A DNA stretch of 64,000 bases, taken from Haliclona indistincta. Its lineage: Eukaryota; Porifera; Demospongiae; Haplosclerida; Chalinidae. The notes beneath the pieces are model-generated. The model saw nothing but the letters and a program-made list of their open reading frames with translations, was not told the DNA's origin and did not search any database. The translations under genes and the position numbers were made by a program. Each line of letters begins with the position of its first letter. Position 1 is the stretch's first letter. Below are positions 1 to 64,000 of this stretch, in pieces. The stretch covers positions 8,969,761 to 9,033,760 of the forward strand of contig OZ024788.1 in NCBI GenBank assembly GCA_964017065.1. The letters run 5' to 3'.

Positions 1-245
1 ATAGGTACACATAGCACGTTGACACTCCTTTACAGCTCAAAATTTAACCATGTTAAAATTACCACTTTATTCTACTGTTATATTATAAATAATCTTTTTA
101 AAGCATTGGTCCAACATGATGACTATAATGTCTATGGAAGGACAACTACTCATGATACTATAGTATCAGCACTGGTAAGAGAGAAAAAAACTATTTTGCT
201 AAGATTATAATAGTGGGCAAAAAATGGAATCCGCCTATAAAATCA

Positions 246-445
246 TCAAACTTTTCTAAATAATTTGCAGCATGATATACATGTGTACTCTTCATACCAT
301 CCTCTGTCGTCAGATATCATCTTTGGAGCAGTGCTACTCAATTCCATCATCAGCTCAGGATCCAGGTTCCCGTTCACTTCTAACCCGGGACGTGATCCAT
401 AGAATATGTCCACTGTACTGTACTGGAGCTTTGGTTGAATAGAGT
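246..445 (-). CDS. Candidate exon of an unidentified gene
   Basis: An open minus-strand stretch begins after a polypyrimidine/CAG acceptor-like site near 445 and encodes about 60 residues with an ordinary soluble composition, including LEVNGNLDPEL and MISDDRGWYEEY. I do not recognise the family. It lies downstream of the NEMF-like copy on the same strand and could be a further exon of that transcription unit or of a neighbour. Two smaller candidate exons sit between them: near 1310, with KGRSSNYSASSAAKK followed by a GTATGA donor, and near 1090-1135, with TEWISKLKDLVSAH after a CAG acceptor. Nothing in them matches the NFACT-C end expected of NEMF. Treat as unproven coding sequence. Confidence 0.25.
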
Positions 446-1380
446 CTGAGATAACAAACAAACACACCAGAGTATGAGAACTACATGTGGCTACTTACAC
501 CACCTCAACCTATAAACCATATGCAGTGAATCACAAACACAGATGACACTACAGAGAATGGTTGACACTGCAGTTTGTATTGAACTGAGTAAGCTAGTGA
601 CTATAGTCAATAAAACAACATATGAATAACATATTGAGCTTAGGGCTCCAGAAAAATAAAATCAATGTCTATGGTAACTTTCGTGAGGTTAAAATTTTTG
701 TTCTTTTTGTTGCACTGGTCTACAAGAACGAAATAACTTTGTACTTATGAAAATTTAGTAAACATGTAGCACTTTGAGAGAGCTAGCAATGGGAACACTG
801 CTACCAATCCAGAGGGAGTTATATCTGGGATTATGTCAAGAAAAAGCATCCAGGTGTGGTTTACTTGGGTGAACAAGAACGAAATTTAACTCACGAAATT
901 CAGCCTTCCGTGTCCAAAACGAACATTCAACCTCACGAAATGATATAGCAGCTATACGGTATCCATTACTAATAATAATGATACTGCTGTATAGGATACT
1001 GAATCACTAATAATGTTCTATATCTACTTCCATATATGTACGTACACACAAGAGATCATGGTACACACTATGTTTCATCACCTTCAGTGTGAGCTGATAC
1101 TAGATCCTTTAGCTTTGATATCCACTCGGTCTGTGAAATGTGAAACAATAGATTATACATTTTCGTCTACTTGCAAGTAATTCCTGAACCGTCACAAACT
1201 CCTTCCATAGCAAACTCTCTCACTTTCTTCTTAACACACTCACTCTCTCCCACTAGCTACTCTCTCATTCGATCATACCTTTTTAGCAGCACTGGAAGCA
1301 GAATAATTAGAGCTACGCCCCTTAATGACTAGTCTGAAGGTAAGAGAGAGGGGAGGGTGCTGATGCTGAGGATGCTGAGA

Positions 1381-1431
1381 GAAAGAGAGAGGGGAGGAGG
1401 AGAGGGAGGGAGGGAGGGAGGAAGGGAAAGA
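1381..1431. repeat. Purine-rich microsatellite (GGGA/GAGA)
   Basis: A GA- and GGGA-rich tract lies in intronic or intergenic DNA downstream of the NEMF-like copy. It generates overlapping serine/proline-rich shadow reading frames on the minus strand that are not believable genes. Confidence 0.8.
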
Positions 1432-1655
1432 GAGCGATAGAGACCACATGATCACAATTATGATAGCTTATAATATGTTGATTGTGACAAACCTCTTTTG
1501 TCCTTTTGTTCTTCTTCCAAGTCCTGTAAACACATCTTCTATGGTGCACACACAGGAACAGCAAACAAGAGAACATCATCAGAGAATGGTGAACCTGTTA
1601 GAATCCAACTACACAACAGGTATACACACAAACCATTAGGCTGAAGTGAACTAGC

Positions 1656-6017
<4,362 letters not shown>

Positions 6018-6059
6018 CTGACCAGAGAGAACAAATCATAAACATGCTAGCAAGCTCAT

Positions 6060-6160
6060 AAGGCATTGTAGCTACCAGAAGATGGTAGCAAGCTCAGCTG
6101 CTGGTTGCTGAGTGACGATGACTATCACTGGGAGAGATTGTCACTGGAGCTGGAGGAGAA
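6060..6160 (-). pseudogene. STAT exon fragment next to NEMF copy 1
   Basis: The minus strand reads [21 protein letters not shown], the end of the STAT DNA-binding domain running into the linker domain (family pattern SLPVVVISN...WASILWYN). It is cut off abruptly at the NEMF-like copy. The matching fragment in the second block (48180-47940) carries about 190 extra bases between two GGCATTGT repeats, so this copy probably lost them by microhomology-mediated deletion. No other STAT exon is visible beside it. Confidence 0.65.
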
Positions 6161-6825
6161 GGTACCATACATGAGTACATAGAGAGAATACTGTGATTAC
6201 TGAGATTACACTTAACAAACTCAAACAGTACTCATGCAGTCACATAAACTGCAGTACTATACTAAAAATACACATTCCAACAGATCTGACTTTACATACC
6301 TTATAAAATGTAATTCAGTTGACCTGATCCAATAGTCGAGAGAGTTCACCACTTATTGTACGAAAATTTCAAAGATTGCGCCATCTCTGGATACTTAATG
6401 AAAATTGATTCAAGAACGTTTTGTAGACATTGTGTAACAAAAGTTTCTACACAATGTTGCTGTCGACCCTAGTTCTGGTGCATGCAGTAAATGAAGGAGT
6501 ATCAATTGAAGCGTATTGCTGCTGAACAGTTGTTGTGAGGAAGGTGCAGTCAAACCATAAATTCTTCCATTATAAATCAAGATCAAGAAAGCAAGGAGGC
6601 ATAAGGAGAGTTTGTATTACAGTGCTAGTTTGTACAGCAAAACGATCTGGTCATTGTCGAAGTCAAGAGTTCGATGCACTCCTGTTACTGCATGTAACAA
6701 TTTTTGAGTATTAAACAAGAATTCCAGTCAGTTTTGAATAAAGATATGGCTCTACTAACTCATACATCAGCAACAATACTGATCAAATCATTACTCAAGA
6801 ACAAGCGAATCATTCCAGTACTGAC

Positions 6826-7040
6826 TTGATGAGAGATTCACCACTTCTCATACACATCGATAAAAAAAGTATCTCAATAATAACTGTCATCATCAGAGGA
6901 GAGTAGCTAAGCACAACTTTAAGAGGCACAGTTCTGTTGAGGCCACTGGCCAGTGCTATGAGTGATAGAGTATACCAAATGAATGAAGAAAGTGTGTCAT
7001 GGTGGTGCTACTGACAACAGTAGCTGTGGTGAAGAATCTG
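6826..7040 (-). pseudogene. Relic of an NLR leucine-rich-repeat tail
   Basis: This degraded stretch aligns by eye with the 3' end of the NLR copy at 49135-49470. Shared landmarks include the CACCACTTCTNNTACACATC end, the TTCTGTTGAGGCCACTGGCCAGTGCT region and the GTGTGTCATGGTGGTGCT region. It has many substitutions and deletions and no continuous frame. It indicates that an NLR once sat directly upstream of NEMF copy 1, as it still does in the 44-54 kb block. Confidence 0.65.
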
Positions 7041-7488
7041 TAGTATGTGTTAGCTTGCGAAATTGAGTGATTATGAAAGATTCTGTATTGGTTACTAGGT
7101 CAGCTATATAGTTATTTGTAGGATGATTAATTAATGTTGATGAAAAGCAAAGCAAAGAGGAACGTATGATCACTAAAATAACTTGGAACAGGGCCAGTTA
7201 GTCTATATTCTGGAGAAGGAAAGAGAGAGAAATGAATGAGAAAGTGGTTTAGAATACAGAGATGAGTAGTAAGACAATTTGTTAAGCATTTGAATAATCC
7301 TATTTAGTATAGCACAACAGGAATCATTAACAACTTCACCATTAACACAGAGGTTGCAAGAAACAAACAAATAAACGTTTCAATTCCATGCAATATGCCA
7401 GTAGTGCCTTAATTGAGCTTACCAGAGCCAGTATTTTTCATGTTACAAGCACAAAATTTCCTTTTAGAGAGACCTAAATTTCGTGATT

Positions 7489-8086
7489 TTAACTCTTTAG
7501 GGACTGAATTATTTTGACGAAAATTCGACTTGCTCTAAACTGACAGTTTGTCTTGCATTTTCTACAACATGCAGTACGTTAGCTGTTCCAAACTAGCACT
7601 GTTGTTTCCTGGTATGTCAAAGTTTACAACCATGTACTAAACTCTGAGTTGGCCACTCCCACTTCGGAACTGAAGCCGCTTAAGTGCTGCGACCTCGTCA
7701 TTTTTCAGCCAATTTTGGTCTTCGTTTAGCCTGATACAAAAACCTGGTGGTGTCCAGGTGAGCAAACAGCATAGTTTAGACCATATTCTATGCCCAAGTA
7801 TGCATTTCCGGGCATCCTGAAGCCTTAAAAATGCCAAAAGTGGCGAGGGGCTCCGCCCCTTCAAACCCCGGGTTAACGGGGGACACCCCCCTTTAAAATT
7901 CCCCCCATGCTGTACGTTTTAGTGGGGAGGGCGCGCCGAAAAACAGGTGGTTTTTTCAGGTAAAGTCATCTTTTGCAAATATACTTGATTTGACCTTTCT
8001 AGAGCACTTTTTGCACTCTTTATGACGTCTAGAGTAGGTGGAGTCGATTATGGCGGCTAAAGCCGCTATAGGCCTTAAAGGGTTAA
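7489..8086. mobile_element. TTAA-flanked short element, family C, copy 1
   Basis: A roughly 600-bp sequence starts TTAACTCTTTAGGG and ends CCTTAAAGGGTTAA, giving short inverted ends inside TTAA. It is nearly identical to 58573-59177 and more distantly related to 54051-54663. It contains a GGGGCTCCGCCCC stem-loop and the line GTTAACGGGGG...CCCCCTTTAAAATTCCCCCC. It encodes no transposase, so it is a MITE-type non-autonomous element mobilised in trans. TTAA targets are known for piggyBac and Kolobok elements. Confidence 0.8.
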
Positions 8087-8269
8087 TGAGAGCAATACAA
8101 AATTAAAACAGCTTTTATGAATTTAATCCGAATTTTACCACTCACGAAATACAAACAAAAAATACCAGCTCTTACAGCTAAGGAAATAGTTATAAGCTCA
8201 ATGAGTGTTTTTAGTTTGTCATGGTCATACTAAATTAAAGCAGTGATGTGTAATATTGTCATGCATACC

Positions 8270-11200
8270 CTAATTGCTGTTTGATAGTGACTCTGTGATG
8301 AGCTCAGCTAGTCCATCCAGTCCATCGGTCTCTCTCAGACAATATATCAAGTGTTGATATGTGCGAGGAGCTGCAGTACTTGCTAGCCATTGCTTGAGGA
8401 TGGCTCTTGTAATGCTCTTAACACCACTGTGGACATGATCCCTTTCGATCAGATCAACTGCTGTTCCATTCTCATCTTCTAGGAGACACATTCCGAACAA
8501 CTGATAATCTTTAGTAGAAATCACTTGAATGATGTTCAATGGTTTACCATCAGCTCCTTTCATTGTCATCAATTTTTTTAATGTAGGAGTGTCAGCTACA
8601 AGTGAATATACCAATAATATACTGCAGATCGGAAATGTTTGTAAATGTGCATTGTGTGTTATTATTCCATGTGCTTAAATTTCGTCGCTATAGGACGGAA
8701 AAGAAAATTTTCTAAAGCCAAAAAATTCAGATGGCAAGCTAATATCGGTACTGAGGTATATTTTACGGGTAATAATATACCAGGTAGCTACTAATAGACT
8801 AGACTTCGATATGAATACGGCAGTTGAACGCTCCTTCTCCTTATAGCTCCTGGTATCATCCAAATAAGGTCTTGACAAGGAGTAAAATGAACCCAGCATT
8901 TAGTCTCGAAATTCTCGCCTAGTCGCCTTTTAGATCGCAGCACTTGTGCAGGATAGTTATGATGAAGAGTAGCATACCCTACCAGTGGTAGACAGCAGAA
9001 AACCAATGATTCTAATGTTAGAAAGCGAGCAAGTTAGGATTTTGCCATAGCCCCATTTTCGTGGCCTCGATGTGCTAGCAATATAGCAGCATATAGCAGA
9101 AAGCTAAGGCAATGTTTGTTACAGTTCAAAGGTTTCTTAGAGGATACAGCCGTTAGTATACAGTAGCCAGCCTTTCCAAGGTATGTTGTAAGCGTTTTGG
9201 CTGATCGACTGAAGTTTTACAGCCTCGTGGTGCTGAATGCACCTGGAGTAAAGCTTAGCCTGCATTTCCGTCACAATAATTATGGACATAATAATTATCT
9301 TGACGAAATTAGAACCACATGACGAAATATTGGAAAAAGACCATTCTTTTTCTTATGGCAAACTTCAGAGAGCAGAATGTTCAGATATAAACATCTGCCT
9401 CAAGCTGTAAACATCTGCCTCAATAAATTGTACTGTTACATTGAAGCATAGAGTATGAGTAAAATTACCGCATTAAACTCAGTCATACTAATAGTGCTCA
9501 CAATTTGTTGTTCTTTGGTTTACTCTGTTTGTACTGGTAGAACTCATCATGCCTTGCAACTCTGTGCTGCTCACAGGTAAAGATACCTCACCTGTAATGA
9601 TAATGTATACATGTAGTAATGATACAATCATACTCAAATCTGGTATAGTTGTTAGTACAGTGTAGCCTGGCTAATCCGATCACCATAGCTGGGAGAAAGT
9701 AAAATTCACTGTATATTGGTTTACTCTGGTCTGTGACTACATTACTGACTCATGTGGTCGCTAGTTCAGGTTACACTGTACATGACAACAGAAACCTACT
9801 GTACCTACTGTGTAATAGTTTATATGCTCACCTAGCCATTTTAAATGTTGAGGTTCTAAATCATGGACATTTTCTGCAACCTTCTCGCACTCCACAATCT
9901 TTGACATATCATTGTATGTACATACATGGTGGTCATCACCTTCACTGCAGAAGCATGGAAAACAGTCGACTTTGGTGATGAAATCTTTTTGGATGTGGAG
10001 TTTTTCCTCAGTGAGACGTATCGAATCTAGAATGTATTTTCGAATACTTGCTTGTTCTTTTGAGAGCCTTTCAAGCTGACCAGAACATAAGTATAGTATC
10101 TCGAGCTGAAGGTGACGTTCGATCAAGCGGACTGTTCCACCTGGCTTATAACGCAGCATGATGTTAGTACGATATTGACAGTCATCACGTTTAGTGTAAA
10201 ACAGCTTTTCAAACTTCTCATTTGTGAGAAGAAAAACTACAATGGCAGGTAAATAGCCAACTGGGATAGGTAGATAAACTTGTTCAATTCCTTGCATTGA
10301 ACTTAACTTAATAATCCACGAGTCAGGGTGAAGGTGAGGCATAGTGGGATCAGGAGCAAGAGCACAAGGCATAAAGTATTCAGATGTTCCATCAATTGCG
10401 GCAACTATTTTTACATGCTCCAAAATGCAGAGAAAGAATTGTGGAGTAAGTATAGGTTCAGAGAAAGTAACACATTTTTTTAAGGTAGACAAACTGAATC
10501 GCCCTTGTTTCTTAAGTAATTTTTTTGTTCCACAATAAGGAACATCAAGAAATGAAATTTCAAGTAATCGAGAGATTTTGTTGAATACTGCTTTAGTGTC
10601 AATGATGACTGAATCTCTAAGATTAGGAGTATCATAATACATGAGTATATGAATGTCATGAAAGAACAGGATTGCTCGTTTGGTCTCACTTTCATCCATC
10701 CCAAGAGAACCTCCAATATGATAGCATTCCCTAAGTGCAAGAACAGATTTATTTTCTTCCTCTGCTATAGCAAGTAACCTAAGAAGAAACCCAAACCAAC
10801 AAAGCCTAACATCTACTTTCATTGTCACATCAGATGCGAGGAATAGTTGACGAAGTTTCTTTGCTGTCTCTGTTCGATCCTTCTTAGTCTCAGTGTCAAT
10901 AGTGATGGCATTGATTGGCAAGATGACCTTGTTATCCAGCTGTACTCGAAAAGACTCATATGGTTCAAGGACTTCTCTGAGGATAGACTCTTTTACTTCC
11001 AATGTTTCACTGCATTTATGTGCTTCATCAGCAAAAGTTCCAATAATTGTGAATTTACAATGGGTAGTTCCCATCATTGACTCATTTTCACAATCTGATC
11101 GTGCAAATGGTGGTTGAAAAGAAGATACTGCCTTGGCCAAGGTCTCCAATACCATTTGATTCGACAAATGTATGCTAAATTCATTGCACTCGGTTGATTT

Positions 11201-14200
11201 ACCATCACAAAAGTACGAAAACTCTGGTAATTTGCTCAAGGGCTCATTGAGCTTAACAGGAAATATCTGAAGGCAGCTGTTTTGAAGAAAGAGAGCAGCT
11301 GCATCTAAAAATGGTGGCTGGCCACCACAATCAGTCACCATCATCCAGTGAGAGTTAAATATTACATCAGAAATTCTAGATCTGTTGCTACGTAACTCTT
11401 CAAGCAATTGAGAAAACAAAGAGAAAGTATCAATAGAAGAATGATCAGTTTGCCCAACAACAGCTGAATCAGCAGGAATAGAAGAACGACCAGAATGGTC
11501 AACAGAAATTAAATTAGGTTCAGCATTCGACTGACTAGACGAGTGTGCAGGTGATAAAGGTACCTGATTATCAACAACATGAAATACATGTTCACTGCTG
11601 GTTAAAGGCTGACTGATTGCTTCCATAGCAGTAGTTGCTGTAGCAGCTTGATCATAGTCAATCTGAGCCTGACGAGCATTGTCAGAAGAATTCTCCTTTA
11701 TAGTTTTCTCCATTGCTCCACAAACCATTTCAAACAATTTATTTGTAGTAACATTCTCCCATTGTAACTCAGTTGCATCTTCATTTTCAATTAACATGTA
11801 GCGAGAGGGCGGATCAACACAACCTGTACTGTTCCTTTCAAGAGCAGGTGGTTTCCCCATGGCAAGATCTAGAATTGATGTCTTTCCTATGCCTGGATAG
11901 CCGTGGACACCAATGTTAGTCACTTCCATACTGACCTTAACTCTAAGTGAGTCTATGGCTTCATCAGAGTCAACATCATTTTCATCTGACACTGGCTCTG
12001 TGCAATACCACTTCTCGTACACAGAATAATCATATTTATACCACTCAACAACTATATCACCTCTGGAAAGTGGGCAGAAACTCAATAATCCCTCATAGCC
12101 ATTTTGTAACCATAGCTTCTTCACAGCACTACTGTTTATTCCATTTATTAACATTTGGAACAGATGCTTAGTAAAATTTATTGACCCAACAATAGCTAGC
12201 TCCTCCATTGTCCTGTTCTGTTCGAGACCACTAGTCAGTGCTTCGAGTGATGGAGTATCAATGTCACTATGAAAGAAGAGAAGGTGTGTTATCGTGGTGC
12301 TGCTGACAATAGCTGTGATGAGGAGGGTGCAGTCTGTAGACGGAATAGTGCAGTAATAGAGTGCTAGTTTGTGTAGTCTGCAGTGAGGAGACCGCAGGGA
12401 GTCGATGAGTGAGCTAATGGCTTCACTGTTGAATTTACACTGTTTAAGCATTATAGTGTGAAGATTGTTCTGCCGTGAGATAAAACGTGAATATGGTAAC
12501 ATGAAACTAGTTTCAACATTTTCAATCGAAAGTTTTTCAAGCAGTGAATAGCGATCAGGCACTTCATCAGCATTAGACTCTTTTTCACTGTCAACTGGAC
12601 TGTGCTGTACATATTTGTTAGCATCAACTAGTTTAATATCAGTTACGCATTTGATAAATGGTTGAAGCTGTGACAAAGCTTTCAAATTTTGAGACCAGGA
12701 TCCACTAATATCAACAGAGACTATCTTTCCTTCTCCACTACCATCGTGAGGTGCTAACGATAGACCCATGACAAGATGTTTACAGGACTCGGGGTTGACA
12801 GTAGCTATTTTTTCAACTCTCCAAGTGCTAGTGCTGTTGGCAATACAGTAACCAATGACAAACCAGTCTAGAGCAGAGCGACCACTAACAGAAATATACT
12901 TTCTACTAGTGACTAGAGTTGACTGAATGAGCTGTGGACACTGAGTCTCATACAACAAATGAAGCAATGACACATGAACTGATGAACCACAAAGACCAGC
13001 CTTAAGATGGTAAAGAGGGACACCACTGAGTTGTGTTCTTCCTGCTAGGAAGAGTGCTACTGGCCAATGAATGATGTTCTTTGTCTTTTTCCCGTAGTGC
13101 TGTAAGATGCTATTAAATGGGAAGAGATAATCTCGTGTTAGTAGCTGTGTTAGTTGCTCTGGGCTGTCACAATGCTGGGAGTAGTGCACTGCTGCAAGAT
13201 ATTCTTGCAATGTAAGATGTAGAAAGTTGTGCGATGATGATCTCCCAATACCTGCAGTCAGTTCCTCCTCACTCTGCATCAGACCAAGTGTCTCTGATGG
13301 TACATTGTCATCTTCTTCATCAAACACATACCGTTGCTTCTCTATTCCCTTTGCTGCTAGTGCAGTCACTGCTTTAAGCTGCTGCTTCACATCCTCTGGT
13401 AGATCACTCAAGACCCTAAATCTCCAGTCCATGTCCTTGTGTACAGGATGGTGTGTGAGGTATCGCAGTAACAGAGTATGGACAAGACCTGTGTATAGTT
13501 CAGTGAGGGTCTTTGGGGCAAACCCTTTGTTCCCAGTCTGCCAGTGGCTGCAGTAAAGGTCAGTCACTATGGCACATTGTAGAGGATTGAACATAAGAGA
13601 AGATGAGAATGGACGACAGGAAAGGTACTCCTTGAAATCTTCCACTAGTTCTGGGTTGTCTCCACAAGCTGAGTCGATGAATGCTTTGATATCACCCTCT
13701 GTGAACCCCAACACTTCTATGTGCTGGTCAATGGACTGCTGAAAGTTAGGATGGAGTGTTCTAGTGGCAAGTGGTCTACTGGTCACCATTAGTGTGGCCC
13801 GATAGAGTAGCTCTCTGCTCATCAGTAACTGAATCACAGAGCCAGATTCTTTTTGCTTGATGGTCAGCTCGTGATAGCCATCTAATATTAACAGCATGCC
13901 CTTGCCATTTTGTTCAACAAGTTCTTTCGCTACTTGATTACGTATCTCAGGGTCAGGATGGTACAAAAGGTCATTGATAGTTCGAGCTGTCCTCGTCCTC
14001 TGGTCTCTCAGCTTGATAATAACCACCACTCCCCACTCCTGCAGGATCTCTCCTCTGGCCCATTGCTTGCACAACTCAAACGCAAACGTAGTCTTACCAA
14101 CCCCAGGTGCCCCCTCAACAAGCACATTGTGGGCTGCCTCACCATTATCACACTTACAGACATCTAAAAAATTAATCGCTGTCTTCTTTTTCTGGATAGC

Positions 14201-14884
14201 ATTAATATGGCCTTGCAGTCTGTCCATGATCATTTTCTGTTTATCATTCTTTGTTTTAACACTCTTGTGGACTAGAGCTATGTTTATGAATTTTTTAGCT
14301 TTGAAGTATAATAAACTAGACTCTTTATCATAAATTGGGGTCTTACGAGAAATATACAGATCTTTAAGATATTTTACGTATCGTTGCATGCAAGGAGAAG
14401 CAGTGGTAGCAGGTGGTGGGGGAGGGGCTACTGAGGGTGAAGCAGCTGTACTGGTAGACTCGTATCCAGGATCTCGGTGAGGGCCTGCAGTGTGCAACAC
14501 TACTGTACTGGAGGGTACATGAAGAGTAGTGAGGGGAGAGGATGGTGCAGTGACTAGTCTAGGATGCTTAGGAGGAGGAAGACCATGAGAAGGTTGATCG
14601 TAATAAGAGGAAGAAAATCGTCTAAATGAAGAGGTTCTACTGGATGATGGTAGAGAGTGAGCGACATGAGATGGTGAGTGGTGGGGTTTATCAGCAAAGG
14701 TAACTATTTTAGGTCGTTGAGATGGAGGAGGACCATCAGGATTACTTGTATAAGCAAGGGGAAAACTCATTGCAGGTTCATCGGACAATGTGGCATCTAA
14801 TGATCGAAAGAAGTAGAAAAGAAATCTGTGATGCAAATGTAACGACTTCAATGTTTCTGACATATTCAGTGAGGTAATTTTCAT
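8270..14884 (-). CDS. NACHT-LRR-Roc-COR-Death protein
   Basis: A putative cytosolic pattern-recognition NLR with an added ROCO-type GTPase. Exon 1 is 14884-9832 (1684 codons plus one base) and exon 2 is 8595-8270, giving about 1792 residues. The ATG at 14884 directly follows an in-frame TAA. Domains: Ser/Pro-rich disordered head to ~170; the pre-NACHT segment (YLKDLYISRKTPIYDK); NACHT with Walker A GAPGVGKTT near 258, Walker B LLILDGYHEL near 333 and TSRP near 366; LRRs about 730-900; a Roc-like GTPase with P-loop GYPGIGKTS near 997 and DCGGQ near 1187, separated by an unusually long Ser/Thr-rich insert; GTFADE in the guanine-specificity position; a COR-like region about 1360-1560; and a Death domain in exon 2 (VDLIERDH, AILKQWL, APRTYQHLI, LAELITESL). 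The Walker B third acidic position is His here but Asp in the second copy. The exon junction is inferred from AG/GTGAGC and TTGTAG signals and matching phase. If unspliced, the protein would end at 9761 without the Death domain. Confidence 0.87.
8596..9831 (-). other. Intron linking COR to the Death-domain exon
   Basis: On the minus strand the donor reads CTAG/GTGAGC at 9832/9831 and the acceptor reads TTCACTTGTAG/CTGACAC at 8596/8595. The donor leaves one base (G) and the acceptor supplies CT, rebuilding an Ala codon (KWL-A-DTPTL) and keeping the Death domain in frame. The intron is 1236 bp and AT-rich. It contains a stretch near 8820-8870 that resembles repeat DNA at 24,700-24,820. Confidence 0.75.
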
Positions 14885-15300
14885 TTACTGTAAATCGGGA
14901 AATTTTTGCATAACAAAAATAATTTCGAGTGATAAATTTTGGGTTAAAATACTTTCGTGGGTCGACTTGCCCAATGAAAATATTTTAACATCTTAATTTT
15001 ATCAAAGTGTATGCAAGCGTACACAGCTTCTAGACAAGAGTGCATGACTGTTGCTGTTGACAGTGTACACAAGAGTGTAGGAGCCAACCGAATGAATGAA
15101 TTCTGCACATTTGTTCGCCAAACCAAGACGATCAGGCACTGGCGATTGCTGGAGTTGTTCCTGACAACAAAGTAGTAGGTCGCTTAGCATCGCTGGCTGA
15201 AAGACTGATATTTCAGCTGCAATCAAGCTCTTGAGCATAAACTTCCAATACAACTCTCAACTCACATGTTTATAAATTCTTGTTTTTAAAAATTTCATGT
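14885..15300. other. Upstream region of the NLR-Roc-COR gene
   Basis: This is AT-rich DNA 5' of the NLR start. It holds the presumed promoter, but I see no convincing TATA or initiator. A minus-strand open frame at 15253-15002 of 83 codons has no recognisable domain and no matching splice signals. Confidence 0.4.
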
Positions 15301-15948
15301 TTAAGGTGGCGGGTTACCTTTCGCCCATGCGTTTAGTATACCGTGATAATGACATCATCAAGTGGTGCAAATAATGATATTCACGTGTGCAAATAATGAT
15401 ATTCACGACAAAAGGGGTGGAGCTCACTGAGAAACAATACACGGCAATGGCAGAAATGAACTCGGATTTTTCCCACAAGATTTTGGAAGCTGTGTCGAGA
15501 GCTGCGTTCACTGACTAGTATCTACATGTACGTAAGTAACATTCGGAGTGAATGGTGGGGCCTTTTTCGAAAATTTGCTATTGTAGAAGCAACGCTGATG
15601 CCTCAAACGCAGGTCACTGGCGCACTCTTTCCTTTTAGCGACAGTAAAATCTTGATTCAAGAAAGATAGCGAGAAGACACTCCATCATTCACTCAAAGGT
15701 TGTATTTGCTTGAATATAAACCATTTTTCGTAGACTAGCTACGTCGCGTAATCTTGTGGGAAAAATAGCTGCTGTGTTACCTAGGATTGTGTCGACTCTG
15801 CTCTTTGCTTATTTCCTCAAGAGTCATTGGTTATGCGAGGACACTTACTACGATGCCTTATAGCGACTTTTGCTTATTTCTGTCAGAGTTCCAAGCGAAA
15901 ACAGTTTTTCTCATTAATATTCATAAATTTTGTAACCCGCCACCTTAA
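15301..15948. mobile_element. TTAA-flanked short element, family A, copy 1
   Basis: Flanking TTAA tetranucleotides enclose inverted ends GGTGGCGGGTTACC and GGTAACCCGCCACC (15305-15318 and its mirror ending 15944). The body has no transposase frame. A tandemly repeated GTGCAAATAATGATATTCACG motif lies near 15365-15405. The ends match the element at 17958-18630 except for one or two bases, so they belong to one family. Confidence 0.85.
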
Positions 15949-17799
15949 TTTTCGTGGTTGATCCTACCCACAAAATAATTAATTTAGTTTAACAACAAAA
16001 TTTTCCCGATTTACTGTATACCCAACAAGTTCGTACCGCAACACTTATACTACCGACCGTGAAAAATTGTGACCATATTTTCATAAACCACCCATATGGC
16101 GCTGCTGATTAGATTCATTTGATGTCTAGTGGTTCCTAGGAACTTTTATGTATTCTGGTTTTGGTTAGCACATCTTGTACAGGTCCTAAGGTACAAGGAA
16201 GTAAACGGTATGTTTGTTTTAAAAACCACTGAACAACTGCTAAAACTAGGCACCAAAGGTGCAAATGCCTCGATGGAACATTTCACATACACAGTAAACT
16301 GCAGCTATTATACCTTTCTGTACAGCAATTACAAAGCAATAGTTACACAATCAGAAGCCAATCAGTGCTGACCATAATTCAACTGGGCGTGTCTAAAATG
16401 TTCAGTACAGCTCATGCATACTGAACATGAGTGAGATAGCATCCATAGCTTGCTTACACAATTTCTCTGGACATGCGCTGCTATTCTGTTAGTGAAATTC
16501 TAACCTATCAGCTTCTAGGTAGTCAACTGTGGATAGCTTTGCCTTTGAAGAACTCCAGATCGCCAGCAACAGCCATGATCAACCGCGAGTGAGCAAAATG
16601 CGCCATAACTCACGAACTAAGCTTTATATAAAGTTTTCACATGATCGAAAGCGAGATAATACCGTGTTCTACTTGCATTGCTAGTTTCAGAGCTTAACTT
16701 TCAGCACGCGCTACAAAACCGAACCAGGTGATGCGGTAACTCATGAACAGAGCCTTATAACCAAAATATTAACAATTCATTTCCAAGCAAATATCGACTT
16801 TAGCTTGTGTTGCACGTTTCAGCGCTTAGTTTTCAGCGAGCGACGAGAAATCCTGCCAACAGATAGACAGACAGATACACAAACAGACTACCGTAAGCCC
16901 CGTGACTCCACCCACTGAGGCATAAGAATGAAACAACTCTATAGTGTCTTCTTGAAGGAATATCAGCCACAAGACCATGCAGATCACCCAGCTATACTAT
17001 GGTATCACAGCTGCGCATAAATGATGTGTGTCGCGTTTGCACATGAATTTTGTTGCCCATAAATATATGTGTCGCGGTAAGAGGGTTAAAGGCAAGCGAC
17101 AAGAGAAAGAGTAGATCAAATAACTAATGATGAAGATATACCAGCTGCAAATAATACCCATCAAGAAGGGAATATGGCGAAATTTATTTTCACTGTTTCC
17201 AGGTTCGTCACTTTAGTGACAATTTACAGCAACCTCATTGCTACTGTAAAGACAGGGCAACACCAGAGAGAAGATCTAAGTGTCATTTGATGTATAAAAT
17301 TCACCACCAGGTGAAATATCAGTGTTTGAATGTTAATACATTGAATTGTAGCCGCCATCTTGACTTCCGTGCATCCCTAGTAATGGTCAAGTTGGTCAAC
17401 TTGATTACATTACTCTGTAATCAATGGCAACTAACAAGCCCCAACTGTACATGTAGCACTGTGTTTTACTATTATGTTGTAATTGTATGCATCTAACTGA
17501 AGTCCATCATCACCTGTATGTGATACGTGCTGGTATCGATTCAGCTATAATTCAGTCTCTAATAAAGCACATGGTACTGCTTGTGATACTGATAAACAAA
17601 GTGTAGCTGAACTGTGAGTTCAATCTGTCACTCACAAGTGACTGGAAATGCTAAATCAGCGAAGATCTGCAACAGCTCTTTGAGAGTCGCCATCTTGATT
17701 TTCGTTGTCAAGCAAAGTGCTTACACTTCAGATTCACTTGGAGATAGCTAAAATGCAGTAGAAATCTATAACAGTAGAGATATGTGCGATAATTCATTT
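15949..17799. other. Gene-poor interval
   Basis: No coding exon is supportable here. Open frames at 16129-16371 and 17287-17496 lack domains and splice context. The DNA is AT-rich with short repeats, including AGACAGACAGATACACAAACAGAC near 16866-16890. Confidence 0.5.
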
Positions 17800-17957
17800 A
17801 ACCCTCCAACTGCGGACAGAAATTCTAGCCTCTGTTTGTGTGGATTTGACTAACCTTTGTAGCCATTACACAGACAAACTAGTGCTGTGCATGGTTACCG
17901 TTAATATGCAAAATCAACTTGCACGACGCACTGGCTTGTTGTCAATGACAATTGCAG
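17800..17957. repeat. Interspersed repeat family E, left part
   Basis: The sequence around AACCCTCCAACTGCGGACAG and CTAACCTTTGTAGCCATTACAC matches 59835-59940. The right part of the same repeat resumes at 18631 after the palindromic TTAA element, showing that the element inserted into a pre-existing repeat. Confidence 0.75.
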
Positions 17958-18630
17958 TTAAGGTGGTGGGATACCAAAATTAATGATATTCATGATTTTA
18001 CTGGGTACTGTTATTTTCACGACAAGACTGAACTTGGTGGCTGCTTTTTGCACTCAGTCTTACTCGCGCTGTCTCTAGGACCTGATTAATGTAAGTTTCG
18101 AGCCTATGCTCCCCGCCGTCGCGAAGCTACAAGACTGACCATCGCGAGGAGGTTTGTGCAGTTTTTATCGAGTTGCATGCTAAACGAAGAGCTTACAGCT
18201 AAATGAGCACGCTTACCACCCCAGGATCTAGGACTTCAAGGATGCTTTTTCGATATCTCTCTTTTGTTCGACGATCGAACGCCAAACTGTTTGGCGTTCG
18301 ATCGTGTATCTAACGAACAAAAGAGAGATATCGAAAAAGCATCCTTGAAGTCCTAGATCCTGGGGTGGTAAGCGTGCTCATTTAGCTGTAAGCTCTTCGT
18401 TTAGCATGCAACTCGATAAAAACTGCACAAACCTCCTCGCGATGGTCAGTCTTGTAGCTTCGCGACGGCGGGGAGCATAGGCTCGAAACTTACATTAATC
18501 AGGTCCTAGAGACAGCTAGCGCGAGTAAGACTGAGTGCAAAAAGCAGCCACCAAGTTCAGTCTTGTCGTGAAAATAACAGTACCCAGTAAAATCATGAAT
18601 ATCATTAATTTTGGTATCCCGCCACCTTAA
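17958..18630. mobile_element. Near-perfect palindromic TTAA element, family A, copy 2
   Basis: This 673-bp unit is one continuous inverted repeat. About 335 bp of the left arm (from TTAAGGTGGTGGGATACC) is mirrored almost base for base up to GGTATCCCGCCACCTTAA, with the centre near 18293 (CGAACGCCAAAC/TGTTTGGCGTTCG). TTAA is present on both sides and the outer bases match the family A ends at 15301-15948. There is no coding capacity. The intact arms imply recent insertion or gene conversion. RNA from it would form a very long hairpin. Confidence 0.92.
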
Positions 18631-18850
18631 CCATGCCCACTTGACGATCTACCAACTGTCGTGTGCTAGAATGACTCTCACTGGAGAAAAAAAATGCCAC
18701 TTCTTTGGTCAAAACAGCATGTGTGAGACAAATCTAGTGCATCTATGGCTGCTTTTTATGTCAAGAGGCCAAAAGAGACCCAGTGGTGCTAGGTATTCCG
18801 CCATATATAGCTCTGCATGCTAGAAGGGGCCTCCGGCCCCACCATCCCAC
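18631..18850. repeat. Interspersed repeat family E, right part
   Basis: Landmarks CCCACTTGACGATCTACCAAC, GTGCTAGAATGACTCTC and CAAAACAGCATGT match 59985-60075. A short hairpin (AAGGGGCCTCCGGCCCC) follows at about 18824-18840. Confidence 0.75.
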
Positions 18851-19626
18851 CCCAACCGCCCTATTTCGCCTATCGGCGAAATAACCTATCTTCGAATTTG
18901 ACGCCCACTTCCTGTGACGTCAAACCTGCTAGGCAACTATAGTCACCCATCACTTGTGAAGGGTTAACACATGAGTAGCCGCCACTTTAACACGGTCATC
19001 CCTACATATCATTGCCGAACAGCAATGATAATTCTCGCCTCCTTGTATCATACAATAAGAGTATTATAATAAAAATTATTCGTAATTCACCCCAACACCA
19101 ATTTAATTAATTAACGCCTTGCCCTTTTGAAAAAAATACTAGATTAGAGCCAGAGCTAGTATAATGACAAAAGAGGAAGTATTAGCATGCGTGATACGAG
19201 AGTTAAACCCTTATACGCTACTGACAAGTTCATTAGTTTATGTAACAAGAAGCCTCAAGCTACAGTTTTAGCTACCTTCATGTATATCAAAGTGAGACTA
19301 ACAGGGCAGTTAGTAACAGCCAAAAGTTTACGAATAGAACAGTAAATTAATATTTACTCAGTATGTGAGTAGCCCATGTGACAATCACATAAAGCAAGAA
19401 GCTGTCCATATGATCGATGGCATTATGTGAGCAGTAACATTGGAATGCTAATGAGCACTAAGTATACAGTTGTGATTAGTTGTGGTTTGTCATGTAAACA
19501 GTTACTACATAAATATTCTGTAACATGTTCTTGATTTCTAGTAAATAAGCCAAATGTCCACAAAATAATAGAAATGATTGAATATGGTATACATCTCACC
19601 AAAGGCCGATAGTAAACTATTGTTCA
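18851..19626. other. Gene-poor interval with dispersed repeat
   Basis: No gene is recognised. Bases about 19180-19290 (GATACGAGAGTTAAAC, AAGTTCATTAGTTTATGTAACAAG, CTACAGTTTTAGCTA) recur at about 24700-24810, marking a shared dispersed repeat. Confidence 0.5.
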
Positions 19627-21090
19627 TTAACCCTCGGCGCATGCGCGAGGGTTACGGTACTTGGTTTGTCATTCGTTCGTTCGTTCTATCTGTCCAATGA
19701 GCTGCAGAGACCATCGCTAACTTCTGAGACTCGGTAAAGGTATGAACAGGCTTAGCACGACAATGGCTTGCAATGTGACTTGTGGATTTTGCTAAAGTGC
19801 TTTCGTTCTAGAGTTATGGCCGGCTGGCTCACCTTGACGGCCGTCTTTGACGTCTCTGACGACAAAAGCGCCCATAGTTGACTACCTAGTTACTTTTAGA
19901 CCATACTTCAATGTAATTCTGCAATTTGATTGGTCAGCCAGAGGTGTTCTAAATCAAGTAGAACACCGCTGATTTCACTTAGTACACCGCTGAGTTTACT
20001 TAGAACACCTTTAATTAACCACGTCATTAATAACCACAACAACATGGCGTCGTCGAAAAACGCACGCGAGTTTATACTGCCATCGTTTGAAAACGGGCTT
20101 TCGCTTGACTCTGGGAACTTCTCTGGGCTCTCTACTACCGCGAGCGCTTCGTTTGCTTAAGCGCAGGTATGGTCTAAACACCTCAGACGATAGATTCTCG
20201 GTGCCTACGAGATTTAGCTCACCTTGGAAACCGAAATAGACGCCCTCGCGCTACGCGCTCGGGACGTCTAAAACTTCGGTTTCCGCGGTGATCTAAATCC
20301 CGTAGACACCTCGAATCCATCGTCTAACCTATATGTAGATTCCATCTAAACTTCAGGACAGCTCTGGGGGTGCGTAGACATCTCAAGAAAAAGCCTATCA
20401 AAGCATGGCTATCTACCCAGTGTTCACGGTCACGCCCACTTGACACACCTTGTCTCGGTTGTGGTCAGCACTTTGCTGTCTTCTGGTTAGCAGTGCAGTT
20501 TCAGGTTGGCTTTAGCTGCAAAGCTCCTTCTGCAAACCATAATGAAAGATTTCACAAAACCCTCGGCGTGTTGCACATTGTAGAGTTAGCTCCTTAGTTA
20601 TGGTTTTCAGAAGGAGCTTTGCAGCTAAAGCCAGCCTGCTTGCTATTGAAACTGCACTGCTAACCAGAAGACAGCAAAGTGCTGACCCCAAGAACAAGGT
20701 GTGACAAGTGGGCGTGACCGTGAACACTGAGTAGGTAGCCATTGCTCTTGGCTTTGATAGGCTATTTCTTGAGATGTCTACGCACCCCCAGAGCTGTCCT
20801 GAAGTTTAGATGGAATCTAAAAGTACCTAGGTAGTCAACTATGGGCGCTTTTGTCGTCAGAGAGGTCCAAGATGGCTGTCAAGGTGAGCCAGCCATACAT
20901 AACTCGAGAACGAAAGCACTTTAGCAAAATCCACAAGTCACATTGCAAGCCATTGTCGTGCTAAGCCTGTTCATACCTTTACCGAGTCTCAGAAGTTAGC
21001 GATGGTCTCTACAGCTCGATGGACAGAATGAACGAATGAATGAAAAACCAAGTACCGTACCGTAACCCTCGCGCATGCGCCGAGGGTTAT
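19627..21090. mobile_element. Nested foldback element
   Basis: The outer arms, about 19627-19890 (TTAACCCTCGGCGCATGCGCG...) and 20825-21090, are inverted copies of about 260 bp. Nested inside are: an element bounded by TTTTAGACCATAC (about 19895) and GGTATGGTCTAAA (about 20178); a hairpin at 20188-20325 with loop CTCGCGCTACGCGCTCG; and a second inverted repeat, about 20337-20545 against 20605-20820. The short open frames within (19930-20160, 20370-20597, 20512-20742) are by-products of these arms. The whole region is best read as successive insertions of palindromic non-autonomous elements. Confidence 0.85.
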
Positions 21091-21660
21091 CTAAGGAGCT
21101 AATTCTACAATGTGCAACACGCCGAGGGTTTCGTGAAATCTGTTCATTTGATATGCATTGAAGTCATCACACTGATCCAACCATTGCCAGCAATGCTAAT
21201 ACGGCAGTTTTATTACTTAATGCACGTGAAAAGCGTCAACCATAGAGCGCAAACCGTGGTCATGTAGGGAGTGGTAATATATTATACCATCCAAATAATT
21301 ATGGTACGAATCACGCTTTACGCTATTTTCACTTGTGCAAAAACTATTAAACCGCTGTACACTAAGTGGTCATCAGGTGGAATTCCTTTTACTGTACGTA
21401 AACAATAAATATCCGATTACACGCAGGTAGTCATAGTTACAAGAACAATTTAACCAATAATTATATCTAGCTGGAATTTTAACCATTTAAATGCTGACCA
21501 ATTCTCTTGCAAATATCTCTAGCGGTCTCAAATTAACTGACAAGCAGCACTAGAGTAGCAGGTATCAGTTACTGCGTTTGTGTAAAGGATTGTAACATTA
21601 TTATTCAGACCGTGTTTATTCTAATATGTAACCACCAAGTGTATATTCATTCAAGATCAT
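21091..21660. other. Probable LTR body, no gene
   Basis: AT-rich DNA without a coding exon that leads directly into the LTR-like 3' end at about 21727. I cannot place the 5' boundary of the LTR. Confidence 0.3.
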
Positions 21661-22019
21661 ACTCTGCAGTGCTGTATATTATGCTGTGAGTATAATAAAC
21701 TTTCGTAAACCCTAGTAATGCTTCACATTTGGTGGCAGCGATGTCGTCGCAGTTGTTGACGAGAGCTAGTGTCTGACAACACGAATTGGAAAACGCTACC
21801 TGAATACAACAAGTATGGCAGAAGAGCGCATGGCAGAAATCTTAAAGGAGCTACTAGATGATAGAAAGAAGAGAGAAAACGAGATTGCTGAGGAGAGGAA
21901 ACGTCAAGAAGAGACACTGGAAAATTTACTTACTAGCTTAAGGTGGGAGGGGTGTGAAGGTGTAAATTTTTGTTATGTGCAGAAAATCCACCAGAACTCC
22001 AAAACCAAGCAAGTAATTT
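21661..22019 (+). mobile_element. LTR-retrotransposon 5' remnant: LTR end, primer site, gag start
   Basis: An AATAAA signal (21693-21698) is followed by a CA-ending LTR edge and then TTTGGTGGCAGCGATG (about 21728-21743), which has the look of a tRNA primer-binding site. An ATG at 21815 opens a highly charged coiled-coil (MAEERMAEILKELLDD, then an EERKRQEE stretch) typical of Ty3/gypsy gag starts in sponges and cnidarians. The frame stops at 22019 after about 68 codons and no protease, RT or integrase follows. It is a truncated element. Confidence 0.6.
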
Positions 22020-23739
22020 AGCTTTAGTTTTCTCTCAATGGTTCAACAGTTAGTGCACAAACAGTCAAAAGTTAAAAATAAAACAAAGTCTTCTATTGAA
22101 CAACAAGGTAGATAAGCAGCTTTTTCGGAGTGAACTGTTTTTGGGAATTTTGCTCATAACTTAGTTCATCTAGTATGTACTGACACAAAGAACTAAGAAA
22201 GGACTATGAAATCACCCATAACCGTCTCACACAATACTTCATGCACGCTGCTAGACAACACTTTATCTTGGCTACTTCATTCCAGCCAACGAATAGATGT
22301 CAGAGACGGCTTCACGTGAAAAGTTAGCTTTATGTATTGGCTACCAGAATCTAGGAAAGGAGCACCAGGCAGTGATTCTTGACCGAGATATCAATGATCT
22401 TGCTAACTCACAAATCAGAGACACTGTTTCATGGCTCTATACTTAGAGAACAAGCCAGAAATAGCCAACAATAGCTATCAACAAGCAGCAGCTCTCTATA
22501 CACGAGTGATCAACACGCCTGCAGCTCTAGTACTATTCCGGCAGGCCACTCCCCCAGCAACAAGTTAGCCAAGAATGCAATTATTGATAAGTACTAACTC
22601 ATAGCTGGATAGCCGCACAAACATAATCATTTTTTTGTAGGGCTCACCTGCATGCCTTGTTGATTTTGCTAAGGCATTAGTCTACCTACATGCTAGGCTA
22701 CACATTATGTTGCTGTACAATTGTGCCCAAAGCCACAAGAGTTGCTATAACATGTATGCAAGTTGCAGTAAAAATCTGTAACACACATCTGACACACATC
22801 AACAAAATGCTAAATTTGCAATATCTCAGCAATTGAAGACAAGCTCAAAGAAGCCATACTCAAGTGCTTTGATTAGCCACGTACCCAGACACTAGAAGGG
22901 GGTGGAGCAAAAGGCAGAAAGAAGCGCCTGGTATACACTGCATACGCATGTGCGATTCCACCGCCGCCGGTTACCATCGTGCACGTTTGTAGTACGTGAT
23001 GAATGTTCATCAGTTTTCCTTGCGGTTTGTGAAGCTCTCCTGTTTGCAATCTACTGTCACGACTGTATTCTTTTTATGAAGCTCTAGCACGGTTCCGTAC
23101 AAATTTACACTATTTTCCCTGTTTTTCCTTCATAGATGGAAAGAAACAGAGAGTGCGTGGTATCGATAAGATCAAGCTCAGGAAAAACTTTAGCGATCGG
23201 TGGATTGTAGGCGCCATCACAGTGCGTATTAGTAACGTCCGAGACCACGCCCACAACGATAAGCACGTTCATGCAATGACGCTGCTAGCAAAGCAGCGCT
23301 CACAGGCTGCAGATTTAGGTGCCTCTTCGTATGCTTCCATTGCTCAAGCCTTCAGCAGGCTTAGTGACGAGAGAAGCTGCGCGTGCAGTTTGATATTGCC
23401 TACTTTATAGCAAAAGAATGATAATAACACAACGAATGTACTGTAATTGTAATTTGCAGTAAATAAATTCGAAAAAATGAGATGTCCAGACAAAAATACA
23501 ATTGACCAATCAAAATAAGTAGTGCTAGGACATTACGTCCAGACAGCAAACAAATTATTTCGACCTCTGACTACATGATCAAACATACTATAGATCAGAA
23601 CATTTAGACTTGTGTTGCTTTAGTTTATTTCAACATTAACCAGTAATTTTGTGTAATTAATTTTTATCATGACAGAATTATTTTAACGCCAAATTCTTTG
23701 ATCATTGAGTGCTACGTTGAGAGGTTTAGATTCACATTG
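22020..23739. other. Gene-poor interval
   Basis: No gene is supportable. Open frames at 22902-23087 and 23153-23410 show no recognisable domain. A possible donor/acceptor pair is visible around 23134 but without a partner exon. Confidence 0.45.
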
Positions 23740-23900
23740 ACGGCTAAATATAAGTTAGACGACGAGGCCATGGTATCTACGCTGTTTAGAAACCGAGGCG
23801 GGTTTGTTGTGACGACCGAGCATAGCGAGGTCGTTACATAACCCGGCCGAGGTTTCTAAACCGCGTAGATCCCATTGGCCGAGGCGTCTAACTATTTTAG
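23740..23900. repeat. Long hairpin with CGAG direct-repeat loop
   Basis: Arms starting GTTAGACGACGAGGCCATGG and ending at the mirrored GGCCGAGGCGTCTAAC pair imperfectly. The top of the hairpin is CCGAGCATAGCGAGG, two CGAG copies in direct orientation. It belongs to the same structural class as the hairpins at 20188-20325 and 36136-36430. Confidence 0.75.
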
Positions 23901-25972
23901 AGTATAGCCACGAGTAGCTAAGCAACACTCACACGACGGATTTTGTAAACAAAGAAATGGCGTTTGTTTTTGAAAAGACGAGGCGTAAAGTTGTTTCTTA
24001 CGTAGTTCTGAACAGAGAAAGGGCAATCTTCGATGGCGAACAACACTCAGCAGTACTCTTACACAAACGCTAATGTTAATCGAACGGTAAGTCAAGCGCC
24101 TCTAGCATTAAACTGTCCACACAGAAGCTCTTTGGGTCGCCAGCCATGTGCGCCACTATAACAAACTCCACCCTGGCTTTTGAAACTCCTCCCCTGCCAC
24201 GGCATGCTGTGCGCACTGCAGTGCAGACTCGCGACTAACGATCGAAAGCGAGCAACATTTCTAGCTTGCCTCCACTCGTCTATCTGCGCTACGTGTCAAC
24301 TAGTCGTCGCTCTTGTTTATGATAGCCTTTTCGATATGCAGAAAGAATGAATCCAACAATTCCTGTACTGACTCAAGTTAGCTTCTAAGTAGCGCGGCTT
24401 GGATACTAAGTGAGCGGTTTGGATACTAAGCTATTGAGAGTCCAAGCTGTAGTCAATCTCATTGGTCAATATCACTAGACTATACTCTAACGGGAATTAA
24501 GAGCTTGTAACACAATCACTGTACTATCATCATTATGGACAAGCACTATACAGTATAGTCAGGTTTCATTTAGGAAAGCAAGAGGTTCACCTGAACTATT
24601 CCTGTCTCATCGGATCATACAATACCAGTTTTTTATTTTTTTTATTTCTATACTGACAAAAGCAGAAGTACTACCACACGATTTGGTTATTATCACATGG
24701 GATACAAGAGTTAAACGCTCCTTCTCCTTATATACACTCCTGATTATAATTATAGGCAAGCTCATTGGTTTATGTCACAAGCAGACTCAATCTACAGTTT
24801 TAGCTAGCTATATGTAGTCGACTGACACATGAGAAGTGAGAGAGAACAGCAGAAACATGGCGACATTGTCTAAAATAATATTATTAACAATTAATGTACT
24901 TTAATTGTAACAATGATCTACCACGATATCAAACAATAAGTGAAATTAAAAAGGGACAGTTAGTACCAGTAAATTAATTTTATGACTAGAACAGTAAATT
25001 TGTGATTTGTCAAGTAATATTTTCAAGGCTCACCTATTGACGTCCTTTGGTTCGCTAGTTGACTGACTCTCTCCACGAGGAGTACGCGTTTAATTGTACG
25101 TGTTTGCTCAGTCTCACAATTGTGGCACACCCACATACCGGAATGTTCTAATCGATGATGTTGCTAATATGAATACATGGCCATAGCACGCGACAGGAGA
25201 CTTTCTCGACTTCGCAGGCGTCTTTCAAAGAATAAATATTTAACAACCAAGCTGTTGAGAGCTATTTCATGACAATCTTCGAGCAGTAAGGCAGTACCGT
25301 AGTTTGCAAATCCGTTGTCTCCAGCTCATAACCATAGCACGCTACACATGCACATTTGACTGTACAAATCCATTCACATTTGGTCAATACGCATGCGTCT
25401 TGATGGAAAAGCTATGCAAAAAGTTGACAACTGACTTGCAAATTACGGAAAACAGCCGTGTGTTCTTGTACACACACACACATACAATAGACGAAGACGA
25501 ATGCTTAACCCTCCGGCGCCTATGCACCCAGGGTAATAATTGTAAAGAGCCGGTAATAAATTATGCACCATAATTATATAATGTCCACACATTTGGAGCC
25601 CTATAAATAACACAATGTAACCATGGTGTTAGCAGCGGTAGTGGAGTAGTGAGCCAACGTGTCTGGGAGTGTCATGGTGTGCTTGCATGGTGGTGGGTCT
25701 GCCATTTTCTCTTAACTTCTTCTTAACTCTACTGCTGTTCTACACCAGGCTTTAGTCTTGAGTTTAAGGTTTAGTTTTTGTGTTTCACTTTATGCACTGC
25801 ATATCGGCACCTGTAGCCACGACCGGTGACCTACTGACCGGCTCTTAAAGTCTTTAAGCAATATTTTAGAGAACCAGTACCGGACCGCCTTTATCATCAG
25901 TAATTGTGATTTTCGCATTAAAATACCATGCACTACATGCACTAAATGTATTACATGAAGATATTTCTCACC
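23901..25972. other. Intergenic/intronic DNA 3' of the Death-domain exon
   Basis: No further exon of the Death-domain gene is recognised. A dispersed repeat shared with about 19180 lies at 24700-24810. A CCCTCCGGCGCC...CCAGGGT stretch near 25509 resembles the foldback ends at 19630. Confidence 0.4.
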
Positions 25973-26338
25973 TTCCTCGTCTGAAGAGCTACTACTTTCA
26001 GCTAGCAACAGTTCGGTGACTTTCTCTTCGAGATCACGTGAGCCACACTTTCGAAATACTTTACACAGTCTCTTGTACGTGGCCTTTGTTCCTTGTTTCT
26101 GCTTCCATTTTCTCAGCATCGCGATCCTTTGAGCAGGTACAGAATGAGGATTTGCTCCTAGTATCGCGGATTCATCGGCTTCTGTTAGCCCAAGATAAGG
26201 AGAGACAAATCGCCAATCGACAATCTTCTCGGCAATTTCAGCTAAATGTTGTTCTGAACATAGACCATGTGCTGCCTGTGACAATGCCAGCGATGTCCTT
26301 TGAGACGTACTTGCATTTTCAGAAGAACTTTCTGCCAT
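25973..26338 (-). CDS. Death-domain protein, first coding exon
   Basis: An ATG at 26338 opens a Ser/Thr-rich head and then a Death-fold domain, approximately residues 25-105: HLAEIAEKIVDWRFVSPYLGL, TEADESAIL, AMLRKWKQKQG, TYKRLCKVF and LEEKVTELL. A serine/acidic stretch leads to the donor GAGGAAG/GTGAGA at 25973/25972. Death domains mediate homotypic assembly in apoptotic and innate immune signalling. This architecture, with a Death domain near the N-terminus and more exons downstream, is common in the large sponge Death-domain repertoire. The downstream exons are not visible, so partner domains are unknown. The frame upstream of the ATG is open to about 26431, but a CTCCACAGGCAG acceptor-like site just before the ATG suggests a 5' UTR intron. 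Confidence 0.7.
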
Positions 26339-26385
26339 AACTCTGCCTGTGGAGAATAAAGGGTTAAAGTACTTGTTAATTAATT

Positions 26386-26403
26386 GGGGCGAGCCTGAGC
26401 GAG
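26386..26403. repeat. GGGGCGAGCCTGAGCGAG motif, solo copy
   Basis: This 18-mer is identical to the inverted ends of the element at 60363-61289. Here it stands next to an ATCT microsatellite and GGATAGACG repeats, with no visible partner nearby. Confidence 0.7.
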
Positions 26404-26784
26404 CCCCACATTGATTGGCACAATGGCCCACGCGGCGGGGAATGTATCAATCTATCTATCTATCTGTCACGGGGGATAGACGTTTGTCATCCACCTCCAG
26501 AATAGGACCGGAAATAGCTCCAAAATAGGACCGGAAGATGTCTAGAGTTGTCGTCCGCCCAGCTCCAAGATAGGACCGGAAGAGCGCTATGAATCCACTC
26601 GTGTGAGCCAAACTCATTGTTTTCTGTCAAAAATGGCGGCGTTCCGGCTCAGTTATCTCCTGGACACCGACTGATATGCAAGAGGCAGAGCAGTCAGGCT
26701 GTTGTGTGTGCTGTTAGTGCTCACTGAGGTATATACATGTTGTATAATGGGGTTTACTTAGTATATACGCGTGACCCTTTACTG

Positions 26785-28750
26785 ACTGAGCTGTGTGTTT
26801 AATAGTGGCATGGTATGCTTTACTAACAGAGCTGTGTGTTAGTGTATGCTTTACTGACTGAGCTGTGTGTTAGTGTATGCTTTACTGACAGAGCTGTGTG
26901 TTAGTGTATGCTTAACTGACAGAGCTGTGTGTTAGTGTTTGCTTTACTGACAGAGCTGTGTTTTAGTGTATGCTTTACTGACAGAGCTGTGTGTTAGTGT
27001 ATGCTTTACTGACAGAGCTGTGTGTTAGTGTATGCTTTACTGACAGAGCTGTGTGTTAGTGTTTGCTTTACTGACTGAGCTGTGTGTTAGTGTATGCTTT
27101 ACTGACAGAGCTGTGTTTTAGTGTATGCTTTACTGACTGAGCTGTGTGTTAGTGTATGCTTTACTGACTGCGGAGCTGTGTGTTAGTGTATGCTTTACTG
27201 ACTGTGGAGCTGTGTGTTAGTGTGTGTGCTTTACTGACCGAGCTGTGTGTTAGTGTATGTGCTTTACTGACTGAGCTGTGTGTGAGTGTATGTGCTTTAC
27301 TGCCTGAGCTGTGTGTTAGTGTATGTGCTTTACTGACCGGCTGAGCTGTGTGTTAGTGTTTGTGCTTTACTGACTGAGCTGTGTGTGAGTGTATGTGCTT
27401 TACTGACTGAGCTGTGTGTGAGTGTATGTGCTTTACTGCCTGAGCTGTGTGTTAGTGTATGTGCTTTACTGACCGGCTGAGCTGTGTGTTAGTGTTTGTG
27501 CTTTACTGACTGAGCTGTGTGTGAGTGTATGTGCTTTACTGACTGAGCTGTGTGTGAGTGTATGTGCTTTACTGCCTGAGCTGTGTGTTAGTGTATGTGC
27601 TTTACTGACCGGCTGAGCTGTGTGTTAGTGTATGTGCTTTACTGACCGGCTGAGCTGTGTGTTAGTGTATGTGCTTTACTGACTGAGCTGTGTGTGAGTG
27701 TATGTGCTTTACTGCCTGAGCTGTGTGTTAGTGTATGTGCTTTACTGACCGGCTGAGCTGTGTGTTAGTGTATGTGCTTTACTGACCGGCTGAGCTGTGT
27801 GTTAGTGTATGTGCTTTACTGACTGAGCTGTGTGTTAGTGTGTGTGCTTTACTGACCGGCTGAGCTGTGTGTGAGTGTATGTGCTTTACTGACCGGCTGA
27901 GCTGTGTGTTAGTGTATGTGCTTTACTGACCGGCTGAGCTGTGTGTTAGTGTATGTGCTTTACTGACTGAGCTGTGTGTTAGTGTATGTGCTTTACTGAC
28001 TGAGCTGTGTGTGAGTGTATGTGCTTTACTGACTGAGCTGTGTGTTAGTGTGTGTGCTTTACTGACCGGCTGAGCTGTGTGTTAGTGTGTGTGCTTTACT
28101 GACTGAGCTGTGTGTTAGTGTGTGTGCTTTACTGACCGGCTGAGCTGTGTGTTAGTGTATGTGCTTTACTGACTGAGCTGTGTGTTAGTGTGTGTGCTTT
28201 ACTGACCGGCTGAGCTGTGTGTTAGTGTATGTGCTTTACTGACCGGCTGAGCTGTGTGTTAGTGTATGTGCTTTACTGACCGGCTGAGCTGTGTGTTAGT
28301 GTATGTGCTTTACTGACTGAGCTGTGTGTTAGTGTATGTGCTTTACTGACTGAGCTGTGTGTGAGTGTATGTGCTTTACTGCCTGAGCTGTGTGTTAGTG
28401 TATGTGCTTTACTGACCGGCTGAGCTGTGTGTTAGTGTATGTGCTTTACTGACCGGCTGAGCTGTGTGTTAGTGTATGTGCTTTACTGACTGAGCTGTGT
28501 GTTAGTGTGTGTGCTTTACTGACCGGCTGAGCTGTGTGTTAGTGTATGTGCTTTACTGACTGAGCTGTGTGTTAGTGTATGTGCTTTACTGACCGGCTGA
28601 GCTGTGTGTTAGTGTATGTGCTTTACTGACTGAGCTGTGTGTTAGTGTGTGTGCTTTACTGACTGAGCTGTGTGTTAGTGTATGTGCTTTACTGACTGAG
28701 CTGTGTGTGAGTGTGTGCTTTACTGACTGCGGAGCTGTGTGTTAGTGTAT
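26785..28750. repeat. Large minisatellite (about 2 kb)
   Basis: More than 50 tandem copies of a roughly 31-39-bp unit built on GAGCTGTGTGTTAGTGTATG and TGCTTTACTGACTGAG are present. Variants alternate between a plain ACTGACTGAG and a longer ACTGACCGGCTGAG form. The longer form clusters in the distal two thirds, and some variants recur in register over several units, indicating higher-order duplication. No long open frame crosses it. Confidence 0.97.
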
Positions 28751-29621
28751 ATGCATCAAGCAACGCAGCTCTTGGTAATTAGCTAGCTCTAGCGTGTCTT
28801 GATGTTGACCAGAGCGGGGAAATTTGGCCTTGATTGCTTCGATCAGCAAATCTTGACCGCTGTCACAGATGTAAGTACAGGACCAATTGGAGCGACCGCC
28901 CCTTGTTCAACACATTATGTATGACACTATAATTATTATATATGTTCTGTTACTAGACCGTACACATAAATTGGCTGGAGTTGATTAATCTTTTGTTTTG
29001 TTTCTCTTATCTTCTTATGGTCAGACTGATACACTGTTGTGCACAACTGATAGAGAATGTTAACCACACTTCACATGAAGGTCAGCCATGAACATGAACA
29101 GCATTGCAAAAATTTTAATGCTTTACTTCATGACAGTTCCTCATCATGCAGTCTCTTATTATTGCAGACAGTGGCAGACTCACTTCATAGGTATGTGTGA
29201 CACTTTTCTCTACCTCTCTCTGGTGTTTATTCTTTCACTCTCTAGATTGATCTCTGTAACTACCAAACATGGGAGAAGCGAGTCACAGTATGTGCATGTG
29301 TGACAGTGATTCTATATCTCCTCTCTTTCCTTCCCTAGAGATCTCTCTCACTCCTCCCACTTCCTCCACCCCCATAATTTCTCTGTATTTCTTGTTTCCT
29401 CGCTCTTTCTCACCTCTCTCATTTCTATTCACCTCCCTCACACACTTTTTCTCTCTCTACCACAACTGCACACAGTCATAGCTGACTGTCATAGGGCATA
29501 GATAAATACCCCCATCATGTATAGGATGCTCCAATTGGTCCTGCATATGATTTTTGCACATTAGTGCGGGCAATCAGTGTTGGGCTGAATTTCTCTGAAG
29601 TTGATGTTTCTTGTTACGTCG
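28751..29621. other. Interval between minisatellite and transposon
   Basis: No supported gene. Pyrimidine-rich DNA (CTCTCT, TCCTCC) fills 29200-29470. The motif CATAGATAAATACCC near 29497 is mirrored at about 35166 (GGGTATTTATCTATG), just outside the other end of the transposon. Confidence 0.45.
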
Positions 29622-29817
29622 TTAAGGGTGCTCGGTCATTATTAATATTCATGAGCCGGCTGCTTTGGAATGTAATTTTGCTGTGTTATTCCATTACATA
29701 ACGTACATACCACATAAAATGAATATTGTTATAAAACTACGAGTTGGCGCACTCAATACAAACTAACGCGGGAATTGTTGGCGGTCAAAAGATCAGCTGT
29801 GCATATGAAAAACTAGG

Positions 29818-32800
29818 ATGCCTAAATACAGGAAGAAATGTCGAACAAAGCAAGCTACTTTGGTTCGCTGGTTTCCATACATGCCTAAACATAACAGTGA
29901 GTACATATCCAAGTAGTAGAATCAACAAGGTGTTTTTATTTTATAAATATTGTAATACAGCTGAAAATACTTCAGCTATCAACGATTACTTCGACAACGC
30001 CATAACAATCAATCCTCTATCCACTGCTTTATCTTTGCCACCTCTTGAGATATCACCGCCCACCACTCCACTGTCGGTTCTCGAGTCGCCTCCGATATCA
30101 CCGCCCACCACTCCACTGCCTGTTCTCGAGTCAACTCCGATGTCTCTGTCCACCACTCCACTGCCTGTTCTCGAGTCAACTCCGATGTCTCTGTCCACCA
30201 CTCCACTGCCTGTTCTCGAGTCAACTCCGATGTCTTTGTCCACCACTCCACTGCCTGTTCTCGAGTCAACTCCGATGTCACTGTCCACCACTCCACTGTC
30301 TGTTTTCGAGTCAACTCCGATGTCACTGTCCACCACTCCACTGTCTGTTTTCGAGTCAACTCCGATGTCACTGTCCACCACTCCACTGCCTCCTTCTGAG
30401 TCCACACTGCCATCTCTTTCTTCTATTCTTGATACTCATCCATGCACGTACGCAACTAGTAGCCTTGACAATAGAATCATAGCAGCAGTCGAAGGAGAGT
30501 CTCACACATATAGGTCCCTAGGCGCAATGCCAAATATTACAGATAGCTTCACCACAATGATTTTGAATGGTCAACCACCCAAAATTTCTGGATCCCCCCG
30601 CAAGTCATGGCTGGTCAATTACACAGTACTGTCATTCATAATGAATGGACAACTGTATAGCGAATACAAACGAATTGGACATATGATCGGCATTCCCACT
30701 TGCTCCGAGTCTCAATGGCAAAGAATTGTTCAATGGCTTGGTAAGCACGTTCAAAGGTTAGCAGATTGGTCGTGTGAATAAGTGAGGAAGAGAATAATAG
30801 AACGTGGGGACCAAGAGCATTGGGTAGCCTCATATGACGGCTACTATCTCACACGTGGGCACCACTCCAACAACTCCTCGGCAACTTTACATGATTATAC
30901 CACAGGCAAGATAGCATGGTATGCACATAGAACCAAACGTGGAGTTGGTCACAATTGGGAGGGCACAAGTAATGCAGCTGAGGCAGACATGTTTGAAGAG
31001 ATTCTTGCCGGGGTAAAAAATGAAGGGTTCAATATCTCCGAGATCATCAATGACAAAGATTCATCCTTGAACTCAATTTTTTGTCAACATTTTCCAGAAG
31101 AAACGGTGACATATTGTAGCAACCACAGTGCAAAAACCTTCCACAAAGATTTGCTGAAAGTACGGCAGTCAAAGTGTGAAGTGAGTACAAACACACCAGT
31201 ATACATTGATCTGTAAAATATTCTTGTTTTCTATGCAGTGCAAAGCTGAGGGTCTTCCAAAGTGTAAGAGAATGAATGATGCTTTTCTAAATAGTTGCAA
31301 AGCAGCACTTTCAAACCTCATTGCTTCTGACAGGATCTATGAGACTGACGATCCTTACTCAGCATTCTCAGACGGAGTTCGAAATTTTTTAAATCACTAC
31401 TGCTTGAATGATCACTCTTCACCTTGGTGTCATCATGATAAGGTACATCTACAAGTATAAAACAATTGTTTTATAAACACATACATTATGCAGGAAAAAG
31501 ATGGCAATCCATACAAAGTTCACAATGGCTTTACGTGTAAAGCACAAATGGATGCTTTTGAAGAGCTGCTGGGAAGGATAGCCAACATACCCCAGGATTA
31601 TGTTACACCTGCTGGTCGCAAGACTACAAATGCTGTTGAGGGGTTCCATGGCTTATCATTGATGTATCGTGACAAGCGCACAGATCTAGGCCATAGGCAT
31701 TACACATGTAAAACTAACATGGGTATCTGTCACAAGGTGCGGCATTAGCTTACCATTACCATTATAATAAAGTAATGTGCTTGTTCAGAATCTTGGTCCA
31801 GTCTGGAAAGCCATCTGTTGCTTTACCATGGGAGTACCTGTTCCTTCTGTGGCATTGGAGGGCATCCTTGAAGAGCATAGGATATGGAAAAACTCTCGAA
31901 CCAAGAGAACACAAAAAGAACACCATAGTAGGAGGTAAAAGATACTGTAAAAGAAAGAAAATATTATGTATTGTTGTATACACTAGGAATAAGCAAAAGA
32001 GGGTGAAGAATGCAAGGCATGCTCAAGAGAAAGAGTACATGGAACAGCTACGTGGAGTAGGAGTGTCTGTGGGTGAATACATAGGTCAAGGTATGGGAGA
32101 CACTGAGATAGAAGAAGCTGATAAAGAGGCTGGTCAAGAAGACAACCAACAGGCTGACAAGGAGGTAGAACAAGTTGATGAACAAGTTGAATTAGAACAA
32201 GTTGAATCAGAAGCCAACAACAGTCAAAATTTAGTACCCAATAGTAGCCTTCTTTTGTTCTTCTTTGATTGCGAAGCAACAGGTCTCAGTATCTACAATG
32301 ACAACATCACAGAATTGGCTGCAAAAGTTATCACAACTCAGTCAACTGTGACTCAGCCCACGTTCTCTAGCTTAGTTCATACATCTCGCCACATTCCTAA
32401 AAAAGGTATAAATGTGCTTATATATTATGGTTAAATTTGTACCATTTACTTGCTTACACTTTATTGCAGTCTCCGACAAAACAGGAATAACAGCATCTCT
32501 GCTCCGCCATGAGCAGCCTCTTTCTGTAGTTTTCCCAAAGCTGCTTAAATGGGTAGTTGACACTACAGAAGAAGCAGCAAAATATGATAATAATTCCTAC
32601 CATCCAGGTACCTACAAAGTTATAATAATATTTTATTATCAATGACCACAGTATTGGTCGCCCACAATGGCTTTTCCTATGACTTCCCCTTGCTCCTAGC
32701 TGAAATCGAAAGAAGGCCTACACAGCTGGCCACTGCAGACCTAATTCACCACAAAATATTCTTTGCTGACACACTCCCCTATTTGAGGAAAGTTAGTATA

Positions 32801-33341
32801 AAGCTATTTTAGGCATTATGATTATCAAAGTTTTTGACCATAGAGAAAAAAGATGGCCACCAAGCTCTAAAGGAAGTAACAAAATTTGGGTTGGAGGCTT
32901 TGTACAAACATTACTTCCCAGACAGATCATACCCAGGTACTTTCAAAGCATTCAAACACTTAGTATAATAAAAGTACCTCTTCATTTTTAGCACACAGGG
33001 CCTTACCTGATGTTGAAGCTCTGACAGATATATTTACACAAACAGATTTTGCTGATATCCTTTCTTCTTTGCCAGTTCGTTCAACCAATAAGCAACTGGA
33101 ACTGTGGTGCTCTCAAAAACAACAGAGAGTTAGAACAAGCCGGCTTCTCCAGTTACTTGGAAAAAGAGTCACTGCTGCCCAAGTCAAGCGGTTGGACAAT
33201 CTAAAACTTGGATACAACACACTGCTACATATTCGGGAAGCATCAACCAGCGACGACAACTTTCAGGACAAGTTGAAAGAACGGGGAGTGCGTAGCAGGC
33301 CACTGAGAGAGAAACTAACTGCTATCATTTTTAAAAAATGA
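29818..33341 (+). CDS. DDE transposase fused to a DEDDh 3'-5' exonuclease
   Basis: The transposon's only gene. The start ATG at 29818 gives a very basic head (MPKYRKKCRTKQATLVRWF). Introns with GT-AG borders and matching phase separate exons, for example 29897-29960, after CE near 31180, after HHDK near 31440, 31736-31789, 31937-31986, and five more in the 3' half. After a disordered STTPLPVLES repeat region come transposase blocks. Candidate catalytic residues are Asp in YDGYYLTRGHHSNNSS (30836), Asp in NDKDSS (about 31052) and Glu in NAVEGFHGL (about 31638). An acidic linker leads to the nuclease: FFDCEATGL (32267, Exo I), AHNGFSYDFPLL (about 32681, Exo II) and HRALPDVEAL (about 32993, Exo III with the His of the DEDDh class). 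The final exon ends basic, at IIFKK. An in-frame TAA at 30779-30781, with the frame continuing directly, breaks this copy between the head and the catalytic core. The nuclease is spliced in frame with the transposase, so one polyprotein is predicted. Confidence 0.82.
30051..30405 (+). repeat. 45-bp coding minisatellite in the transposase
   Basis: About eight tandem 45-bp units encode the 15-residue period TPMSLSTTPLPVLES. Third-position changes are few, so the array is young. It forms a flexible proline/serine-rich spacer between the DNA-binding-like head and the catalytic core. The other five frames are open across it, which explains several long shadow frames on the opposite strand. Confidence 0.95.
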
Positions 33342-33713
33342 TTATTCACGAGAGTCGCGTGATCGATAATAACATTCACGACTACAAGTATACATTCCTG
33401 TGGCACAGTTAGGCTAGCTGTCACTTCACTAGCTCGGTAGACTTACAAAAGTCGATAAAACTTTGGCTCTATGTCTCAAAATCGGCCCATTTCTGCACCA
33501 ATATAACCAGCTACACGCGGCCCATACCGTAACGGAGAGATTTTTAATTACGCTGTGTCTACAGTGCCGGTACCGGCATCCAAAAATTTTAACCTTAAAT
33601 TGCCGGTACCGGCACTTTAAGCAAAAATTGAACGATGCCGGTACCGGCACTCGTGTTATAGTGCCGGCAGACGTAACCTATAAAGGCTGGTTTGTACCAT
33701 TGCCCTATCAGCT

Positions 33714-33800
33714 GGTTCCAGTGGTTCAGCGGTTTAGCACGGTGGCTTGTAGTACAATCGTTCAGGGTTCGATTCTTGCTGTATGCATTTTTTGTTGCTT
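33714..33800 (+). mobile_element. tRNA-derived SINE
   Basis: An A-box-like TGGTTCAGCGGTTTAGCA is followed at RNA polymerase III spacing by a perfect B box GGTTCGATTC (33766-33775). A T-rich tail follows. A cloverleaf is only partly recoverable, so a SINE head is preferred over a functional tRNA gene. A second related head occurs at 37873-37950. Confidence 0.65.
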
Positions 33801-33846
33801 TTTTTATTTTTTTTTTAGCAGAAAACTAAGTTTTAGCTAATTGCTC

Positions 33847-34000
33847 GACGATCCTTAGGCTTAGCAAGGGCCGAAGGCCCGGTTTAGGACACCCCTCCCG
33901 ACGATCCTTAGCTAGGGCCGAAGGCCCTGTTTAGGACACCCCTCCCGACGATCCTTAGGCTTACCAAGGGCCGAAGGCCCGGTTTAGGACGACCCTTCCG
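33847..34000. repeat. Three tandem units with GCCGAAGGC hairpins
   Basis: Three tandem copies of CGACGATCCTTAGG(CTTAGCAA)GGGCCGAAGGCCC...TTTAGGACACCCCTCC. Each can form a short GGGCC-GAA-GGCCC stem-loop. Confidence 0.85.
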
Positions 34001-34020
34001 ACTTTGCGCAGTTAGGAGAA

Positions 34021-34056
34021 GGTTTTTTAGGGTTGAGGGTTTAGGGTTTAGGGATT
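34021..34056. repeat. Telomere-like TTTAGGG/TTAGGGT stretch
   Basis: The run TTTTTTAGGGTTGAGGGTTTAGGGTTTAGGG contains consecutive TTTAGGG heptamers. It is short and internal. It could be interstitial telomere-like DNA or a product of the element's own sequence. Confidence 0.6.
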
Positions 34057-34544
34057 ACTAGTAGTAGAGAGACTAAGTTGAAAGTACGTCGATACCGGCA
34101 TCGTTCACTTTTTGCTTAAAGTGCCGGTACCGGCAATTTAAGGTAAAATTTTTGGATGCCGGTACCGGCACTGTAGACACAGCGTTTTAATTATTAGGCA
34201 ATAGGAGCAGAGATAAAATATGAAACTAGCGTTTATAGATGCTTTATCGCGAAAAGCTCTCCGTTACTGGATTTATCGCATGGAAATACCTTTGTAGTAG
34301 AAACCTCGGAGCCACAGAAAGTTCAGACAAAAAGTCTTTTGAACAAGTAGGCGTGGATTTCTGTACGCCTCTAGCTGTCTTTCCCGGTAAGCCACCGCGC
34401 TAAATCTTGGTATACAAGTAGTAGTACTACCAGTAGTGTTGCTGCGCATCTAGCGACGTGTCAGTAGTTGCTACATATCAAGAGAACTTGGCCCATAGCA
34501 ACCGCGCCGCCTCATGAATATTAATAATGACCGAGCACCCTTAA

Positions 34545-35330
34545 TTTTTGTCAAACTTGTACAAAACCCGCGTACTTGGCCATGTTTGTGCTTGCAGTAC
34601 TCCAAGACTAAGATAGCTATACTCATCATAGTACTGCTTCCGAACGTGCAAATAACCAGGCTTTCCAACTGTATAAGTAGAACCGAGCACAGACTTATAC
34701 TCGGACAGTTTCAGTCCCATTGAAACAGCATATCTACGTCCTCGGCCACGTCACAAAACCAAGCAAACCGATCTTCAAACTACATTGGTTGTTATCCTAT
34801 TGCACCGATGCCACATGTTTATCCTAGCCGTGTTTTTACTCAGGTAGCTGTCTTCTTAAGAGACTTCTAGTCCCATACTAAGCTGTGGAATCGGCGACTT
34901 AGACAATTCTGCTACGAAGAAGCTTCCAGCACAATTTAACGCATTGTCAAACAATCGCTGACATATCTATCAACGTTCTCTGAGCTTCTCTCCAGCGAAA
35001 GTGTTCTTGGGTGCCTGAAATAGCCGTATTTTTCTTCTTTGGTGGCGATTTAACTGGTGGTCAAGATCTGCATAGGCACTAATAACCCGAATGATGACGC
35101 CCCGCGTGGAAATGTATTAGGGGATTTGCTCACGTGAGCAGTTACCAATTATCCTGTACATAGGGTATTTATCTATGCATAGGGTCACCGGCGATTTCCT
35201 ACACATTTATGCTGCATTTATGTGTATTATTACCTCATAGCCAGCCAATAATTAGCGTAGATGAGTATGATGGGTAAGTATCAGTATGTGTTGATGCAGT
35301 GTTTTGTACTCATTTACTTCATCCCCACGT
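34545..35330. other. Gene-poor interval 3' of the transposon
   Basis: No exon is supported. GGGTATTTATCTATGCATAGGG at about 35164 mirrors DNA left of the transposon at about 29492. Confidence 0.4.
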
Positions 35331-35628
35331 CACTCTTCCTCTATTTCTCCCTCAATCTCTCTCTCTCATTCTCTCCCTCTTTCTCCTTCCTCTCTCTCCT
35401 CCCTCTTTTACCACCTCTCTTCTTTCTCCCACCTCGCTCTCTCTTCTTCCATCCCACCATGCACTCTCTTCTTCCCTCTCTCTTTCTTCCCTCCCACCAC
35501 TCTCTCTTTCCCTACAGAGCTCCGTCCAACCTCTTTCTCACTTGATCAATTCCTGTAGCCACCAGACCAGTATAAGTGGTAAGTCTTAGTACAGTGTATG
35601 TGTGTGTGTGTGCGCGTGCGCATGTGCG

Positions 35629-35676
<48 letters not shown>

Positions 35677-35700
35677 TGTGTGTGCAGGCGTGTGTGACAG
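35331..35700. repeat. Pyrimidine tract and GT/GCGT microsatellite
   Basis: A CTCT/TTCC-rich tract (35331-35530) is followed by GTGTGT...GCGTGCGTGCGT (about 35596-35690). Reading frames over them are low-complexity artefacts. Confidence 0.9.
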
Positions 35701-36124
35701 TGTCTCAACCTACTCTACCTACTCTCTCTTTCCTCCTACCTCTCTCGAGCTCTCCCTCTCACCCTCTGTTTTTTCTTCTCGATCAATTTTTGTAGCCATT
35801 CAATATGAGAACCAGATGAGTATGAGCTGTCGTTGTGAACCTAGAGGAGTATGATTGGTAATTCTGTGTGTTTGTGTGTTAAATATTTGCATGTGTGTCA
35901 AGGTGTAGGATGTTTGCATCTGTATGTATCACCAAAGAAGGGCACTTTACCTTGATTTAAAGTATAATGCGAGGGCGGAATCAAAGGCACCGCGCTTCCT
36001 GTAAATCACTTATTTCGTGATCCCCGCCCACCGTACAATATCAGCGTTATATTAAACGTGCTTTAATTCCCATATAGCACGCTGAGTCAGCCATTCACAA
36101 GAAATCGCTTGTCGCAACATAGCT

Positions 36125-36660
36125 GCTGCCTGGGCTTATACTTTAAATCACTTAATGTAGGTAAGTCGTGCTCTACGTGATTTATGGCACTCGGGCTGTG
36201 GTCTCGTGCCATAAATCACGTAGAGCACTCCTTACCTACATTAAGTAATATTTAGACCACACTAGGCGGTGCATTACGCGATATAAAGCACGAGGGTGGG
36301 GTCAATAGCGGTCGAGAACGCGTTGATAATGCACGAGCCGAAGGCGAGTGCATTATCACGCGTTCGAGACCGTTATTGACGACGCCCGAGTGCTTTATAT
36401 CGCGTAATGCACCGCCTAGTGTGGTTTAAACGTTTTAGACCATACCAGGTGACTCTCCGACCGAGTGCTTGCTATTTTGACAAAGTGTGCGTTAATAAAA
36501 GTGTGCATTAAGAACTTAATCCACGAGGTGCATTAATAAAAGTGTGCATTAAGAACTTAATCGACAAGGTGCATTAATAAAAGTGTGCATTAAGCTATTT
36601 AATGCACACTTTTCGAGCGATCTGATTGGTCGAAAGTCACGTGGTATGGTCTAAGTAATA
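36125..36660. repeat. Cluster of stacked perfect hairpins
   Basis: Hairpin 1 (about 36136-36250) has arms AATCACTTAATGTAGGTAAG and ATTTATGGCA around the loop CTCGGGCTGTGGTCTCG. Hairpin 2 (about 36247-36427) has TTTAGACCACACTAGGCGG mirrored as CCGCCTAGTGTGGTTTAAA around CGAGCCGAAGGCGAG. A third unit (36432-36655) is bounded by TTTTAGACCATAC and GTATGGTCTAA and contains three tandem GTGCATTAATAAAAGTGTGCATTAAG-type repeats. They appear to be adjacent or nested insertions of one palindromic family also seen at 19895-20335 and 23740-23900. Confidence 0.88.
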
Positions 36661-37872
36661 CGTATGGTCAAAGACATAGTTTAATAGTTCTTTATAGCTG
36701 TAACTATGGTAACTGTTACCATTTGTAGACTATTGTAGAGTCACTGATGGTGCTTTGTATACTAATCACTTCTTTCTCTTTTTGAACACCTGCAGGAGCT
36801 GTGGCTACAATCTAAAGATCAGATCATTACTATAATTATTCAACCTTGTTGACCTCTTTAAGTGCTCATTGTTATTATTATTAATAATGTCATCTCAACA
36901 ATGATTTGAACCAGTAACAAGCAACTGTTCTGACAAAATAATTTTAGGGTCCACGCATTGCTGACTGATGGAACATGCAGTGTAAGTGTACACAAAGGGC
37001 CACACACTGACTGAAAATTGTGCGCTTGACTGATCATGCTTGCGCTGATCCAGTTTGTAGATGATATCAACATGAGCCATGGTGGGCTACATGGAACCAT
37101 ACATGAAATATTATACTTACCTAGTTGTATGTCAGCGCATGCTACCTGTGGCCTAGCTCACTTCCTAGTGGCAACCTGTATACTATGACAATAAATGTGA
37201 GTTTTCGTATCACTGTGCAAAAGTTTTGTTATACACTAGTATACTGCAGTGTGTATTTTAGAGTTATACAACAGATATACTACTATGCGTATAAGTCCAG
37301 TATACACATTGTTTTACAATAGCGTATATTATATGTTATACAATAGTAAAGATAACTGAGTTATACAGTACAGTATATCATGTGTATATTGTGTGTATAC
37401 TACTTTGCAATATACACTACTGTATATTCCTTATACCATGTTATACCACGTTATACAGTAGCGTATAATACGTTGTCTTAATGAAATTCAGTGTGGGCGG
37501 AGCCAGTATTGCGCAATATGGCGAGCAATATGGTACTGGTGTCTCCAGCAGTCCAGGTGGCTAGTTACAAAGCAGTATTAAACGTTGCTTGAGGGAGTTC
37601 TTGGTGTTGTAAGTTACGTAGACATTTTCACAATTATGTATGTCCTGCAGTATGTGCGTTTTCTGTGACTAGTGAAGCTGTGTATATGTGTGTGTTCCGA
37701 AAGCCTGCCTCCCTTGTCAGTGCATGGCTATTGCCTCGCCCTCTTCACTAGCTGCACAAGTAGCTACAGTATGTTATTGTTATAGATTCAGTCTCTCTTT
37801 CTTTCTTTTTGTGCTTGTATGTGTTTTTGCTTGCGTGCATACGTATGTACGTATTATGTGTTCCTTTGTGTG

Positions 37873-38110
37873 TAGGTGCTCCAGTGGTTCAGCTGGCAGA
37901 CAGGTAGAGTCTTTGGCTCACAAGACAGGAGGACACTGATCGAATCCCAGCACTGGGAATAGTTTTTTTCTCAAACCCACGACCCACCCATCTGTAAAAC
38001 AGGTACCTGACCTCAGGGCTAAGATCGATGGTTGTGAGAGTGACAATGGCCCTATGGAGGGAGTTGTATGCAGTTAATGCCGCCACAGTTCATCGACCAA
38101 CTGTGGTGGA
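37873..38110 (+). mobile_element. tRNA-derived SINE with conserved body
   Basis: The head reads CCAGTGGTTCAGCTGGCAGACAGG with a B-box-like GATCGAATCCC (37939-37949). The body includes CCCACCCATCTGTAAAAC and GGTACCTG, and this body segment recurs at 38341-38370 without its own head. Confidence 0.6.
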
Positions 38111-38256
38111 GGATAGTTTTTTGTGCTAGGCCTAAAACCAGAGTAGCACCATGAGTTCTGGTTAATGGTTATCATTACTGATAAAAGATGACGCTGTCCA
38201 TTTAGTCCACTTGTATTAGTTGAGTGTGTGTGCCTAGGTTTGAGCAAGTGAATGGG

Positions 38257-38258
<2 letters not shown>

Positions 38259-38330
<72 letters not shown>
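38259..38330. repeat. (GT)n microsatellite
   Basis: Thirty-six uninterrupted GT dinucleotides are present. A second GT-rich patch lies at 38608-38720. Confidence 0.97.
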
Positions 38331-38332
<2 letters not shown>

Positions 38333-38336
38333 GTAC

Positions 38337-38590
38337 TCCAGCCCACCCATCTGTAAAACGGGTACCTGGTCTTGTACTGGGGGAGCAAAGCACACCGACT
38401 GTGTCTCATTGTACCACTAATGGTAGTGGTGGGACTACAGGGTGCCCACACTGGCAGTGGGAGGCATGGTTGGTACCTCCTGCGAGTTCCTTGCCCGTGC
38501 TCCAGGAGTGCTCATAGCACCGGCACATCGTACCTGCTTAGTGCACAGGTGCCCTGGCTTGTCCAGAAACGCGTGACCTGTAATAAGCAG
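38337..38590 (+). mobile_element. Second SINE body fragment
   Basis: CCCACCCATCTGTAAAACGGGTACCTGG repeats the body of the SINE at 37873-38110. It is followed by 200 bp including TGGTAGTGGTGGGACTACAGGG. The microsatellite separates the two copies. Confidence 0.5.
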
Positions 38591-39741
38591 CGAGAGGCTT
38601 TTGCTTTTGTGTGTGTATGTGTGTGTGTGTGTGTGCGCGCACGCGTGTATCTGTTTGTGTGTGTGAGCGTCTGTTTGTGTGTGTATATGTGTATCTGCAT
38701 GTGTCTGTTGTCTGTTTGTGTGTGTGCTTGGTTTGATTCTGAACTATCTAGAGCAGAGTGATTATTAATGGTTCAAAACCCGCAACAGTAGCAATAATAG
38801 CAACATAGCAATAATAAAACCTTCATTGTTGTAAACAGGAAGTTAACTGATTTTGTATATGTGTGAGTCAATGTGACATGTCATAACTCATGTCTCTATT
38901 CTTTATAGTGCACAGGTTCTCCTGGTTTTGTCAGGTGCTGTTCAGTGTTGGTAACAAACTATGTGCATGTGTTTACAGACGGCTGTTATTAAGGTTAGTG
39001 TATGAATTAATAAGTTTTTTGTCTTTATAATTTACTGTAGGGTTACTAAGATCTCTTATCTGCTAACTCTCAAGAAACAAATCACTAAAGCTTGTGATAC
39101 GCATCAAAAAAACTTAAGACTAAACTATTGTTATTTAACTTTTATTCAAGTTAACATTCTTTTATCAAAACATTTATAAGTCCACATAAAGAAGAGTAAA
39201 CAATTGCATGATATTATTATGTTACAAGAATATATAAAAATGTGTTAGAAGGAAGTGTACCAGTAGTCTAAGAGTGAGTTGTGCCTAAAAGCATATTATA
39301 GTCTATTAAAAGTAACAGCTAGCCTGCAAGTCAATTCATATCTTGTATAATACCGGTATGTTCTAGTGAGTTTTGCATGTTCACTTGAGGTTTACCTGCA
39401 AAGTGAAAACATCTTAGCTTACAAACATGCTATGTTACACAACTAGTGACAGTCGATTCATACCTTGAGTCATACCTGTACCAGCTCATGACTTTAACAG
39501 TGAGGCAACAGCTGACTTGGCAATTTGCAGGCATAATAGTTATTAAATACAACCACACCTAGTGCAACAACCATGGACTAATGTAGCCTTTGATTTTATC
39601 ATACAACATGCACTCTGATTGACACTCGCTTCGCAATTTCTATGGCTAGTTGTACTTGCTACTACCACTTTGTTAAACTCTCTAGCACTCTTCTAGTGGC
39701 AGTTCAACAACAACTCAGAGATTTAATCCTCGACATATGCT

Positions 39742-40941
39742 GAGCAAGGTCGTCGGAACACTCCCTGGCAACCAGGAGAGACGCTACGCCTCTGCACACT
39801 GATGTTCGTCATGAAATGGAGTTATTAAAAACAGACATACATGACATGATATCAAGCATGCAAGCTTCGATCTCAAGTCAGCTCGCTGATATAGCAAGCT
39901 CAGTTGCCAGCTTGGAGGAGAGGGTGACTGCAGTGGAAGAACTAGCAACTATTACTGCAAGTTCATCTGGGACACAAGAGGAGATGACGACACCAACAAG
40001 ACCCACTAAAAGAGGGAGAAAAAGACGGACTCCTTTACAGATTCATGTAGGTACATAATTGTAGATCTTACTATTATATAATCCTGATATGCTTCATTGT
40101 TAAAACAACAGAGTCAAGTCCGGTTAGTCTACAATGCCCTGCCGGAGGAAAAGAAATTAAAACTGGACGAAGGGTGCACAAAAACTTATTATGCTATTGT
40201 TTATACCATTGATTTTAACAGAATTGATAGTACACACAACCGGCATGCAGGTGCAATCATCCATCGCAGAAGAGCTTGAGAATGCCAGCCTAGAAGTGAG
40301 TTTCAATACAACAGGGGCATAACTATGATGGCAAGCATGATTTCCCACACTTGTAGAAGTGCTAAGTGTGTACAGGCATACTCTAAAAAGAGATCCAAGG
40401 AGTCAGAATACAAAAACGGCTACAGCGGTCTAGACAACGAGTTTGCACATAATGATTTTATCATACAATTCTGCAATTTCCTTATAGGTGTGGGACAGGA
40501 GGGCAAAGTACGTCAAGGGCGATGAGAGGGAGAAGTGGCAGTTTGCACATAATGATTTTATCATACAATTCTGCAATTTCCTTATAGGTGTGGGACAGGA
40601 GGGCAAAGTACGTCAAGGGCGATGAGAGGGAGAAGTGGCAAGAAATTGATCCAACCATGATGTCAGATGAGGTATCAATGCTTATATGAACTTGTTATGT
40701 TTTCACTCAAATTCTATACCAGGAAAGCATAGATGCAAATACCTTAAAATGGCGTAGGCCAGAGTGGAGGTCCTTCGAACTCAATGCTCTTCTGGATGAG
40801 CTTGATCAGCGATCTTATCAGGCTTCCAAGCACCCACGAAAGCTAAGGGTGTTTGGGAGTCCAATCAGAGGACCAGCACCAATAGGTGCTGCTGAGTGGA
40901 CAATACATGATACTGACTTCTCTTCTCCCGAACAGGAACTA
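39742..40941 (+). CDS. Coiled-coil protein of unknown function carried by the TA element
   Basis: The first visible exon (frame open from 39742, ATG at 39816) encodes a coiled coil (DIHDMISSMQASISSQL, SVASLEERVTAVEELA) and a basic patch TKRGRKRRTP. A donor follows near 40048. The next exon, near 40110, begins VRLVYNALPEEKKLKL. Then come the exon VWDRRAKYVKGDEREKWQE ending at a GTATCA donor near 40671, and a last exon, about 40723-40941, with KWRRPEWRSFELNALLDELD, KHPRKLRVFGSP and a stop after SPEQEL. I do not recognise the family. The conserved look of the C-terminal WRS...LN.LLDELDQR block resembles uncharacterised multi-copy proteins in early-branching metazoans. Its position inside a terminal-inverted-repeat element suggests an element-encoded protein, perhaps DNA-binding. 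A 100-bp tandem duplication (40441-40640) disrupts exon 3 unless the second acceptor is used. Confidence 0.55.
40441..40640. repeat. Exact 100-bp tandem duplication
   Basis: Bases 40441-40540 and 40541-40640 read identically. Each includes the splice acceptor CCTTATAG/GTGTGGG and the first 60 bases of the exon. Using the upstream acceptor runs into a stop after QGR; using the downstream one restores the frame. Confidence 0.95.
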
Positions 40942-42235
40942 TAAAACTATATAGCTAGGCGCTGTAAGTTAGAAAACCTAAGTGTTATAATAGACTGAGT
41001 GAAGGCTGTGTGTACACTCACCTACAGTTACTCACAAGCTGACCGACCTTGGGCTATTCACTGCAATACAACTGTCCCATGCTGCCTGTGAGAAAGATAG
41101 TGGCAAAAGAACCTGACTCGAGAGCTGAGCCATAGCCATAAATCTATGGTCTAGCGCTAGCCTCCATTCTCCTAGCTCCACCTTTAGTAGGCGGTGTCAA
41201 GTTGGCGGGCTGCAATCTGATTTGTCCAAATTGATCCACCACGTGAAGCCCGTTCCAGCTGCCAGCTCAGTCGCCATTGATGGTCGTGCTGTGTCATCAG
41301 TAGTCCTGAAAACTGTATGCAGTGCCCACACTACTCAACCTACAATAAAGTAAGCTTTACTTATTCCCTACAATGGCTATTCTCACACTCTTTTTGCCCA
41401 GTGAAACGTCGGGTCATGTGGAAAGATCGACTATAGAGAGCAGACCAACGGTGAATGCACAACCAGCCACCGCGCCTTGTATGCGCGGGCTTACTCATGG
41501 TATGTGTTACATGTATACCTATAGCTCGTCTAGTTTTTACCTGTAGACGGTTTGAGTCTGGTGATTATGCCGCCACCTACAGTGCTGTTACAACAGGTGA
41601 GAGCTTTGTCTGATCAGTCAGCGTATAAAATTAATGTTTTAACTACCCAGGAAGCTGAAGCGGACTATCTGAAGTAAGTTGCTAAGCTGTTTTTGCAGAG
41701 ACAGGTTATTGGTGCAGTGAACTGTGTTTGCTCAGTATGTACCAAGTAAGCTATTTGTTGTTCTGTCTTAAAACAGTTTTCTAAATGTTATACAGGTTTT
41801 AGGTCTTCAACACAAAGGTAAGATATTATAATTCTGTTTCTTCCTAATGCAGTAGGTAACTACATGGTCATGACAAGAGAGAATGTCTGGGCAATCTAAT
41901 GAGCAATTCACGGTATGGTGTTTGATGATACTGTTTCAATCACAGAATGATGTTCTTTATAGGATCATGCAAGTCTTCAGTCAAGTCTTCTTTTCAGTCA
42001 ACAGCAAGTTTCAAGTTTTAGCAGCACTTTCTGAGACTCATTTTTGACTGGTTGATTATTATTTATTTTTGTACCTGTATAAATAATTTTAAACAATTTT
42101 TGGATCAAATTGAATCAATATTTTAATAATTGGACCATTTTACAAAAGGCAGGGCATGTTCACCACACGGGCTCCACCTACATCCTGGTAGTTAATTCTG
42201 TTATACGCAATAGAATACACATGGTATACGCTTGT

Positions 42236-42276
42236 TATACACGCAATATACAGTACTGTATATTGCGTGTATACCT
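42236..42276. repeat. Perfect palindrome in the right subterminal region
   Basis: GTTATACACGCAATATACAG is mirrored by CTGTATATTGCGTGTATAC. It is part of the GTATAC-rich right end of the TA element. Confidence 0.85.
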
Positions 42277-42423
42277 AGTGTATAACAAGGTGTGTATAAT
42301 GTTCCAATACACGGGATATACGCACCATGGGCACTTGAATTATACACATGTGTATATCATGTGTAAAACACAAATATACAACCAATATACAGTGCAGTAT
42401 AATAGAGCTTTTGCACAGTGATA

Positions 42424-43369
42424 GTGACGTACTTCCTCACAAGTGGCACAACCCCTCTCTATTGAGAGTATTATCTCACTAACATAACTATTGTCTACTA
42501 TTGCTTTCTTTTCACACTGGTAATGACTTGCACTGTTACCATACTGGTATACTCTCATGATATGTACTAAAACTGTGGTGATGATTACAAGTGCGCCATG
42601 TGGTGTTATGTAATGTTCATTACAGTCTATTGTGAGTCTGTTTGTTTTTACCATTGCATGCAAGAAATTAAATCTAGTACTATATAACCATAGTCATTGC
42701 TTGTTAAGCGTATATAGTCACTGGCAAACTCAAGGTAATTTCCACATGGCAAGAGGAAGCAACAAGTCTGCAAACATGTCGGAGTACATATGAGTCTGTG
42801 AACAAAAGTGTATGAAACACTTCATGTTAGAGCAGAGCCACATAACTAGTAATGGCTGTCGCAGTACAAACTATCAATTCAAAAAGAGACCTCTATGCAT
42901 AAAGAATATCTGCAAACACTGAGTGCACATAGTAGGAATGCTTATTCATGCGTTAATGTAACAAGTGGCCATGTCTAGTTTTAAAATTGAAAGATCTGTA
43001 TTTCATAGGCATTTTGTGATGCCTGCATGTCAATTTAGCCAAATATTTCTGATTGTAAAAAGTCAGTGCCACATACTATTGAACATGTTTTCTGTAAGTG
43101 TCCATAGAATAGCACTATAAAGTTTATTCTTGAGTAACGTCGAGGTTTCCACTCCGCTCGACGTACAGCATTTATCCACAGTTCTACGCGGCGTCAGAAT
43201 TCTGACGTCATTTCCGCAGTTTTGGGTCGATATTAGCAGCATCACACCACACTGAACCTTTGGATCCATACGTACAGTAAAAGGGAGTGGCTGGTATTTA
43301 TATTTATTGAATATTATTAACGTGGAAGGGCCTGAAAAACATTCGGTTCAATGAAGGAGCTAGAGTGAG
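42424..43369. other. Interval between TA element and STAT fragments
   Basis: No supported exon. GACGTCA and GCGTCAGAATTCTGACGTC near 43190-43208 form a short palindrome. Confidence 0.4.
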
Positions 43370-43640
43370 TGTACATGATATAGTGAGTTAGTCTCTACTG
43401 CTAGTGGCTCCTGTTCTGATGTCGACCACTCCTCAGCTGGTGTCACATGGGTCAGTACTGCAGTGGCTGTTGCTAGTTGCTGCTGACCACACTGAGAAAA
43501 TGATGGCTTAGAATAGAGCTCACACAACACACACTCTCACCTGATCTGTGCTGCTGCTGTTGACTATAATTATTACAAGCTAGTGGAGTGAGATCATGTG
43601 TAGTCTGAGCTAGGAGAGTGGAACATGTGTATAGACCTGT
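43370..43640 (-). CDS. Possible C-terminal (transactivation) exons of the STAT remnant
   Basis: Two minus-strand open blocks, joined by a plausible GTGAGAG donor and TTTTCTCAG acceptor near 43540/43495, read LACNNYSQQQQHRS and then GQQQLATATAVLTHV...EEWSTSEQEP before a stop. The glutamine- and acid-rich composition fits a STAT transactivation tail and the position is directly 3' of the STAT linker exons, but no SH2 domain lies between. Assignment is by context only. Confidence 0.25.
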
Positions 43641-43942
43641 CAGCAAGAACATCATGTTTGAAGCAACACAAATAATCCGCCTCTTACTTAATCAAGAGTG
43701 TATAATGGTTCTTTGCAGAGAATAATGTGACTGACACACCCCTAGCCACTAACTGAGTCAGAGGAATAAATCCGGGTACACCTGTAGCAACACATTATGA
43801 CAGAGAGAGAGAGAGTGAGTGAGTGATCGAGTGAGGGAGGGAGGGAGAGAGTGAGAGACGACTGTAATGCTAACAACTATCATAATTACTATAATAACGG
43901 TGTCCACAATATACTGATACACTCATTAACTCACTCTTACAC

Positions 43943-44460
43943 TCATTCTCGTTTCAGTGCAGTGCAGGTCTTGATCAGATCAAGGTGTTTGTAGAACCAC
44001 TCACAGAACGTGAAGGTACGAGTACGCAGCTGGTCTCTACACATCTGCTGACGAGTGACTGACATCTGCTTGATATCCTCCTCCATCCCTGAAACACACA
44101 ATGATACCTGTACAGCATCACACTAACCACACCCACCTACACCCAGTAGTTTCCGACTCAGATAGTCAAGGTTCTGATGAGTGAGATCACAGCCAGTGTG
44201 AGACAGGAAATAGTAGCCGAGAGCATCACCAACCTTAGACCATGGTACGACCTCTGCAGGACTACAAACTGCTCTCGATTCTGCACAGTAGGAAAGAGAA
44301 TAAGAATCAAGACATGTTCACTGTACAGTAGGTACTGTAGTAGTAGAGGAAGATTGAGAACAAGAGAACAGGATTGACTCACACAGTGAAATAGTGTTGT
44401 ACCGCTTCAGTGAAGGCATTGTCCCAGAAGATGGTAGCAAGCTCTGCTGCTGGTTGCTGA
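43943..44460 (-). pseudogene. STAT linker-domain exons, truncated copy
   Basis: STATs are latent transcription factors. Three exons on the minus strand match the end of the DNA-binding domain and the linker domain. They are 44460-44385 ([20 protein letters not shown]), 44280-44137 (PWSKVGDALGYYFLSHTG, DLTHQNLDYLSRKLLG) and 44088-43943 (RTFTFCEWFYKHLDLIK, then a stop). The second and third join in phase (GTAG + GG). The middle exon has two extra bases near 44255 compared with 47960, shifting the frame before VPWSK. No SH2 domain follows. It is a broken, incomplete gene copy. Confidence 0.75.
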
Positions 44461-44475
44461 GCTTGCTACATACTG

Positions 44476-47900
<3,425 letters not shown>

Positions 47901-47936
47901 AACATGCTAGCAAGCTCATAAGGCATTGTCACCTGC

Positions 47937-48185
47937 ACCCTTAGACCATGGCACGACCTCTGGGACTACAAACTGCTCTCGATTCTGCACAATAGGAAAG
48001 AGAATAAGAATCAAGACATGTTCACTGTACAGTAGGTACTGTAGTAGTAGAGGAAGATTGAGAACAAGAGAACAGGATTGACTCACACAGTGAAATAGTG
48101 TTGTACCGCTTCAGTGTAGGCATTGTCCCAGAAGATGGTAGCAAGCTCAGCTGCTGGTTGCTGAGTGACGATGACTACCACAGGG
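47937..48185 (-). pseudogene. STAT exon pair interrupted by the NEMF segment
   Basis: The minus strand reads [22 protein letters not shown] (exon, about 48175-48095), an intron, then NREQFVVPEVVPWSK (from about 47993), where STAT sequence ends and NEMF-block sequence begins at about 47937. The reading frame here is intact, unlike the second copy at 44280-44137. The same roughly 230 bp occurs on the other side of NEMF copy 2 (44240-44460). Confidence 0.7.
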
Positions 48186-48539
48186 AGAGATTGTCACTGG
48201 AGTTAGAGGAGAAGGTACCATACATGAGTACATAGAGAGAATACTGTGATTACTGAGATTACACTTAACACACTCAAACAGTACCGTAGTCACATAAACT
48301 GCACTACTATACTAAAAATACACATTCCAACAGACTCTCTAAAATATTAGTAACTGAAGTCAAGTCAAGTTGACTACATGTATATTGTCTGTTTGTGTGT
48401 ACATAGTTTGTGTTGATTATGACATGCTAATCAACTGTTGTACAATGATAGACACACACTACCTGAACAGGATCATTCATTCCTCCAGCTTCTGCTGCTG
48501 TCATACTGAATACCATCCATCGGAGTTAGAGCAAAAGAA

Positions 48540-48830
48540 ACTTTTCTTCAGTGACAGTCTCAGCCGCCTTCCTCTCTGAGCTCCTCTTTTAATCTTCTTG
48601 AGTTGCATGAAATTGAAGTTGCACTGAAGAGGACCAGTTTGAGCATTGTACTCCATAGCCTTCTGATTGTTGAGAATTGCTCCTGTTGATAACTGGTTGG
48701 TGACTCTGGGCCCACAAAAGCTGAAGAAGGAGAGAAATGACAAAATTTCACAGCTGGTTCATATCTCCTTCTTGTGGTGATATCACTCTTAATAACAGGA
48801 TAATGCAGTAATGGATCATGTACTGAGTGG
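48540..48830 (-). pseudogene. STAT DNA-binding-domain exon fragment, frameshifted
   Basis: Pieces in different frames together resemble a STAT DNA-binding domain. They are PVIKSDITTRRRYEPAVKF (about 48810-48745), GPRVTNQLSTGAILNNQKAM through NFMQLKKIKRGAQRG (about 48710-48575), and in a shifted frame AAETVTEEKFLLL (about 48570-48535), matching the family's VTEELH/EKF segment. At least two frame changes are required. Order and strand agree with the linker-domain exons downstream. Confidence 0.5.
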
Positions 48831-49140
48831 AAGTAGAGTGATGGAAGGGTTAATAAATGTGACTCACTGATAGTATGAAGGTGGTTAGTAGCAGCACTGC
48901 TGTACTGTAGTTCACTGTATTCACTGAGTGAGGCTTGAGCTGAGTACTGAGAGCACGAGATATACTGTATAGCTACTAACATACTGTAATCATCACAACT
49001 AACATCAACAATGTAAAGACACTCAAAATAAATACTGAAAATCATTATTCTTTCAAAAATATTTTAAACCCATAAAGCTTGCGTAGCACATTTTTAGAAT
49101 AGAACAATAACACTAACCTCATCATACCAGTAGTTGAGAG

Positions 49141-52100
49141 TCACCACTTCTTGTACACATCAACAGGATCACCATACCACTCAATGACAACATCATCTCT
49201 AGAGAGAGGAAAGTCACTACACAAATTTTCGTAGTCATTTTGTAGCCACAGCTTTTTCACAGCACTGCTGTCTACACCCTCTATCAATAATTGGAACTGT
49301 TCTTCATTGAAAGATACTGAGTAACACTTATTGTCAAAAGCTAGTTCCTTCATTGTTCTGTTCTGTTTGAGACCACTGACTAGTGCTGTGAATGATGACG
49401 TATCAAAGTGTTTACCAATGAAGAAAAGGTGTGTTATCGTGGTGCTGTTGACAATAGCTGTGGTGAGGAGGGTGCGGTCAGTAGCGGAAATAGTGCAGCG
49501 ATACAGTGCTAGTTTGTGTAGTCTGCAGTGAGGAGACTGCAGGGAGTGGATGAGTGAGCTAGTGGATTCACTGCTGAGACTACACCACTTCAATGACAGA
49601 GTGTGGAGATTGTTCTGCTGTTGTCCTATGAATTGAGGAACGACAAAACTATTCCAACTTTCAATTCTTAAGATTTCTAACACATCACGATACAAACTAA
49701 TATTCTCAAGTGTCTCATTAGATGAAGAATCTTGTTCTTCAATCTTAAGGATAGATTCAGTTACCTTTAGCTTTGTGTAGGATGATAATTGTAATAACCA
49801 GTGATTGATTTCACTACAAGAACCAGTAGCATTCAAACACACTTTACCATTAGTGTGTTGCAATGTAAAGGAGAAGTGTTGGTATACGTGGTCAGTAGTG
49901 GAAATAGTGCAGTCACACAGTGACAGTTTGTTTAGTTTATAGTCTGGAGAGAGCAGAGAGTGGATGAGTGAGCTAGTGGCTTCACTGCCGAGCTCACACT
50001 TTGTCAGTGACAGAGTGTGGAGATTGTTCTGACGCAGTTCAAAGAATAGAGGAAATGAGAAAGAGAAACAAGTAGTATTGTTATTGTTAATGTTTAAGAT
50101 CCCTAACATATGTGACTAAATAAACCAATCCCCTCAAGTGTCTCATCGGCTTCTTGTTTAGTAATGGACAAGATTAATTCAGTCAACTGATCCGAGTAGG
50201 ATGATAATAGTGATAACCAGTGATTGATAGCACTACAAGAACCAGTAGCAGACAGAGAAAATTTACCATGTTGTACCTCAGAGATAGCAAAATCATCAAT
50301 AGATGGAATATTTCTGTCAGTAGAAGGAATAGTGCAGTTTCGTAGTGTTAGTGTTTTTAGTTTGCAGTGTTCAGACTGCAGAGAATGGATGAGTGAGCTG
50401 GTGGTTTTAATGCTAAGTTGACACTTTTTCAGTGACAGAGTGTGAAGATTGTTCAAACTAATCCCCTCTAGTGTCTCATCTGGTGAAGAATCTTGTTCTG
50501 TAACATTCAAGTTCAGTTCAGTCATTAGATTAGCATAGGATGGTATGTATAATAACCAGTGATTGATAGCAAATGAAGAACCTTTAGCTTTCAGAGAATA
50601 TTTACCATTAGTTTCTAGCAACTCAAAGGAAGAACACCTGTAGGTGTGGACAGTAGTGGAAAAAGTGCAATATCGAAATAACAGTTTTTTTAGTAGTCTG
50701 CTAGTAGAAGACCGAAGAGAGTGGATGAGTGAGCTAGTGGCTTCACTGCTGAGCTCACACTTTGTCAGTGACAGAGTGTGGAGATTTATCTGACACGATT
50801 CAAAGAATAGAGGAAACGAATATTTGAAACAAGTACTATTGAATTTTAAGATCTCTAACATGTGACTAAATAAACCAATCCCCTCAAGTGTGTCAACGGT
50901 TTCTTGTTTAGTAATCGACAAGATCAATTTAGTGAACTCAACCGAGTAGGATGATAATAGTGATAACCAGTGATTGATAGCACTACAAGAACCAGTAGTA
51001 GAGAGAGAAAATTTACCATGTTGCACCTCAGAGAAAGAAAAATCAACAATAGTGCTGTCAGTAGAAGGACTATAGTACAGTTTTGTAGCGCTAGTTTGCA
51101 ATCTATAGACTGCAGAGAGTGGATGAGAGAGCCAGTGGTTTTAATGCTAAGTTGACACTTAGTCAGTGACAGAGTGTGGAGATTGTTCAGACTAATCCCC
51201 TCTAGTGTCTCATATAGTGAAGAATCTCGTGTTGTAACATACAAGTCCAGTTCAGTCATTAGATTAGCATAGGATGGTATGTATGATAACCAGTGATTGA
51301 TAGCAAATGAAGAACCTTCAGCTTTCAGAGAATATTTGCCGTTAGTTTCTAGCAACTCAAAGGAAGAAAATTTGTAGGAGTGGTCAGTAGTGGAAAATTT
51401 GCAGTCACTAAATGACAGTTTGTGCAGTAGCCCGCTGTTAGGAGACTGCAGTGAGTGGATGAGTGAGCTAGTGGCTTCACTGCTGAGAATACACTTTGTC
51501 AGTGACACAGCGTGGAGATTGTTCTGCTGAGGAATACAACTAAACGTGATATAACCATCTTCAATCCAAAGCTCCTCTAATAGTGGATAATTGTCAAACA
51601 TGTGTTCGTCCATTACCTCTTCTGTGCTACTGCTACTTCGTTTAGGAACAGATAATTTAATAACTGATACATATTTAGTGAAGAGTTGAAGCTGCAACAG
51701 AATTTTCAAGTTCGCAGACCATAGACCACACAGATCAAGAGAGACTATCTTACCCTCTCCACTACCATCCTGAGGTGCTAACCTTAGACCCATGACAAGA
51801 TGATTAAAGTATTCGGGGTTGACTGTAGCTATTTTTTCCACTCTCCAAGTGCTAGTGCTGTTGGCAATACAGTAACCAATGACAAACCAGTCTAGAGCAG
51901 AGCGACCACTAACAGAAATATACTTTCTACTAGTGACTAGAGTTGACTGAATGAGCTGTGGACACTGAGTCTCATACAACAAATGAAGCAATGACACATC
52001 AACTGATGAATCAGATGATGCATCTCGACTATTATGTAGACCAGCCTTCAGATCAATACCACTGAGTTGTGTTCTACCTGCTAGAAAGAGTACTGCTGGC

Positions 52101-53842
52101 CAGTGAGTAGCTGAGGAAGATGAAGATTTTTCTCTTTTCTTTCCATAATGTTTTAAGAAGTTATTAAGAGGAAAAAGGCCCTTTCGTCCAAGTATGTGTG
52201 ATAGTTGTCGTTCATCATTGTCACATTGCTGGGAGTAGTGCACTGCTGCAAGATATTCTTGTAATGTAAGATGTAGAAAGTTGTGTGATGATGATCTCCC
52301 AATACCTGCAGTCAGTTCCTCCTCTCTCTGCATCAGACCAAGTGTCTCTGATGGTACATCTTCATCAAACACATACTGTTGCTTCTCTATTCCCTTTGCT
52401 GCTAGTGCAGTCACTGCTTTAAGCTGCTGCTTCACATCCTCTGGTAGATCATTCAAAGTATTAATTGACCAGTCTCTGTCCTTGTGTACAAGATGGTGTG
52501 TGAGGTATCGTAGTAACAGAGTATGGACAAGACCTGTGTATAGTTCAGTGAGGGTCTTTGGGGCAAACCCTTTATCCCCACACTGCCAGTGGCTGCGGTA
52601 AAGGTCAGTCACTATTGCACATTGTAGAGGATTGAACATAAGAGAAGATGAGAATGGATGACAGGAAAGGTACTCCTTGAAATCTTCTACTAGTTCTGGG
52701 TTGTCTCCACAAGCTGAGTTGATGTACTCTTCAATGTTCCTATCTGTGAACCCCAGCACTTCTATGTGCTGGTCAATGGACTGCTTAAAGTTAGGATGGA
52801 GTGTTCTAGTGGCAAGTGGTCTACTAGTCACCATTAGTGTGGCCCTACAGAGTAGCTCTTTACTCATCAGTAACTGAATCACAGAGCCAGATTCTCTTTG
52901 CTTGGTTGTCAGTTCGTCATATCCATCTAGTATCAACAGCATTCCCTTGCCATTTTGTTCAACAAGTTCTTTCACTACTTGTTTGTGTATCTCAGGGTCA
53001 GGATGGTACAAGAGGTCATTGATAGTTTGTGCTGTCCTTGTCCTCTGGTCTCTCAGCTTGATAATAACCACCACTCCCCACTCCTGCAGGATCTCTCCTT
53101 TGGCCCATTGCTTGCACAACTCGAATGCAAATGTAGTCTTACCAACCCCAGGTGCCCCCTCAACAAGGACACTGTGGGCTACATCACCGTTATCACACAT
53201 ACAGACATCAGCAAACTTAATTGGTGTCTTCTTTTTCTGGATATCATCAACGTGACCATGCAGTCTATCCATGATCATACCTTGCTTATCATTTTCTGTC
53301 ATAGTTTTAACATTTTTGTGGACTAGAGCAATGTTTATGAATTGTTTAGCTTTGAAGTATAATAAACTAGACTCTTTATCATAAATTGGTGTCTTACGAG
53401 AAATATACAGATCTTTAAGATATTTTACGTAATGTTGCAAGCAAGGAGAAGCAGTGGTAGCAGGTGTTGGGGGAGGGGTGGTGATGGGAGAGGATGGTGC
53501 AGTGACTAGTCTAGGATGCTTAGGAGGAGGAAGACCATAAGACGGTTGATCGTAATCAGAGGAAGAGAAATGAGAACATCGTTTAAATGAAGAGGTTCTA
53601 CTGGATGATGGTAGAGAGTGAGCGACATGAGATGGTGAGTGGTAGGATTTATCAGCAAAGGTATCTGTTTTAGGTCGTTGAGAAGGAGGAGGACCATCAA
53701 GATTGCTTGTATAAGTAAGGGGGAAACTCGTTGCAGGTTCTTCGGACAATGTGGCATCTAATGATTGAAAGTAGAAAAGAAAGGTGTGATGGAAATGTAA
53801 CGATTTCAATGTTTCTGACAAATTCAGTGAGGTAATTTTCAT
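49141..53842 (-). pseudogene. NACHT-LRR gene, second copy, two frameshifts, no Roc-COR
   Basis: Closely matches the first 900 residues of the 8270-14884 gene. It has the same MKITSLN start after an in-frame stop, the Ser/Pro head, Walker A GAPGVGKTT, Walker B LLILDGYDEL (with the canonical Asp), TSRP, and a helical region ending in VSGRSALDWFVIGYC. The LRR tail is longer: six modules, of which modules 1-2 and 3-4 form two roughly 730-bp repeats (51540-50800 and 50800-50050) carrying NGKYSLKAEGSSFAINHW spacers. Two insertions of two bases, near 51065 and 50107, break the frame; the paralogous module lacks them. The last segment ends VYKKW-stop at 49141, exactly where the other gene reads YEKWYCTEP into Roc. 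No Roc, COR or Death sequence is found downstream. Confidence 0.85.
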
Positions 53843-54050
53843 TTACTACAGTGCAACAAGGCATAAACTGCCAAATTTTCCAAATAAAATAACTCCGTAA
53901 CGAAAATATTTTTCACCTAGCAACCATAAAAATTAATGATCAGCTACATAAGGCCTATACAATAAGGTAATTCATGACTTGACTTTTTGCAAAACCGTTG
54001 TTGCTATGTTCTGACCAATCAGAACGCACCAATGCCCACGCATTTTCTAA
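53843..54050. other. Upstream region of NLR copy 2
   Basis: Presumed promoter. It shares only the last few bases before the ATG with the other NLR copy. Confidence 0.35.
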
Positions 54051-54663
54051 TTAACCCTTTAGTTGCTAAGTTATTTCGTCAGAAATTTGACTTGCTCTAA
54101 ACTGGCAGTTTGCTTCACAATTTTCTACAAAATGCAGTACGCTAGCTATTCCAAACTAGCACCCTTTTCTCCTGGCATGTCAAGGTTTACGACCATGTAC
54201 TAAAGTCTGAGTTGGCCACTCACACTTCGGAACTGAAGCCGCTTAAGTGCTGCGACCTCGTCAATTTTCTTTTAATTTTGGTCTTCATTCAGCCCTGGTG
54301 ATTGATACAAAAACCTGGTGGTGTCCATGCAGGTGAGCAAACAGCACAGTTCAGACAATAATTTATTCTTTGCCAAAGTATGCATTTCCGGGCATCCTGA
54401 AGCCCCAAAAATGCCAAAAGTGGCGAGGGCTCTGCCCCTTCGAACCCCGGGTTAAAGGGGGGACACCCCCTTTAAAAATCCCCCGTCCCCCGTTCTATAT
54501 AGTTTAGTGGGGAGGGCGCGGCGAAAAAAAGGTTTTTTTTCAGGTAATTTGCAATAAACTTGATTTGACCGTTCTAGGAGCACTTTTCACACTACTTATG
54601 ACATCTAGAGTAAGTGGGGTCAATTATGACGCCTAAATGCGTCATTAGGGGTTAAAGGGTTAA
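54051..54663. mobile_element. TTAA-flanked short element, family C, copy 2
   Basis: A diverged relative of 7489-8086 with ends TTAACCCTTTAG and AAAGGGTTAA. The more canonical left end here (CCCTTTA) shows the family's true inverted terminus. Confidence 0.8.
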
Positions 54664-55739
54664 CGCCCATTGCACCTTGCAGTTAATATTTTCTGAAGGC
54701 CAGGCAATACATGTTTACCAACTTAGAATGCCATATAGCTGGTCTTGAAATGAAGAAGCAAGTAGAGAAATAATAGGAAAGTTTATATTTCACACAGAAA
54801 AGTTGGTATAAACGATTAATTTGTATAAGTGCTTGGTAATTATATTTCTGTAACTGTAAACAAAAATTCATTCTGTAATTTCGTTTGTCACTTTATAATG
54901 TTCCTTCATGTGACACGGTTCACACGTTTGTTATTGGCATGTGTTGCGTCATAACTATTACACAGACTCAATGTGTTTTCAACAGTTGTGACGTTTTACA
55001 CAGCCATAGTTATTATGCGTGACATCACAAAAATCCATTAAATTAGCAAGATGGCGGCAAGAAAACAGCACTCGAGCAGGAAAGAGTCTCGTTTGTCGCT
55101 GTGCACATTTCTAGGGACGCGTAGTGTGCGGCAAAGTGTGGATGAATGTATTGGCTGTGCAGTCTCCAAGTATTGGAGCTTAACTCCCACGGAATCGGAT
55201 TTCCCGCACCTAAAATTTTGGCTTGTCGCGAAACCCATTTTTTGCTTCCCTTCGCCAAACTAACGCTAGTTAAAGACGGACACTTGCCCACAGGTTAGCG
55301 CCCTAGGTGAAGGTTGTAATGCAGCGTTAAGAAATCTTAACTACCAGTAGTTCTGGAAATCCTAACTAAAAACTGTCGTTCCAGTGGGTGTGATACGCCG
55401 CCATGTTGTGACACTCCCACGTCACGTGACACAAAGCCATATGAATGAGGGTGTTCAGTAAGGATAGAGGATCATAATGGTACCTGCAACATGATCATAG
55501 GACACTTGGTTCCTGAGATATGAAACAAAATGTCAAAAACATAGTTTTTCACTCTCTTCGTGTGGTCCACTGTAGTACAGCTCGCGCGACTCCATTGGCA
55601 GCAGTGAAACTAGCGAGCGAAAGCGTGCTTGAGTTCACTTAGCTGTTCAACAGGTGAGCCGGAGCGAGCAGAGCAGTTAAGTCACGCCCAGCTACACTTG
55701 AGCATTAATCTGTTTGGCTTCAATACAACTTTTGTACAA
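54664..55739. other. Gene-poor interval
   Basis: No supported gene. Overlapping short frames at 55038-55291 have no domain. A CACGTCACGTGAC palindrome-like site lies near 55420. Confidence 0.4.
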
Positions 55740-56105
55740 CAGCTTGTACAGTTGCTGGATAGCTGCTACTAGCCTGCACTTCCATAGCACTGTTGCTATA
55801 TGATCTGCTGCTGCTGGATAGCTGTCACTAGCCTGTGCTTCCATAGCACTGTTGCTATGATCTGCTGCTGCTGGATAGCTGTCACTAGCCTGTGCTTCCA
55901 TGGCACTGTTGCTATGATCTGCTGCTGGATAGCTGCCACTATAGCCTGTGCTTCCATAGCACTGTTGCTATGATCTGCTGCTGCTGGATAGCTGTCACTA
56001 GCCTGTGCTTCCATACTACTGTTGCTATGATCTGCTGCTGCTGGATAGCTGTCACTAGCCTGTGCTTCCATAGCACTGCATGTTGCTATGATCTGCTGCT
56101 TGCCT
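55740..56105. repeat. Minisatellite with approximately 57-60-bp units
   Basis: About six tandem copies of GATCTGCTGCTGCTGGATAGCTGTCACTAGCCTGTGCTTCCATAGCACTGTTGCTAT. Frames on both strands stay open through it and encode repetitive peptides (MEAQASDSYPAAADHSNS), which I regard as fortuitous. Confidence 0.93.
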
Positions 56106-56135
56106 GAATGTTCCATGGATCTGCTGGTCACTTCA

Positions 56136-56263
56136 CTGTTAAAACGGGGGTGTTGTGGTGACACTCCATGTTGTGTAGGTACTCGTTTAAAATCGTTGAT
56201 TGTCAATTTTAAACGAGTACCTACTTAACATGGAGTGTCACCACAACACCCCCGTTTTAACAG
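56136..56263. repeat. Long hairpin
   Basis: Arms of about 60 bp start CTGTTAAAACGGGGGTGTTG and are mirrored to CGTTTTAACAG, with a very short loop around ATCGTTGATTGTCAA. Confidence 0.92.
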
Positions 56264-56523
56264 AGTTCTACTGCAGCTTCAGTGCACATTGCGTGCTTCC
56301 ATGGAACTGTTTGATGCTTCCATTGATCTACTGCATGCATACGTGCTGTCATATGCATCTGCTAATTGCTGGCTAGCATACATGCTACTGCACCGAGGCA
56401 TCTGCACCTTTGGTGCTTTATTTGTGAAGCTCTAGCACTACAGGCTGCCACATGCGATCGGAATGCAGTAATGAAAGATCTGAGTGATAGAAACTACAGT
56501 TAGTGAGTGTAGTTGTCCTTTAG

Positions 56524-56582
56524 TGGTTGTACTGAAGAAAGATGGTGGAGTGAGACTCTGTATGGATTATCGTCAGTTAAGG
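56524..56582 (+). pseudogene. Ty3/gypsy reverse-transcriptase scrap
   Basis: Nineteen codons read VVLKKDGGVRLCMDYRQL, the conserved RT block with KKDG and DYR. The frame ends immediately after and the left arm of a foldback begins, which probably cut the retroelement. Confidence 0.75.
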
Positions 56583-56589
56583 TTACGGG

Positions 56590-58475
56590 ATACCATGCCC
56601 AAGCACTCACGAGAAGAAATGGTTGCCTGAAAAACACTTGTAATACACATCGTGCATGTTGGTTTGGCCGAACAAAGCATTGCATATCCAGTCAGAGCAA
56701 AGATTGTACTTTGTCATTTGCAAAAACGATGGCTAGACACTTTACCATAGTGCGTTACGAAGTGCATGAAGCAGCAAGCAGTTTGATATACTAAGACGTC
56801 GAAAATCTCGTTGTGGGCATTCTGTAGCACGACTAGACTTGGCATACAGCTAGACAGCTTAGTTATCTAGGGACAGACGGACCCTTTTTTCGATATCAGC
56901 TTTAGTTGTTGAATTATGTTCACGCATACACTCGGAAATTAGCTTTGATGACAACTTAGCTGTGCCTTGATAACTAATACCGTGTTTACACTGGGCATAA
57001 TAACCGTGCCGTGCCGAGCCGCACTGGCCCGGTTATTATGCCCAGTGTAAACAGGCGAAAACGAGGGCCGTGCCGAGCCGAGCCGTGCCTACTTGGCCCA
57101 CCTATTTTTAAGGGCCGGCCCGGTTCGGCACGGCACCGCTTTTATTGCTAGTGTAAACGCTAACAACCCGGGCCGGGTCGGGCCAGGTTGTTTTTTATCG
57201 ACCTACAGCCACTGCTATGATGATCTGGCTTCGCCAATTAAAGAAACAGTAATACCCGGTGAGTCCGTCTTGAAAATGAAAGGACCGTGAAAGAGAGGAC
57301 GCCGGCAGAGCGTTCGTTATGCATTGCGTACCTTCAGCATGCTGCTGTGTGCCCGTTGTTACCAAGGGCGTATAGAGAAAGAGGGCATGCAACTGTCAAT
57401 TACTCCCGTAGGATAGCGAAATACTTATTGTTACTAAAAATAAACATCAATTAAACTCCGTATACTTTTAGTATACAGTGCATACGTCAGAGCGTATGCG
57501 GAGAGTGCAGAAATGGCTGCTAGTGCAGGTACACCTGTATCTAAACGGCGACGTAGTGACAAGTAGTAGCTGCTCGCCCTTGTCTGTAAGCGCTAGACGA
57601 TTGCTTGTTGCTAAATGCGCGAGGGAAGGCACACTAGTCACGCATTCTTCAAGCTGGAGGCCATTGCACTATTCAAACATGTAGACGACAAAGGAGCCAG
57701 GAGAACACCGGCGTAGGACTGATATCCGTCGCTGTGCCTGAGATTGCGGGACACATTGCCTAGCTAGGCGAGGCGTAGGTAGGCTGGATCATGGATCTGA
57801 AAATATATTATGCGTCATTTGTTACCGCCTACTTTTTTCTACGTCAGTAATTGATGGGCGTAACTTCTAATTTTAGTAACAATAAATATTTCGCTATCCT
57901 ACGAGAGTGATTGACGGTTGCATGCCCTCTTTCTCTATACGCCCTTGTTGTTACTCATTCCATAACATAGCTCTGACAAGAGCTGTACAGAACAAAAATG
58001 CAACAATACAAGCACCAGTAAAGATACAAACTCGCTTCAGCAATCGTTGCTATGTAGACGCCATTTTATTCTCCCCACGTCACGAAGTCTCCGCCTTTCA
58101 CAATCGACCTGGCCCGGTAAAATATTGTGCAGTGTAAACGCGTGCAAGAACCGAGCCGTGCCGTGCTGTGCCGTGCCGTGCTATCCCAGTGTAAATGCGG
58201 TATAAGCTGTCTAGCTGTATGCCAAGTCTAGTCGTGCTACAGAGTGCTCACGAGATTTACGACTTCTTAGTCGACGAAGCTGCTCGTTGCTTCGTGCACT
58301 TCGTAATGTAATGGTAACGTGTCTAGCCATCGTTTTTGCAAATGACAGAGTGCAGTCTTTGCTCTGACTGGATATGCAATGCTTTGTTCAGCCAAACCAA
58401 CACACGTGATGCTACAAGTGTTAATTAGGCAACCATTTCTGCTTGCTCGTGAGTGGGCGTGACATAACATAATAA
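56590..58475. mobile_element. Large composite foldback
   Basis: The outer arms (about 56595-56975 and 58200-58475) are inverted copies: GAAATGGTTGCCT mirrored as AGGCAACCATTTC, and CTTGGCATACAGCTAGACAG mirrored as CTGTCTAGCTGTATGCCAAG. A second unit lies inside, with ends ATACCGTGTTTACACTGGG (about 56980) and CCCAGTGTAAATGCGGTAT (about 58200), rich in GCCGTGCC repeats. A third inverted pair is at 57363-57440 and 57870-57950. None has a credible gene. Confidence 0.8.
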
Positions 58476-58572
58476 GATTCTCATAAGCAGTGCATGTGAC
58501 TGTTGTTTCTCCTCACAGATCTGTCGCCTGTATGTATTGTCCTATCTTATTGTACTGTTCATGAATAATGTT

Positions 58573-59177
58573 TTAACTCTTTAGGGACTGAATTATTTTG
58601 ACGAAAATTCGACTTGCTCTAAACTGACAGTTTGTCTTGCATTTTCTACAACATGCAGTACGTTTGCTGTTCCAAACTAGCACAGTTGCTTCCGGGTATG
58701 TCAAAGTTTACAACCATGTACTAAACTCTGAGTTGGCCACTCCCAGTTCGGAACTGAAGCCGCTTAAGTGCTGCGTCCTCGTCATTTTCAGCCAATTTCG
58801 GTCTTCGTTTAGCCCTTGTGACCGATACAAAAACCTGGTGGTGTCCAGGTGAGCAAACAGCATAGTTTAGACCATATTCCATGCCCAGGTATGCATTTCC
58901 GGGCATCCTGAAGCCTTAAAAATGCCAAAAGTGGTGAGGGGCTCCGCCCCTTCGAACCCCGGGTTAACGGGGGGACACCCCCCTTTAAAATTCCCCCCAT
59001 GATGTACGTTTTAGTGGGGAGGGCGCGCCGAAAAACAGGTGGTTTTTTCAGGTAAAGTCATCTTTTGCAAATCAACTTGATTTGACCTTTCTAGAGCACT
59101 TTTTGCACTTTTATGACGTCTAGAGTAGGTGGAGTCAATTATGGCGGCTAAAGCCGCTATAGGCCTTAAAGGGTTAA
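58573..59177. mobile_element. TTAA-flanked short element, family C, copy 3
   Basis: Nearly identical to 7489-8086 over its full length, including TTAA at both edges and the GGGGCTCCGCCCCTTC hairpin. Confidence 0.85.
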
Positions 59178-59820
59178 ACTGTTCAAGGTATGACCGGTGT
59201 GAAGGTATCAATTTTGGTGAATTCTTGGTATACCAATTATTGTGGTAGAACCGAGCAAGCTAGAGACATTATTTTTTCAAATAGTTAAAGTAGAAAGGTT
59301 TGTTTGTATGCACAATGCAAATGACAGTTTCAAAGTTCTTAGGTTTTGCAAAATTTTCATCGTTGTAAAGTGTAGTTAAAGTACATTATCTTGTTTTTCT
59401 CGCTGACAGAAAGAGATGGAGTAATTTCAGTTTCACAGTTGTTTAGGGGACGCAAAGAGCTAACTTTTCTGCAGAGGCCGCAATCACAAAAATATTTGTT
59501 CTCAAAGCTCATAGTTTTTAGCTCAATACTGCCCTGAGCAGCCAACTTGGATCCCGCTGTTGCGGCCTCTGCTAAGAACAACGCAAACTTGCTAAAGAAT
59601 CCTCCATGTAGCAACTCTTGAGTACTGTTGATACTCCTTCGCTGAGTAAGAGCCCGCCAGGCTTCGTGGTTCTTTACAAATCAGTCCTATTTTGTTCTCC
59701 ACGCGCACATTTTACTTGTTATTCTATTTAATGACACAAGCAAACACTTAGCTAATACTGTTCCAAATATGGTAGCCACGCATCCAGCCCATTAATGGGC
59801 TGGTAATGACTGCATACGCA
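59178..59820. other. Gene-poor interval
   Basis: No recognised gene. The minus-strand frame at 59614-59357 (85 codons) has no domain. Confidence 0.4.
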
Positions 59821-59824
59821 TGTG

Positions 59825-60100
59825 CAAAGATTTTCCGTTAACCATCCAAGTGCGGACAGTAATTATAGCCCTTGTTTCTGTGCATTTCACTAACCTTTGT
59901 AACCATTACACGTACACACTAGTGCTGTGATCATGTAAAATACAACGAGATTCTTACGCGAAGTTTTGCGAGTGAAGTTAGCCACGCCCACTTGACGATT
60001 TACCAACTTCCATGTGCTAGAATTACTCTCTCCAGACCAAAAACGCCGTTTCTTTTGGGTACAACAGCATGTTTGCACCAGAAGCCTTCTTGCGTAGTTT
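59825..60100. repeat. Interspersed repeat family E, uninterrupted copy
   Basis: Matches 17800-17957 plus 18631-18720 in one piece. It is the empty-site counterpart of the palindromic element at 17958-18630, with a single GTTA where the other copy has TTAA-element-TTAA. Confidence 0.75.
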
Positions 60101-60362
60101 AAACTAGCTGTTTCAATAGGAAGATGAAACGGACATGTCTCGATCGTGTGCGATGTTCTACTGATTACCAGGTTTTACTGGTAATATTGGAGCATGCGCA
60201 GACAGTCTGGACCAGGCCATCTCCCCAGCAGGGGGAGTGGCCTGGAGGCGAGGCTACAAATATGAAAGTGTGGTGTAGCCTGTGGTTTGGCATAATTATA
60301 GCTGTATTTGTACTTCAAATAGCGCTCATGAATCTAACTAGATGATTGTACATGGACAATGT

Positions 60363-61289
60363 GGGGCGAGCCTGAGCGAGTGCTTTGCAGATGATCTCTA
60401 GTCATTGTACTCATAGTTTGATAATAACTAGGTGGTTTGATACAATACTTCTAGCTTTTGGCAAGTGAGTATCTTGTACGTAAGTTCTCTTTGCTCACAG
60501 GCATGTCAGACACAAAGGCTCCTCTATTTCACCAATAGACCGATGAAATTTAAGCATTTTAGCTCTGACATCAGGCTGATCAAGAAGAGCAACTTCTGAA
60601 TGAACCAATTGTCTTTCCCAACTCTCTTGCAAACGTTGTAGTCTAGTATTTCTTAATGCCATATCCTCTGCACTGTGCTGCTCGTGTTCTTGGTCCCTCA
60701 TGTGTTGGAGCCTTTATTCTCTTTGCTCACTAGTTTCAGCAGCACGTCGTTCCTGTCCTTGGTCCCTCATGTGTTGGAGCCTTTCTTCTCTTTGCTCACT
60801 AGTTCCAGCAGCACGTCGTTCCTGTTCTTTGTCCCTCATGCGCTTTAGCCTATTCTTTCTACGTTCATCGGTCTCAGCAGTACGTAGCTCATGCTGTTGA
60901 AGTCTCAGCTGTTGTAGTTCTTCTCTTTGTTGAGCAGTACGCTCATGCAGCACGACGCGCCTTATCACGAGCTCTTCGCTTACTCAATCGCAGCTCTTTT
61001 TCTTCCGCGGTTTCAGCAGGTCGGCGAGCTCTTTCACGTATTCTTCTCTTTAGCACTTGCTCTTCCTTCTTGGATGCCATATTCACGCTCTTTGTTTATC
61101 AGAGAACACTATCTGGCTAAAGCAACCCAATACACGTGGTATTACGAATGTAAATTCAAAAAGTCCAATGAAATAGAACGAGGGGGCATTTACGGAATGA
61201 CGTACGCATACATAGATAGATTGATACATACATAGATAGCTCGCGGGGGACGTCATTCGATCCATGTGGAGCTCGCTCAGGCTCGCCCC
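60363..61289. mobile_element. Element with GGGGCGAGCCTGAGCGAG inverted ends
   Basis: The 18-bp end at 60363-60380 is perfectly inverted at 61272-61289. The interior carries the broken Helitron-type frame. Another copy of the end stands alone at 26386-26403. Confidence 0.7.
60495..61080 (-). pseudogene. Coiled-coil N-terminus of a Helitron-type protein, broken
   Basis: The minus-strand ATG at 61080 opens MASKKEEQVLKRRIRERARR, followed by several ERRAAETSEQREERLQHMRD repeats and then a segment with VRAKMLKFHRSIGEIEEPLCLTC. Such arginine/glutamate repeats ahead of a CxxC block are typical of the N-terminal parts of Helitron-associated proteins in sponges and cnidarians. One base insertion near 60955 and a GAA-to-TAA change at about 60714 interrupt it. 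No Rep or helicase domain is present. Confidence 0.55.
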
Positions 61290-62354
61290 AATTATTGTTG
61301 CGTGAATATTTATAAGTGATATTTTTTAGTTGTATATCTCCAGAACCGATCAGAATTCTCCACTGTAACGCTGGATTTTTACTTATCAATCAATCTGAAC
61401 ATATGCTGTGAAACAAACAGAAATCCAAGAGATGAATTTTCACACCGTCATACCTCAATTGCACTTGGCTATTTACCGTATATATAGAACAATACTAGCA
61501 TGTATTCAAGATCAAAAGAAATTATTCTCAGAGAGTTCAGTCGTACAGTTGCTTCTGAATGTCTTCTTGCAATGAAAAAGGAAAATCGACATTGCTACTC
61601 AATGATCATAGGTAATGTACTTGTGTCCAGACAATGGCTTACATTAAAACAAACAAAGAGAGGTGTGGTCAACAATGTATGCAGCCAGCTAGTGAGTCAG
61701 CAGCTTGGTGCTCTGTCTGAAGCACAAGCCAACACAACTGCTTTACACACACCAAGAGTAAACAAGCAGTAAATGTGCTGTTTATAAACTAGGCTGTCTG
61801 TAAGCTCGAATTGCTCTCAAAAGACGTCCATGCTAGCTATCATTCGGTGGTACAGAAGTATGCTAGAAGCTCCAGGTAGCTGGTGTCGCTTTGCAATGAA
61901 GCCGTCTATATTGGTTCACAGTTGGGCACAACTCTCCATAGCTCCAGTGTCTTGCTGCGATAGCACGATGTTGGCAGAGACGTCGGGACGGTCTTGATCG
62001 GCACCACTCGGCAGCGAGTGACTTCTAGAATTTATATCTTCGTCAATAAAGGGCTTATGAGCTCCTAGAGAGATGCCATAGACACTAGCTAATAGCCATT
62101 GCTTGCATTAGGAAATTTGACGTACGAAAGCAGCTGTTGATACTACTTGTACAACAAGCAAAAACTTGAAGATCACCCAACTTTACCCCCATTTTGAAAT
62201 ATTTTCCCATATCTCAGTCCAAATTTCGACCATAGTACCATAAAAAGGCACTTTATCAAACCTGGGACAGGCAAATAGAAAAACTTTAAAGCTTTCCAAG
62301 CAACAGTTGTTCAAAATTTGAAAAAAAACATGTTCTTGACCCCACCAATACAAC
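61290..62354. other. Interval with one small open frame
   Basis: An ATG at 61500 opens a 90-codon plus-strand frame (EIILREFSRTVASECLLAMK) without a recognisable domain. Otherwise no feature is seen. Confidence 0.3.
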
Positions 62355-63121
62355 GTATTCATTTATCAAATCGTATAAATAAAAATATCGGTATGATGGA
62401 CACAGGCGTTATTTGGAATCATCTCCCAATTGTTCTGTGTAGAAATTCTGCATTCTTCTCCTCGCTCTAAGATAGGAAATTACTTGTCCTACAACCACCT
62501 TACCTTGGGAAATAGATAAGTCCTTTAGTGGCTTGCTGAGGATGAAAAATCTTTCAGGTAGACCCAAGGATTCTTGCGTCTGCAGTGACGACCAATTCCG
62601 TGCCTGAAATCACTGCTCCAATTCTCAAACAGAAAAAAATATACACTGCAAAGGTTAGCTAACAATGTTACTGTAGCTACTAGATACAAGAAATCATCTC
62701 AAACTGTTCAACAGAAGCAGAAGATCGGTAGTCAGGTGTGGCCTGAACTCGACAATCTATCTCGAACGTGTTCAGTTTGAGTTGATTTCTTGCATCTAGT
62801 AGCTACAGTAACATTGTTAGCTAACCTTTGCAGTTTATATTCTTATGTTTGAGAATTGGAGCAGTGATTTCAGGCACGGAATTGGTCGTCACTGCAGACG
62901 CAAGAATCCTTGGGTCTACGTGAAAGATTTTTCATCCTCAGCAAGCCACTAAAGGACTTATCTATTTCCCAAGGTAAGGCGGTTGTAGGACAAGTAATTC
63001 CCTATCTCAGAGCGAGGAGAAGAACGAGGAATTTCTACACAGAACGATTGGGAAATGATTCTAAATAACGCCCATGTCCACTGTACTGATATTTTTATTT
63101 ATACGATTTGATAAATGCATA
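62355..63121. repeat. Large inverted repeat
   Basis: Arms 62355-62702 and 62785-63121 are mirrored over about 340 bp (landmarks CATTTATCAAATCGTATAAAT, TTGGGAAATAGATAAGTCC, GGTTAGCTAACAATGTTACTG) with a roughly 80-bp spacer. A few per cent mismatch is present. No coding frame. Confidence 0.9.
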
Positions 63122-63128
63122 CATGCCA

Positions 63129-63988
63129 CTGCAATAGACAACTTTAATATAACCAGAAATAATTATGTTAATTGAACGTGACGTCACTTCCGGAGTACTT
63201 TCTTAAATGATTTTTGAGTACTTCGTCATTGCTGGTTGTTACAAGAACAGCTGGTAGTTCACTGCATGCGCCTGCTCTATGAAGATTATAAACTTCAAAA
63301 ACGGTAGTAAAAAGCATGCCGATTCATATGATAGTGTCTCTTGTTAGCGCTGTTTGCGAAGAGCCATCCACTAGCTGAAAGTTTAGTTGCTAGCGAACAG
63401 GCGTGCCATGCAAATGGCTGACAAAGATCACGAGGCCGTCGAAACTACTGTGCCAACTCTAGTTTTAGTGATATTAGTAGAAGATGACATTCCCTGTACT
63501 ACTCTGGGCGAGCTCTTGGAAGCAAGAAACAATGTTTCCCTACACTGACGGCTTGGGGATCAAGGTCTCGTAACAGCAGCGCGTGCCTTGACCCGCTCGC
63601 CACAGCTAGTCTGGCTTTTAGAGAAACAAAGCGCGTTCTAAGGGTGATGTCTGGGGTGTGCCTAGTATCTGCAATAGGAAATCCCGACTACATACTAGGT
63701 GGTAGTCCCTTGAGCAGACTTTCTGTCCCGTCCAAGAGCGTTTGTCTATCTTTCTCTTCGTTCTGTCAACAGATTTCTTGGTATACGACGCATCGAAACA
63801 CTGCTGCCATTTTCACGGTTGTTACTACAGTCAATGCAGGCATCTTGCTATTTACAGCAGGCATATGTGGCAGTTTTGGCATCTCCATTCTTCTAGCTTT
63901 CTTCACTCGATGTACTCCGGAAGTGAGTTGACGTTCAAAAATTAATTATTAAATTCCTGAGCCGTTATACTAAAGTTGTCTATTGAGC
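63129..63988. mobile_element. Short element with inverted ends and a small frame
   Basis: CAATAGACAACTTTAATATAAC at the left is mirrored as GTTATACTAAAGTTGTCTATTG at the right, with further pairing around ACTTCCGGAGTAC. A plus-strand ATG at 63416 opens MADKDHEAVETTVPTLVLVI and stops at about 63548. The following DDIPCTTLGELLE resembles the start of an SAP-like block seen in sponge element proteins, but that is a weak memory-based likeness. The larger frame at 63644-63931 has hydrophobic segments but no known domain. Confidence 0.55.
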
Positions 63989-64000
63989 GACGGTCACTAC

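Follow-up and report, generated by a model that had tools for sequence, protein, structure and literature searches.

A Kolobok-type transposon of the sponge Haliclona indistincta and its predicted transposase-exonuclease fusion protein

Known nuclease-bearing transposons and the sponge element

Kolobok transposons with an accessory enzyme or protein have been reported under the names KolobokE, KolobokP, KolobokH, and Kolobok0 (PMC9587614), a feature that the element described here shares. The same paper (Kojima and Bao, 2022) describes KolobokD, a lineage of Kolobok elements that duplicate TTAA and encode a DEDDh exonuclease resembling TREX. It is reported from molluscs, arthropods, and cnidarians, and the authors expect it to be more widely distributed. 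According to the paper, KolobokD is one of the lineages that have, past the first catalytic D, a second zinc finger of the CCHC type. In Dada transposons, described in 2013 from Laccaria and Ectocarpus, some members carry a DEDDy exonuclease, for which the authors propose a role in processing cleaved 3' ends (PMC3706591). The original prediction held exonuclease domains to be unusual for TTAA transposases, a view that these two reports do not bear out.

We analyzed a window of 64,000 nucleotides from the Haliclona indistincta genome, which contains a DNA transposon of 4923 bp at 29622-34544 (+ strand) with TTAA at both sides. Our preferred reading, to which we give a probability of roughly 0.8, is that of a recently mobile Kolobok-superfamily transposon with a transposase fused to a nuclease that is probably ancestral to stand-alone genes. 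Such an element is of a kind already described, but it looks like a different branch. Beyond what these openly licensed PMC papers describe, the analysis adds a lineage lacking the CCHC finger, a nuclease module of two domains, and three nuclease genes that stand alone.

The boundaries of the element are given by its inverted ends and by an empty site with one TTAA. Inverted-repeat comparison placed the left and right terminal inverted repeats, TTAA included, at 29622-29660 (+) and 34506-34544 (-); these 39-nt arms are complementary at 38 of 39 positions, and the TTAA with the adjoining 30 bp forms a perfect inverted repeat. When the flanks were joined over a single TTAA, they matched a vacant copy of the surrounding repeat at 144 of 144 nucleotides. 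Besides the element's own two flanks, the joined sequence matched 38 places (40 scored of 60 candidates), the two best along the full 144 nt (100% and 99%) and the rest down to 80%. The insertion is therefore precise, at one TTAA, and has left both ends and both TTAA copies complete. In addition to this 4-bp target duplication, the element has the 5'-RR...YY-3' termini by which the Kolobok superfamily is defined inside the TTAA (PMC9587614), reading TTAA-GG...CC-TTAA both here and in a second family of the same genome, termed C5, whose ends are TTAAGGGTGC (also given as TTAAGGGTGCAGGCTC). About 635 bp of the element were added later by a nested insertion whose inverted arms are long (33550-34185, no strand assigned); it is flanked by the 9-bp repeat TTTTAATTA and is missing from a sister copy. 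Neither an Rfam scan nor a tRNA scan gave a match in the window.

A single gene encoding transposase and nuclease

A ten-exon gene at 29818-33341 on the + strand joins 1009 codons and a final stop in a single frame, in a model that is based on splice signals and homology rather than on transcripts. Its nine introns are 44-64 bp long, with GT donors and AG acceptors. Exon 1 (29818-29896), which has a homologous exon in the C5 family, provides the start codon and a basic N-terminus. Exon 2 (29961-31180), placed by the gene model, a profile match, and motif alignment, encodes 15-residue repeats followed by the transposase core, and its downstream part matches the Mutator-like transposase profile PF20700 (E 8.9e-8). 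Motif alignment suggests that the first catalytic D lies at 30836-30838, followed by the second within INDKDSS and by CxxH at 31115-31126. The gene model and the same alignment define exons 3 and 4: exon 3 (31239-31442) is Cys/His-rich and lies between CxxH and the last E, and the conserved Cys/His-rich stretch is a candidate zinc finger; exon 4 (31494-31736) holds the putative last E at 31638-31640, within NAVEGFHG. The transposase ends in exon 5 (31789-31934), which was defined, like exons 7 to 9, from the gene model and comparison with C5. The DDE residues with C/DxxH between the second D and the E are those expected of a Kolobok transposase, and they align with the genome's other Kolobok-type transposases.

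Exon 6 (31987-32405), supported by a PF00929 match and the gene model, begins with a linker and continues into the nuclease with Exo I (FDCEATG, 32264-32284). The nuclease extends through exons 7 (32470-32607), 8 (32652-32791), and 9 (32846-32936), with Exo II in exon 8 (HNGFSYDFPLL, 32663-32695), and exon 10 (32992-33341), placed by the gene model, adds Exo III (HRALPDVEAL, 32994-33023) and a C-terminal domain of about 90 residues. PF00929 (RNase_T exonuclease) matches exon 6 at E 6.2e-6 and the spliced nuclease half at E 2.7e-14. All four DEDD acids and the His are present, in the DxE, D, and HxxxxD arrangement of DEDDh exonucleases, and a PDB sequence search with the nuclease half (32 distinct sequences, E<=0.1) returned mostly TREX1 and TREX2, with TREX2 as the best match. 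Together with zebrafish Plex9.1 (9MRC; PMC12934764), they belong to the top sequence matches of the nuclease half among solved structures; unlike the window protein they have no transposase, and their solved chains, whose constructs may be shortened, match only the exonuclease part. Judged from its sequence, the product is one protein, in which an acidic linker connects a Kolobok-type DDE transposase to a TREX-like DEDDh exonuclease, predicted to act 3'-5', with the C-terminal domain after it. The original prediction of one spliced gene within TTAA-flanked inverted ends, with a DDE transposase and a full, in-frame set of DEDDh motifs, is borne out by these results. Membership in Dada was rejected, as the nuclease found here is C-terminal and of the DEDDh type and the duplication is TTAA, whereas that of Dada is reported as DEDDy, between the second D and DxxH, in elements that duplicate 6-7 bp where they insert at small RNA genes.

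The reading frame is joined throughout, but one of the 1009 codons, in the transposase half (exon 2), is a premature TAA at 30779-30781 where the sister copy has a sense codon. A short intron spanning this stop was set aside, as the corresponding stretch is coding sequence in homologues. The C5 copy likewise carries a premature stop, at a different nearby codon, and no intact full-length fused gene was seen in the genome.

Copies of the fusion and selective constraint

The C5 family has the same ten exons, with a nuclease 56% identical to that of the window element and identities of 47-66% by exon over exons 6-10. Because of this repeated layout and of the empty site, the nuclease is neither a chance neighbor nor a mis-joined gene. 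Between the two families, pS and pN were 0.77 and 0.30 for exons 6-9 (255 codons), 0.77 and 0.30 for the transposase (438 codons), and 0.87 and 0.39 for exon 10 (116 codons), values that are given without a ratio since synonymous sites are saturated. On these sequence comparisons, the nuclease and transposase halves are under similar constraint. A dN/dS of 0.59 between the window and sister copies was discarded, because the 45-bp repeat and differences that shift the frame disturbed the pairing of codons.

Copies with the same ends and no nuclease, which the original prediction would have taken as a sign of a chance neighbor or a one-off capture, do exist. The sister copy keeps both ends without the nuclease, and among 26 further terminal inverted repeat loci, 17 paired within the 3 kb covered, of which 15 measured 586-674 bp; these short derivatives also lack the nuclease and resemble element DNA mainly at the ends. 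It also counts against the preferred reading that only two of the eight loci whose transposase is close (58% identity or more) gave a nuclease match. A PF00929 search of the genome, which under-detects intron-split genes, gave seven matches (E<=0.01), including the window element. The copies that keep both ends and lack the nuclease would favor a nuclease that was captured once and persists as cargo or as a neighbor without a role. However, the sister copy lost it through an internal deletion that also took transposase exon 5, the two halves are equally constrained, the ten-exon fusion recurs in C5, and the databases contain fused proteins. This explanation is very improbable and is largely refuted by the C5 family.

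All nine significant database proteins carry PF00929 and five also PF20700, according to precomputed labels, in a search that scored 8000 candidates under length limits and so favors long fused proteins. One of the fused proteins comes from the sponge Dysidea avara, and a sponge protein is the nearest named relative here. All three Exo motifs occur in the window element, in C5, and in six of the nine; the remaining proteins comprise one in which Tyr replaces the His and two that stop short of Exo III. Support for a single group of fused proteins in the transposase tree is only weak (51/76). The fusion is older than the split between the genome's two families and these database relatives.

As for its place within Kolobok, the element could simply be one more KolobokD family in another phylum, a reading that we regard as a serious possibility. 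The two have in common Kolobok ends with a TTAA duplication and an encoded TREX-like DEDDh exonuclease, and the wider distribution foreseen in the KolobokD report would accommodate a sponge, in contrast to the molluscs, arthropods, and cnidarians named there. On the other hand, the CCHC finger reported after the first D has no counterpart here: no Cys lies between the first and second D in the window transposase or in four aligned fused database proteins, whereas all three controls, Kolobok-type transposases encoded elsewhere in the genome, show CxxC...HxC there. The controls were split from the fused proteins and eight other transposases with 100/100 support, in a tree sampled without published KolobokD sequences and at a point where long branches meet. 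We do not file the element under KolobokD because its transposase is without the reported finger, and we retain the reading of a different branch.

Stand-alone relatives and the role of the nuclease

Three stand-alone nuclease genes are present in the same genome, two of them open from ATG to stop, with pairwise dN/dS of 0.25-0.35. In the nuclease tree, they group with the genome's two fused families (96/94 with the outgroup, 98/95 without) inside the wider set of transposon nucleases. These sequence relationships suggest that the stand-alone genes are probably domesticated offshoots of the transposon nuclease. The reverse, in which they are its cellular source, is less likely but has evidence of its own: all four nuclease introns are common to the stand-alone genes and the transposon nuclease, as would be expected from capture of a spliced host gene; a single clade of fused nucleases is not rejected with the outgroup (AU test, p 0.105 and 0.092); and an equally good fit is given by a tree that makes the genome's two fused families sisters and puts the stand-alone genes next to them. 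Against a cellular source stand the grouping within transposon nucleases, the rejection of the one-clade tree without the outgroup (p 0.024, tested after inspection of the tree), and the C-terminal domain, which is missing from the three genes and present in other stand-alone relatives.

This C-terminal domain gave no significant sequence match. In the PML-1 PXL domain and in Drosophila Exuperantia, an exonuclease fold is followed by a helical SAM-like domain (PMC12934764); the second domain after the exonuclease in the window protein offers a lead in that direction, with the difference that both are described as pseudo-nucleases without DEDD residues. A link to PML_C was set aside: of 11 scanned members, a single one hit PF25244 (E 0.083, 25 residues), and the two hits of PF25244 in the genome did not include the window exon, which we take as no evidence. 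A PDB search with the domain gave two matches up to E 10, the best (Swa2p, 0.079) of no use. A speculative extension, which we consider improbable, is that the DEDDh and C-terminal module passed repeatedly between Kolobok transposons and hosts, with uptake by the lineage lacking CCHC, release as stand-alone genes here and perhaps in amphioxus, and a possible part as the source of the PML/Exuperantia exonuclease-plus-SAM arrangement.

Regarding mechanism, the transposase would cut at the element ends and join them to TTAA, while the tethered nuclease would act on nearby 3' DNA ends. Its most likely role, which we propose tentatively, is to clear 3' ends or flaps at cut sites. Resection of the donor break is less probable, and we have low expectations that the nuclease counters a host response or acts on RNA, and equally low ones that it is dispensable for the jump itself. 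As the inserted ends are complete, trimming of any kind has to halt where the element ends, which restricts the end trimming before integration that had been suggested for the nuclease.

Transposase-borne nucleases suggest that end processing belongs to some eukaryotic jumps and is not left to the host. The copies described here make a clean case, with a precise insertion, a constrained fused nuclease in two families, and a derivative without it. They also tie a transposon nuclease to conserved stand-alone genes, which bears on the origin of TREX-like and PML-like nucleases.

Architecture and insertion of the element

The transposon occupies window positions 29622-34544, with TTAA flanks and terminal inverted repeats of 39 nt (TTAA included) that differ at a single position; the TTAA and the adjoining 30 bp pair perfectly, in agreement with the 30-bp inverted ends of the original prediction. 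The gene model (29818-33341, plus strand) comprises ten exons and nine introns of 44-64 bp each, with GT donors and AG acceptors, and encodes 1009 codons followed by a final stop, one of the 1009 being an internal TAA (30779-30781). The proposed pairing of a transposase with an exonuclease was confirmed by profile matches, with PF20700 (Mutator-like transposase) in the downstream part of exon 2 (E 8.9e-8) and PF00929 (exonuclease) on exon 6 (E 6.2e-6). Once spliced, the nuclease half matched PF00929 at E 2.7e-14 and carried the full set of DEDDh residues; its sequence relatives of solved structure were mainly TREX2 and TREX1, with PolC and TREX2 at the top in profile searches. A further domain of ~90 residues, C-terminal of Exo III, is encoded by exon 10. 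Within the transposase N-terminus, a 45-bp tandem repeat (30049-30391) encodes a 15-residue Pro/Ser/Thr-rich unit, and the number of units is unequal between the window and a sister copy. Another tandem array, of 33-bp units, lies ~0.9 kb upstream of the element (28000-28754) and may extend further left, because the scan started at 28000.

The genome was then searched for an empty site using 70 nt of left flank, one TTAA and 70 nt of right flank as a 144-nt query. Among the 40 of 60 candidates scored, two were the element's own flanks and 38 were other places (80% to 100% identity, some over partial length), from which it follows that the element inserted within a dispersed repeat. The best two matches elsewhere reached 100% and 99%, each over all 144 nt. 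The former, with its one TTAA, is an empty site, and both ends of the element were inserted precisely. The element itself hosts a nested insertion of ~635 bp (33550-34185) with long inverted arms (94% complementary), bordered by the 9-bp repeat TTTTAATTA and missing from the sister copy, which suggests a Mutator-like short element that produced a 9-bp duplication.

Non-autonomous relatives were sought with the element's left 100 bp, scoring 40 of 106 candidates and taking the first 30 as loci; setting aside the window and sister copy (100-bp matches) and their two right ends left 26 further TIR loci. In 3 kb of fetched sequence, 17 of them had a partner end with no more than 5 mismatches; 15 of these 17 were 586-674 bp long and 16 had TTAA at both sides. 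Most of the short elements shared ~74% identity with the element's last 330 bp. No partner end at this threshold within 3 kb, and no coding match, was found at the nine unpaired loci, three of which (L017, L020 and L029) had weaker end-like matches.

The exonuclease had been considered no standard part of known TTAA transposases, a novelty that did not survive comparison with the literature, where the name KolobokD had already been given to a Kolobok lineage encoding a DEDDh exonuclease (PMC9587614). In Laccaria and Ectocarpus, Dada elements also have an exonuclease domain, of DEDDy type, within the transposase (PMC3706591), and given these precedents an exonuclease-bearing transposon is a known kind. 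The window element resembles KolobokD in this respect, but differs from the 2022 description of a second zinc finger, CCHC, after the first D (PMC9587614): no cysteine lies between the first and second D in the window transposase or in four aligned database fused proteins, whereas three other transposases of the genome have the CCHC finger there in the same alignment. Because its lineage has no such finger, we did not file the element as KolobokD and call it a KolobokD-like element of a putative non-CCHC lineage. The genome holds 101 PF20700 matches, including many further Kolobok-like transposases (L039, L041, L046, L058, L070-L072), among which some have open reading frames of about 1300 residues and others a CCHC finger.

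Age and constraint of the fusion

The transposase-nuclease fusion is old and has evolved under constraint. On contig C5, the same genome carries a second family (14440742-14444955, a span worked out from end matches; ends TTAAGGGTGCAGGCTC), which has the same ten exons, the nuclease in frame and the C-terminal domain, as well as one stop in exon 2, at another codon than the window's. The spliced nuclease halves of the two families are 56% identical. Synonymous differences between the families are saturated (pS 0.77) and pN is 0.30 both in nuclease exons 6-9 and in the transposase; the two halves are thus constrained alike. A protein database search (8000 candidates scored, long proteins favoured) returned nine significant proteins, all labelled PF00929 and five also PF20700, including a relative from the sponge Dysidea avara at 44% identity. 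One database protein, P0070, keeps the transposase and C-terminal domain with the nuclease core absent, as from an internal deletion.

Copies without the nuclease, which by the original prediction would point to a chance neighbour or a one-off capture, do occur, but the nuclease is present in two of the eight close transposase loci (at least 58% identity, counting the window) and one absence is a deletion. Four blocks outside the 45-bp repeat were compared between the window and the sister copy, on a different contig (C4:3751685-3754398); three are 98-99% identical and one is 96% identical. The sister copy has a sense codon where the window gene has its stop, and carries its own frame-shifting differences. 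It lost the nuclease through a deletion of ~31778-33275, which takes in exons 5 through 9 together with the greater part of exon 10. Elsewhere, a C4 copy ends within exon 6, upstream of the nuclease, and a C9 copy had no significant match beyond the start of exon 5 over nearly 4 kb covered. The remaining three loci look broken, and genome-wide nuclease searches gave no match there.

The fused nuclease has all catalytic residues and is under constraint, and would act on 3' DNA ends cut by the tethered transposase. Of the roles first envisaged, unrestricted trimming of the element ahead of integration is argued against by its complete ends, which are consistent with limited clearing of flanking ends or action at the donor break.

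Stand-alone nucleases and the C-terminal domain

Three TREX-like nuclease genes of the genome had no transposase match in the fetched DNA, namely, a tandem pair on C2 (8973579-8979425) and one on C5 (locus L065); two further matches on C3 (288980 and 319938) contain internal stops. The second C2 gene and the C5 gene are open from ATG to stop. The first C2 gene has an open nuclease in an observed exon with no in-frame ATG upstream, and may be damaged or begin in a further exon. Each of the three contains four introns, placed as in the transposon nuclease, and pairwise dN/dS among them is 0.25-0.35; TTAAGGG was absent from their fetched DNA.

The C-terminal domain was not found in these three genes, and a genome search (E<=0.01) recovered it only in the two fused genes; some stand-alone database proteins share it with the fused proteins. 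A profile of six fused C-termini aligned with three stand-alone ones at an hhalign probability of 54 (score 27.7, 51 columns), against a maximum of 15.4 in 100 column-shuffled controls. Among structural relatives of PML, a preprint describes a similar exonuclease-plus-SAM order in Exuperantia alone (PMC12934764), and Kojima and Bao report KolobokD nucleases as similar to Exuperantia, TREX and ERI1 (PMC9587614). Sequence searches tying the C-terminal domain to exonuclease-plus-SAM proteins gave nothing significant, and a possible kinship to the PML/Exuperantia order is a lead.

In a midpoint-rooted tree of 25 nuclease sequences, the three stand-alone genes adjoin this genome's two fused families (support 96/94). 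A clade of five other stand-alone proteins (97/91) makes up the other group together with the rest of the fused proteins and two amphioxus proteins, at only 84/87. The amphioxus (Branchiostoma) proteins, P0054 and P0063, are stand-alone, and combine the exonuclease with part of the C-terminal domain; their branch, which lies among the transposon nucleases, is long. Constraining all fused nucleases to one clade was not rejected with the outgroup (p 0.105 and 0.092, two tests); with the outgroup left out, it was rejected (p 0.024). Another genome holds a related fragment, P0010 (68% identity over about half the length), which fits a retained host gene. Taken together, the tree groupings and constraint tests favor, short of proof, the view that the stand-alone nuclease genes of this sponge were domesticated from the transposon.
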